Positions 1 through 43,248 of a stretch of DNA of 43,248 bases are shown piece by piece (the stretch's first letter is position 1; the number at the start of each line of letters is the position of its first letter). Both the position numbers and the translations under genes were made by a program. The DNA comes from Bacilli bacterium. GTDB lineage: Bacteria > Bacillota_I > Bacilli_A > RF39 > UBA660. Under the pieces are notes generated by a model. It saw only the letters and a list, made by a program, of their open reading frames with translations. It did no database searches and was not told the DNA's origin. The stretch spans positions 1 to 43,248 of the forward strand of contig JAFQID010000020.1 of NCBI GenBank assembly GCA_017397685.1. The letters are read 5' to 3'.

Positions 1-1
1 A

Positions 2-141
2 TCGGATGAAGAGGAAAAAGACAATCCTTCTGATGAAGATAATAGTGAAGAATCAAATGAAAATGATACAGATGGTTCTTCTGATGAAGATAATAGTGAA
101 GAATCGGATGAAGAGGAAAAAGACAATCCTTCTGATGAAGA
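2..141 (+). repeat. Acidic Ser/Asp/Glu coding repeat
   Basis: A 38-base stretch at 2-39 recurs identically at 104-141, and a 26-base stretch at 29-54 recurs at 80-105, giving a 51-base (17-residue) period in frame with the giant toxin gene. The encoded peptide is almost only S, D, E and N with one Pro-Ser step per unit. It is followed by a Gly-rich stretch (about 150-210), so the whole looks like a flexible, highly acidic linker. The array is cut by the left edge, so copy number is unknown. Confidence 0.85.
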
Positions 142-3100
142 AGATGATGATGGTGCTGGAAATGGAGGATTTAATAATGGTGGTGGTTCAGGTGGTTTAA
201 AATCTGATGGCCAATCCGGAAATTCGAATGATAATACTTTTACTGAATCTTATGATTTTCATGAAGAACAATATTCATCTGAATTAAATGATGTTCAGCA
301 ACAGGCTACAAAATTGCAGCAAGATGTTTCTATAGATGAAATTTCACTTGTTGCGGCTGTTAATAAAATCAATTCTTTCGATGCAAGTTCTATTGAATCC
401 TGTGTTAGTGGAATAATTTCATCATTAAATGGTTACAATAGATTAAGAAAATTTTATTCTAGTGCCAATTTGATAATTTTGGGCGAAGGTGTAAAAAATT
501 TTTTGTCTTTAGCAGATGTTTCGTTTTCTAGTATAAAAGAGAATCTAAATAAACTACTTGAAAAATTAAGGCAATCAAATCCTGTTTTCGATGAGTATGT
601 TGGGTTTATGTCTATGAATGATCAATTTGGTGATGATGGAGCTTTTGAATTACAAAAAAAATTAGAAGAAATGGGTGCTACTAAGGAAGATATAACTTCA
701 ATATATGAAGAGTTAAGTGCGTATGCTGCAAATAGTACTATAAAAAATCTTGAGAGTTTAGAAGAGGAAGATTATAATTATAAAGAGTCTTATTTTTATA
801 ATACGGGAGAAAGTAGAGAAAAGGTAAAGCAAGATTATATAGATTATGCTATGCAAATTTCTCAAAATTTATTTTTGGGATTAAATATCGGAATATATGA
901 TAAATTAGGAACTTCTCAACGGGAGATTAATAATTATACTGTTAAAAATTATTTAAATAAAGATTATTCTAATAGAGGTGATAATGAAAAAGCTCTTGTT
1001 GAAAATATATATCTTTATGAATTAGGTTTAAGTGATGATGAATTAACCCAAAGCGATATAGATACTTGTAATTTAATTACTGAGGATTATAGAAATTTAT
1101 ATAATACATCAGATTTTACTAATAGAGAACTAGATATTATTGAAAAGGCTGCATATATTGCTTCTTTTGATAAAGATGGTAATTTTAGATCTTTTGAAGA
1201 TTTAACAATTACTGCAGATGAAAAAGAGATTGTTATTCCAGCAAGATCTAAACATGGAAATGAATTGTTTGATTTTTTCACGGAAATTACTGAAAAAAAA
1301 GATATTAGAGAAAGAAGTGAACTTGCCGAATATGTTTATTTAAATCATGAACTTTATGATATTGAAAGAATTAATTTAAATGATGCTACTGATACGTTAT
1401 ATTCAATAATAGGTACTAATGAAAATGGTAAAAGTGTTACAACTGTTGATGAAAATGAGCGAGATAAGATAATAGATGATTATAATGATGCGGTAGATAG
1501 TTATTTTGGTAAAATTGATGATATTCAAGTTTTTAATATGGTATCTGTTTTACAAAATTATAATAGTGGTAATATGGATTTATATTATCAATATAGAGAA
1601 GGATATGATACTATACTTAATTTTGATATGTTCTTTAATGAGGAGGTTAATAATAGATATATTGATTTTAAGGATTCTTTGGTATCTAATGATATTGCTA
1701 AAGGAGAAAGTCATGCTTTGGCAGAGGAAATGAGAGACTATCATACTAATCTTTTAATTAGTGAAGAAAATGAATTATTAAATTTAAATAAAAAAAATAA
1801 AAATGACTTATTAGGAGAAAGACTATCTTTAGCTAACGCATATGATTGGGATAAATATCAAGTAGAAATTGATGGTTATGATGAAAAAATTAAAGAAAAT
1901 GAGGAAAGATTACGGTATTTAAATGATGAATCAATAGCTATTAAAGAAAATATTAAAAATTTATATATGGATAATATTTTTAAAAATGAACAAATGAGTG
2001 ATTTTTCTCAAAATGTATATTCTAGAATAGCGGGAATTGGTCACGAAGGAGATTCTGTAAAAATTTTGGAAGATGGTAGGCGTTTACATTCTTCTGGAAA
2101 GATTGTTTGTATTGATAAAAATGGAAATAAAATTGATGATGTATCTGATGAAGAAATAGCATTGGCTATGTTTTCTGATTCTAAAGCGGGTGTTTTAGCA
2201 AAAGAGGCACATGAAGATTATCTTTCATCTGGAGTTCTTGATTATTATGAAAATCTTTCTTTCTTGAGAAATAATGCGAGTTCTGAGGATGTGACAAGGC
2301 TTATTTGTTGTTTAAATTATATAAATAATACGGCTTCCAATCAATTACCTAATTATATTAAAGAATTAAGTGATATTGGTTTTGAAATGGAAGCAAGCAG
2401 ACTTGCAGATAAATATTTATCTCAATATGACGTTGATACGAGAATAGAAAAAGTCGCTGTTGGATCATGGCTTTCGGCAATTATTCCGGCTGTTCATGGC
2501 ATTAGTGAACATATCAAGGGCTATGGTAATCTACTTGGTGGCGCTGATGGAAAAGCAACTGTAGAAGAAGCTAAGTGGAATTATATAATGAGTGGCGTTA
2601 AAGATATTTCTGATGTTGATTATTATGTAATGCAATCTTCTATAAGTGTTGGGAATATGGCTATTCCAATTGCTGCTTCAGCTTTGACACATAATCCTAA
2701 TCTTGGTGTAATGTTAATGGGACTTTCTGCTATGGGAAATAATATGGAATCGGCTTTACAAGAAGGTATGCCATATAATGCAGCTGTTGTTTATGGTGCT
2801 TTAACTGGTGCTTCTGAAGCACTTTTGGAAAAGGTTATTGGTGGTATTCCTGGGTTAAGTAATGCTGCTACTATTGGTGCTAGAGGTGTAGTTAAAAATT
2901 TGATTGGTGAATCCAAAGAAGAAATGATTCAAGAAATGTTAGATCCAGCATATAAAGATTTTGCTAATTGGTTATTTCCTAGTGATGATTTTTCTAGTTT
3001 TAGGGATTATGAATCAGTATTTGATTATATAAGTGATTACGGAACAAACAAAATAAACTGGGAGGCAGTAAAAGATGCTGGTATTTCGGCATTATTGACT

Positions 3101-6100
3101 GCTGGTTTATTTAATAGTGGAAAAATTATGTATGCTGGAAAGTCTTATATGTTAACCGGTGATTTTGCAACCATTGAACATTTACAAAATAAGTATAGCA
3201 ATCTTAATTTAAGTAGTGCTAAAGTACAAGAAATGTTAAAGGTTGATTTAGATATTATTTCTAGAAGTGGAACAGATATTAGTTTACTTAGAGATAAAAT
3301 TATGTCTGAAGAAGGTTTTCTTGATGATTATAATAAATTTAAAGAAGAAGCAAAAAAATCTATGAATGATGTAGAAAAAAGTTTTTCAATGTCAGATTAC
3401 GCGACAATGAAAGCTATTGATCTTATTAGTGTTGAGTTTGATACTTTAAATAATTTGAAAACAGATTTAAATGCTGAAATGGATGAAGTTTTGTCTGAAA
3501 TAAGTTCTTTAAAAGAAGAAAATAATAGTCTTGAATGGGATGAGGACAAAGAAGTAGTTTTAAATGATTTAAGAAAAGTAATTAATGAATATATAAGTTT
3601 GTCAAATGAAATAGAAATTATCGATACAAAACTTGGAAATAGAGTCAGTATTGAAAGTATTCAGGATTCTAATTCATCATTAGAAACTCAGTTAGATATG
3701 GTTTTAGATTCTATTAAAAATGTTGATTTAAAACAATCTCAAAAAGCTTTATTGGGTATTTCATTATTTAATATTCAAGATAGATTAAAAGGTAATTATG
3801 ATAAATTAGAAACAGGATATAATGAACTTATAAACGAATATTTAAAAGATATTGAAGTTTTAAGTATAGATAAGAATAATACACAAAATATATCAAGAAT
3901 TAATGAATTAAAAGAGTTTATTAATGAATTAAAACTTAATATTGAAGAAATAAATAAAAAAAGAAAAGTATTATATCAAAAGTTGGGTGTCAAAGAAATT
4001 TCTGGATATATTTCGGATAATGCTAGTGTAGTACAAGAATCGTCAGTTGACATAATTGAAAACAATCCAAATATTAATAAGGAATCAAGTGAATATAATG
4101 AATATATTTTAGCAAAAGAAAATTATGCTACTGCTACAAAAAATTATGATAACTTTTATCAAGATTTTGTAAAAGATAATAACACTATAAAAAATAAAGA
4201 TTTATTAGAAAAAAAGGAAAAAGAATTACGAGCTGCTATGTTTAATGTTTATCAGGTTTTATTTGAGAAGAAAAATATTTTGCTTGCTAGTATGAATAAA
4301 GATGTAAATGTTGAAAGTGTTAAAGATGCAGACAATTCAAATTTAACATCTGTTACAAAAGAAGAAGTGTATGATATTTTAGTTGAAGAAAGTACTGTTA
4401 AAATTGATAAAGAATCTGATGAATATAAAGAAAATATAAAAAAATTAATTGGTTTGCTTGTTGCTGCAAGAGATTATAAAGCTGCTAAACAAGCTAATAA
4501 TGTTATAGAAAACAAAGAACTTATAGCGGAGAGACGTTCTGATGTTGTTAATGCTCTTAAGAGTATAATTGAAAATAAAAAAAGTTTAATGGGAAATGAA
4601 AAAATTAACGAAGAAAACACATATGATGAAAATCCTATAGAAGTAGAAGAAATTAAATTAGATAATAATGTTCAAGAAGTAAAAACAAAATATATTGATG
4701 GAAATTATATAGAATTACAAGAAATTGAAACAACTGATAATGTTCAAGGAATAAATATAAAGTATCCTGATGATAATGTTTTAGTTGAGGGTGTAAGTTG
4801 TCAAATTGTTATGCCGAGCGCTTTAGTTGAATATTTAAATATTGATGGATTTAGTGATATATTTATTAATCAAAATGGTGTTTATGTTTTAAAAAAAGCG
4901 GATCCAAATACTAAATATGAAGTCTTAAAAACTATTGAAAATTTTTTAAGTTCGGAAATTAATGTTTGGTCATTAGGGGATGAAACACTTTTAGATACTT
5001 GGAATAATGGTGTAAAAAATTATGAAGATAGTTTTTTATCTCAGGCAAAAGTTTTATTTGAGCAAGGTAAGGTTGAGCAAGCAAATAATGTATTAAAGGA
5101 TTTGATCACAAAAATAAATGATTTGAGGTATGAGTTGTTTAATTTGAAAACTTCAAATGAAAATTTTGGAGAATTAGTTGAAAATCAACCTGAAATAGAA
5201 ATTAAAGAGCAAACAGTAAATGATATACAAACTAGTGAAGTTGTAAATGAAGCAAATAGTGAAACTTTTGATATAGATTTTCAAATTAAACAATGGGAAG
5301 ATGAATTATTATATTTGGCTCAGAAGCAAGGTAAAACTTTGGAAGAATTATCAAAAACTAAAGGATCTGTTCAAACTATTTCAGAATATATTCAAAAAAG
5401 AGCTAGTGAATTAGCAACAAAGTTAAGGAGTCATGCAGAATCTATTGAACCAAAAATAACTTTGGATTTAATGGCATTGTGTAAAAAATATCAGTCTGCT
5501 GAGCTTGTTGGTCTTGATCATAAGTTTAAAGGGATAGAGAGATTAACTGGAAAAATTATTAATGATATTAAAAATTTTGGCAGTGTAGAAAATTCTGCAA
5601 ATAATATTGGAGATAGTTTGCGTTATACGGTGAGAATTGATGATAAAAATTATGTTCGTTATGTCAGTAGTTATTTGCATAATTTAGAAAAACAAGGATA
5701 TAAAGTTATTAATTTTAGAAATACATGGGCGAATAGTAATGCTACTTATAAAGGAATTAATACATCAATAAAAACACCAGATGGTGATATATTTGAGTTA
5801 CAATTTCATACACCAGATTCATATAATACAAAAGAGTTTTTGAATCATAAGTATTATGAGTTATCTAGGAATCCTAATTTGGATTGGCAGATTGTTAGTT
5901 TGGCTAACAAAATAATGGTAGCTAATCAAACAAAAGTAGTTAATCCACAGTATGTAGATAATTTTAATTATTTTAACATAATGTTTACAAATATTCCAAA
6001 AAAATATGCTTATGATAAAGTAATATCTAAAGCAAGTTTAAATGGTACTATTCCGTCTAATTTAGTTATTGATGATATTAATGTTTTAAATTCGTTTGGT

Positions 6101-7084
6101 ACAAATATTTTGGAAACAATAAAGAGTATTAAAAAGATTTATGGTGAAAATTCTGTTCAATATATTTCCGCTAAAAGTTTAGCTTTAAGGATGTATCTTC
6201 AATCTCAAGATATTAAATTGGATCCTTCAACAAATTATGCATATGATGATCCAAAAGCTTTAATTAAGAAAGTAAGTGAGATAATTAGTTCAACGGATGA
6301 TGTTCCATATACATATTTTTTGGACGAGAATGCTGTTTTTGATTATTTTAAAGAACAATCAGAAGTGTGGAAGCAATATGAAAAACCAGCAATGGAATAT
6401 GTAAATGAATTAAAAAAGAAAAACTCTTTTAATCATGGTTGGAGAGCATGGGCTGGTATAGCTGCAGATGAGTCAGTTGATTTAAATATTAGAAAGTTTG
6501 CTGCAATGAGGGCATTTACTGGACAAGGTTATATTACTATTGCTGAAATGATGAGAAATGGTGATCCTATTGATGATTCGATTTTTAGTGCAATATATCT
6601 TTTATCTGAAGAATTGTCTAGTTCTGTTCATACTGTAAATGAGCCGGTAGTTATGTTTAGAGGAGTGGATGATTTAAATTTCTTGTTTGAAAAGTACAAA
6701 AATGCTGGTGTGAAAGCTGATATTGATGCAATAAAGGTTCATCTTAAAAATCAAGGTTATTCTGCTTTAGAAATATATTCTGAAGCACAATTAAGAGCTT
6801 CTGAAAGTGATTTGTCTTTATTAGCTGATGGTTCTAAAATTATTGCTGATAATTCTTTTATATCTGCAACTCCACTTTATGGAAAAGGTTTTACATATAA
6901 GCAAGTTGTTGAAGTTATTAAGGTTCATCCTGGAGTTAAAGGTTCGTTTGTATCAAAATCATCACAACATTCTTCAGAATGTGAGTTTACATTTCAAGCT
7001 GGTGAAGGAAATAGAATGGTTATAGAAGGGGTAAAAAGAATTGGAAGTCAAATTTTTGTATTTACTGAAATTGTTCCAGAATAA
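2..7084 (+). CDS. Giant polymorphic toxin (5' partial): RelA/SpoT-like + ADP-ribosyltransferase
   Basis: The frame is open from the left edge, so the true start and any secretion domain lie outside the window; 2360 residues are visible (numbered here from base 2). The order is: acidic repeat and Gly-rich linker (1-70); long helical region; a segment with small-residue-rich hydrophobic stretches (about 870-960) resembling the pre-toxin/delivery part of large secreted or phage-borne toxins; long Lys/Glu coiled coil (about 1110-1600); RelA/SpoT-like domain (about 1830-1955) with D1871/R1874 in GDSLRYTV, a Y-K-G-I step, E1932 in ELQFHT and H1949 before YY; ADP-ribosyltransferase domain (about 2130-2360) with FTGQGY, R2220 in MFRG, S2288-A-T and E2326-C-E2328. 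These are the family's expected catalytic positions. Domain calls are by motif reading; the substrates are inferred as (p)ppNpp or tRNA for the first and an unknown target for the second. There is no terminator before the next genes. Confidence 0.88.
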   Translation, partial: SDEEEKDNPSDEDNSEESNENDTDGSSDEDNSEESDEEEKDNPSDEEDDDGAGNGGFNNGGGSGGLKSDGQSGNSNDNTFTESYDFHEEQYSSELNDVQQQATKLQQDVSIDEISLVAAVNKINSFDASSIESCVSGIISSLNGYNRLRKFYSSANLIILGEGVKNFLSLADVSFSSIKENLNKLLEKLRQSNPVFDEYVGFMSMNDQFGDDGAFELQKKLEEMGATKEDITSIYEELSAYAANSTIKNLESLEEEDYNYKESYFYNTGESREKVKQDYIDYAMQISQNLFLGLNIGIYDKLGTSQREINNYTVKNYLNKDYSNRGDNEKALVENIYLYELGLSDDELTQSDIDTCNLITEDYRNLYNTSDFTNRELDIIEKAAYIASFDKDGNFRSFEDLTITADEKEIVIPARSKHGNELFDFFTEITEKKDIRERSELAEYVYLNHELYDIERINLNDATDTLYSIIGTNENGKSVTTVDENERDKIIDDYNDAVDSYFGKIDDIQVFNMVSVLQNYNSGNMDLYYQYREGYDTILNFDMFFNEEVNNRYIDFKDSLVSNDIAKGESHALAEEMRDYHTNLLISEENELLNLNKKNKNDLLGERLSLANAYDWDKYQVEIDGYDEKIKENEERLRYLNDESIAIKENIKNLYMDNIFKNEQMSDFSQNVYSRIAGIGHEGDSVKILEDGRRLHSSGKIVCIDKNGNKIDDVSDEEIALAMFSDSKAGVLAKEAHEDYLSSGVLDYYENLSFLRNNASSEDVTRLICCLNYINNTASNQLPNYIKELSDIGFEMEASRLADKYLSQYDVDTRIEKVAVGSWLSAIIPAVHGISEHIKGYGNLLGGADGKATVEEAKWNYIMSGVKDISDVDYYVMQSSISVGNMAIPIAASALTHNPNLGVMLMGLSAMGNNMESALQEGMPYNAAVVYGALTGASEALLEKVIGGIPGLSNAATIGARGVVKNLIGESKEEMIQEMLDPAYKDFANWLFPSDDFSSFRDYESVFDYISDYGTNKINWEAVKDAGISALLTAGLFNSGKIMYAGKSYMLTGDFATIEHLQNKYSNLNLSSAKVQEMLKVDLDIISRSGTDISLLRDKIMSEEGFLDDYNKFKEEAKKSMNDVEKSFSMSDYATMKAIDLISVEFDTLNNLKTDLNAEMDEVLSEISSLKEENNSLEWDEDKEVVLNDLRKVINEYISLSNEIEIIDTKLGNRVSIESIQDSNSSLETQLDMVLDSIKNVDLKQSQKALLGISLFNIQDRLKGNYDKLETGYNELINEYLKDIEVLSIDKNNTQNISRINELKEFINELKLNIEEINKKRKVLYQKLGVKEISGYISDNASVVQESSVDIIENNPNINKESSEYNEYILAKENYATATKNYDNFYQDFVKDNNTIKNKDLLEKKEKELRAAMFNVYQVLFEKKNILLASMNKDVNVESVKDADNSNLTSVTKEEVYDILVEESTVKIDKESDEYKENIKKLIGLLVAARDYKAAKQANNVIENKELIAERRSDVVNALKSIIENKKSLMGNEKINEENTYDENPIEVEEIKLDNNVQEVKTKYIDGNYIELQEIETTDNVQGINIKYPDDNVLVEGVSCQIVMPSALVEYLNIDGFSDIFINQNGVYVLKKADPNTKYEVLKTIENFLSSEINVWSLGDETLLDTWNNGVKNYEDSFLSQAKVLFEQGKVEQANNVLKDLITKINDLRYELFNLKTSNENFGELVENQPEIEIKEQTVNDIQTSEVVNEANSETFDIDFQIKQWEDELLYLAQKQGKTLEELSKTKGSVQTISEYIQKRASELATKLRSHAESIEPKITLDLMALCKKYQSAELVGLDHKFKGIERLTGKIINDIKNFGSVENSANNIGDSLRYTVRIDDKNYVRYVSSYLHNLEKQGYKVINFRNTWANSNATYKGINTSIKTPDGDIFELQFHTPDSYNTKEFLNHKYYELSRNPNLDWQIVSLANKIMVANQTKVVNPQYVDNFNYFNIMFTNIPKKYAYDKVISKASLNGTIPSNLVIDDINVLNSFGTNILETIKSIKKIYGENSVQYISAKSLALRMYLQSQDIKLDPSTNYAYDDPKALIKKVSEIISSTDDVPYTYFLDENAVFDYFKEQSEVWKQYEKPAMEYVNELKKKNSFNHGWRAWAGIAADESVDLNIRKFAAMRAFTGQGYITIAEMMRNGDPIDDSIFSAIYLLSEELSSSVHTVNEPVVMFRGVDDLNFLFEKYKNAGVKADIDAIKVHLKNQGYSALEIYSEAQLRASESDLSLLADGSKIIADNSFISATPLYGKGFTYKQVVEVIKVHPGVKGSFVSKSSQHSSECEFTFQAGEGNRMVIEGVKRIGSQIFVFTEIVPE

Positions 7085-7100
7085 TATTATAATTAATTTA

Positions 7101-7109
7101 TGATATAAT
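7101..7109 (+). promoter_or_regulatory. Extended -10 promoter for antidote genes
   Basis: TGATATAAT is a perfect extended -10 element (TGnTATAAT). It lies 17 bases after the toxin stop codon and about 30 bases before the next start codon, which has its own AAGGAGAGG ribosome site. No good -35 is seen, as is usual for extended -10 promoters. It would let the antidote genes be made without the toxin. Confidence 0.6.
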
Positions 7110-7139
7110 ATGATTATGTAAGTTTTTAAGGAGAGGTTT

Positions 7140-7367
7140 ATGAATGATAAAATTAAAGAAGATTTAAAGGAGTTCTTTGGTGGACCAACTATTCTTGATG
7201 TTGGTGGACAAAAATTAACTGATGAAGAAATGATAGAATATTTAAAACATAGAAAAGAATTGATAAATAAACAAAAAGAACAAATATCTGCGGAAATGAA
7301 AAATAATCCTAAATTGTTTAATGTTGAAAATAAAACGGAAGTCATTTTTCATTCTCCCAGGAAATAA
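7140..7367 (+). CDS. Small hypothetical protein in antidote operon
   Basis: This gene encodes a 75-residue charged protein that I do not recognise. It has no signal peptide, membrane segment or cysteine. The middle (residues 25-55) is helical and rich in Glu and Lys, after a short GGPTILDVGGQ stretch; the C-terminus is basic. The ribosome site AAGGAGAGG at 7128-7136 supports the ATG. It is the first gene after the toxin and 14 bases before the ADP-ribosylhydrolase gene, so it is co-transcribed with the antidotes. It could be a targeting adaptor or chaperone for the toxin, or an extra immunity protein; nothing in the sequence decides this. Confidence 0.75.
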   Translation: MNDKIKEDLKEFFGGPTILDVGGQKLTDEEMIEYLKHRKELINKQKEQISAEMKNNPKLFNVENKTEVIFHSPRK

Positions 7368-7381
7368 AGAAGGTGAGATAA

Positions 7382-8575
7382 GTGAAAGTTAAAGATGCTT
7401 TAATTGGTTTTTCAGTTGGTGATGCTTTGGGTGTTCCGATTGAATTTACTCATAGAAATAATGATGTTAATACTTACTTAAAAGATATGATTGGTTTTGG
7501 CTCTCATAATGTACCTGCTGGGACATGGAGTGATGATACTTCTATGACAATTGCTACGATGGATTCATTAATACAAAATAATGGAATATCATTAGAAGAT
7601 ATTATGGAAAAATTTGTCCAATGGCTTAGTATGAGTAAATATACTGCTACTGATAAAGTTTTTGATATTGGTAATACTACATATAAAGCTTTACATAAGT
7701 ATGAAACGAATCGTGATATAAAAACTTGTGGTTCTAACGAAGAATGGGAAAATGGTAATGGTTCTTTAATGAGAATGTTGCCAATAGCTTTATATTTATA
7801 TTATAATAACTTTTCTGCTGAAAAAGAGGTAGATATTATTAATTCGGTATCTGCTTTGACACATGCTCATGAAATAAGTGTTTTAGGTTGCAATATATAT
7901 TGTGATTTTATAAAACAATTGTTAAAAAATAAAGGTGATTATAAGTTAAGTTATGATTTTATAATCAATAAAGATTATTCTAAGTATTATTCTGAGCAAA
8001 CAATAAACAAGTATAGTAGAGTTTTAAATGGAAGTATAATAGATTTAAATATGAGTGATATTAAATCCTCTGGTTATGTTATAGATACTTTAGAGGCTAG
8101 TTTATGGTGTGTCTTGAATAATGATTCTTATGAAAATAGTGTTGTTCAAGCAATTAACTTGGGAAATGATACAGATACTATTGGTGCTATAACAGGTTCT
8201 ATGTGTGGAATAATTTATGGATTAGAAAATATTCCGGAAAGATGGATTAATAGTTTAAAGAAAATAAATTATTTGAACGAATTGTCTGAGAAATTTGAAA
8301 CAGTTGTATTAGGAAAAAAATTAGAATTTACTGATAATTATTCTGATAAAGTTTCTCCTAGTATCTCTACAAATGTATCTTATTATCTTTTAAATGATTC
8401 AATTATTTTTATGATTGATAATGATTCAATGTTATTTTATAGATTAAATGAAAATAATGAATGGGTATTATCTAATGATTTGGTAAGTGTTTTTCATGAT
8501 TCTGTATATAATTATGTAAAAGTAGATTCAAGTTATGTAGCTTCTTTTATTTCTCAAAGGAGTAAAAAATTATGA
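7382..8575 (+). CDS. ADP-ribosylglycohydrolase (DraG/ARH family), candidate immunity protein
   Basis: This family cleaves ADP-ribose from modified protein side chains using a two-metal site. The visible signature is complete: GDALG near residue 14, WSDDTSM with D51/D52/T53, GNGSLMRMLP at 125-134, a THAHE segment at 160-164, and GNDTDTIGA at 261-269 with D263 and D265. Residues 1-300 form the catalytic domain; about 95 further residues, rich in aromatic and Asp/Asn, form an unrecognised C-terminal extension. The start is GTG, chosen because AGAAGGTGAG lies just upstream and the family begins a few residues before this motif. It lies just downstream of a toxin ending in an ADP-ribosyltransferase and overlaps the HD gene by 4 bases. 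Established precedent for ADP-ribosylhydrolases as immunity factors (for example Tri1 against Tre1) makes antidote its likely role. Confidence 0.92.
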   Translation: MKVKDALIGFSVGDALGVPIEFTHRNNDVNTYLKDMIGFGSHNVPAGTWSDDTSMTIATMDSLIQNNGISLEDIMEKFVQWLSMSKYTATDKVFDIGNTTYKALHKYETNRDIKTCGSNEEWENGNGSLMRMLPIALYLYYNNFSAEKEVDIINSVSALTHAHEISVLGCNIYCDFIKQLLKNKGDYKLSYDFIINKDYSKYYSEQTINKYSRVLNGSIIDLNMSDIKSSGYVIDTLEASLWCVLNNDSYENSVVQAINLGNDTDTIGAITGSMCGIIYGLENIPERWINSLKKINYLNELSEKFETVVLGKKLEFTDNYSDKVSPSISTNVSYYLLNDSIIFMIDNDSMLFYRLNENNEWVLSNDLVSVFHDSVYNYVKVDSSYVASFISQRSKKL

Positions 8576-9030
8576 TATATACTTCTGATGTAAAAAAAGC
8601 ATTAAATTTAATGTATAATTCTCATATTAAGCAATATGATAAATCAGGTGTTCCGTATGTTTTTCATCCTTTTCATGTTGCTGAACAAATGGATGATGAA
8701 GATTCAACTATAGTTGCATTGCTTCATGATATTATAGAAGATACTGATGTGACTATAGAAGATTTAGTATCTTTAGGTTTTAGTGTTCAAGTAATTAATG
8801 CTCTTAAGTGTTTAACTCATTTGGAAGATGAAGATTATTTTGATTATATAAAAAGAGTATCTAATAATGAAATTGCTAAAAAGGTTAAAATCCAGGATTT
8901 AAAGCATAATATGGATTTAAGTAGATTATCGAGTGTTAGTGAGAAAGATTTACAGAGAGTGGAAAAATATAAGAAGAGTTTAAAATTTTTATTAGATTCA
9001 TATGAAGATAATATAGGAAAATCTATATAG
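8572..9030 (+). CDS. Small alarmone hydrolase-like HD protein, candidate immunity protein
   Basis: A 152-residue stand-alone HD domain of the SpoT/MESH1 type, which removes pyrophosphate from (p)ppGpp-like nucleotides or, in some toxSAS antidotes, from modified tRNA. Visible metal and catalytic motifs are H32 (FHPFHVA), H52-D53 followed by E56-D57 (LLHDIIEDT), and D109 in KIQDLKHNMD with N113. No synthetase, TGS or ACT domain is present, so it is hydrolase only. Its ATGA overlaps the stop of the ADP-ribosylhydrolase gene, indicating translational coupling. A hydrolase of this kind is what is expected to counter the RelA/SpoT-like domain of the upstream toxin. Family assignment is strong; the partnership is inference from chemistry and position. 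Confidence 0.9.
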   Translation: MIYTSDVKKALNLMYNSHIKQYDKSGVPYVFHPFHVAEQMDDEDSTIVALLHDIIEDTDVTIEDLVSLGFSVQVINALKCLTHLEDEDYFDYIKRVSNNEIAKKVKIQDLKHNMDLSRLSSVSEKDLQRVEKYKKSLKFLLDSYEDNIGKSI

Positions 9031-9045
9031 TTTTAAATTATAAAT

Positions 9046-9080
9046 AAAGTGTTAATAATAATTTTTTTGCACTTTTTTTA
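9046..9080 (+). terminator. Probable terminator of antidote operon
   Basis: AAAGTG (9046-9051) can pair with CACTTT (9070-9075) across an AT-rich loop, followed by further T residues. The stem is short, so this is only a moderate call, but it sits between two transcription units. Confidence 0.45.
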
Positions 9081-9115
9081 AATTTAAAGTCTATTTAAAA
9101 AATGAACAAAGTTCC

Positions 9116-9144
9116 TTGAAATTATAATTTAAATAGTGTATATT
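9116..9144 (+). promoter_or_regulatory. SigmaA-type promoter of WXG locus
   Basis: TTGAAA (9116-9121), 17 bases, then TATATT (9139-9144), followed by AGGAGGT at 9151-9157 and the ATG at 9164. Spacing is ideal. Confidence 0.75.
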
Positions 9145-9163
9145 AAAAATAGGAGGTAAAAAG

Positions 9164-9781
9164 ATGAATCATAAGGTAAATAGTGTTCAAGCTTTACATG
9201 ATGATGCGATGGCATTATATAATAATGTAGTAATAGGATCAGTTGATACAAGTGCTGATACATTAATTAATAATTTATATAATGGTATTCAAGTGTTGAA
9301 AGGATGCTGGGAAGGAAAGGATGCAGGAGTACAAATACAAAATGTAGTAGGAGTACATAATGCACTTGTTGGAATAAGAAATGCATTAGGACAATTAGCG
9401 GCTGACTCTTCTAAAATTGCAAGTAATTATAGAGAGATACAAAATGCTAATGGTGCTGGAATGGAAGCACTTAATGTGGTATATTCTGATAGTAAGACAG
9501 TGCTTGATGCATATAGTGATAATAGAGATACAATATCTATTACACCGGAGGCACAAAATGGAAAAGCAAGAATAGATGCTGCGAATAATAGTATGGATGG
9601 ATTTATATCAGAGGTATCAAGATATTATCATTCAATCATGGATAACTGGACAGTAGGAACAGGAAGAGAAAATGCTGTTAATGCATTTGAAGGCTTTATA
9701 GCTAATTCAAATAGATATAAAGAGACATTGGCTAGTGTATCTTCAAGTATAGCTACTGCATTACAAAATTATACATTCTAA
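9164..9781 (+). CDS. WXG-like tandem helical-hairpin protein (type VII secretion type)
   Basis: A 205-residue Ala/Asn/Ser-rich, mostly helical protein with no Sec signal or membrane segment. The first half has a W49-E50-G51 turn after about 45 helical residues, as in WXG100 (ESAT-6) proteins; the second half has a related turn at W162 (NWTVGTGRE) with helices on both sides. Usual WXG100 proteins are about 100 residues, so this looks like two hairpins in one chain. Such proteins are exported by, or guide cargo to, type VII-like secretion systems. Strong ribosome site and own promoter suggest high expression. No secretion ATPase (EssC) lies in the window. The call rests on motif and size, not on a search. 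Confidence 0.7.
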   Translation: MNHKVNSVQALHDDAMALYNNVVIGSVDTSADTLINNLYNGIQVLKGCWEGKDAGVQIQNVVGVHNALVGIRNALGQLAADSSKIASNYREIQNANGAGMEALNVVYSDSKTVLDAYSDNRDTISITPEAQNGKARIDAANNSMDGFISEVSRYYHSIMDNWTVGTGRENAVNAFEGFIANSNRYKETLASVSSSIATALQNYTF

Positions 9782-9798
9782 GAAGCGATTGCTTCTTA
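9779..9798 (+). other. Hairpin embracing the WXG-gene stop codon
   Basis: TAAGAAGC and GCTTCTTA form a perfect 8-bp stem with loop GATT, starting with the TAA stop itself. It is followed by TTTCTT rather than a long T-run, and a second weak TTTCTT/AAGAAA pairing lies just after. It may be a leaky terminator or an RNA-stability element that makes the first gene more abundant than those downstream. Confidence 0.6.
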
Positions 9799-9854
9799 TT
9801 TCTTAGGAAGAAATAGAAAAGTTTCTTTTTAAGAAATGAGAAGGAGTGGATGAT

Positions 9855-10193
9855 ATGAGTTGTTCTTGTCAAAGTAATATTAAAGCGTTAAAGGCGAAAA
9901 TAGATAGACTTGAAAATTTGATTATAGAATTAAAAAAATTAGAATTGCAGGGAACTGGTTGCTATGATAATTTAAATGGTTCAGTATCTAATATGGAGAC
10001 TCTTTTTATTAATGGTAAAACATATGATGAAGGGGTTTTATCAAAGTGTGTAGGTGCGATATCTAATTCAGTTTCTACATGTGCAATGTTAAGAGGAAAA
10101 TGTAATGAAGAAATATCAAAATGCTATGAAGAAATTAGGCGAATTAACAATTTACATTCTGAACATATAGAAGATGAAGATAAAACAGAATAA
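9855..10193 (+). CDS. Small Cys-containing coiled-coil protein (type VII-associated type)
   Basis: A 112-residue acidic helical protein with no recognised domain. I place the start at ATG 9855 because AAGGAG at 9841-9846 is 8 bases upstream; a GTG at 9846 in the same frame overlaps that ribosome site. The N-terminus has two closely spaced cysteines (SCSC), and four or five more cysteines follow, unusual for a small cytoplasmic protein here. An N-terminal coiled coil (about residues 10-35) and a C-terminal helix flank a middle with GKTYDEGVL. In size, position and helical pattern it resembles the small partner proteins that accompany LXG/WXG secreted effectors. It sits between the WXG-like gene and the cysteine hydrolase gene. 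Function is unproven. Confidence 0.72.
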   Translation: MSCSCQSNIKALKAKIDRLENLIIELKKLELQGTGCYDNLNGSVSNMETLFINGKTYDEGVLSKCVGAISNSVSTCAMLRGKCNEEISKCYEEIRRINNLHSEHIEDEDKTE

Positions 10194-10231
10194 TTTTGAT
10201 AATAATATATGCTTGAAAGGAATGATTTTTT

Positions 10232-11128
10232 ATGGATTTAGATATAGATGTTGAAAGTTTTTTTTCGATTAATCTGTTAATTAATGCTTGCATTAGTGAG
10301 GTAAAAAGTTTTGCTAATAGTTTTTGCTCTTTAAATTTGAGTGATTTAAGTAATGTTAGTATTAATAAAGATGAGATAAATAAAGCTGTACAAGATTTGG
10401 AAACATTAGCATCTAAAATGGATAGAACTACAGAGTTATTTTGTTTAATTGACGAATCTAATGCAACTCTTTTTTCTACTATGAAAGTTCCTTATGTTCC
10501 TGTTTTTGGGGAAGAAAGTTTTGATTTTAAAGATTTGATTGTTGCTAAACCGGATTGGTATTCTCAATCAGAGTGGTCACAATTGATAATTGATACAGCT
10601 ATGAAAATGTTTGAAACACAAAATGGAGAGTTTAGATATATAAGTCCAACAACAGCTAGGGAGGATTTTGGTACGGATGAAGATAATCCGAGAGTTTTAG
10701 CATATAATGGGGAGAAATATAATGGATATTATCATATTGACTGCAATGCATTTGTTTCTATTGTTCTTAATCAAGCACTAGGAATTGGATCGAAAAAAGC
10801 AAATAGTGAAGATGATTTTAAGTTTGTAGCTCCAGGTGATAGAGATTGGTATCCTTTAAAAGATGATGTAAAACAAATCGCAACAGGACTAACTTTAGAT
10901 GAGGCATTAGAATTAGCTCAGCCGGGTGATATTTTAGGTTCAGTAGGTGATGGTGATACACATGTTCAAATATATGTGGGAGATGGGGTTGTAATTGATA
11001 ATGGTAATGCTGTTCCTAATGCTCCTATATCATTAAGAACTAAAGATGGTCATCCACAAACTGGTAAAAAAATAAGGCATCAAAATGGAGTGTATACTAT
11101 TTTGAGAGTTGATGAATCTTATATTTAA
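10232..11128 (+). CDS. NlpC/P60-like cysteine hydrolase with WXG-like helical N-terminus
   Basis: A 298-residue protein. Residues 1-90 are helical, without a Sec signal, in the style of type VII substrates. Residues 110-298 form a papain-like NlpC/P60 domain: catalytic C171 in HIDCNAF (the family usually has DCSGF), the QPGDIL step at 230-235, and H244 in DTHVQIYVGDG. This family cuts peptidoglycan stem peptides or related amide bonds. An AAGG ribosome site precedes the ATG. It is the last gene of the WXG unit. It could open the wall for the secretion apparatus or be a toxic effector in its own right; no obvious immunity gene follows, which favours the first. The changed residues around the cysteine lower certainty about substrate. 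Confidence 0.8.
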   Translation: MDLDIDVESFFSINLLINACISEVKSFANSFCSLNLSDLSNVSINKDEINKAVQDLETLASKMDRTTELFCLIDESNATLFSTMKVPYVPVFGEESFDFKDLIVAKPDWYSQSEWSQLIIDTAMKMFETQNGEFRYISPTTAREDFGTDEDNPRVLAYNGEKYNGYYHIDCNAFVSIVLNQALGIGSKKANSEDDFKFVAPGDRDWYPLKDDVKQIATGLTLDEALELAQPGDILGSVGDGDTHVQIYVGDGVVIDNGNAVPNAPISLRTKDGHPQTGKKIRHQNGVYTILRVDESYI

Positions 11129-11160
11129 TAATTATATGTAAATTGTTAAATAATTTTTGA

Positions 11161-11187
11161 ACTAGATGAAAAACATCTGGTTTTTTT
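11161..11187 (+). terminator. Rho-independent terminator of WXG unit
   Basis: ACTAGATG pairs with CATCTGGT (one G-T wobble) around AAAAA, followed directly by seven T residues. Confidence 0.8.
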
Positions 11188-11245
11188 AAAAAGTAAAATT
11201 ATAGTGTTTTTTATATTTTTTATAGAAATAATTTTATGTGTGTTG

Positions 11246-11251
11246 TATAAT
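11246..11251 (+). promoter_or_regulatory. -10 box of the surface operon
   Basis: TATAAT within GTGTTGTATAAT; a weak -35 (TAGAAA at 11223-11228) lies 17 bases upstream. The same GTTGTATAAT string recurs before the S41 protease gene, and TTGTATAAT before the leaderless surface gene. AGGAG follows at 11260-11264. Confidence 0.65.
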
Positions 11252-11275
11252 AATTAAGTAGGAGAAAAAAGTAAA

Positions 11276-14191
11276 ATGAGTTTTAATATAAATAAATTGA
11301 AAAGCAATTTTTTGTTTTTGGTTATATCTATTGTTTTAATAGTTGTTTTTTTAGTTATTTCATTATTTGCAGGTGAAAGTGGTAGTTCTTTAGAAGAGGC
11401 TCCGCTTGGTGATGGTGAGGTTAATATTAACGGTCTTGTTATTAATGAGGTGATGACTTCTAATAAAGGTACTATTGCTGATGAGAATGGTAAGCTTTAT
11501 GATTATATGGAGCTTTATAATGGTACTAGTGAAGATATTAATCTTAAAAATTATGGACTTAGTGATAATGGAAGAATAAAATGGGTTTTTCCTGAAGTTA
11601 TTATTAAATCTAAGGAATATTTAGTTGTATTTTTAAGTGGTACAAATGAAGAGGGACTTCATGCTAAATTTAAATTAAGTTCAGCCGGTGGGGAAACTCT
11701 TGCGTTATTTAGTCCTAGCGGAAAAGTGGTTGATGGTGTTGATACGATTTCTTTGATAAAGGATACTGTTATGGCTCGCGATGAATCAGGGGAATGGAAT
11801 GTGCAACTAAAACCTACTCCGGGGCACGAGAATACTGTTAAGGGGCATGAGGAGTTTATTGCTAGTTTGATTAGTGAAGATAATGAGAAGAGTATTATTA
11901 TTAATGAGATTCTTCCTAATAATAAGGGTAATTTTAGAGATTCTTATGGTGAGTTTAGTGGTTTTGTTGAGGTTAAGAATGTTAGTGATAAAACTATTAA
12001 TCTAGAGAATTATGCTTTATCTAATAGTTCTGATATTAATTTTAAATGGAAGTTTCCTAGTGTTAGTTTGAAGAAGGGTGAGGTACTTGTTGTTTATACT
12101 TCTAATAGAAATATTACAGAGGGTGAACTTCATGCGTCTTTTAAACTTAATAATGAGAATGGTGATGTTATTTTATCAAATAATAAGGGTAAGATTATTG
12201 ATAAGGTAAGCTATGTTGGTATTGGTAATGGTTATGCATATATCAATACTGGAGAACATTTTGAGGTTGATAATAATGTATCTCCTGGTTATGCTAATAA
12301 TGCTAGTGGTATTAAGAAGTTTCAAAGCAATTATGTCAAGACGCCAGAAGGTCTTGTTATAAATGAGGTAATGAATAATAATTATTCTTATTTGGCTCAA
12401 AATGGTGGTAATTATTATGATTGGATAGAATTATATAATAATGGTGATAAAACTATTAATTTAAGTGATTATTATATGACTACTAATACAAATAGTATTA
12501 ATATGTATAAGCTTCCTGATGTTAAACTTAATAAGGGAGAGTATTATATATTGATGGCATCTGGCGATGAAAATCTTTCTAATAAGAGTTATAAGCATGC
12601 TAATTTTAATGTTTCTGATACTCAAAGTTTATATCTTGTAAAGGATAGGAAAGTTGTTGATTCTTTATTTGTTGCGAATGTTCCACTTGGATATAGTATG
12701 GGTAAAGGAAAAAAAAGCGGGGTATATTATTATAGTAATCCTACTCCTAAGAAAAAAAATGGAAGTGGGAGTCAAAGTATTTCATATAAGCCTGTTAGTA
12801 ATTATGAGTCTGGAATATACAATGATGTTAAGAAATTGTCAGTTAAGTTAACTGGGACTGGAAAACTTTATTATACGACTGATGGGTCTGAGCCTACTAC
12901 TTCGTCTAAGCTATACAGTAGTCCTCTTAGTATTAAGAAGACTACTGTTTTAAAAGTTAGAGCTTATGAAAGTGGTAAACTTAAAAGTGAGGTTGCTACT
13001 TATTCTTATATTGTTAATGAAAAACATAAGCTTGATGTTATGAGTTTATCTTTAAGTAAGAGTGATTTAAATTCTCTTCATTATAATGCTTGGACTGAAG
13101 GATATGAAAAGAAAGTTACCGCTGAGTTTTTTGATCTTGATGGCGGGGGATTTGAAATAGACTGTGGTCTTAAGTTATTTGGAGGTTCAACTCGTGGTCA
13201 TGCGAAGAAGAGTTATGAGCTAAAGTTTAAGAAGAAATATGGTGATGGTGAGCTTAATTATCAAGTGTTTGAGGATAAAGATTATTCTGTGTTTAATTCT
13301 ATTGTTCTTCGTACTGGATCTCAAGATGAGATGGGAGATGCTTCTAAGAAGACCTTGCTTCGTGATATAGTTGGAACTACTTTGGTTGAGGAATATACTT
13401 CTGTTGATGTACAAGCATATAGGCCTATTGTTCTTTATATAAACGGAGAGTACTGGGGTATGTATTTTATTCGTGAGAAGATTGATGAGACTATTGTTGG
13501 AAATCATTATAATGTTAAAGCTACTAAGAGTAATACAGATTTACTTAGAATTGATGGTCAAGTTAAAAGTGGAAGTGCTTCTAAATATAATAATATGATT
13601 AGTTTTGTTAGTAATAATGATATGAGTAAGGGTGCTAATTATAAAAAGATAGAAAAGCAAATTGATATAGAAAACTTTATTGATTTTTGGATTGCTGAGA
13701 CATGGGTTAGTAATAATGATATTGTTAATGTTAGATTTTTTTCTCATCCTGATGTTGAGGATGGAAAATGGCGATGGATTTTTTATGATTTAGATTTTGC
13801 CATGTATAATACGAGTATTAATTATTATAATTTTTCTGTAAATCCTGGTGGAATGACTTCGCTTGGTTATTCTACTACTTTGCTTAGAAATCTTATGAAG
13901 AATAAAACTTTTAAAAAGAAATATGCCGAAAGACTTTCTTATAATCTTTTAAATACATGGAGTGAGAAAAATGTTTTAAAAAGAATAGATGAAGTAATTG
14001 ATGAACTTACTGTGAGTGAACTTAAGAGGAATTTTGAAAGATGGGGTATGAGTTATAGTACTTGGAAATCTAGCGTTAATTATTTGAAAAGTTATGCTAA
14101 AAATAGAAATAAATATATGGTTAGTCAAGCTAAAAGTTTTTTAGGTTTATCTAGCAGTGAAATGAATAAATACTTTGGAGATGTAAAATGA
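11276..14191 (+). CDS. Membrane-anchored lamin-tail / CotH kinase surface protein
   Basis: A 971-residue protein with an N-terminal membrane anchor or uncleaved signal (about residues 11-31). Three lamin-tail-like domains follow, each opening with a (V/I)INE(V/I) motif and a G-rich loop (encoded near 11428, 11895 and 12354). Next is a chitobiase/hexosaminidase C-terminal-like beta domain with YYTTDGSEPT (about 12838-13011). Last is a CotH-type kinase domain (about 13036-14000) with LFGGSTRGH, LRTGSQDEM, YWGMYFIREKID and the metal-binding WIFYDLDFAMYN. CotH proteins phosphorylate proteins such as spore coat components, and lamin-tail domains suggest an extracellular location. It overlaps the VTC-like gene by ATGA. 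The substrate is unknown; the neighbours suggest a surface-polymer or surface-protein task. Confidence 0.88.
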   Translation: MSFNINKLKSNFLFLVISIVLIVVFLVISLFAGESGSSLEEAPLGDGEVNINGLVINEVMTSNKGTIADENGKLYDYMELYNGTSEDINLKNYGLSDNGRIKWVFPEVIIKSKEYLVVFLSGTNEEGLHAKFKLSSAGGETLALFSPSGKVVDGVDTISLIKDTVMARDESGEWNVQLKPTPGHENTVKGHEEFIASLISEDNEKSIIINEILPNNKGNFRDSYGEFSGFVEVKNVSDKTINLENYALSNSSDINFKWKFPSVSLKKGEVLVVYTSNRNITEGELHASFKLNNENGDVILSNNKGKIIDKVSYVGIGNGYAYINTGEHFEVDNNVSPGYANNASGIKKFQSNYVKTPEGLVINEVMNNNYSYLAQNGGNYYDWIELYNNGDKTINLSDYYMTTNTNSINMYKLPDVKLNKGEYYILMASGDENLSNKSYKHANFNVSDTQSLYLVKDRKVVDSLFVANVPLGYSMGKGKKSGVYYYSNPTPKKKNGSGSQSISYKPVSNYESGIYNDVKKLSVKLTGTGKLYYTTDGSEPTTSSKLYSSPLSIKKTTVLKVRAYESGKLKSEVATYSYIVNEKHKLDVMSLSLSKSDLNSLHYNAWTEGYEKKVTAEFFDLDGGGFEIDCGLKLFGGSTRGHAKKSYELKFKKKYGDGELNYQVFEDKDYSVFNSIVLRTGSQDEMGDASKKTLLRDIVGTTLVEEYTSVDVQAYRPIVLYINGEYWGMYFIREKIDETIVGNHYNVKATKSNTDLLRIDGQVKSGSASKYNNMISFVSNNDMSKGANYKKIEKQIDIENFIDFWIAETWVSNNDIVNVRFFSHPDVEDGKWRWIFYDLDFAMYNTSINYYNFSVNPGGMTSLGYSTTLLRNLMKNKTFKKKYAERLSYNLLNTWSEKNVLKRIDEVIDELTVSELKRNFERWGMSYSTWKSSVNYLKSYAKNRNKYMVSQAKSFLGLSSSEMNKYFGDVK

Positions 14192-14877
14192 AAGAGTATA
14201 AGTATAGAAATGAAATTAAATTTAAGATATCGGAGGGAGAGGCTAAAGCTTTGATTCAAAGGTTATCTACTGTTTTAGATAAGGATAAAAATGCATATTA
14301 TAGTGATGGGTCATATTTAATTAAAAGTTTATATTTTGATGATATTGAAAGTACATCTTATTATGAGAAACTTGATGGGGTTCTATATAGAAAGAAATAT
14401 AGAATTAGGATTTATAATAATGATAGTACTTTTATTAAACTTGAGAAGAAAATGAAACACAATAATATGACGGCTAAAGAATCGCAGTTGATTTCAAAAG
14501 AAATATATAGTAAAATATTAAATGGTAATATAGATGGGATAAGTTATGAAAGTGGAAGTTTGCTTGAGGAGTTTATTGCTAATTATAAATGTAAGTTATT
14601 AGTGCCATCTGTACTTGTTGCTTATCAAAGAATAGCTTTTGTTTATCCGGTAAGTGATGTTAGAATTACTTTTGATTTTAATATTAAGAGTGGTTTATAT
14701 AATTATGATTTATTTGATGAAGAGAATGCTTTATATAGTGTTAATGAGAAGGGTAAAGTTGTTCTTGAAGTTAAGTTTAATGAAATATTACCATATCACA
14801 TAGCATGTATTTTAGAGAGTGTTTCTAATTATAGAGAAGCAACAAGTAAGTTTGCTATATGTAGGAGTATAAAATAA
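14188..14877 (+). CDS. VTC-like domain protein (polyphosphate polymerase/tunnel fold)
   Basis: A 229-residue protein whose start (YRNEIKFKIS), LKSLYFDD-type strand, YRKKYRIRIY strand, FIKLEKK strand and C-terminal VVLEVKFNE strand match the VTC domain, a triphosphate-tunnel-like barrel lined with Arg, Lys and Glu. In yeast the VTC4 domain makes polyphosphate; bacterial versions paired with DUF4956 and CotH are of unsettled function. No membrane segment is seen, so it probably works on the inner membrane face with the next gene's product. Translationally coupled to the CotH gene and 14 bases from DUF4956. Family call is confident, activity is not. Confidence 0.88.
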   Translation: MKEYKYRNEIKFKISEGEAKALIQRLSTVLDKDKNAYYSDGSYLIKSLYFDDIESTSYYEKLDGVLYRKKYRIRIYNNDSTFIKLEKKMKHNNMTAKESQLISKEIYSKILNGNIDGISYESGSLLEEFIANYKCKLLVPSVLVAYQRIAFVYPVSDVRITFDFNIKSGLYNYDLFDEENALYSVNEKGKVVLEVKFNEILPYHIACILESVSNYREATSKFAICRSIK

Positions 14878-14891
14878 AAGGAGTTTAAATT

Positions 14892-15575
14892 ATGAGTGTT
14901 ATTGATACAATTAAAAAATCTGTTTTAAGTAATTTTACTGGAACTATTACTGTAACTGATATGTTACTTTCTTTGATAGTTGCATTTTTGATAGGGGTAT
15001 TTATTATTTATGTTTATAAAAAGACATATACTGGAGTAGTTTATTCTAAAGCATTTGCTTTATGTATATTACTTCTTGCGATGGTTACATCTATGATTAT
15101 TAGAACTATAAGTTCTAATATATCTCTTTCTTTAGGTATGGTTGGTGCTTTATCTATAGTTAGATTTAGAACTGCGGTTAAAGAGCCTGTTGATACTGGG
15201 TTTATGTTTTGGGGTATTACAGCTGGAATTATGTCTGGTGCTGGACTTTATATACCAGCGCTTGCTGGATCACTAGGTCTTGGTGTTTTGTATTTTATAA
15301 TATATATTGCTGGGTTTAAAACAACATCTAGATATTTGCTTGTTTTGAAATATGAGACTAATGCGCATGAGGAAGTTCTTAAAAAACTAAGAGGTGTTAA
15401 GAAGTTTAAGATTAGGAGTAAATCTATTTTAAAAAATCAAGTAGAGCTGTCTATTGAAGTTGATGTTAAGGAATCAAAAGGAAAAGTTTCTACGCAACTT
15501 GTTGATTCTTTTGGAATTATAGATGGAATGATTAATGCTAGTTTAATTGCTTATCAGAATGATTTTGGGGCTTAG
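14892..15575 (+). CDS. DUF4956 membrane protein
   Basis: A 227-residue protein with about four hydrophobic segments in residues 15-150, then a soluble C-terminal alpha/beta tail. The conserved MVGALSIVRFRTAVKEP step between the second and third segments is typical of DUF4956. The family regularly occurs beside VTC-like and CotH genes, as here, and is thought to form a membrane module with the VTC-like protein; the transported or polymerised substrate is unknown. An AAAGGAG ribosome site precedes the ATG. Confidence 0.88.
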   Translation: MSVIDTIKKSVLSNFTGTITVTDMLLSLIVAFLIGVFIIYVYKKTYTGVVYSKAFALCILLLAMVTSMIIRTISSNISLSLGMVGALSIVRFRTAVKEPVDTGFMFWGITAGIMSGAGLYIPALAGSLGLGVLYFIIYIAGFKTTSRYLLVLKYETNAHEEVLKKLRGVKKFKIRSKSILKNQVELSIEVDVKESKGKVSTQLVDSFGIIDGMINASLIAYQNDFGA

Positions 15576-15584
15576 GAGTTTTTT

Positions 15585-16976
15585 ATGAAGAGTAAAAAGA
15601 GTGTTTTAAAAATTACGCCTATTATATATACTGTTAATATACTTGTTTTACTTGCGATTTTAGTTTTTTATGTTGCGAGGGGTGTACATTATTATTTAGA
15701 AGAAAATGGTAAAAAAGTAGGTAGTGATATTGTCTATTTTGGTGATTATATTACTAAGAAACAGAGTCGATTAGATGAGACTAAAGGTCTTGTTTATGAT
15801 AAAGAAAAAAATATTTATGTTTATAAGGGCGATATAGATGATAATTATTTATATTATTCGGGTATTATGTATAGAATACTTGGTATAGATAATGAAAATA
15901 ATGTTAGAGCTGTTGCGGATAAAAATGTAACTATTATGTATTCCGGTCTTAATAGAGGATATGAAAAATCATATGTTAGGACTTGGCTTAATATAATTGA
16001 AGATGAAAATCATAGTGGTATATATATGAATAATTTTTATGATTATGAAAGTATACTTGCTCATAGTTATGTGTGTAATGATGTAATTGATGATGTTAAT
16101 AGTATCACTTGTGAAAATAATACTAATAATGATTATGTTTCAATATTATCTTTAAATGATTATAGTATTGCTGGTGGTAAGGAAAGTTTTTTAAATAATG
16201 GAGAAAACTTTTATTTAGCAACTATTAATAGTGAAAATAATAATTATGTGGTTAGTAATACTGGTGATATTATTCTAAATAATATTTATACTAGAGCTTA
16301 TGGTGTAAGACCGGTTATTACTATTGATGCTAGTGTTAATTTACTTGCTGGGGATGGAAGTAGTAAAAACCCTTATATAATTGAAAAACATGATATTAAT
16401 AGTTTAAGTGATGTTTATGTTGGTGATATCGTTAAAATATCAGGATCTAATTATAAAGTTATTTCAATAGGTGAAAATGTATTTGTTGCTGGAGTGGAAT
16501 CTATTAAAGATGGTGAAGATGAAGTTTTAAAGAGTTTTGGTGAGAGCAATAAATATAGTACTTCAGGTAGTGCTGGAAAATATTTAAATAATGATTTTTA
16601 TGAATCTTTAAGTGATAAAGATTTAATTGTTAAGAGTAATTATTATGTTGGTAATAATAGTATGTCTGATTTAAGTTATACTCTTAAATATGATAGTAAA
16701 GTAAGCGCTAAGGTTGGTATGCTTTCTCTTGGAGATTTATTTATTCATGAAGTTGGTGGTGTCTTTACTATTTCTAGATCTATTGAAAGTGATGATGTAA
16801 TAGAAGTAATTAATAATGAAGGTAATTTATTTGGAGATTTTGTAAGTTCTAAATATGCGTTAAGACCAGCATTTTATTTAAATGGTAATGCTATTATTGA
16901 AAGTGGTAAGGGTACTAATGATAATCCTTATGTACTTGGAGGTATAGAAGATGAAGAAGAAACAAAAGAAGAGTAA
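15585..16976 (+). CDS. Membrane-anchored protein with two RPVI/RPAF-type modules
   Basis: A 463-residue protein with one N-terminal anchor (about residues 10-30) and an extracellular part. Two copies of a module are visible: each starts with a V-Y-F/V-G-D beta strand (IVYFGDYI; VYVGDIVKI), includes YR-I-L/YKVIS strands, and ends with (V/L)RP followed by I-T-I-D or F-Y-L-N and a GDGS/GKGT...NPY closing motif (about 16303-16380 and 16860-16935). The style resembles DUF6273-type surface modules. The same ending recurs in the protein encoded at 18086. It lies 9 bases after the DUF4956 gene and overlaps the glycosidase gene by 26 bases, so it belongs to the CotH/VTC operon. No enzyme motif is recognised; it may bind the surface polymer. 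Confidence 0.8.
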   Translation: MKSKKSVLKITPIIYTVNILVLLAILVFYVARGVHYYLEENGKKVGSDIVYFGDYITKKQSRLDETKGLVYDKEKNIYVYKGDIDDNYLYYSGIMYRILGIDNENNVRAVADKNVTIMYSGLNRGYEKSYVRTWLNIIEDENHSGIYMNNFYDYESILAHSYVCNDVIDDVNSITCENNTNNDYVSILSLNDYSIAGGKESFLNNGENFYLATINSENNNYVVSNTGDIILNNIYTRAYGVRPVITIDASVNLLAGDGSSKNPYIIEKHDINSLSDVYVGDIVKISGSNYKVISIGENVFVAGVESIKDGEDEVLKSFGESNKYSTSGSAGKYLNNDFYESLSDKDLIVKSNYYVGNNSMSDLSYTLKYDSKVSAKVGMLSLGDLFIHEVGGVFTISRSIESDDVIEVINNEGNLFGDFVSSKYALRPAFYLNGNAIIESGKGTNDNPYVLGGIEDEEETKEE

Positions 16977-17997
16977 TAAGAAAACTAGTAAGTTTAGTAT
17001 ATTTTTAATAGTAATAGATGTTATTGCTATCTTTTGTTTTGCTCTTGCATATGGGCCGTTTGATCCTTTTAAGGACTGGCTTGTGACTACAGCGATGAGA
17101 ACGGCAACTCATAGATATTTTGCTTATATTTTGTATGATGAAGAAATTGTTAATAGAGTACTTGATAATAATAAAGTTATTGAAGTAGAAGATGATACAG
17201 ATACCTCTAAGATTATTTTTAATTCAAGTCCTGATACTGGGGTATATGAAAGTATATATGAGGAACAAATTCTTAAAAGAGATGAAGGTAATGATGTATA
17301 TAAAATAGTTAATCTTAAGGGTGATGGATATAAAGGGTATATGGCTGTTATTTATGATCCGTCTAGAATAGAACTTGTATTTTCTGATAAGTATGGGGGA
17401 GCTGGTGAATATTTATCAACTATGGCAAAAGATAATAATGCTTTAGTTGCGATTAATGGTTCTGGGGTTCAGCATTCTGGTGGTAATAGGGTTACTGGTA
17501 CTGCGATTAAGAATGGTAAGGTTTACGCTAAAGGTAGAGATATTAATAAAGGTGGGGGTCTTATTGGTTTTACTAAAGATAATGTTTTAATGCTTACTAA
17601 AAAGAGTGCTAAAGAGGCTATTAAAGCTGGTATGGATAGGGCTGTTGAGTTTGGGCCATTCTTAATAGTTAATGGAAAGGAATCTACTTTTAAAGGAAAT
17701 GGTGGATGGGGAATTGCTAATAGAACGGCTATTGGTCAAAGACAAGATGGTATTGTTTTGATTATTGTTATTGATGGTAGAAGTAGTGAGTCTCAAGGAA
17801 TTAGTATGGTAGATTTAAAAGATTTATTTGTTAGATACAAAGCATATAATGCGGCTAATCTTGATGGAGGAGGAAGTTCTGCGATGTATGCGGTTGTTAA
17901 AGGAAAAGGGAAACTTATTAATAATCCACAAGGATTTGGGTATTCTGGAGAAAGATATTTACCTAATGCTTGGATGGTACTTCCTGAGAAAAAATAA
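16951..17997 (+). CDS. Phosphodiester glycosidase (NAGPA-like), membrane anchored
   Basis: A 348-residue protein with a Lys-rich start and one membrane segment (about residues 14-34). The rest is the NAGPA fold: VAINGSG, GPFLIVNGK, NRTAIGQ, LIIVIDGRSS and the family hallmark NLDGGGSSAMY near the C-terminus. The family removes sugars linked through phosphodiesters, as in uncovering mannose-6-phosphate in animals; bacterial members act on wall or capsule polymers. GGAGG at 16938-16942, inside the previous gene, is 8 bases from the ATG. Last gene of the CotH/VTC operon, which suggests that the operon makes or edits a sugar-phosphate surface polymer (inference). Confidence 0.87.
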   Translation: MKKKQKKSNKKTSKFSIFLIVIDVIAIFCFALAYGPFDPFKDWLVTTAMRTATHRYFAYILYDEEIVNRVLDNNKVIEVEDDTDTSKIIFNSSPDTGVYESIYEEQILKRDEGNDVYKIVNLKGDGYKGYMAVIYDPSRIELVFSDKYGGAGEYLSTMAKDNNALVAINGSGVQHSGGNRVTGTAIKNGKVYAKGRDINKGGGLIGFTKDNVLMLTKKSAKEAIKAGMDRAVEFGPFLIVNGKESTFKGNGGWGIANRTAIGQRQDGIVLIIVIDGRSSESQGISMVDLKDLFVRYKAYNAANLDGGGSSAMYAVVKGKGKLINNPQGFGYSGERYLPNAWMVLPEKK

Positions 17998-18002
17998 ATG
18001 AG

Positions 18003-18040
18003 ATAAACACAGGAGTTTTAAAACTTGTGTTTATTTTTAT
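18003..18040 (+). terminator. Terminator of the CotH/VTC operon
   Basis: ATAAACAC pairs with GTGTTTAT around a loop that itself contains the palindrome AGTTTTAAAACT, followed by T-rich sequence. Confidence 0.75.
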
Positions 18041-18073
18041 AAAAATTTATTTTTTTTTATATGGATAATATTG

Positions 18074-18079
18074 TATAAT
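18074..18079 (+). promoter_or_regulatory. -10 box 7 bases before the next ATG (leaderless promoter)
   Basis: A perfect TATAAT in TTGTATAATAAAATTATG. Transcription starting about 7 bases downstream of the -10 would begin at or next to the ATG at 18086. No ribosome site lies between. Confidence 0.6.
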
Positions 18080-18085
18080 AAAATT

Positions 18086-19636
18086 ATGAAAATAAATAAG
18101 AAAATAGTATTACCAATTATTTTAGTTTTAATTGCAGGTGTATTTGTTATAACACTTGCTTATTTTGGTGCTGAAGTAATTGAAAATGGTAATAATCCAA
18201 CAGATGTTACAACTGGTAACCTTGATGTAAGTTTATCTGATAGTGCGGTTAGTGTTAGTAGTTTAAAACCTATATATGCACAGTATATAGATTCAATGGC
18301 TTTTAAAAAAGAGTTTACTATTACTAATGCTGAGGATTCACTTGATTCGTCAAATGATATATATTTAAATATTAGTAGTATATCTAATGAACTAAAGAAT
18401 CAATACTTTAAATATAAAGTAGTTGTAGATAAAAGTGAAAAATCAGGTGATTTTTCGAGTGCTGTTAATGGAGAAAGATTACTTATATATAATGATTTAG
18501 CTATTAAATCTAATACATCAAAAACTATTACTTTATATATATGGATAGAGTATGCTGAAGGAATAGACCAACTAGATATGCTTGGAACAGAGTTAAGTGC
18601 TAATTTGGTGATAGAGAGTACTGATAAGAAAATGTTGTGGTATAGTATGTGTACATCACAAAGTAATAATTTAAATTGTAAAATAATAACAGTTGAGTCT
18701 CCAAGTAGTGATGAAAATATAGATTTTTCGCAAATGTCAAGTAATACTAACGGAAAAGGTTTATATTATACTTCTAATCTATCATTAACTGAAGACTATG
18801 ATGGAGATGGAGAAGGAGAAAGAGTATATTACTATAGAGGAGCTGTTGAAAACAACAATGTTAGATTTGGAGGATATTGCTGGAGAATAGTTAGAACAAA
18901 TGAAGATGGTTCAGTAAGACTAAGATATAATGGAGTATACGAAAACGGAACATGTCCAACAACAGGAACAGAAGTAAGAATAAATAATGAAGATTATGAA
19001 TTTTATGAAAGTAGTGATAATGAAAAATATAATGAATATATATGGAAAGATGGAACAGGAGAGAGCCTTGCAAAATCAATAATAGATGCATGGTATACAA
19101 CAAGTGGACTTGAGAGTTATGCAGACAAAATCGCAAATGTACCATATTGTGCAGATAAGAGCAATCCGACTAAATCAGATACATCGCTTATATTCTATGG
19201 AGCTGCGAATAGATTAATGGACATTACTACACTTTCAGCGAAAAGTGATGCTCAGCCAACATATAAATGTGAAATGGCAGAAGATAAACATACTGTAAGT
19301 GGAGATACCTGGGGAGGTAATGGAAAATTATCTAAACCATTAGGCCTTTTAACGGCAGATGAAATTGCTTTTGCTGGTGGTAGAAGATATAACAGCGATG
19401 GAAGTTCAAGCAATAGTACATATTATTTATATACAAGTGGTAAGTATTGGACAACAAGTCCTTTCTACTGGCCTGGCTATAGTGCTGGTGTGTTCTGTGT
19501 TGACTTTACAGGCGCTCTCGTTAATGACTTTGTGAACACTTCTCATGGCTTGTTACCAGTAATTTCTCTAAAAGCGGAAACTATGGTTAGCGCTGAGGGT
19601 GATGGAAGTTATACAAATCCATTTGTGGTAGATTGA
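18086..19636 (+). CDS. SipW/TasA-type exported surface protein with RPVI-type C-terminal module
   Basis: A 516-residue protein from the ATG; an in-frame TTG at 18071 lies inside the -10 box and is rejected. Residues 4-25 form a signal/anchor, followed at once by AYFGAEVIENGN and a TasA/CalY-like beta domain (about 25-200). The middle holds an Asp/Gly-rich DYDGDGEGE calcium-type loop and a GGYCWRIVRT strand. The end has YWTTSPFYW, a GVFCVDFTG segment and LLPVISLK, then GDGSYTNPFVV, the same closing module as in the protein encoded at 15585. Several cysteines could pair outside the cell. The final 120 bases or so are clearly richer in G+C than the rest. It probably forms or decorates surface fibres; binding partner unknown. 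Confidence 0.82.
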   Translation: MKINKKIVLPIILVLIAGVFVITLAYFGAEVIENGNNPTDVTTGNLDVSLSDSAVSVSSLKPIYAQYIDSMAFKKEFTITNAEDSLDSSNDIYLNISSISNELKNQYFKYKVVVDKSEKSGDFSSAVNGERLLIYNDLAIKSNTSKTITLYIWIEYAEGIDQLDMLGTELSANLVIESTDKKMLWYSMCTSQSNNLNCKIITVESPSSDENIDFSQMSSNTNGKGLYYTSNLSLTEDYDGDGEGERVYYYRGAVENNNVRFGGYCWRIVRTNEDGSVRLRYNGVYENGTCPTTGTEVRINNEDYEFYESSDNEKYNEYIWKDGTGESLAKSIIDAWYTTSGLESYADKIANVPYCADKSNPTKSDTSLIFYGAANRLMDITTLSAKSDAQPTYKCEMAEDKHTVSGDTWGGNGKLSKPLGLLTADEIAFAGGRRYNSDGSSSNSTYYLYTSGKYWTTSPFYWPGYSAGVFCVDFTGALVNDFVNTSHGLLPVISLKAETMVSAEGDGSYTNPFVVD

Positions 19637-19664
19637 AGTTATAGTTTGTTAATTATAACTTTTT
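19636..19664 (+). terminator. Terminator after surface protein gene
   Basis: AAGTTATA pairs perfectly with TATAACTT across a 10-base loop, followed by TTT; the stem starts at the last base of the stop codon. Confidence 0.7.
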
Positions 19665-19732
19665 AAAATTTTAATTTAAAAAAATGTTATTTTATGGTAG
19701 ACTATATGTAGTATTATAGTTGGAGGTAAGTT

Positions 19733-20287
19733 ATGGAAATGATTAACAGAAATCCTAAAATATTTGTTGTCGGTGGGAAAGCAAGGCATGGTAAAGATAC
19801 GTTTAGTGCTTTTCTTAAAGAAGAATATGAAAAAAGTGGTAAGAAAGTTTTGATTACTTATCTTGGAAAATATATTAAGTATTATGCTAGAGAGATAACA
19901 GGTTGGGATCTTAGTGAAGAAAATAAACCAAGAGAGTTACTTCAACAACTTGGAACTGAACTTATAAGGGAAAAACTAGGTAAATATGATTTATATGTTA
20001 AAAGAATGATAGATGATTTAGAAATATTTTCATATTTTTATGACATAATAATAGTAAGTGATGCGAGGCTTAAGTATGAGTTTAATAGTTTAAGAGAGGT
20101 TTATCCTGATATTATAAGTGTTATGATTTATAGACCTGATTTTGATAATGGACTTACTCCTGAGCAAAAATTGCATGCAACTGAGATTGATTTAGATGAT
20201 TTTGAAGATTATAATTATAAGGTTATTAATACTACTTTTGATAGTTTAAAAGATCAAGTTAAAAATATATGTAAGGAAAATGAATAG
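19733..20287 (+). CDS. P-loop nucleotide kinase-like protein
   Basis: A 184-residue protein with a Walker A motif near residues 12-19 (GKARHGKDTF), a conserved RE-LQQLGTE helix at about 65-75, and a strand ending IIVSDARLKYE that carries the Walker B-like Asp. This pattern fits (deoxy)nucleoside-monophosphate kinases of the phage-type/dephospho-CoA-kinase-like group. GGAGG upstream supports the first ATG; a second ATG three codons later is possible. It is 10 bases before pgk and probably shares its transcript. I see no confident promoter. The exact substrate cannot be read from the sequence. Confidence 0.72.
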   Translation: MEMINRNPKIFVVGGKARHGKDTFSAFLKEEYEKSGKKVLITYLGKYIKYYAREITGWDLSEENKPRELLQQLGTELIREKLGKYDLYVKRMIDDLEIFSYFYDIIIVSDARLKYEFNSLREVYPDIISVMIYRPDFDNGLTPEQKLHATEIDLDDFEDYNYKVINTTFDSLKDQVKNICKENE

Positions 20288-20297
20288 AGGTGTTTAG

Positions 20298-21446
20298 ATG
20301 GAAACAATTCATAATTTAGATGTTAAGGGTAAAAAAGTTTTAGTTAGAGTTGATTATAATGTGCCGTTTGAAGATGATGTTATTGTAGATGATACAAGAA
20401 TTAAATGTAGTCTTGAAACTATTAATTATTTAATTGATGGTGGAGCTAAGGTTATTATTATGTCTCATTTGGGAAGAGTTAAAAGTGATGAAGATAAGAA
20501 AAAATATAGTTTGAATAATGTCGCTAAGTATCTATCTAAACTTGTTAAGTGCGAGGTATTTTTCATTCCTCAAACTAGAGGCGAAATCCTTGAAAGTGCG
20601 ATTGATATGATGGAGGAAGGAACTATTGTTATGATGGAAAATACTAGGTTTGAGGATTTTCCAAGGAAACTTGAGAGTTCTTGTGATGAGGCACTTTCTA
20701 AATATTGGGCTAGTCTTGCTGATATATTTGTGTTTGATGCTTTTGGAGCGGCTCATAGAATGCATTCATCTACTTATGGAGTAAGTAAGTTTTTACCTTC
20801 TTATGCTGGATTTTTAATTTCTAAAGAAGTTGCTGTGATGAATAAATTACTTGTTAGAAATAAGACTATTGTAATGGGTGGTGCTAAAGTTGATGATAAG
20901 ATTCCTGTTATTAAGAATTTAATTAAAAGTACTAATTTTTTATTACTTGGCGGAGGAATATGCTTTACTTTTTTAAAGGCTAAAGGATATAATGTTGGAC
21001 AGTCATTAGTTAGTGAAGAATGTATGGATTTTGTTTGTAAAGTTTTAGATAAATATGATGATAAGGTTATATTACCAATAGATATTGTTACTGATAAGGG
21101 TATTTTTTTGATAGATGAAATTCCAAGTGATGCGACTGGTTATGATATTGGTCCTAAAACTATTAAAAAATATGTTGAAGTTCTTCTTGATAGTAAACTA
21201 ATATTATGGAATGGGCCACTTGGTAAATATGAGGATAAAGAGTATGAAAATGGTACTAAAAAGATTATGAAAGTATTGCATAGTGCGGCTATACCTACTG
21301 TTTTAGTTGGTGGAGATATAGTTGCTGCATCTCATAAATATAATTTAGATTTTTATTATGTGTCTACTGGTGGAGGATCAACGCTTGAATATTTGGCTGG
21401 AAATAAGTTTCATACTTTGGAGAAGTTAAAGGGTTTTAATAAATAG
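20298..21446 (+). CDS. pgk: Phosphoglycerate kinase
   Basis: Glycolytic enzyme transferring phosphate from 1,3-bisphosphoglycerate to ADP in the cytoplasm. Visible family motifs are VLVRVDYNVP at the start, SHLGR, the ENTRFE strand, DAFGAAHR with the substrate-binding residues, GGAKV-D-K at the hinge, GGGICFTFLK, LWNGPLG near the nucleotide site, and the C-terminal STGGGSTLEYLAG loop. At 382 residues it is slightly shorter than the usual 390-400. The tpiA gene follows after 8 bases and GAPDH is not nearby. Ribosome site is weak (GAGGTG). The family call is certain. Confidence 0.95.
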   Translation: METIHNLDVKGKKVLVRVDYNVPFEDDVIVDDTRIKCSLETINYLIDGGAKVIIMSHLGRVKSDEDKKKYSLNNVAKYLSKLVKCEVFFIPQTRGEILESAIDMMEEGTIVMMENTRFEDFPRKLESSCDEALSKYWASLADIFVFDAFGAAHRMHSSTYGVSKFLPSYAGFLISKEVAVMNKLLVRNKTIVMGGAKVDDKIPVIKNLIKSTNFLLLGGGICFTFLKAKGYNVGQSLVSEECMDFVCKVLDKYDDKVILPIDIVTDKGIFLIDEIPSDATGYDIGPKTIKKYVEVLLDSKLILWNGPLGKYEDKEYENGTKKIMKVLHSAAIPTVLVGGDIVAASHKYNLDFYYVSTGGGSTLEYLAGNKFHTLEKLKGFNK

Positions 21447-21454
21447 GGAGGTTT

Positions 21455-22159
21455 ATGAAAACTGTTATTTTGAATCAAAAAAGCTATTTTAATTATGATG
21501 AAATGGTTAATTTTAAGAAAAACTTTGAAAAATTGAAGTATGATAATATTAATTTTGTGATTTTTCCTCCAGTTCTATATTTAACTATGTTTAAAGATTC
21601 TAAATATAATGTGGGAACTCAAAATTTTTATAGTTATGCGAAGGGAAGCTTTACTGGTGAGATTAATCTTGAATCTTTAAAAAATATAGGTATTAAATAT
21701 ACTCTTATTAATCATTTTGAAAGAAGAAAAATAATTGGAGAAAATTATTCAATTCAAAAAGAAAGGTTATTTAAATCTTTAAATAGTAAATGCAATACTA
21801 TTCTTTGTTTAGGTGAGCCTGTTAAAACTAGTAGACCATGGAGTTATATTAAGAAGGAAATTACATACATGCTTAGATCTATCGAGAGTGATAATATTAA
21901 GTATTTATCTATTGCTTATGAACCTAACTGGGCAGTTGGCAGTGGTGATGTTCAAAATAATTCTAAGATAGAAAAAATTGTTCTTAAAATTAAGAAGTTT
22001 GTTAAGAATAAATATGATTTTGATATACCGGTTTATTATGGAGGAAGTATTACATCCGATAATGTGAGTGATATTATTAATATTACTGATGGAATTGTTC
22101 TTGGTAAAGCCAGCACGAGTATTGATAATATTAAAGAAATATTGGGTAAAATAAAATAG
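21455..22159 (+). CDS. tpiA: Triosephosphate isomerase (short, divergent)
   Basis: Interconverts dihydroxyacetone phosphate and glyceraldehyde 3-phosphate. The catalytic set is kept: N7 and K9 (LNQKSY), H87 (NHFERR), E156 (AYEPNWAVGSG with the mobile loop) and the phosphate-gripping YGGSI near residue 199. At 234 residues it is about 15 shorter than usual, and the normally strict GHSERR is NHFERR here, losing the Ser next to the catalytic His. It follows pgk closely and precedes a clear terminator. It is probably active but divergent; whether it is the only copy in the genome cannot be told. Confidence 0.92.
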   Translation: MKTVILNQKSYFNYDEMVNFKKNFEKLKYDNINFVIFPPVLYLTMFKDSKYNVGTQNFYSYAKGSFTGEINLESLKNIGIKYTLINHFERRKIIGENYSIQKERLFKSLNSKCNTILCLGEPVKTSRPWSYIKKEITYMLRSIESDNIKYLSIAYEPNWAVGSGDVQNNSKIEKIVLKIKKFVKNKYDFDIPVYYGGSITSDNVSDIINITDGIVLGKASTSIDNIKEILGKIK

Positions 22160-22183
22160 CTTACTTATTAGTAAGTTTTTTTT
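22159..22183 (+). terminator. Terminator after tpiA
   Basis: CTTACT pairs perfectly with AGTAAG around TATT, followed by eight T residues; starts at the last base of the tpiA stop. Confidence 0.88.
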
Positions 22184-22203
22184 ATGACTTTATTTTTTGT
22201 TTT

Positions 22204-22230
22204 TACGACATAATTCGACATTTTTCGATA
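22204..22230 (+). promoter_or_regulatory. Three 0A-like boxes upstream of spo0A
   Basis: TACGACA (22204), TTCGACA (22214) and TTCGATA (22224) lie at exact 10-base spacing on one face of the helix. The middle one is the perfect complement of the Spo0A box TGTCGAA; each neighbour has one mismatch. The array ends directly at the -35 region of the spo0A promoter, an activator-like position, suggesting autoregulation. Confidence 0.7.
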
Positions 22231-22259
22231 TAGAAAGAGTACTATTAATGGGTTATAAT
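22231..22259 (+). promoter_or_regulatory. spo0A promoter
   Basis: TATAAT at 22254-22259 with a weak -35 (TAGAAA at 22231-22236) 17 bases upstream. A poor -35 next to activator boxes is typical of regulated promoters. Confidence 0.6.
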
Positions 22260-22288
22260 ATAATAAAGGAGATATTAATAGGAAAATA

Positions 22289-23053
22289 ATGAAAACAAGA
22301 TTACTAGTAGTAGATGATAATGAAAGAATGATTGATATGCTTGAGGAGTACTTTAGTAATAAGAAAGATTATATCCTAGCGTTTAGGGCTAGTGATGGAA
22401 TTGAGGCTATTGATATTATTAATAAAAATATGGAGTCTATTGATTTAATTTTATTAGATTTAGTTATGCCAAGAAAAGATGGTATTAGCGTTCTTGAATA
22501 TATGAAAAATAATAATATTAATAAAAGTGTTATTGTTATGACTTCTTATAATGAAGAAGAGACTATTCGGGATGTTAGTGGTTATGGTGTTAGGTATTAT
22601 GCTTTAAAACCTTTTGATTTTGAAGATTTGGAACAAAAAATCAAAATGACTATTAATGGAAAAAAAGCGAATGATAAGATTATTGATCTTGGATGTAAGG
22701 ATATGCAGATTGTGGTTACTAAATTATTACATTCACTTGGTATACCTTCTCATATAAAAGGTTATCAATTTATAAGAACTGCGATTTTGATGGTATATGA
22801 AAATCCTGGTTTTATCGGTGGTATTACTAAGGATTTGTATCCAGATATTTCAAAGAAGTTTAATACTAGTGTTGCGAGAGTTGAGAGAGCTATTAGGCAC
22901 GCGATTGAAGTGAGCTGGCTTAGAGGAGATATAGATTTAATGGAAGATATTTTTGGTCATAGTGTTGATATTGATAGGGCAAAACCTACTAATTCGGAGT
23001 TTATAGTTACTATTGCTGATAAACTTAGGTTAGATGCGATTATGGTAAGTTAA
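22289..23053 (+). CDS. spo0A: Sporulation response regulator Spo0A
   Basis: A 254-residue two-domain regulator. The receiver (1-118) has acidic pair D9-D10, phosphoacceptor D57 (LLDLVMP), T85 and K107 (LKPF). After a short linker, residues 135-254 match the Spo0A DNA-binding domain, with SLGIPSHIKGYQ, the ENPGFIGGITKDLYP segment and the recognition helix SVARVERAIRHAIE. In spore formers Spo0A commits the cell to sporulation; in non-sporulating relatives it can be kept for other stationary-phase control. No phosphorelay or spore genes lie beside it. The 0A-like boxes upstream fit feedback on its own promoter. The family assignment is strong. Confidence 0.95.
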   Translation: MKTRLLVVDDNERMIDMLEEYFSNKKDYILAFRASDGIEAIDIINKNMESIDLILLDLVMPRKDGISVLEYMKNNNINKSVIVMTSYNEEETIRDVSGYGVRYYALKPFDFEDLEQKIKMTINGKKANDKIIDLGCKDMQIVVTKLLHSLGIPSHIKGYQFIRTAILMVYENPGFIGGITKDLYPDISKKFNTSVARVERAIRHAIEVSWLRGDIDLMEDIFGHSVDIDRAKPTNSEFIVTIADKLRLDAIMVS

Positions 23054-23079
23054 AAAAGAAACCGGCGTAGGTTTCTTTT
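23054..23079. terminator. Bidirectional terminator between spo0A and the DUF1846 gene
   Basis: AAAAGAAACC and GGTTTCTTTT form a 10-bp stem with loop GGCGTA; the stem arms supply A/T tails on both strands, and the minus-strand stop codon lies inside it. Confidence 0.88.
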
Positions 23080-24550
23080 AATATGTTTCAAGGTTAGAAA
23101 TAAATTCTGGTTCGCAGGTAAGATTTATTTTTAGACTTTTTAGTGCTCTTGCATCTCCATTTTCTACTATATATGTTGCGTGTGCTTCACAGAACTTTAA
23201 TTTTTTTAGATTGTTAAGTGCTTTTTCTACCATTGGATTTGTTGCTGAGCATATACTTAGTGCGGTTAATACTTCGGTAAGCTGAAGTGTTGATGCACTA
23301 TAGTTTAAATCTTTTTTTAATTTTAACATTGGTTCTAATATTTTTGGGGATAAAAGATTTATGTCGTCTGGTATTTTACTTAATTCTTTTATTGCATTTA
23401 TTATAAGAGAACTTGCTGGGCTTAATATATCTGTTTGTTTACCAGTTATTATTTTTCTTTTTGATAGTTTTAATGATATTACTGGGGAAGCTTCTAATAT
23501 GCTTTTTTCTATTGCTGGATTAATTACATCTAAATATTTTTCATCTATGTTAAGTTCATTCATTAATAGTTTTACTTTTTTGTATGAATCTTCATCTGTA
23601 AGTCCTTTTTTATAGTTATTTATTTCTTCGTAGTAGCGTCTAACTATTTCTTTTTTAGATGCTTCTTCTACTATTTGTTCATCTTTTATGCAAAAACCTA
23701 TCATGTTAACTCCCATGTCAGTAGGGGATTTATATATATCGTTTTCACTAACTTTATTTAAAATACTTTTTAGTACCGGGAACATTTCAATATCTCTATT
23801 ATAGTTAATTGCTGTTTGTCCATATGCTTCTAGATGGAATGGATCAATCATATTAACATCTTTTAAATCTGCGGTTGCGGCTTCATATGCTAGATTAACT
23901 GGGTGTTTTAGTGATAAGTTCCATACCGGAAATGTTTCGAATTTTGCGTATCCTGCGTTTATACCTCTTTTGTGTTCGTGATATATTTGAGATAGGCAGG
24001 TAGCCAGTTTCCCGCTTCCTGGTCCTGGTGCGTTTACTAGTATTAGTGGTTTTGTTGTTTCTATATATGAGTTTGCTCCATATCCTTCTTCGCTAACTAT
24101 AGTTTCCACATCTGTTGGATATCCTTTTGTAAATGTATGTATATATGTTTTTATTCCATTTCTTTCTAATCGTTTTATAAATTTATCTACACTTATTTGA
24201 TTTTTATAGAGTGTTATTACTACTGAGTTTACTGAAAATCCCATTTTTTTTGAGTTTTGTATTAGTTTTAGAACTTCTGTATCGTATGTTATTCCATATT
24301 CTCCGCGAGTTTTATTTTTTTCAATATCTCCTGCGTTTATACAGAAGATTATTTCTAAGTCGTTTTTAAGTTCTTTAAACATACTTATTTTAGCATCGTT
24401 TTTAAATCCCGGTAATACTCTAGCAGCATGGCTATCGTCGAATAGTTTTCCTCCAATTTCTAAGTATAGTTTGTCAAATAGTTTGAATCTTTCTCTTATT
24501 TTTTGACTTTGAATTTTTACGTATTTTTTATGATCAAATCCTTCCTTCAT
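23078..24550 (-). CDS. DUF1846 family protein
   Basis: A 490-residue cytoplasmic protein matching the DUF1846 family (usual length about 500). Seen are the conserved N-terminal KGFD-type start and IQSQKIRERF helix, FDKLYLEIGGKLFDD, LPGFKNDAK, the INAGDIEKNKTRGEYG segment, and the VNAPGPGSGKLATCLSQ loop, which resembles a nucleotide- or phosphate-binding turn. Structures of the family are known, but no accepted function is. It is a single gene on the minus strand with its own promoter, ribosome site (AGAGAGG) and terminator, divergent from gpmI. Family call is firm; role unknown. Confidence 0.9.
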   Translation of the reverse strand: MKEGFDHKKYVKIQSQKIRERFKLFDKLYLEIGGKLFDDSHAARVLPGFKNDAKISMFKELKNDLEIIFCINAGDIEKNKTRGEYGITYDTEVLKLIQNSKKMGFSVNSVVITLYKNQISVDKFIKRLERNGIKTYIHTFTKGYPTDVETIVSEEGYGANSYIETTKPLILVNAPGPGSGKLATCLSQIYHEHKRGINAGYAKFETFPVWNLSLKHPVNLAYEAATADLKDVNMIDPFHLEAYGQTAINYNRDIEMFPVLKSILNKVSENDIYKSPTDMGVNMIGFCIKDEQIVEEASKKEIVRRYYEEINNYKKGLTDEDSYKKVKLLMNELNIDEKYLDVINPAIEKSILEASPVISLKLSKRKIITGKQTDILSPASSLIINAIKELSKIPDDINLLSPKILEPMLKLKKDLNYSASTLQLTEVLTALSICSATNPMVEKALNNLKKLKFCEAHATYIVENGDARALKSLKINLTCEPEFISNLETY

Positions 24551-24572
24551 TTTTTATTACCTCTCTATCTTA

Positions 24573-24600
24573 ATTATACATTATAGTTTTTTTTTTACAA
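24573..24600 (-). promoter_or_regulatory. Promoter of DUF1846 gene
   Basis: On the minus strand TTGTAA (24600-24595), 16 bases, then TATAAT (24578-24573), with AGAGAGG before the ATG. Confidence 0.65.
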
Positions 24601-24638
24601 GTTAAACTTCTTGCGCATGATGTGTTTTTTTGGTATTA

Positions 24639-24667
24639 TTGAAATTACTTACAAAAAGGAATATAAT
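24639..24667 (+). promoter_or_regulatory. gpmI promoter
   Basis: TTGAAA (24639-24644), 17 bases, then TATAAT (24662-24667); a second overlapping TATAAT follows at 24667-24672. AAAGGA precedes the ATG. Confidence 0.75.
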
Positions 24668-24689
24668 ATAATAAAGGAATGATTGTTAG

Positions 24690-26189
24690 ATGAAAAAAAT
24701 AATATTATTAATTCTTGATGGGTTTGGTATTCGCGAGGCTGAAAGTGGGAATGCTATTAAGATGGCAAAACTTCCAGTTTTAAATAAGATAATGACTGAA
24801 TATCCTGTTGCTGAGCTTGAGGCTAGTGGTGAGGTTGTTGGTCTTCCAAAAGGACAAATGGGTAATAGTGAAGTTGGACATATGACTATAGGTAGTGGTA
24901 GAACTACTATGCAACCACTTAGTTTAATTGATTCTAAGATTAAAGATAAATCTTTTTTTGAAAATGATACGCTTCTTGATTTAATGGATCATGTTAATGA
25001 TAATAATTCTACTTTGCATTTAATTGGGCTTATGTCTAATGGTGGTGTTCATAGTAGTATTGATCATTTTTATGCAGCTCTTGCTCTTGCTAAGATAAGA
25101 AAGGTTAAGAATGTTGTTTTTCATTTTATTACTGATGGCCGTGATACTTCTCCAACTAGTGGTAAAATGTTTATTGATAATTTTATGAATAAGATTTCTA
25201 AGTTTAATTTGGGTGTAATAGGTAGTGTATGCGGAAGATATTATGCGATGGATAGGGATAATAACTTTGATAGAATTAAAAAAGCTTATGATTTGATGGT
25301 ATATAATGTTGGTAATAGTTTTGCTGATGTAGATAGATGTCTTGATTTACATTATAAGAATAATATTACTGATGAGTATATTAATCCTTGTGTTATAAAT
25401 AAAGGAACTAATATTAAAGAAAATGATGGAGTATTATTTATAAATTTTAGGCCTGAGAGAATGAAAGAGTTAATTGAAGCTTTTACTGAGGAGAATTTTT
25501 CTTTATTTCCAACTAAGAATTTTAAGAATGTTAGATTTACATCTTTATATTATCTTCATGAGGCTGTTGAGGCAGCATATACTAATGAACCGGTATTAAA
25601 TACTTTTGGTGAATATATCGCTGGGCTTGATTATAAGCAAGCTAGAATTGCTGAGACTGAGAAGTATGCGCATGTTACATATTTCTTTGATGGTGGTAAG
25701 GAATATTCTGATAAAAATTTATATAAGATATTAATTCCTTCTCCTAAGGTTCCTAAGTATGATATGAAACCTGAAATGAGTGCAATAGATGTTACTAAGG
25801 CTGTTATGGATGCGATTGATGAGGATTTTGATTTTATTTTAGTTAATTTTGCTAATCCTGATATGGTTGGACATACCGGTAATATTCCTGCTTGTGTTAG
25901 GGCACTTGAGGTTTGTGATTTTTGTGTTGGTAAGATTTTAGAAAAAGCAAAAGACAATTTTTATGAACTTGTTATTACCGCTGATCATGGAAACTGTGAA
26001 TACATGAAAGATGAAGAGGGTAATGTAGTTACTAGTCATACTACTAATAAAGTACCGTTTGTGATATGTGAGGAGAAATATAAAATTAAAAATGAAGGAT
26101 CTATTAAGGATATTATTCCAACTATTATTGACATGTATGAAATAAGTAAGCCTAAGGAAATGACTGGGGAAAGTTTGATTATTAAGTAA
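24690..26189 (+). CDS. gpmI: 2,3-bisphosphoglycerate-independent phosphoglycerate mutase
   Basis: Interconverts 3- and 2-phosphoglycerate through a phosphoserine enzyme with two Mn ions, in lower glycolysis. The 499-residue length is near normal (about 510). Metal and catalytic motifs are LLILDGFG at the start (Asp), GNSEVGH with the catalytic Ser at about residue 60, ITDGRDTSP, YYAMDRD, NFRPERMKEL, NFANPDMVGHTG (Asp and His ligands) and TADHGNCEYM. It is a single-gene unit divergent from the DUF1846 gene; pgk and tpiA lie 2.5 kb upstream. Confidence 0.96.
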   Translation: MKKIILLILDGFGIREAESGNAIKMAKLPVLNKIMTEYPVAELEASGEVVGLPKGQMGNSEVGHMTIGSGRTTMQPLSLIDSKIKDKSFFENDTLLDLMDHVNDNNSTLHLIGLMSNGGVHSSIDHFYAALALAKIRKVKNVVFHFITDGRDTSPTSGKMFIDNFMNKISKFNLGVIGSVCGRYYAMDRDNNFDRIKKAYDLMVYNVGNSFADVDRCLDLHYKNNITDEYINPCVINKGTNIKENDGVLFINFRPERMKELIEAFTEENFSLFPTKNFKNVRFTSLYYLHEAVEAAYTNEPVLNTFGEYIAGLDYKQARIAETEKYAHVTYFFDGGKEYSDKNLYKILIPSPKVPKYDMKPEMSAIDVTKAVMDAIDEDFDFILVNFANPDMVGHTGNIPACVRALEVCDFCVGKILEKAKDNFYELVITADHGNCEYMKDEEGNVVTSHTTNKVPFVICEEKYKIKNEGSIKDIIPTIIDMYEISKPKEMTGESLIIK

Positions 26190-26195
26190 ATTAAT

Positions 26196-26223
26196 TGTAG
26201 ATATTTTTTGTCTACTTTTTTTC
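26196..26223 (+). terminator. Terminator after gpmI
   Basis: GTAGA pairs with TCTAC around a 9-base T-rich loop, followed by seven T residues. Short stem but good tail. Confidence 0.65.
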
Positions 26224-26282
26224 TTTATGTGACAATAAATATGACAATTTACATTTTTTTGATTATTTAAGTGAAAAAATGC

Positions 26283-26311
26283 TTGATTTTTGTGAAAATA
26301 TTTAATATAAT
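26283..26311 (+). promoter_or_regulatory. Promoter of the S10-spc-alpha operon
   Basis: TTGATT (26283-26288), 17 bases, then TATAAT (26306-26311). No other equally good promoter is seen until the end of rplQ, so it probably drives the whole cluster. Confidence 0.75.
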
Positions 26312-26317
26312 TAATTG

Positions 26318-26440
26318 TAATTGACTGCGAGGATGTGCAAGGTTGCTGATACGCCAGGTTAAGTTGTATTAACAAATACTTAATTGTTTGTCAGGTTAAT
26401 TTGCATGGAGCGAGTCCTATAAAAATAGAGACGAAGGAGG
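26318..26440 (+). promoter_or_regulatory. Structured 5' leader of the S10 operon
   Basis: About 130 untranslated bases lie between the promoter and rpsJ, unusually G-rich for this genome (ACTGCGAGGATGTGCAAGG near 26333). One clear local hairpin is at 26414-26432, where GTC+CTAT pairs with ATAG+GAC with one bulged A, ending just before AAGGAGG at 26434-26440. The layout suits feedback by a ribosomal protein (L4 in other bacteria). Which protein binds here is not known from sequence. Confidence 0.55.
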
Positions 26441-26447
26441 ATATAAT

Positions 26448-26756
26448 ATGTCTAAAAACAAAGTAAGAATCAGATTAAGAGCTTATGATCATAGAACTCT
26501 TGATGCTGCGGCTGGTAAGATTGTTGAGACTGTTAAGAGAACTGGTGGAGTTGTTAGTGGACCTGTACCACTTCCAACAGAGATTGATAAAATCACTGTG
26601 CTTAGAGCTGTTCACAAATATAAAGATGCTCGTGAACAATTCGAGATAAGAACACACAAAAGATTAATTGATATTGATAACCCAAGTAAAGAAACTGTTG
26701 ATGCGCTTGCTCATTTAGATTTACCAAGTGGTGTTGATATTGAAATTAAAAAATAA
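26448..26756 (+). CDS. rpsJ: Ribosomal protein S10
   Basis: A 102-residue small-subunit head protein, also the NusE antitermination partner that would act on the rRNA boxA. The [11 protein letters not shown] start, the PLPT segment and [21 protein letters not shown] are strictly conserved. First gene of the operon, with AAGGAGG 7 bases before the ATG. Full length. Confidence 0.97.
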
Positions 26757-26770
26757 GTAGGAGGGAAATA

Positions 26771-27544
26771 ATGAAAGGAATCTTAGGACGTAAAGTAGGA
26801 ATGACAGAAGTATTCACTACTGACGGAAAATTAATACCTGTAACTGTTGTTGAAGTTAAACCTAATGTTGTTACTCAAATTAAAACAGTTGAAAAAGATG
26901 GGTATAATGCTATTCAAATTGGTGCTTTTGATAAGAAAGAAAAAGCATCTAATCGTCCTGAAATGGGACATGTAAAAAAAGCAAATACTGCACCTAAGCG
27001 CTTCTTGAGAGAAATTAGAGGAATAGATACTAATAGTTATACTCTTGGACAAGTTATAAGTGCTGATGTATTTGAGGCTGGAGAAATCGTTGATGTTACT
27101 GGAACTAGTAAAGGAAAAGGTTTCCAAGGTGTAATTAAGAGATGGAACCAATCAAGAGGACCTATGAGTCATGGTTCAACTTATCATAGAAGAGTAGGTT
27201 CAATGGGACCTATGAGACCTATGAGAGTTCTTAAGGGTAAAAAATTACCTGGACATATGGGTCATGAACAAGTAACAATTCAAAATTTACAAATTGTTGC
27301 GGTTGATGCTGAAAACAACTATATTTTAATAAGTGGTAATATTCCAGGACCTAAACAATCTTTAGTATTTATTAGAGAATCTATCAAAGGAAAAGGTAAG
27401 GTTGCTGCTTTAGAACTTGTTTCTTATGAAGAAGTAATTGAAGAGACTGCTGAAAATGTAGTAGAAACTGCTCAATCAACTGAAGCTACTGTAGAAAATC
27501 CTGAAGTAGCTGAGGAATCTACTACTGTAGAGGAGGAGAAGTAA
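26771..27544 (+). CDS. rplC: Ribosomal protein L3 with acidic C-terminal tail
   Basis: Large-subunit core protein that shapes the peptidyl-transferase centre. The first 210 residues or so are standard (GRKVGMT start; the central [25 protein letters not shown] and [11 protein letters not shown] segments). The usual length is about 209, but this one runs to 257, adding roughly 40 residues almost entirely of Glu, Ala, Thr and Val. The tail contains the ribosome site of rplD (GAGGAGGAG), whose ATG overlaps the stop codon. Confidence 0.97.
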
Positions 27545-28167
27545 TGGCTAATATAGACGTACTAAACCTTAAAGGTGAAAAAGTTAAAGAATTAGCTCTT
27601 AAAGATGCTGTATGGAATAGTGAAGTTAATAATAATGTGCTTCATGATGCAATAGTTCTTGCAATGGCATCATTAAGACAAGGAACTGCTTCAACTAAAA
27701 CTAGAAGTGAAGTTAGTGGTGGTGGTCGTAAACCTTGGAAACAAAAGGGTACTGGTAATGCTAGACAAGGATCGACACGTAGTCCACAATGGCCTGGTGG
27801 TGGTATAGTATTTGGACCTAAACCAAGAAGTTATGACAAAAAACAAAATAGAAAAGAAAGAAGACTTGCACTTAAGAGTGCGTTATCATCTAAGTATCAA
27901 GATAAAGAACTTATTGTTGTTGAAAACTTTAATTTAGATACAAATAAAACTAAGGATTTTGCTAAAGTACTTGAGAATCTTAAAGTTAATAGTAAAGCTA
28001 CTGTAGTATTTGATGATGAAAATGTAAACTTAGTTCTTAGTGCTAGAAATAATAAGATGGTTAATGTTATAAATGCTAGTGAAATTAATGTACTTGATGT
28101 TGTTAATAGTGATTATCTTGTTATAGATGAGGCTTCTGTTAAGAAAATAGAGGAGGTGCTTAATTAA
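27544..28167 (+). CDS. rplD: Ribosomal protein L4
   Basis: A 207-residue L4 that lines the exit tunnel and in other bacteria represses its own operon. Conserved are the TKTRSEVSGGGRKPWKQKG loop and RQGSTRSPQWPGGG, the tunnel extension. Start and stop codons overlap with both neighbours (TAATG), so rplC-rplD-rplW are translationally coupled. Candidate regulator of the leader at 26318-26440. Confidence 0.97.
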   Translation: MANIDVLNLKGEKVKELALKDAVWNSEVNNNVLHDAIVLAMASLRQGTASTKTRSEVSGGGRKPWKQKGTGNARQGSTRSPQWPGGGIVFGPKPRSYDKKQNRKERRLALKSALSSKYQDKELIVVENFNLDTNKTKDFAKVLENLKVNSKATVVFDDENVNLVLSARNNKMVNVINASEINVLDVVNSDYLVIDEASVKKIEEVLN

Positions 28168-28430
28168 TGGATATTATAGTTGCACCAATAATTACAGAAA
28201 AAAGTGAAAGTTTAAAAGCTAATAATGTTTATGTATTTAAGGTATTGAAGAAAGCTAATAAAACTCAAATTAAAAATGCTGTTGAAAAAGCTTTTAATGT
28301 TAAAGTTGCTTCAGTTAATACTTTAAATATGACTGTTAAGAAAAGAAGAGTTGGAAGATATGTTGGTAAAACAAATGCTTATAAAAAAGCTTATGTTAAA
28401 TTAGCAGAGGGCTCTTCTATAGAGTTATAG
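28167..28430 (+). CDS. rplW: Ribosomal protein L23
   Basis: An 87-residue protein at the tunnel exit, docking site for trigger factor and SRP. PIITEKS at the start and the RVGRYVGKTNAYKKAYVKL loop are typical. Slightly shorter than usual (about 95). The ribosome site GAGG lies inside the end of rplD. Confidence 0.96.
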   Translation: MDIIVAPIITEKSESLKANNVYVFKVLKKANKTQIKNAVEKAFNVKVASVNTLNMTVKKRRVGRYVGKTNAYKKAYVKLAEGSSIEL

Positions 28431-28442
28431 GAGGAGAAAATC

Positions 28443-29273
28443 ATGCCAATAAAGAATTATAAGCCTATTACTAACGGAACTCGTGGTATGAGTACTTTAG
28501 TAAATAGTGAGATTACTAAGTCTACTCCTGAAAAAAGTTTACTTGCTAAAAAAAGTAAAACAGGTGGTAGAAATAATCAAGGTAAGATAACTGTTCGTCA
28601 TGTTGGTGGAGGAGCTAGACAAAAATACCGTATAATTGATTTTAAAAGAAATAAAGATGGTGTTAAAGGTAAAGTTGCTTCTATTGAATATGATCCCAAC
28701 AGAAGTGCTAATATAGCATTGATTAATTATTTTGATGGAGAAAAAAGATATATTATAGCTCCTCTTAATTTAAAAGTTGGAGATGAAATTGAAAATGGAG
28801 TTAATGCTGACATTAAAGTTGGTAATGCATTACCTCTTGAAAACATACCTGTAGGTACAACTGTTCACTGTGTTGAACTTAATCCAGGTAAGGGTGCTAG
28901 CCTTGCTAGAAGTGCTGGATCTAGTGCACAAATTTTAGGTAGAGAAGGAAAATATGTTCTTTTAAGACTTAGAAGTGGAGAAGTTAGAAAAGTTCTTGGA
29001 ACTTGCAGAGCTACAGTTGGTGAAGTTGGTAATTCTGATTATGAACTTGTATCACTTGGTAAAGCTGGTAGAAAGAGACATATGGGAATTAGACCTACAG
29101 TTCGTGGTTCTGTTATGAACCCTAATGATCACCCACATGGTGGTGGTGAAGGTAGAGCTCCAATTGGTAGAAGTAAACCTATGACACCTTGGGGTAAACC
29201 TGCACTTGGATATAAAACTAGAAAAACTAAGAAAGCATCTGACAAGTTAATAGTAACTCGTCGTAAAAAATAA
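28443..29273 (+). CDS. rplB: Ribosomal protein L2
   Basis: A 276-residue primary 23S-binding protein needed for subunit joining and peptidyl transfer. Conserved are the KPITNGTRG start, the [17 protein letters not shown] segment, and the GEGRAPIGR loop next to [11 protein letters not shown] with the functional His. Full length; GGAGGAG precedes the ATG. Confidence 0.98.
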
Positions 29274-29291
29274 TAGAAAGGACCGAAAAAT

Positions 29292-29561
29292 ATGTCAAGA
29301 AGTTTAAAAAAAGGACCTTATACATTTCCTAGACTTTTAAAAAGAGTTAAAGGTTTAAATGAAACAGGTAAAAAAGAAGTTATTAAAACTTGGTCTCGTA
29401 GATCTACAATTTATCCTGATTTTGTAGGTCACACATTCGCAGTACATAATGGAAAAGAGTTTATTCCTGTTTATGTTACTGAGGATATGGTAGGACACAA
29501 ACTTGGTGAATTTTCAGCAACACGTAAATTTGGTGGACATGCTGGAAGCGGTAAAAAGTAG
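29292..29561 (+). CDS. rpsS: Ribosomal protein S19
   Basis: An 89-residue head protein of the small subunit near the decoding side. MSRSLKKGP at the start, [22 protein letters not shown] and [10 protein letters not shown] are the family signature. Full length, ribosome site AAAGGA. Confidence 0.97.
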
Positions 29562-29572
29562 GAGGCAAGTAA

Positions 29573-29923
29573 ATGGAAACTTATAGTATACATAAAGGTG
29601 CTATGATTGCGCCAAGAAAAGCTAGAATGACACTTGATCTTATTCGTGGTAAAAGTGTTAAAGAAGCTAGAGCAATCTTAGCTACTACAAACTCTAAAGG
29701 AAGTAGACTTATTGTTAAAGTGCTTAATTCAGCTGCTAGTAATGCTGTTAATAATTTTGGAGCTAAAGAAGAGGATCTTGTTGTTAAAGAAACTTATATT
29801 AATGAAGGAAGAACTTTAAAAAGAAGAAAAGCTGCTTCTCATGGTAGAGTAGGTAAACATTTTAAAAGAACAAGTCACATTTATGTAAAAGTTAGCGATA
29901 ATGTACTTGTAAAGGAGGACTAA
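29573..29923 (+). CDS. rplV: Ribosomal protein L22
   Basis: A 116-residue protein whose long hairpin narrows the exit tunnel and meets macrolides there. [17 protein letters not shown] and the [14 protein letters not shown] hairpin are conserved. One base separates it from rpsC, whose AAAGGAGG lies within its last codons. Confidence 0.97.
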
Positions 29924-29924
29924 T

Positions 29925-30602
29925 ATGGGGCAAAAGGTAAGTCCAGTCGGACTAAGAGTTGGTATTAATAGAGACTGGGAAAGTAAATGGTATGCCAAGG
30001 GTAAAGATTTTGCTAAGTATCTTAATAATGATATTAAGATTCGTGAATATCTTGAAAAAGAACTTAAGGGATGCAGTACAGCTTCTATATTAATTGAAAG
30101 AAATAAGAAAAGAACTAATGTAATTATTAATACATCTAAACCTGGTATGATTATAGGTAAAGGTGGAGCTGATATTGAAAAGAGAAAACTTGCTCTTCAA
30201 AAATTAACTGGAGAGGAAATTTACTTATCAATAGTAGAGCAAAAAAATCCTGATTTAAATGCTGCGCTTGTGGCTGAGGCTATCGCGCTTCAAATACAAA
30301 ATAGAGCACCTTTTAGATCAGCACAAAAAAGAGCTATTAGAAATACTATGAAAGCAGGAGCTAAAGGTATAAAGGTAGCTGTTTCTGGAAGACTTGGCGG
30401 AGCTGAGATAGCTAGAACAGAAGGTTATACTGAAGGAACTGTTCCACTTCATACTTTAAGAGCTGATATTGATTATGCTCATAAAGAAGCTGATACTATC
30501 TATGGTAAAATAGGAGTAAAGGTATGGATTTATAAAGGTGAAGTACTTCCTGCTAAAGGTAATAAGGGAGGCGCAAAAGATGTTAATTCCAAAGAGAACT
30601 AA
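29925..30602 (+). CDS. rpsC: Ribosomal protein S3
   Basis: A 225-residue small-subunit protein with a KH domain ([14 protein letters not shown]) at the mRNA entry, part of the helicase activity. [21 protein letters not shown] is the expected start. The end overlaps the true rplP start by 23 bases. Confidence 0.97.
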
Positions 30603-31005
30603 GTATAGAAAACCTCATAGATTAAGTTATGAAGGAAAGGCAAAAGGAAATCTAGTATGTACTTTTGGTGATTACGGACTTATGGCTAAAGAAGGATCTT
30701 ATATAACTGCTAGACAAATTGAAGCTGCTAGAATAGCTATGACTCGTTATATGAAATCTTTTAAAAGAGGAAAAGTTTATATTAATATATTCCCACACCT
30801 AGCTAGAACTAAAAAACCTGCTGAGGTTAGAATGGGTAGTGGAAAAGGTAATGTTGAAGAATGGGTAGCTGTAGTTAAAGCTGGTAAGATTATGTTTGAA
30901 ATGAGCGATGTTACTGAAGAGATTGCTCGTGAAGCATTTAGACTTGCTAGTCATAAGTTACCAATTAAAACAAAATTTGTTAAGAAAGAGGAGGCGCTTA
31001 AATAA
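30580..31005 (+). CDS. rplP: Ribosomal protein L16
   Basis: A 141-residue protein at the A-site/peptidyl-transferase side of the large subunit. I choose ATG 30580 because the family begins [11 protein letters not shown] and GGGAGG lies 8 bases before; an in-frame ATG at 30538 would only add non-homologous residues inside rpsC. The RVRMGSGKG-type loop ([10 protein letters not shown]) is conserved. Confidence 0.97.
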
Positions 31006-31208
31006 TGAAAATGGAAGATATTAGAAAGATGTCTACTGAAGATCTTAATAAAAAACTTAATGAAAATAAGAAAGAATTATTTAATTTGAAATTCGCTGCT
31101 GCTACAGGAAATTTAGAGAAACCTCATAGAATTAAGGAATTAAGACATGAAGTTGCTAGAATTAAGACTGTAATTAAAGAGCGTGAATTAGAAAGGGTGA
31201 ATGCATAA
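31005..31208 (+). CDS. rpmC: Ribosomal protein L29
   Basis: A 67-residue two-helix protein near the tunnel exit. The ELNKKL-like start, [19 protein letters not shown] and the [14 protein letters not shown] helix identify it. TAATG overlaps on both sides couple it to rplP and rpsQ. Confidence 0.95.
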
Positions 31209-31465
31209 TGGAAAAAGTTAAACAAGAAATAGTTGGTGTAGTTGTAAGTGATGTTTGCGATAAAACTATAACTGTAGCTGTTGAAACTTATAAAAAACAT
31301 CCTCTTTATAAAAAACAAATTAAATCTACTAAAAAATATAAAGTACATGATGAGGAGAATACTGCTAAGGTTGGCGACAAGGTTAAAGCTGTTGCTACAC
31401 GTCCTCTTTCAAAAACTAAAAGATATGTTTTGGAAGAAGTGATAGAACGCGCGGTAATCTTATAA
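31208..31465 (+). CDS. rpsQ: Ribosomal protein S17
   Basis: An 85-residue OB-fold primary 16S binder. [17 protein letters not shown] (with Cys in place of the common Lys/Met), [19 protein letters not shown] and [10 protein letters not shown] are conserved. Full length. Confidence 0.97.
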
Positions 31466-31481
31466 GGAAGGAGATAGAGTT

Positions 31482-31850
31482 ATGATTCAACCAGAAAGCC
31501 GTTTAGTTGTGGCTGACAATTCAGGAGCTCGTGAAATCTTAGTTATAAGAGTACTTGGCGGTAGTTTTGTCAGAAGCGGTAATATAGGAGATGTTGTAGT
31601 AGGAACTGTTAAAAAAGCTATTCCTAATTCAACTGTTAAAAAAGGAAAAGTTGTAAAAGCTGTTGTAGTTAGAACAGTTAAAGGGGTTAAAAGACCTGAT
31701 GGTTCACACATTAAGTTTGATGATAATGCATGTGTACTAATTAAAGATGATAATAGTCCTGTAGGAACACGTGTTCTGGGACCTGTTGCTCGTGAACTTC
31801 GTGATAAAAACTTTATGAAAATAGTTTCACTAGCTCCAGAAGTATTATAG
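31482..31850 (+). CDS. rplN: Ribosomal protein L14
   Basis: A 122-residue intersubunit-bridge protein and docking site of the silencing factor Rsf[20 protein letters not shown] at the start and [19 protein letters not shown] at the end are diagnostic. GGAAGGAG ribosome site; full length. Confidence 0.98.
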
Positions 31851-31864
31851 GAGGATAAAATATC

Positions 31865-32164
31865 ATGAAAATAAAAGTTGGAGATATGGTACAGGTAATA
31901 ACTGGAAGTAATAAGGGTAAAGAAGGTAAAGTACTTAATATCCTTAAGAAAGATAATAGAGTTGTTATTGAGGGAGTTAATCTTGTTAAAAAACATGTAA
32001 AACCAAATGCTAGTAATGAAACTGGTGGTATACTTGAAGTAGAAGCTCCAATTCATATATCTAATGTTAAAGTTATTAACAAAAAAGAAGTAAAAAAAGA
32101 AGCTAAAAAAGCTGTTAAAGAAGTAAAAGCTAAAAAAACTTCTAAAAAATCAGAAGAAAAGTAG
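31865..32164 (+). CDS. rplX: Ribosomal protein L24 with Lys-rich tail
   Basis: A 99-residue assembly-initiator protein with a KOW motif ([16 protein letters not shown]). The last 25 residues or so are a run of Lys, Glu and Ala absent from most L24 proteins, and probably a flexible RNA-touching tail. Seven bases precede rplE. Confidence 0.96.
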
Positions 32165-32171
32165 GTGATTT

Positions 32172-32711
32172 ATGGAAACTTTAAAGAAATTATATAATGA
32201 AGAGATAATTCCAGCAATGATGAAAGAGTTTAATTATTCATCTGTTATGGAAGTTCCTCGCCTAGAAAAAATAGTTCTTAATATGGGTGTTGGAGATGCA
32301 CTTGCTGATCAAAAATACCTTGACGCTGCGGTTAAAGATTTAGAAGCTATAGCTGGTCAAAAACCTGTTGTTACTAAAGCTAAAAAATCTATAGCAGGGT
32401 TCAAATTAAGAGAAGGAAATAAAATCGGTTGTAAGGTTACTTTAAGAGGAGATAGAATGTATTCTTTCCTTGAGAAACTTATAGTTATTGCTCTTCCTCG
32501 TACTAGAGATTTTCGTGGAATAAGCAAAAATAGTTTTGATGGTAGAGGAAATTATACTCTTGGTGTTAAAGAGCAATTAGTATTTCCTGAAGTTGAATAT
32601 GATAATGTTATTAAGGTTAGAGGTTTAGATGTAGTAATTGTTACTACCGCTAAAACTAATGCTGAAGCTTTATATTTGTTAACAGCTTTAGGATTACCAT
32701 TTAGAAAGTAA
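32172..32711 (+). CDS. rplE: Ribosomal protein L5
   Basis: A 179-residue central-protuberance protein binding 5S r[29 protein letters not shown] and [19 protein letters not shown] are typical. Ribosome site is weak (GTAGGTG). Full length. Confidence 0.98.
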
Positions 32712-32724
32712 GAAAGGAATATTT

Positions 32725-32910
32725 ATGGCAAAGAAAAGTAAATTAGTTTCTCAAGCTAGAGGATCAAAGTTTAGTACAAGAAATTATACAAGATGTACAA
32801 GATGTGGTAGACCTCATGGTGTACTAAGAAAATTTGGTTTATGTCGTATATGTTTTAGAGAACTTGCTTATAAGGGACAAATACCAGGTGCTCGTAAATC
32901 AAGTTGGTAA
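32725..32910 (+). CDS. rpsN: Ribosomal protein S14, zinc type Z
   Basis: A 61-residue small-subunit head protein. Two C-x2-C pairs (CTRCGRPHG and LCRICF) form the zinc ribbon, so this is the zinc-dependent C+ form and not the longer C- form. The start codes [12 protein letters not shown] 103-base gap follows before rpsH, the longest in the cluster. Confidence 0.97.
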
Positions 32911-33013
32911 GATTATAGATTTTAATTATGATAAGGTTAAATTGATTTAACTTTGAAAATTGTAAATTAATAAAATAAAAAATATAGGTTAAATAAGAAG
33001 GGAGGCCTATTAT

Positions 33014-33409
33014 ATGGTTAATGATAGAATAGCTGATATGCTTACTAGAATACGTAATGCTAATGCTATGAAGTATAAAACTGTTGAAGTGCCAGGAACA
33101 AAAATGACTAAGGGCATTGCTGACATTTTAACAAATGAAGGTTTTATTGATGGATATGATGTTAATAAACTTGCCGTTGGTGAGAATATCGTATTAAAGT
33201 TAAAATATGCTAAAAATAAAGAAAGAGTAATCACTGGCCTTAAAAGAATTAGTAAGCCAGGGTTAAGGGTATATGCTAAAGCTTGTGAAATGCCAAGAGT
33301 TCTTAATGGACTTGGAATAGCTATTGTTTCTACATCAGAAGGTATAATGACTGCAAAAGATGCAAGAGCTAAAAATCTTGGTGGAGAAGTGTTAGCATAT
33401 ATATGGTAA
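33014..33409 (+). CDS. rpsH: Ribosomal protein S8
   Basis: A 131-residue primary 16S binder and, in Enterobacteria, the repressor of the spc operon. [13 protein letters not shown] at the start and [19 protein letters not shown] at the end are diagnostic. GGGAGG lies 8 bases before the ATG; the preceding gap could hold a regulatory RNA element. Confidence 0.98.
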
Positions 33410-33418
33410 GGTGAGAAT

Positions 33419-33964
33419 ATGAGTCGTATTGGTAATAGAGTTTTAACTATTCCAGAGGGAGTAGAAGTAAAATTAGAAGGCAATAATGTTACTTGTAGTG
33501 GACCTAAAGGTACTTTAAGTTTTGAGTTTAAAAATAAAAGTGTAAATGTTGAGGTTAAAGATGGAACTGTTGTTGTTACTAGAGTTAATGATCTTAAAAC
33601 TTCTAAACAATTACATGGTACTACTAATGCTATGATTAATAATATGTTAATTGGTGTTAGTGAGGGGTATAAAAAAGAACTTGAAATTAATGGTGTTGGT
33701 TATAGATTCCAATTACAAGGTGGTAAAATTGTTGTTTCTGCTGGTTATTCTCATCCAGTTAATGTAGATATTCCAGAAGGAATTAAGGTAGAAATGCCTG
33801 AAAAAAGTCAAACTGAATTAATACTTAGTAGTAATGATAAACAAGCTTTAGGTGAGTTTGCTGCTAATATTAGAAAGATAAGAAAACCTGAACCTTATAA
33901 AGGAAAAGGTATTAAATATAAAGATGAACATATTCGTCGTAAGGAAGGAAAGAAAGCTGCTTAG
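33419..33964 (+). CDS. rplF: Ribosomal protein L6
   Basis: A 181-residue protein near the sarcin-ricin loop, two repeated alpha/beta domains. SRIGNRVLTIPEGVEV at the start, LNGVGYR-type motif (INGVGYRFQLQG), and IRKIRKPEPYKGKGIKY at the end. Ribosome site AAGGTGAG. Confidence 0.98.
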   Translation: MSRIGNRVLTIPEGVEVKLEGNNVTCSGPKGTLSFEFKNKSVNVEVKDGTVVVTRVNDLKTSKQLHGTTNAMINNMLIGVSEGYKKELEINGVGYRFQLQGGKIVVSAGYSHPVNVDIPEGIKVEMPEKSQTELILSSNDKQALGEFAANIRKIRKPEPYKGKGIKYKDEHIRRKEGKKAA

Positions 33965-33977
33965 GAGGTAAATAGGT

Positions 33978-34331
33978 ATGATAAAAAAAGAATCAAGAAA
34001 TTCTGTTAGAATCAGAAGACATGAAAAAATTAGAAAAAACCTTGCTGGTACACCTGATGCACCAAGATTATGTGTATTTAGAAGTAATAGTGCTATTTAT
34101 GCTCAAATTATTGATGATACTAAGGGTGTTACTCTTGCAAGCAGTAGTTCTTTAGGATTAAAAGCTAAGCTAAATAATATCGAAACTGCAGCTATGGTTG
34201 GTAAAGATATTGCTGAAAAAGCTAAAAAGTTAAAAATATCTAGTGTTGTTTTTGATAGAGGCGGATATTTATATCATGGTAGAGTTAAGGCTCTAGCTGA
34301 AGCTGCTCGTGAAAGCGGCTTAGAATTCTAA
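33978..34331 (+). CDS. rplR: Ribosomal protein L18
   Basis: A 117-residue 5S-rRNA-binding protein. [19 protein letters not shown] and [21 protein letters not shown] are conserved. Full length with GGAGG upstream. Confidence 0.97.
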
Positions 34332-34343
34332 GGAGGGAACGAG

Positions 34344-34853
34344 ATGAACGGTAAAAAAGAACGTGAACAAAAGAAATTATATGAAGATAAGATAATTTCT
34401 ATTGGTAGAGTTGTTAAAGTTAATAAAGGTGGCCGTAATTTTAGATTTTCTGCGACTGTTGCTGTTGGTGACAGAAAAGGAAAAGTAGGAATTGGTACTG
34501 GTAAAAGTAAGGAAATACCAGTTGCTGTAAGTAAAGCTATTAAGGAAGCTGAGAAGAATTTAGTTAATATCGATTTAGTTGATGGTAGAACTATTTCTCA
34601 TGAAGCTATCGGAGTTTGCGGAGCTGCTAAAGTATTAATTAGACCTGCTGCTGAGGGACGTGGTATTATTGCTGGTGGAGCTGCTAGAATAGTTCTAGAA
34701 CTTGCTGGTGTACGTGATGTTGTTTCTAAATCTCTTGGAAGTAATACACAAATTAATACTGCTAAGGCTACTATTGAAGCTCTTCAAAATCAAAGAAGTG
34801 TTGAGCATGTAGCTAAACTTAGAGGAAAAACTAAAGAGGAGGTACTTGGATAA
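34344..34853 (+). CDS. rpsE: Ribosomal protein S5
   Basis: A 169-residue fidelity protein at the mRNA entry. [33 protein letters not shown] and [13 protein letters not shown] are typical. Its stop overlaps the rplO start (TAATG), leaving no room for rpmD, which normally sits here in Firmicutes. Confidence 0.98.
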
Positions 34854-35296
34854 TGAAATTACATAATCTTGAAGCTAATCCTCTTGCTACTCACAGAAGA
34901 AAAGTAGTTGGCCGTGGACCAGGTAGTGGTCATGGTAAAACTTCTGGACGTGGTGAAAAAGGACAAAAGGCTAGAAGTGGAGGAGGAGTATCACCTTGGT
35001 TTGAAGGTGGACAAACACCTCTTTATAAAAGATTACCTAAACGTGGATTTAGTAATGCGAGATTTACTAAAAGATACGCTATAGTTAATGTGTCAGATCT
35101 TAATAGATTTAAAGATGGTGATGTAGTTACACCAGAGGTTCTTATGGAATCTGGACTTGTTAAAAAACAATTATCTGGAATTAAAGTTCTTGGTAATGGT
35201 ACTTTAGAAAAGAAAATAACTGTTAAAGCTAATATATTTACTAATAGTGCTATTACAAAGATAGAAAGCTTAGGTGGAACTGCGGAGGTGATTTAA
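34853..35296 (+). CDS. rplO: Ribosomal protein L15
   Basis: A 147-residue late-assembly protein. The Gly/Arg-rich N-terminal arm ([17 protein letters not shown]) and the [17 protein letters not shown] segment are diagnostic. It directly abuts rpsE (rpmD missing) and ends one base before secY. Confidence 0.97.
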
Positions 35297-35297
35297 T

Positions 35298-36551
35298 ATG
35301 TTTGCTACTTTTAAGCAAATATTTAGATCTACAAATAAGGATTTAAGAAATAGAGTTTTATATACTCTTGGTGCATTATTTATATTTGCACTTGGAAGTG
35401 CAATTACTATTCCTGGAATGAATCCTATTACTGGGAATATTGGATTTTTAGAATTATTTAATGCTATGAGTGGTGGAGCTTTAAAGCAATTTTCTATATT
35501 TGCTTTAGGAGTTATGCCTTATATCTCTGCATCTATAGTTGTTCAAATATTACAAATGGATATTATTCCATATTTTACTGAACTAAAAGAAATGGGTGAA
35601 GAAGGAAGAAGAAAGTTAAATAAAATTACTAGGTTTTTAGGTCTTGCTGTTGCATTTATTCAAGGATATTTTTATCCGATGATGTTTTTAGGTAAGACTG
35701 GGGAACCAATGTTATATTTACAAATAGCTATAATTTTAACAGCCGGTACTGCATTCTTGTTATGGCTTGGTGATCAAATTACTAATAAAGGTATTGGAAA
35801 TGGTGTTTCACTTTTAATTATGGCTGGTATTGTTAATACTTTACCGAATATGTTTGTAACAGCATTTAATTCTTTGGTTTCAGATGCTAGTAATCCATTA
35901 ATTGGTTGGATTGGATTCGTTATATATATATTATTATATTTAATAATTATAGTTGGAGTTATCTGGGTTCAAGATGCTGAAAGAAGAATACCTATTCAAT
36001 ATTCAAATAGAAGTGCTTCTTCTTATGGAGGAAGACAAACTTATCTTCCGCTTAGACTTAATTCAGCTGGTGTTATGCCTGTAATTATAGCAAGTGTAAT
36101 TATGAGTTTACCTACTTTAATTACTTATTTTGCTAAATCAGAGGGTGTTATTAACTTTATTAATAATTATTTATCTACATCTAAACCTGTTGGTTTTGTG
36201 GTTTATTTAGTTCTTATATTTGTATTTACTTATGTTTATACTTTTATGACTATTAATCCAGAAAATGTTAGTAAGAATTTAAATAAAAGTGGTGGATATA
36301 TTCCTGGTGTTAGACCTGGAACTGAAACTAAAAAATATATTTCAAAAGTATTATCTAGAATAACTTTTACAGGAGCGTTATTTATTGTTGTTATTGCTAG
36401 CCTTCCTCAAATATTTACTTGGGCTAGTGGACTACCAGAGACAGTTACTCTTGGTGGAACATCTATATTAATTGCTGTTGGAGTTGTTCTTGAAACTTAT
36501 AGACAACTTGAAAGTAGTGTGGCATCTAGAAATTATAATAATAGGAGATAA
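35298..36551 (+). CDS. secY: Protein translocase subunit SecY
   Basis: A 417-residue membrane protein forming the Sec channel, with ten hydrophobic segments. The start (NKDLRNRVLYTLGALFIFALG), plug-region GALKQFSIFALGVMPYISAS, the RRIPIQYSNR loop and the RPGTETKKYISKVLSR cytoplasmic loop are family hallmarks. Length is slightly below the usual 430. It serves signal peptides such as those of the surface proteins at 11276-19636. Confidence 0.97.
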   Translation: MFATFKQIFRSTNKDLRNRVLYTLGALFIFALGSAITIPGMNPITGNIGFLELFNAMSGGALKQFSIFALGVMPYISASIVVQILQMDIIPYFTELKEMGEEGRRKLNKITRFLGLAVAFIQGYFYPMMFLGKTGEPMLYLQIAIILTAGTAFLLWLGDQITNKGIGNGVSLLIMAGIVNTLPNMFVTAFNSLVSDASNPLIGWIGFVIYILLYLIIIVGVIWVQDAERRIPIQYSNRSASSYGGRQTYLPLRLNSAGVMPVIIASVIMSLPTLITYFAKSEGVINFINNYLSTSKPVGFVVYLVLIFVFTYVYTFMTINPENVSKNLNKSGGYIPGVRPGTETKKYISKVLSRITFTGALFIVVIASLPQIFTWASGLPETVTLGGTSILIAVGVVLETYRQLESSVASRNYNNRR

Positions 36552-36553
36552 GA

Positions 36554-37201
36554 ATGAATTTAATTTTAATTGCGCCGCCTGCGGCTGGTAAGGGAACACT
36601 TGCTAATGATATACATGAAAAATATGGAAATATTTGTATATCCGCTGGTGAGCTTCTTAGGGGTGTAGATCCTGAAACTGAAATTGGTAAGATGATAAGG
36701 GATTTACAATCTAGAAGGGAACTTGTGAATGACGAGTTAGTTAATAAATTAATTGAGGAAAGATTATCTTGTGATGATATTAAGAATGGTTTTATTCTTG
36801 ATGGGTATCCAAGGCATATGCCTCAAGTTGATTTGATTGAGGAAACTTTAGAAAAATTAAATTTAAATGTTGATTATGCTGTTGTTTTGAATGTTGATTA
36901 TGAGGTTGCTCTTAAGAGAACACTTGGAAGGAAGATTTGTCCAAAGTGTAAAAAGTCTTATAATGAACTTACTGATGTAAATAATCCTAAGGTTAGTGGT
37001 TTATGTGATGATTGTAATGAAGTATTAGTTTCTAGAAATGATGATAATGAGGAAACTTTTAAAAAAGGATTTGATTTATATTATGAAATTAGTACTCCTG
37101 TTATAGAGTATTATAAATCTATAGGTAAACTTATTGAAATTGATGCTAATAGAAATGCTGAGGATGTTTTTGCTGATGTAGAGTTAAAGGTATTTAAATG
37201 A
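36554..37201 (+). CDS. adk: Adenylate kinase
   Basis: Converts ATP and AMP to two ADP. A 215-residue long-form enzyme: P-loop APPAAGKGTL, LDGYPRH with the AMP-site Arg, and a zinc LID with C-x2-C (CPKCKKSY) and a second C-x2-C (LCDDC). P-loop Ala-Ala replaces the common Gly-Ala. It overlaps map by ATGA. Confidence 0.96.
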   Translation: MNLILIAPPAAGKGTLANDIHEKYGNICISAGELLRGVDPETEIGKMIRDLQSRRELVNDELVNKLIEERLSCDDIKNGFILDGYPRHMPQVDLIEETLEKLNLNVDYAVVLNVDYEVALKRTLGRKICPKCKKSYNELTDVNNPKVSGLCDDCNEVLVSRNDDNEETFKKGFDLYYEISTPVIEYYKSIGKLIEIDANRNAEDVFADVELKVFK

Positions 37202-37950
37202 TAACGGTAAAGAATGATGATGAAATAAAGTACATGGAATATTCTGGAAAAGTAACTTATGAAGTTTTGATGGAACTTAAGAATGTTATTAAACCAGGAA
37301 TTAGTACTTTAGATATTGATAAGTTTGTTTATGAATATATTAAATCTAAAGATTGTGAGCCTGCATTTTTAGGGTATGATGGTTTTCCAGCAAGTGCATG
37401 TGTTAGTATTAATGATGTGGTTGTTCATGGAATACCAAGTAGTAATGATATTCTTAAAGATGGAGATATAGTTTCTGTAGATGTAGGAAGTATTTATAAA
37501 GGTTATTATAGTGATAGTGCTTATACTTACATAGTTGGAAATGTAAGTGATAATGTAAAAAAGTTTGTTTATAACACAAGAGAAGCTTTATATAATGGTT
37601 TATCTGTTATTAAAGAAGGTGTTAGTTTAAATGAGGTATGTAAGTCTATTGAAAGTATTGCTAAGGCAAATGGATATGGTGTGATAAGAGAACTTACTGG
37701 CCATGGGGTTGGTAAAGATTTACATGAGGATCCTTATATACCAAATTATAGTAATGATGAGTGCAAAGATATTATTCTTAAAGCTGGGAATACTTTAGCT
37801 ATTGAGCCAATGTTTTCTATGGGTAATAAAGATGTATGGCTTTTAGAAAATGGATGGAGTATTGCAACGCAAGATAATAGCTTATGTGCACATTTTGAAC
37901 ATACTGTCCTTGTTACAAAGGATGGATATAAAATATTAACGGGAGAGTGA
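37198..37950 (+). CDS. map: Methionine aminopeptidase type I
   Basis: Removes N-terminal Met from new proteins. The 250-residue pita-bread enzyme keeps the ligands: His in VVHGIPS, Asp in VSVDVGS and YYSDSAYT, His in LTGHGVGK, Glu in AIEPMFS and FEHTVLV. It lacks the N-terminal zinc extension. It stops with TGA, evidence for the standard code. Confidence 0.97.
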   Translation: MITVKNDDEIKYMEYSGKVTYEVLMELKNVIKPGISTLDIDKFVYEYIKSKDCEPAFLGYDGFPASACVSINDVVVHGIPSSNDILKDGDIVSVDVGSIYKGYYSDSAYTYIVGNVSDNVKKFVYNTREALYNGLSVIKEGVSLNEVCKSIESIAKANGYGVIRELTGHGVGKDLHEDPYIPNYSNDECKDIILKAGNTLAIEPMFSMGNKDVWLLENGWSIATQDNSLCAHFEHTVLVTKDGYKILTGE

Positions 37951-37953
37951 ATA

Positions 37954-38175
37954 ATGGCCAAACAAAAAGACGGTTATATTGAACTTGAAGGAAAGGTACT
38001 TGAAGTTTTACCTGGAGGAGACTTTAAGGTTGAACTTGATAATGGGCATATAGTAGAAGCTCATGTTTCTGGAAAAATGCGAATGAACATGATTCGTATT
38101 TATCCGGGTGATACTGTGCTTATGGAAGTACCAATATGTGATTTAAAACATGGGCGAATAATTTATAGAAAGTAA
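37954..38175 (+). CDS. infA: Translation initiation factor IF-1
   Basis: A 73-residue OB-fold factor that blocks the A site during initiation. [23 protein letters not shown] and [15 protein letters not shown] are typical. Three bases after map; full length. Confidence 0.97.
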
Positions 38176-38189
38176 TGGAGGGATTAAAC

Positions 38190-38303
38190 ATGAAAGTAAG
38201 ACCATCAGTTAAGAAAATTTGTGATAAGTGTAAAATTATCAAAAGAAAAGGTAAAGTTTGGGTAATATGTGAAAACCCTAAACATAAACAAAGACAAGGT
38301 TAG
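38190..38303 (+). CDS. rpmJ: Ribosomal protein L36
   Basis: A 37-residue zinc protein of the large subunit, starting [15 protein letters not shown] and ending [10 protein letters not shown]. Zinc ligands C11, C14, C27 and H32 are all present, so it is the zinc-binding form. GGAGG is 7 bases upstream. Confidence 0.97.
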
Positions 38304-38311
38304 GAGGATTT

Positions 38312-38677
38312 ATGGCACGTATTAAAAATATTGATTTACCAAAAGATAAAAGAGTTGTTATAGGACTTACTTATATTTATGGTATTGGGCCATCTAGAGC
38401 CAAAAAGATTTGTGCTGATGCTGGTGTAAATGAAAGTACTAGAGTTCATGCTTTAACTAATGATGAAATTAGTCGTTTAAGAGTTGAGGCTGATAAGTAT
38501 GTTTTAGTTGGAGACTTAAAAAGAGAAGTTGAAATGAATATTAAAACTAAAATGGAAATTAATTCTTATCAAGGTATTAGACATAAAAAAGGGTTACCAG
38601 TTAGAGGACAAAGAACTAGTAGAAATGCTAGAACACGTAAAGGTAAAGGCAAGACAATTGCTAATAAGAAGAAATAG
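38312..38677 (+). CDS. rpsM: Ribosomal protein S13
   Basis: A 121-residue head protein with a C-terminal tail reaching t[34 protein letters not shown] and [18 protein letters not shown] are diagnostic. TAGGAGG lies in the rpmJ stop region. Confidence 0.98.
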
Positions 38678-38689
38678 GAGGGATAACTT

Positions 38690-39073
38690 ATGGCTTATAA
38701 TAGAAGAAAAAGAAAAGCAAAGAGAGATATCACTGAAGGACAAGCTCATATTCATTCAACATTTAATAATACAATAGTATCAATAACTGATAATAATGGT
38801 GGAGTTATAGCTTGGGCTTCTTCAGGAACTTCTGGATTTAAAGGAAGTAAGAAAAAAACACCTTTTGCTGCTGGTCAAGCTGCTGAAAATGCAGGGAGAA
38901 TAGCTGTAACTGCTGGACTTAAAAAGGTAGAAGTATTTGTTAAAGGTGTTGGTGGTGGAAGAGAAACTGCTATTAGATCACTTCAAACAGCTGGTCTTGA
39001 GATTACTGGAATTACTGATGTTACTCCTGTACCACATAATGGATGTAGACCACCTAAAAGAAGACGTATATAG
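38690..39073 (+). CDS. rpsK: Ribosomal protein S11
   Basis: A 127-residue platform protein. [35 protein letters not shown] and the end [17 protein letters not shown] are invariant features. The Asn-Gly of the end can form isoaspartate in other species. Confidence 0.98.
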
Positions 39074-39097
39074 TAAGAGAAAGGGGAATAAATTAAT

Positions 39098-40045
39098 ATG
39101 TTAAAGTTTATTAAACCAGAATACAAAGTTTCTGAATATGTAGAAAGTAATTTTTATGGAAAGTTTGTACTTGAACCACTTGAGAGAGGATTTGGACATA
39201 CTTTAGGTAATGCTCTTAGAAGAGTAATGCTTTCTAGTTTGGAAGGTAGTGCTGTTACTGATATTAAGATTGAAGGAGTAATGCATGAATTTCAAAAAAT
39301 AGATGGTGTTGTTGAGGATGTAACTGAGATTATATTAAATATTAAAAAATTAGTACTTAAAAATCATAGTGAATCTAATCAGATACTTCATTTAAAAGCT
39401 ACTAAAGAAGGAGAAGTTTATGCTAAGGATATTGACATTAATCCTGATGTAGAAATTATTAATCCTGAGTTATTAATAGCGACTATATCTAAAGGTGGAA
39501 GTCTAGATATGACTATGAGCGTTTCTAATGGTAGAGGATATGTAGATGGAAAGATTAATGGTTTAGCTGTTAAAGATGTAGTAGGTGCGATTGGAGTAGA
39601 TTCAATTTATAGTCCTATTGAAAGAATCAGTTATGATGTTGAAAACGCTCGTGTTGGGCAAAGCGAAAATTATGATAAGCTTGTTATGAATATTTGGACT
39701 AATGGTTCTATAAAACCAGAGGAAGCAATTTCTAAAGCTGCTAAAATAATTATAGATTATTTTGAGGTAATAACTGATTTACATAATTTAACAGGTCTTG
39801 AAAGTATTCTTGCGGATAAAGAAGAGAATGCTGTTCAAAAAACTTTAGAAACTCCAATAGAAGAATTAGATCTATCTGTTAGAGCTTACAATTGTTTAAA
39901 AAGAGATGGAGTTCACACTCTTCAAGATTTGACCGCTAAAACTGAAACTGAAATGATGAAAATACGTAATCTTGGAAAGAAATCTTTAAAAGAAGTTCTT
40001 GATAAGGTTAAAGAAATGGGACTTAAGTTCCGTGATGAAGATTAG
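39098..40045 (+). CDS. rpoA: RNA polymerase alpha subunit
   Basis: A 315-residue subunit. The N-terminal assembly domain has FVLEPLERGFGHTLGNALRR and the C-terminal domain (about 250-315) has DLSVRAYNCLKRDGVHTLQ and RNLGKKSLKEV, which bind UP elements and activators. A-tracts before the rRNA promoter at 42603 may be its site. Confidence 0.98.
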   Translation: MLKFIKPEYKVSEYVESNFYGKFVLEPLERGFGHTLGNALRRVMLSSLEGSAVTDIKIEGVMHEFQKIDGVVEDVTEIILNIKKLVLKNHSESNQILHLKATKEGEVYAKDIDINPDVEIINPELLIATISKGGSLDMTMSVSNGRGYVDGKINGLAVKDVVGAIGVDSIYSPIERISYDVENARVGQSENYDKLVMNIWTNGSIKPEEAISKAAKIIIDYFEVITDLHNLTGLESILADKEENAVQKTLETPIEELDLSVRAYNCLKRDGVHTLQDLTAKTETEMMKIRNLGKKSLKEVLDKVKEMGLKFRDED

Positions 40046-40059
40046 GAGGAAAGTTAATA

Positions 40060-40404
40060 ATGGCTTTATATAGAAAATTAAATAGAGAAACACGCATTAG
40101 AAGAAGTATTCTTTCTAGTTTGACTAAAGATGTACTTCTTAATGGTCATGTTAATACAACTGAGCAAAGAGCTAAGGAAGCTCGTAAGTTTGTTGATAAA
40201 ATGATTACTTACGGTAAAAAAGGTGATCTTGTTTCTAGAAGAAAAGCTTTAGCTTTTCTTAATAATGATAAAGAATTAGTTAAAAAGATATTTGATGAAT
40301 ATGCTGTAAATTATAAGGAAAGAGCTGGAGGATATACTAGAATTATTAAACTTGGCGAGAGAAAAGGCGATGACGCTTTAATCGTTAGATTAGAATTAGT
40401 GTAA
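40060..40404 (+). CDS. rplQ: Ribosomal protein L17
   Basis: A 114-residue tunnel-exit protein. The family start (KLNRETRIRRSILSSLTKD) lacks the common H-R-KLGR form but keeps its pattern; TTEQRAKEARKFVDKMITYGKKG and GGYTRIIKLGERKGD confirm it. Last gene of the operon, before a strong terminator. Confidence 0.96.
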   Translation: MALYRKLNRETRIRRSILSSLTKDVLLNGHVNTTEQRAKEARKFVDKMITYGKKGDLVSRRKALAFLNNDKELVKKIFDEYAVNYKERAGGYTRIIKLGERKGDDALIVRLELV

Positions 40405-40416
40405 TTTATTATAATT

Positions 40417-40455
40417 AAAACTATTAACATTATAATTTTGTTGATAGTTTTTAAA
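40417..40455 (+). terminator. Terminator of the ribosomal operon
   Basis: AAAACTATTAACA pairs with TGTTGATAGTTTT (13 bp, one wobble) around a 9-base loop, followed by T-rich sequence. Confidence 0.88.
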
Positions 40456-40494
40456 TTTCAATATTTTTTACTTTTTTTTATTTATAAAGTGTTG

Positions 40495-40500
40495 TATAAT
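40495..40500 (+). promoter_or_regulatory. -10 box of S41 protease gene
   Basis: TATAAT within GTGTTGTATAAT, the same string as before the CotH operon. No convincing -35. Confidence 0.6.
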
Positions 40501-40527
40501 TATATTGTTAAATAGTTGGAGGCAACA

Positions 40528-41883
40528 ATGGAAAAGAATGAAAAGATAGATAATAATAAGAAAAGTAAAACAAAAGTTATTAAAAAGACTAGTACTTCTA
40601 AGTTAAAGAAGGATAATAAATTAAGTAAAGAAGAAGTTAAAAATGTTAAAAAACAACTTAAAAGTGCTAAATTAGAGGTTGATACGACTTATAAACCAGT
40701 ATCTTTTACTTTAATTGAGGTTATAGTTATTATTTTAATTACTGGTATTGTTGTTAGTATATGTAGTGGTTTGATTGTTTTTAATAATTATGATAAGATT
40801 ATTTCTAATAGTAGTAGTGAAAAGGATAAAATTAGTGAGTTTTTAGAAAGTTATAATCATATATTAGAAAGTTATGTTGAAGATGTTGATGGAGATAAAT
40901 TAATAGATGCTGCGATAAATGGAATGTACAGTTATTTGGGGGATTCTTATAGTGGCTATATTGATAAAGAAACTACTGAGAGTCTTCAAGAACAATTAGA
41001 AGGTAAATATAAGGGTGTAGGTATTGAAATTACAAGCGATTCTGAAAATATTATTATAACTGGTGTATTTGAAGGTTCTCCCGCTGAAAAAGCTGGATTA
41101 ATGGTGGGTGATATTATTACCAAGGTTGATGGTGTAAGTTATATTGGTAAGAGTGCTAGTGATGTTTCGAATGCTATTAAGAAATCTAGTAAGAAGAGTT
41201 TCGAATTAACTTATATTAGAGATGAAAAAGAATATAATGTTGTTGTTAATAAGGAAGAAGTTTATATTGATTCTGTTAATAGTGATGTTATATCTGGTGT
41301 AGGATATATTCAAATTGAAACTTTTTCTGCAACTACAATGGAGCAAGTTAAGAAAAAGATTGATGCTTTTAATGATGATATTAAAAATATTATTATTGAT
41401 GTTAGAAATAACAGTGGTGGTTATTTAAGTAGTGCTTATGAAACTGCGGATTTATTTATAGAAAAAAATAAAATAATATATAAACTAAAAGATAAGGATG
41501 GAAATATAACAAATTATCTTGATAGAAATAAGGTTTATAGAAGTTTTGATAATATAGTTGTTTTGATTAATGAGGCAAGCGCCTCTGCTTCTGAAATATT
41601 AGCTGCTGCATTACAGGAAAGTGCTGGTGCTAAGCTAGTAGGAAAGCAAAGTTTTGGAAAAGGAACTGTTCAAGAAACTGAAGTGTTATCTAGTGGTGCG
41701 ATGGTTAAACATACTTCATCGTATTGGTTAACTCCTAGTGGAAAAAGTATTAATAATATTGGCCTTTCTCCGGATGTGGTAGTTAAACTTGATAATAATA
41801 TTGATAATAATAATCAAAATATAGATAATAATAATCAAAATATAGATAATCAACTTGATAAAGCTATTGAAATTTTAAAATAA
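40528..41883 (+). CDS. CtpA-type S41 peptidase with pilin-like N-terminal segment
   Basis: A 451-residue protease from ATG 40528; an in-frame TTG at 40516 overlaps the GGAGG ribosome site and is rejected. Residues 1-58 are a Lys-rich cytoplasmic tail. Then comes SFTLIEVIVIILITGIVVS, a hydrophobic helix that copies the type IV prepilin start (F, then E at +5), though with Ser instead of Gly before the cut. Next are an S41 N-terminal domain, a PDZ domain (YKGVGIEITSD to about 41250), and the protease core with the VRNNSGGYL loop, catalytic Ser in NEASASASE and Lys in KQSFGKGT. The C-terminus carries a short Asn-rich repeat. It processes or degrades extracytoplasmic proteins; in spore formers CtpB is such a signalling protease. 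Confidence 0.93.
   Translation: MEKNEKIDNNKKSKTKVIKKTSTSKLKKDNKLSKEEVKNVKKQLKSAKLEVDTTYKPVSFTLIEVIVIILITGIVVSICSGLIVFNNYDKIISNSSSEKDKISEFLESYNHILESYVEDVDGDKLIDAAINGMYSYLGDSYSGYIDKETTESLQEQLEGKYKGVGIEITSDSENIIITGVFEGSPAEKAGLMVGDIITKVDGVSYIGKSASDVSNAIKKSSKKSFELTYIRDEKEYNVVVNKEEVYIDSVNSDVISGVGYIQIETFSATTMEQVKKKIDAFNDDIKNIIIDVRNNSGGYLSSAYETADLFIEKNKIIYKLKDKDGNITNYLDRNKVYRSFDNIVVLINEASASASEILAAALQESAGAKLVGKQSFGKGTVQETEVLSSGAMVKHTSSYWLTPSGKSINNIGLSPDVVVKLDNNIDNNNQNIDNNNQNIDNQLDKAIEILK
41800..41841 (+). repeat. 21-base tandem coding repeat
   Basis: Two adjacent 21-base units (41800-41820, 41821-41841) differ at one base and a third is cut short after 9 bases. They encode IDNNNQN twice, then IDNQ, at the C-terminal end of the S41 protease. 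In-frame length changes by slippage are likely. Confidence 0.85.
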
Positions 41884-41891
41884 TAATTATT

Positions 41892-41925
41892 AAGAAATAT
41901 TTTGTTAATAATATTTCTTTTTAAA
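41892..41925 (+). terminator. Terminator after S41 protease gene
   Basis: AAGAAATATT pairs perfectly with AATATTTCTT across an 8-base loop, followed by TTT. Confidence 0.8.
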
Positions 41926-41971
41926 TTTATTGGTTATAAAAAAGTTTATTATATGAAAAAGGAGAATAGTT

Positions 41972-42493
41972 ATGAGTTTAAAAAAAGGTGATATAATTCA
42001 GATTCATTGTTATAAGCATGATGGAACTTTACATAAGGTTTGGGATAAGTCAGTTGTACTTGAAAATAAGAAGGATTGTTTAATTGTTGCTAATGAAAAT
42101 GTTTTAGTTACAAATTTTGATGGAAAATCATGGAGAACTAAAGAGTGTGCTATTTTATTTTTTTATAAAAATAGATGGTTTAATATTATTGCTCAATTTA
42201 AAAAGTTTGGTTTATATTATTATTGTAATATATGTAGTCCTTTTGTAATAGATGGAAATATTTTGAAGTACATTGATTATGATTTAGATTTAAGGGTGTT
42301 TGATAATGGATCTTTTAGGGTTTTAGATAGAGATGAGTATGAAACTAATAGAAGAAAGATGAAATATCCTTTTGAAATTGTGAAAATTATAAGTAAAGAG
42401 CTAAATAATTTAATTAATATGAAAAAAAAGGGTGTTGATCCTTTTAATTTTAATTATGTAAATTTTTATTATAATTTATATAAAAAAATGTAA
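41972..42493 (+). CDS. DUF402 nucleotide phosphatase-like protein
   Basis: A 173-residue soluble protein of the DUF402 family (YgaC/Ntdp type), whose studied members hydrolyse nucleoside di- and triphosphates with divalent metal. The YKHDGTLHKVW start motif, NICSPFVIDG and KYIDYDLDLRVF with its acidic metal-binding residues, and VLDRDEYE are conserved. An AAAAGGAG ribosome site supports the start. It is a single gene between the S41 protease and the rRNA operon. Family is firm, physiological substrate open. Confidence 0.9.
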   Translation: MSLKKGDIIQIHCYKHDGTLHKVWDKSVVLENKKDCLIVANENVLVTNFDGKSWRTKECAILFFYKNRWFNIIAQFKKFGLYYYCNICSPFVIDGNILKYIDYDLDLRVFDNGSFRVLDRDEYETNRRKMKYPFEIVKIISKELNNLINMKKKGVDPFNFNYVNFYYNLYKKM

Positions 42494-42602
42494 TTTTTTG
42501 GGTTGTATAGAATATTATATAATATATAATTTTTTGTTATGTAGTTATTTTTTATGTTTATTAACTTTATTTTATATTTTTTTTGTTTTTTTTAAAAAAG
42601 TG

Positions 42603-42631
42603 TTGACTTTATGATTATCAAGTGGTATATT
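42603..42631 (+). promoter_or_regulatory. rRNA promoter P1
   Basis: TTGACT (42603-42608), 17 bases, then TATATT (42626-42631), with A/T tracts directly upstream. Confidence 0.75.
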
Positions 42632-42638
42632 AATGGGG

Positions 42639-42657
42639 CTACTTCGGAAAGAAGTAG
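42639..42657 (+). other. Hairpin at the P1 transcript start
   Basis: CTACTTC pairs perfectly with GAAGTAG around GGAAA. It lies within the first bases of the P1 transcript, is not followed by a T-run, and is GC-richer than its surroundings; it may stabilise the 5' end. Confidence 0.6.
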
Positions 42658-42738
42658 GCGAAATTCACTGAAATTTACAATGTTTATCAGCTAAAATTAA
42701 ATATTTTGAAAAAAATGTAAAAAAATGTAAAAAAGTTG

Positions 42739-42767
42739 TTGACAATGTAAATTACTCATGATATATT
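42739..42767 (+). promoter_or_regulatory. rRNA promoter P2
   Basis: TTGACA (42739-42744), 17 bases, then TATATT (42762-42767). A perfect -35 with ideal spacing. Confidence 0.82.
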
Positions 42768-42797
42768 ATATGAGCAAACCCAAAAATGAGGTTTGAT

Positions 42798-42814
42798 TGA
42801 TCTTTGAAAACTAA
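42798..42814 (+). promoter_or_regulatory. boxA-like antitermination site
   Basis: TGATCTTTGAAAACTAA about 65 bases before 16S matches the Firmicutes rRNA boxA, where NusB and S10 (NusE) load. Confidence 0.7.
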
Positions 42815-42877
42815 GTAAAATATGAGTTTTGTAGCTAGGATTAAAGTTAAATCAATTCTTTAACAATAAAGACTTTT

Positions 42878-43248
42878 TTTATTGAGAGTTTGATCCTGGC
42901 TCAGGATTAACGCTGGCGGCATGCCTAAGACATGCAAGTCGAACGGAGTACACCACTGAACTTTGAATGAAGCTGATGAGCTTGCTCTGATGTGGAATGA
43001 TTAGGAATGTGGATTCTGTACTTAGTGGCGAACGGGTGAGTAACACGTGGGTTATCTGCCTTTAAGTTGGGGATAACAGTTGGAAACGACTGCTAATACC
43101 GAATGTGCTAGTAATAGTAAAGGAGCTCTAAAGCTTCGCTTAAAGATGAGCCTGCGGCGTATTAGCTTGTTGGTGGGGTAATGGCCTACCAAGGCGACGA
43201 TGCGTAGCCGGACTGAGAGGTTGAACGGCCACACTGGGACTGAGACAC
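42878..43248 (+). rRNA. rrs: 16S ribosomal RNA, 5' part
   Basis: AGAGTTTGATCCTGGCTCAG is the universal 16S start; GCAAGTCGAACGG, GGCGAACGGGTGAGTAACACG and the ACTGGGACTGAGACAC block near the right edge follow in order. About 370 of some 1500 bases are inside the window. The exact 5' end is placed by analogy, within a few bases. The wording GGATTAACGCTGGCGGCATGCC fits the Bacilli/Mycoplasmatota group. Confidence 0.97.

Follow-up and report, generated by a model that had tools for sequence, protein, structure and literature searches.

Diversity-generating retroelements (DGRs) serving more than one gene have been described in a few bacteria. In Treponema denticola, one template and one reverse transcriptase (RT) are accompanied by two to seven dispersed targets per strain, with extra "suspicious" targets carrying excessive mutations and leftover targets where the core DGR has been lost (PMC4891356). 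In Thiohalocapsa PB-PSB1, nine DGR loci and 15 targets are reported, with conflict-system targets of the NACHT/STAND type and a spread shaped by transposons (PMC10907252). In the Bordetella phage BPP-1, homing depends on a 3' IMH element and the target stands beside the DGR in the phage (PMC12875486). Regarding target scaffolds, the C-type lectin fold is the known one (PMC6328139), and DUF6273 domains, which have been likened to C-type lectins, carry the variable region (VR) of gut-phage DGR targets such as the tentaclins (PMC10743442) and those of Faecalibacterium prophages (PMC11792537). A large survey of 2021 states that its own method would not detect remote DGR targets (PMC8144416). Our literature search found no work on DGRs in RF39, and among the matches listed none on dispersed, paralogous or expanded targets apparently treats this group.

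The DNA analysed here, referred to as the window, is a stretch of 43,248 nucleotides corresponding to contig C17 of a 1.27-Mb MAG (49 contigs, 94.45% complete) of the RF39 lineage of Bacilli. This genome encodes a DGR on another contig, and one gene of the window is a dispersed paralogue of the DGR target. The segment 19458-19570 of this gene is probably the VR of a dispersed DGR target; with moderate confidence, this copy was diversified in the past and is now an orphan. The features of concern are the following:

16951..17997, + strand: phosphodiester glycosidase (NAGPA) gene, left flank (Pfam PF09992; synteny)
18071..19636, + strand: gene of the DGR-target family, 521 aa from a TTG start, with an alternative ATG start at 18086
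18653..19633, + strand: modelled C-terminal stretch, with the predicted lectin-like target domain from about 18800
19458..19570, + strand: candidate VR, 113 nt long in alignment to the C23 and C13 template repeats
19560..19590, + strand: 3' edge of the VR, site of a shared motif in other copies and putative IMH position; altered in the window
19733..20287, + strand: deoxynucleotide monophosphate kinase-like gene, right flank (Pfam PF21448; synteny)

The arrangement resembles that of T. denticola by its single template and RT with dispersed and leftover targets, and differs from it in that the latter is a spirochaete with fewer copies and partly lipoprotein targets, whereas 14 of the 26 copies tested here carry the DGR signature (PMC4891356). 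With Thiohalocapsa PB-PSB1 it shares targets explained in trans, incomplete DGR loci and domain shuffling, including the case of a locus whose non-variable VR matches the template of another locus; unlike that bacterium, the window genome has two DGR loci and shows no visible transposon at the window copy (PMC10907252). The parts of the element (template, Avd, RT) and its A-to-N logic are those of BPP-1, with a gene order of TR-Avd-RT on C23 instead of avd-TR-RT (PMC12875486). As for the DUF6273 phage targets (PMC10743442, PMC11792537), 12 of the 29 members of an alignment of the window domain (A1, composed of this domain and 28 relatives taken from 43 found at loci with related RTs) match DUF6273 at E≤0.01; unlike those targets, the window protein matches no Pfam family, the gathering score of DUF6273 (PF19789) not being reached, and its gene lies on a bacterial contig that also carries a ribosomal-protein cluster.

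The gene had drawn attention by its base composition. The first-pass annotation had counted 53 G or C among the 120 bases of 19441-19560 against 18 among the 60 bases before (19381-19440), and both counts are exact on recount (A23 C25 G28 T44 for the former); the segment does encode, as claimed, the YWTTSPFYW...FVNTSHG part of the 521-aa ORF. Contig G+C is 29.6%, and 527 of the 43,129 sliding 120-base windows (1.2%) reach 53/120, falling into 11 separate regions of which 19441-19560 is one and several others are ribosomal-protein genes. By itself, therefore, the shift is weak evidence and proves nothing, and it gains meaning when the other copies of the gene in this genome are considered. Of the 14 copies with positive results in both DGR tests described below, 13 have a G+C of 0.46-0.58 in the homologous stretch and one (C2d) has 0.39, against 0.28-0.43 in nine non-DGR control copies. 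The template repeat has a G+C of 0.43, and at the template-adenine sites G+C has risen from 0 to 0.36 in the window copy, so that template composition together with changes at template adenines accounts for the raised G+C of the VR. A swapped foreign cassette as source of the shift is unneeded, given the template value and a shift common to the paralogues. The feature is better delimited by its 113-nt alignment with the C23 template repeat, which spans 19458-19570.

The first-pass annotation had also suggested a search for a template repeat with a nearby RT, and this search was productive. An RT model detected four RT genes in the genome, and two of these (C23 and C13) have copies of the window gene nearby. 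At the C23 locus, the target gene is followed by the template repeat, Avd and RT. Between the 113-nt template and the VR of the adjacent target, 15 of 33 adenines differ and none of the 80 other bases (p=5.7e-10). The RT is a 506-aa ORF with an RVT_1 match which reads IGNMTSQ and YMDD, IGxxxSQ being the mark of DGR RTs. The Avd (119 aa) belongs to the bAvd family, PF22296 (bAvd) scoring above cut-off for the C23 and C13 ORFs; the C23 ORF also has a PHROG match to "Avd protein of DGR", and NCBIfam DivGenRetAVD stays below cut-off (40.3 vs 80 bits). The C23 element is a DGR with all known parts, namely template, Avd, RT and target. The C13 element is a second, truncated DGR which has the same parts except that its RT frame is shortened to 313 aa; its template and VR disagree at 14 of 83 non-adenine bases. 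A PDDEXK_2 family transposase-like gene stands beside the RT at both loci (L044 6082-6951; L043 3-164), with a Pfam match for the C13 copy and a near-identical start of the same gene at the C23 contig end; as this gene adjoins both RTs, perhaps the entire DGR stretch was duplicated. The two other RTs were rejected as DGR enzymes, their best PADLOC models being RT_UG26 for C35 (L045 2177-3376) and RT_UG17 for C49 (L046 2706-4638), which are both defence models; the C49 RT is followed by an RT-associated SLATT protein.

The first-pass reading would have been undermined by the absence of a second copy in the genome, and copies are in fact numerous. The last 237 bases of the window gene give 13 DNA matches and the protein gives 32 protein matches, the window being included in both. 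The DNA matches all lie in gene copies; the protein matches fall on about 28 genes, four being second pieces of a gene, and 26 copies were tested after setting aside two genes that lack the C-terminus. Several copies sit at contig ends. Fourteen of the 26 pass, each at p<0.01, both a codon test and an A-excess test, for which one of the two templates sufficed. The G+C and paralogue comparisons used 15 names, that is these 14 and C3 (A-test p=0.07); C33 and C8, which pass the codon test and not the A-test at 0.01, were placed in neither group. The nine controls were picked after the results of the two tests and are more diverged, which blunts them as controls. DNA homology to the window copy starts at 18069-18073 in four copies (18045 in L042), or, if similarity suffices in the C-terminal part alone, at 18630-18835, and it ends at 19622-19632 in 10 copies (19677 in L019), more diverged copies stopping sooner. 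No longer shared flank, which would point to a mobile unit around the gene, was seen in the DNA homology among the copies.

The VR lies near the 3' end of the ORF, the stop codon of which ends at 19636, a position proper to DGR targets. Against the C13 template, 19 of 33 adenines and 19 of 79 non-adenine positions differ (p=8e-4), and against the C23 template 18 of 33 and 25 of 79 (p=0.02). By these rates the VR qualifies as that of a DGR target, differing from the template mainly at template adenines, with the limit that in absolute number the differing positions are as numerous at non-A as at A (19 and 19) or more so (25 and 18). Because the window copy matches both templates poorly, the A-bias against templates alone is modest. 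Compared with 14 paralogues, the VR differs at 0.64 of the columns that are adenine in the C23 template and at 0.30 of the others (permutation p=5e-5, the lowest attainable with 20,000 shuffles), or at 0.62 and 0.28 respectively by the columns of the C13 template. The nine controls differ among themselves at 0.52-0.68 of the A columns and 0.49-0.69 of the others (C23 template), that is an excess of at most 0.11 as compared to 0.34 in the window copy. Part of this excess could stem from ordinary selection if the template adenines fall on codons for naturally variable residues. Third codon positions are C or T in 26 of the 31 VR codons and in 230 of 463 upstream (p=8e-5), the skew that rewriting of the template codons AAC/AAT as NNC/NNT would produce.

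After recent homing, a VR is expected to resemble the template more than its flanks do. The non-A identity of the window VR to the templates is 0.68 (C23) and 0.76 (C13), and its 600 upstream bases have an identity of 0.79 and 0.82 to the respective template-adjacent targets; that the VR is less template-like than its flank is not significant in the C13 comparison (p=0.12). With 19/79 and 25/79 non-A mismatches and flanks that are no more diverged, the copy does not behave as a currently served target. At the 3' edge, the motif GTTTCCTTAAAAGCGGAAAC occurs unaltered in seven of the 26 copies and with a single mismatch in C32a and C32b; judging from its position, this shared motif would be the IMH. 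The window reads ATTTCTCTAAAAGCGGAAAC there, three bases off GTTTCCTTAAAAGCGGAAAC, and thus has no IMH-like 3' element matching that of the cis target. Since the VR mismatches both templates at non-A positions and its 3' edge is altered, we regard the window copy, with moderate confidence, as a formerly diversified and now orphaned remote target. This status is conditional on a MAG completeness of 94.45%, at which a third template could be missing. The suggestion of a swapped or hypervariable cassette in the first-pass annotation is supported for its DGR-target part, template adenines marking the variable columns of a predicted lectin-like domain, and not for a recent swap or gene conversion, as the non-A bases of the VR are no closer to the templates than the flanks are to the neighbouring targets and no donor was seen. 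Within this genome, the cis VR of C23 is the only clean template match. Among seven copies in which the VR was tested for exceeding its flank, the window copy included (fractions taken from rounded identities), C32b is the only suggestive one, its upstream flank being closer to the C23 target and its VR to the C13 template (p=0.008, uncorrected).

Relatives of the RT were confirmed in 421 stretches of GTDB genomes, and the best 80 of these 421 loci, which come mostly from MAGs titled Bacilli, Tenericutes, Firmicutes or Erysipelotrichaceae and a few others, were analysed. A homologue of the window protein (E≤1e-8) is present in 43 of these 80 loci and a repeat pair with A-biased differences (p<1e-5) in 44, which makes the window domain a regular target of this DGR clade. 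Among viruses, 333 RT relatives were confirmed, of which the best 80 are 30-40% identical; a search of viral contigs for a relative of the window protein gave a single pattern match, unconfirmed. In 78 genomes of the taxonomic family, a 29-sequence profile (E≤1e-20) gave 0-34 target-domain matches per genome, large counts being possibly low as at most 31 candidates per genome were scored. Six genomes have 23-34 matches (G076 34, G093 31, the window genome 28, G049 25, G067 25, G092 23) and the others at most 15, with bAvd matches numbering 0-2 per genome. Large expansions of the target domain recur in different genera. An RT match at E≤1e-15 is found in four of the six expanded genomes (one each in G076 and G093), and none at this threshold in G049 and G067 despite their 25 target-domain matches each. 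G093 has RT and Avd, with no template near the RT that resembles the VRs of the 19 regions examined; these last three genomes perhaps hold orphan repertoires or have missing contigs. In G076, eight of 15 examined remote copies align with the template of that genome above the score cut, all eight with an A-excess at p<0.001. For one of them, G076:C17, 76 of 78 non-A bases agree with the template, against just 411 of 500 identical bases in the upstream flank (p=9e-5); for the remaining seven, template identity is not above that of the flank (p 0.28-0.99). One remote copy of the eight tested in G076 thus appears to have been homed in trans, which is good evidence, as read from sequence comparison, that homing in trans occurs in this group beside relaxed copies like that of the window.

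Such homing bears on another reading of the window gene, according to which it would be a remote target that is still being homed in trans, the source being a third template absent from the assembly or lost in a contig gap. A MAG in 49 contigs at 94.45% completeness with several target copies at contig ends leaves room for such a template, the VR remains an open reading frame, and trans homing has been proposed for Thiohalocapsa (PMC10907252) as well as seen in G076. Nevertheless, a search of the genome with the C23 template gave two VRs and no template other than those of C23 and C13, the 13 matches to the window VR all lie in gene copies, and the 3' edge is three bases off the motif of seven copies. 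The templates of 44 relatives include none that fits the window VR better at a similar alignment length; the lowest rate of non-A mismatches, 7/33 in L143, comes from 33 columns. This reading is accordingly held to be unlikely.

Two further explanations dispense with a mutagenic element acting on the gene. Gene conversion or recombination among the paralogues would shuffle the segment in a genome that offers about 28 related genes, and the discordance between flank and VR in C32b (one copy of seven) would fit, although trans homing would give the same. However, conversion alone would neither focus differences on template-A columns nor produce the codon skew, and identity to the 14 DGR-type copies is 0.56-0.67 in the window VR compared with 0.62-0.84 in the upstream flank, the VR exceeding the flank only for C3 (0.65 vs 0.62), so that no donor is visible; such shuffling is quite improbable. 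The segment could otherwise be a fast-evolving exposed loop of a conserved domain which is G+C-richer by chance, as 1.2% of the contig windows are, and the nine copies that have no DGR signature also vary at this stretch. What makes ordinary divergence very improbable is that none of these nine passes the codon or A-excess test at 0.01 while the window copy passes both, and that its A-column excess lies well above theirs.

For the preferred reading, an orphaned VR of a dispersed DGR target, the following course is proposed. Template RNA would be reverse-transcribed with random bases opposite adenines, as in known DGR biology, and the cDNA would replace the homologous 3' end of the target gene. 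Conversion of AAC/AAT template codons to NNC/NNT would, with a template G+C of 0.43, yield both the composition and the codon shift, and the randomised residues would belong to the binding face of a protein that is lectin-like and probably anchored at the surface. The window copy would have undergone this diversification in the past and then been orphaned. More tentatively, and as a possibility rather than an expectation, the DGR might be the engine of a genome-wide repertoire in these uncultured Bacilli, in which one or two RTs and templates would supply tens of scattered genes for lectin-like, surface-anchored proteins whose N-termini are exchangeable, a few being refreshed in trans at a time and the rest, among them the window gene, forming a slowly decaying library.

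The element itself is of a known kind, and it is the copy number and the recurring expansion that are of interest. With 28 profile matches here and, in two relatives that each have a single RT match, 31 and 34, the copy number exceeds the target numbers given for T. denticola (PMC4891356) and Thiohalocapsa (PMC10907252); no record is claimed, since a survey of 2019 mentions far higher VR counts for some records (PMC6642488). How one template is shared among many genes becomes testable with such genomes. Furthermore, a composition bump pointed here to a mutator element on another contig, which suggests a cheap screen for remote DGR targets: in A+T-rich genomes, one would look for genes whose C-terminal part combines NNY codons with an elevated G+C.

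The window protein has a hydrophobic N-terminus, an N-terminal module (about residues 1-190) which occurs alone in relatives as frames of 185-219 aa, and the C-terminal target domain; it is probably surface-anchored. The C-terminal 327 residues, in alignment with the 28 relatives of A1, were modelled with AlphaFold2 (mean pLDDT 81.4, pTM 0.83). The best structural alignment of the predicted lectin-like domain by VIA-align is with 9qa6, a domain of the Thomasclavelia ramosa IgA peptidase (residues 40-303, Z 13.3, 188 residues, 3.3 A). The next rows are the Legionella Lcl C-terminal domain (Z 6.4), a Bacteroides fimbrial protein (6.1) and CarF (5.8), with many C-type lectin domains further on (Z 4.3-5.5); VIA-align asks for a Z of 8, below which every row except 9qa6 falls. 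Foldseek gave no match to the predicted domain in the PDB at E≤0.001, and a sequence-profile search for solved structures none at E≤1. The model is consistent with a lectin-like C-terminal domain, predicted and not proven. Two genes upstream of the window gene, 15585-16976 encodes a protein with a DUF6273 match and two endings of the type RP(V/A)...G.G...NPY.

Regarding the insertion site, 15 stretches from genus relatives were examined and both flanking genes were readable in 11. The target gene is present at this site in none of the 15 stretches. The flanking-gene matches lie 12-231 nt apart in nine of the 11 relatives; the other two have another ORF, taken as a probable acyltransferase, within a gap of about 1.1 kb. 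Given this absence in all relatives that could be judged, the simplest reading would be that the window gene was inserted between the neighbouring genes in this lineage. Across the 18 genomes of the genus, the RT (E≤1e-30) is found in the window genome only and bAvd in two; matches to the window protein at E≤1e-20 number 30 in the window genome as compared to 0-3 in the other 17. A genus relative (G014, L092 6003-8607) carries another DGR-like locus, with an RT-like ORF, a bAvd protein and a pair of 145-nt repeats with 88% identity, which ends a different C-terminal domain.

Elsewhere in the window, the region 314-9030 contains a 2256-aa ORF that has no Pfam match, followed by an ADP-ribosylglycohydrolase gene and by an HD-domain gene scoring just below the Pfam cut-off, with a WXG100 protein farther along; as a guess, this region possibly encodes a secreted toxin with its antagonists.
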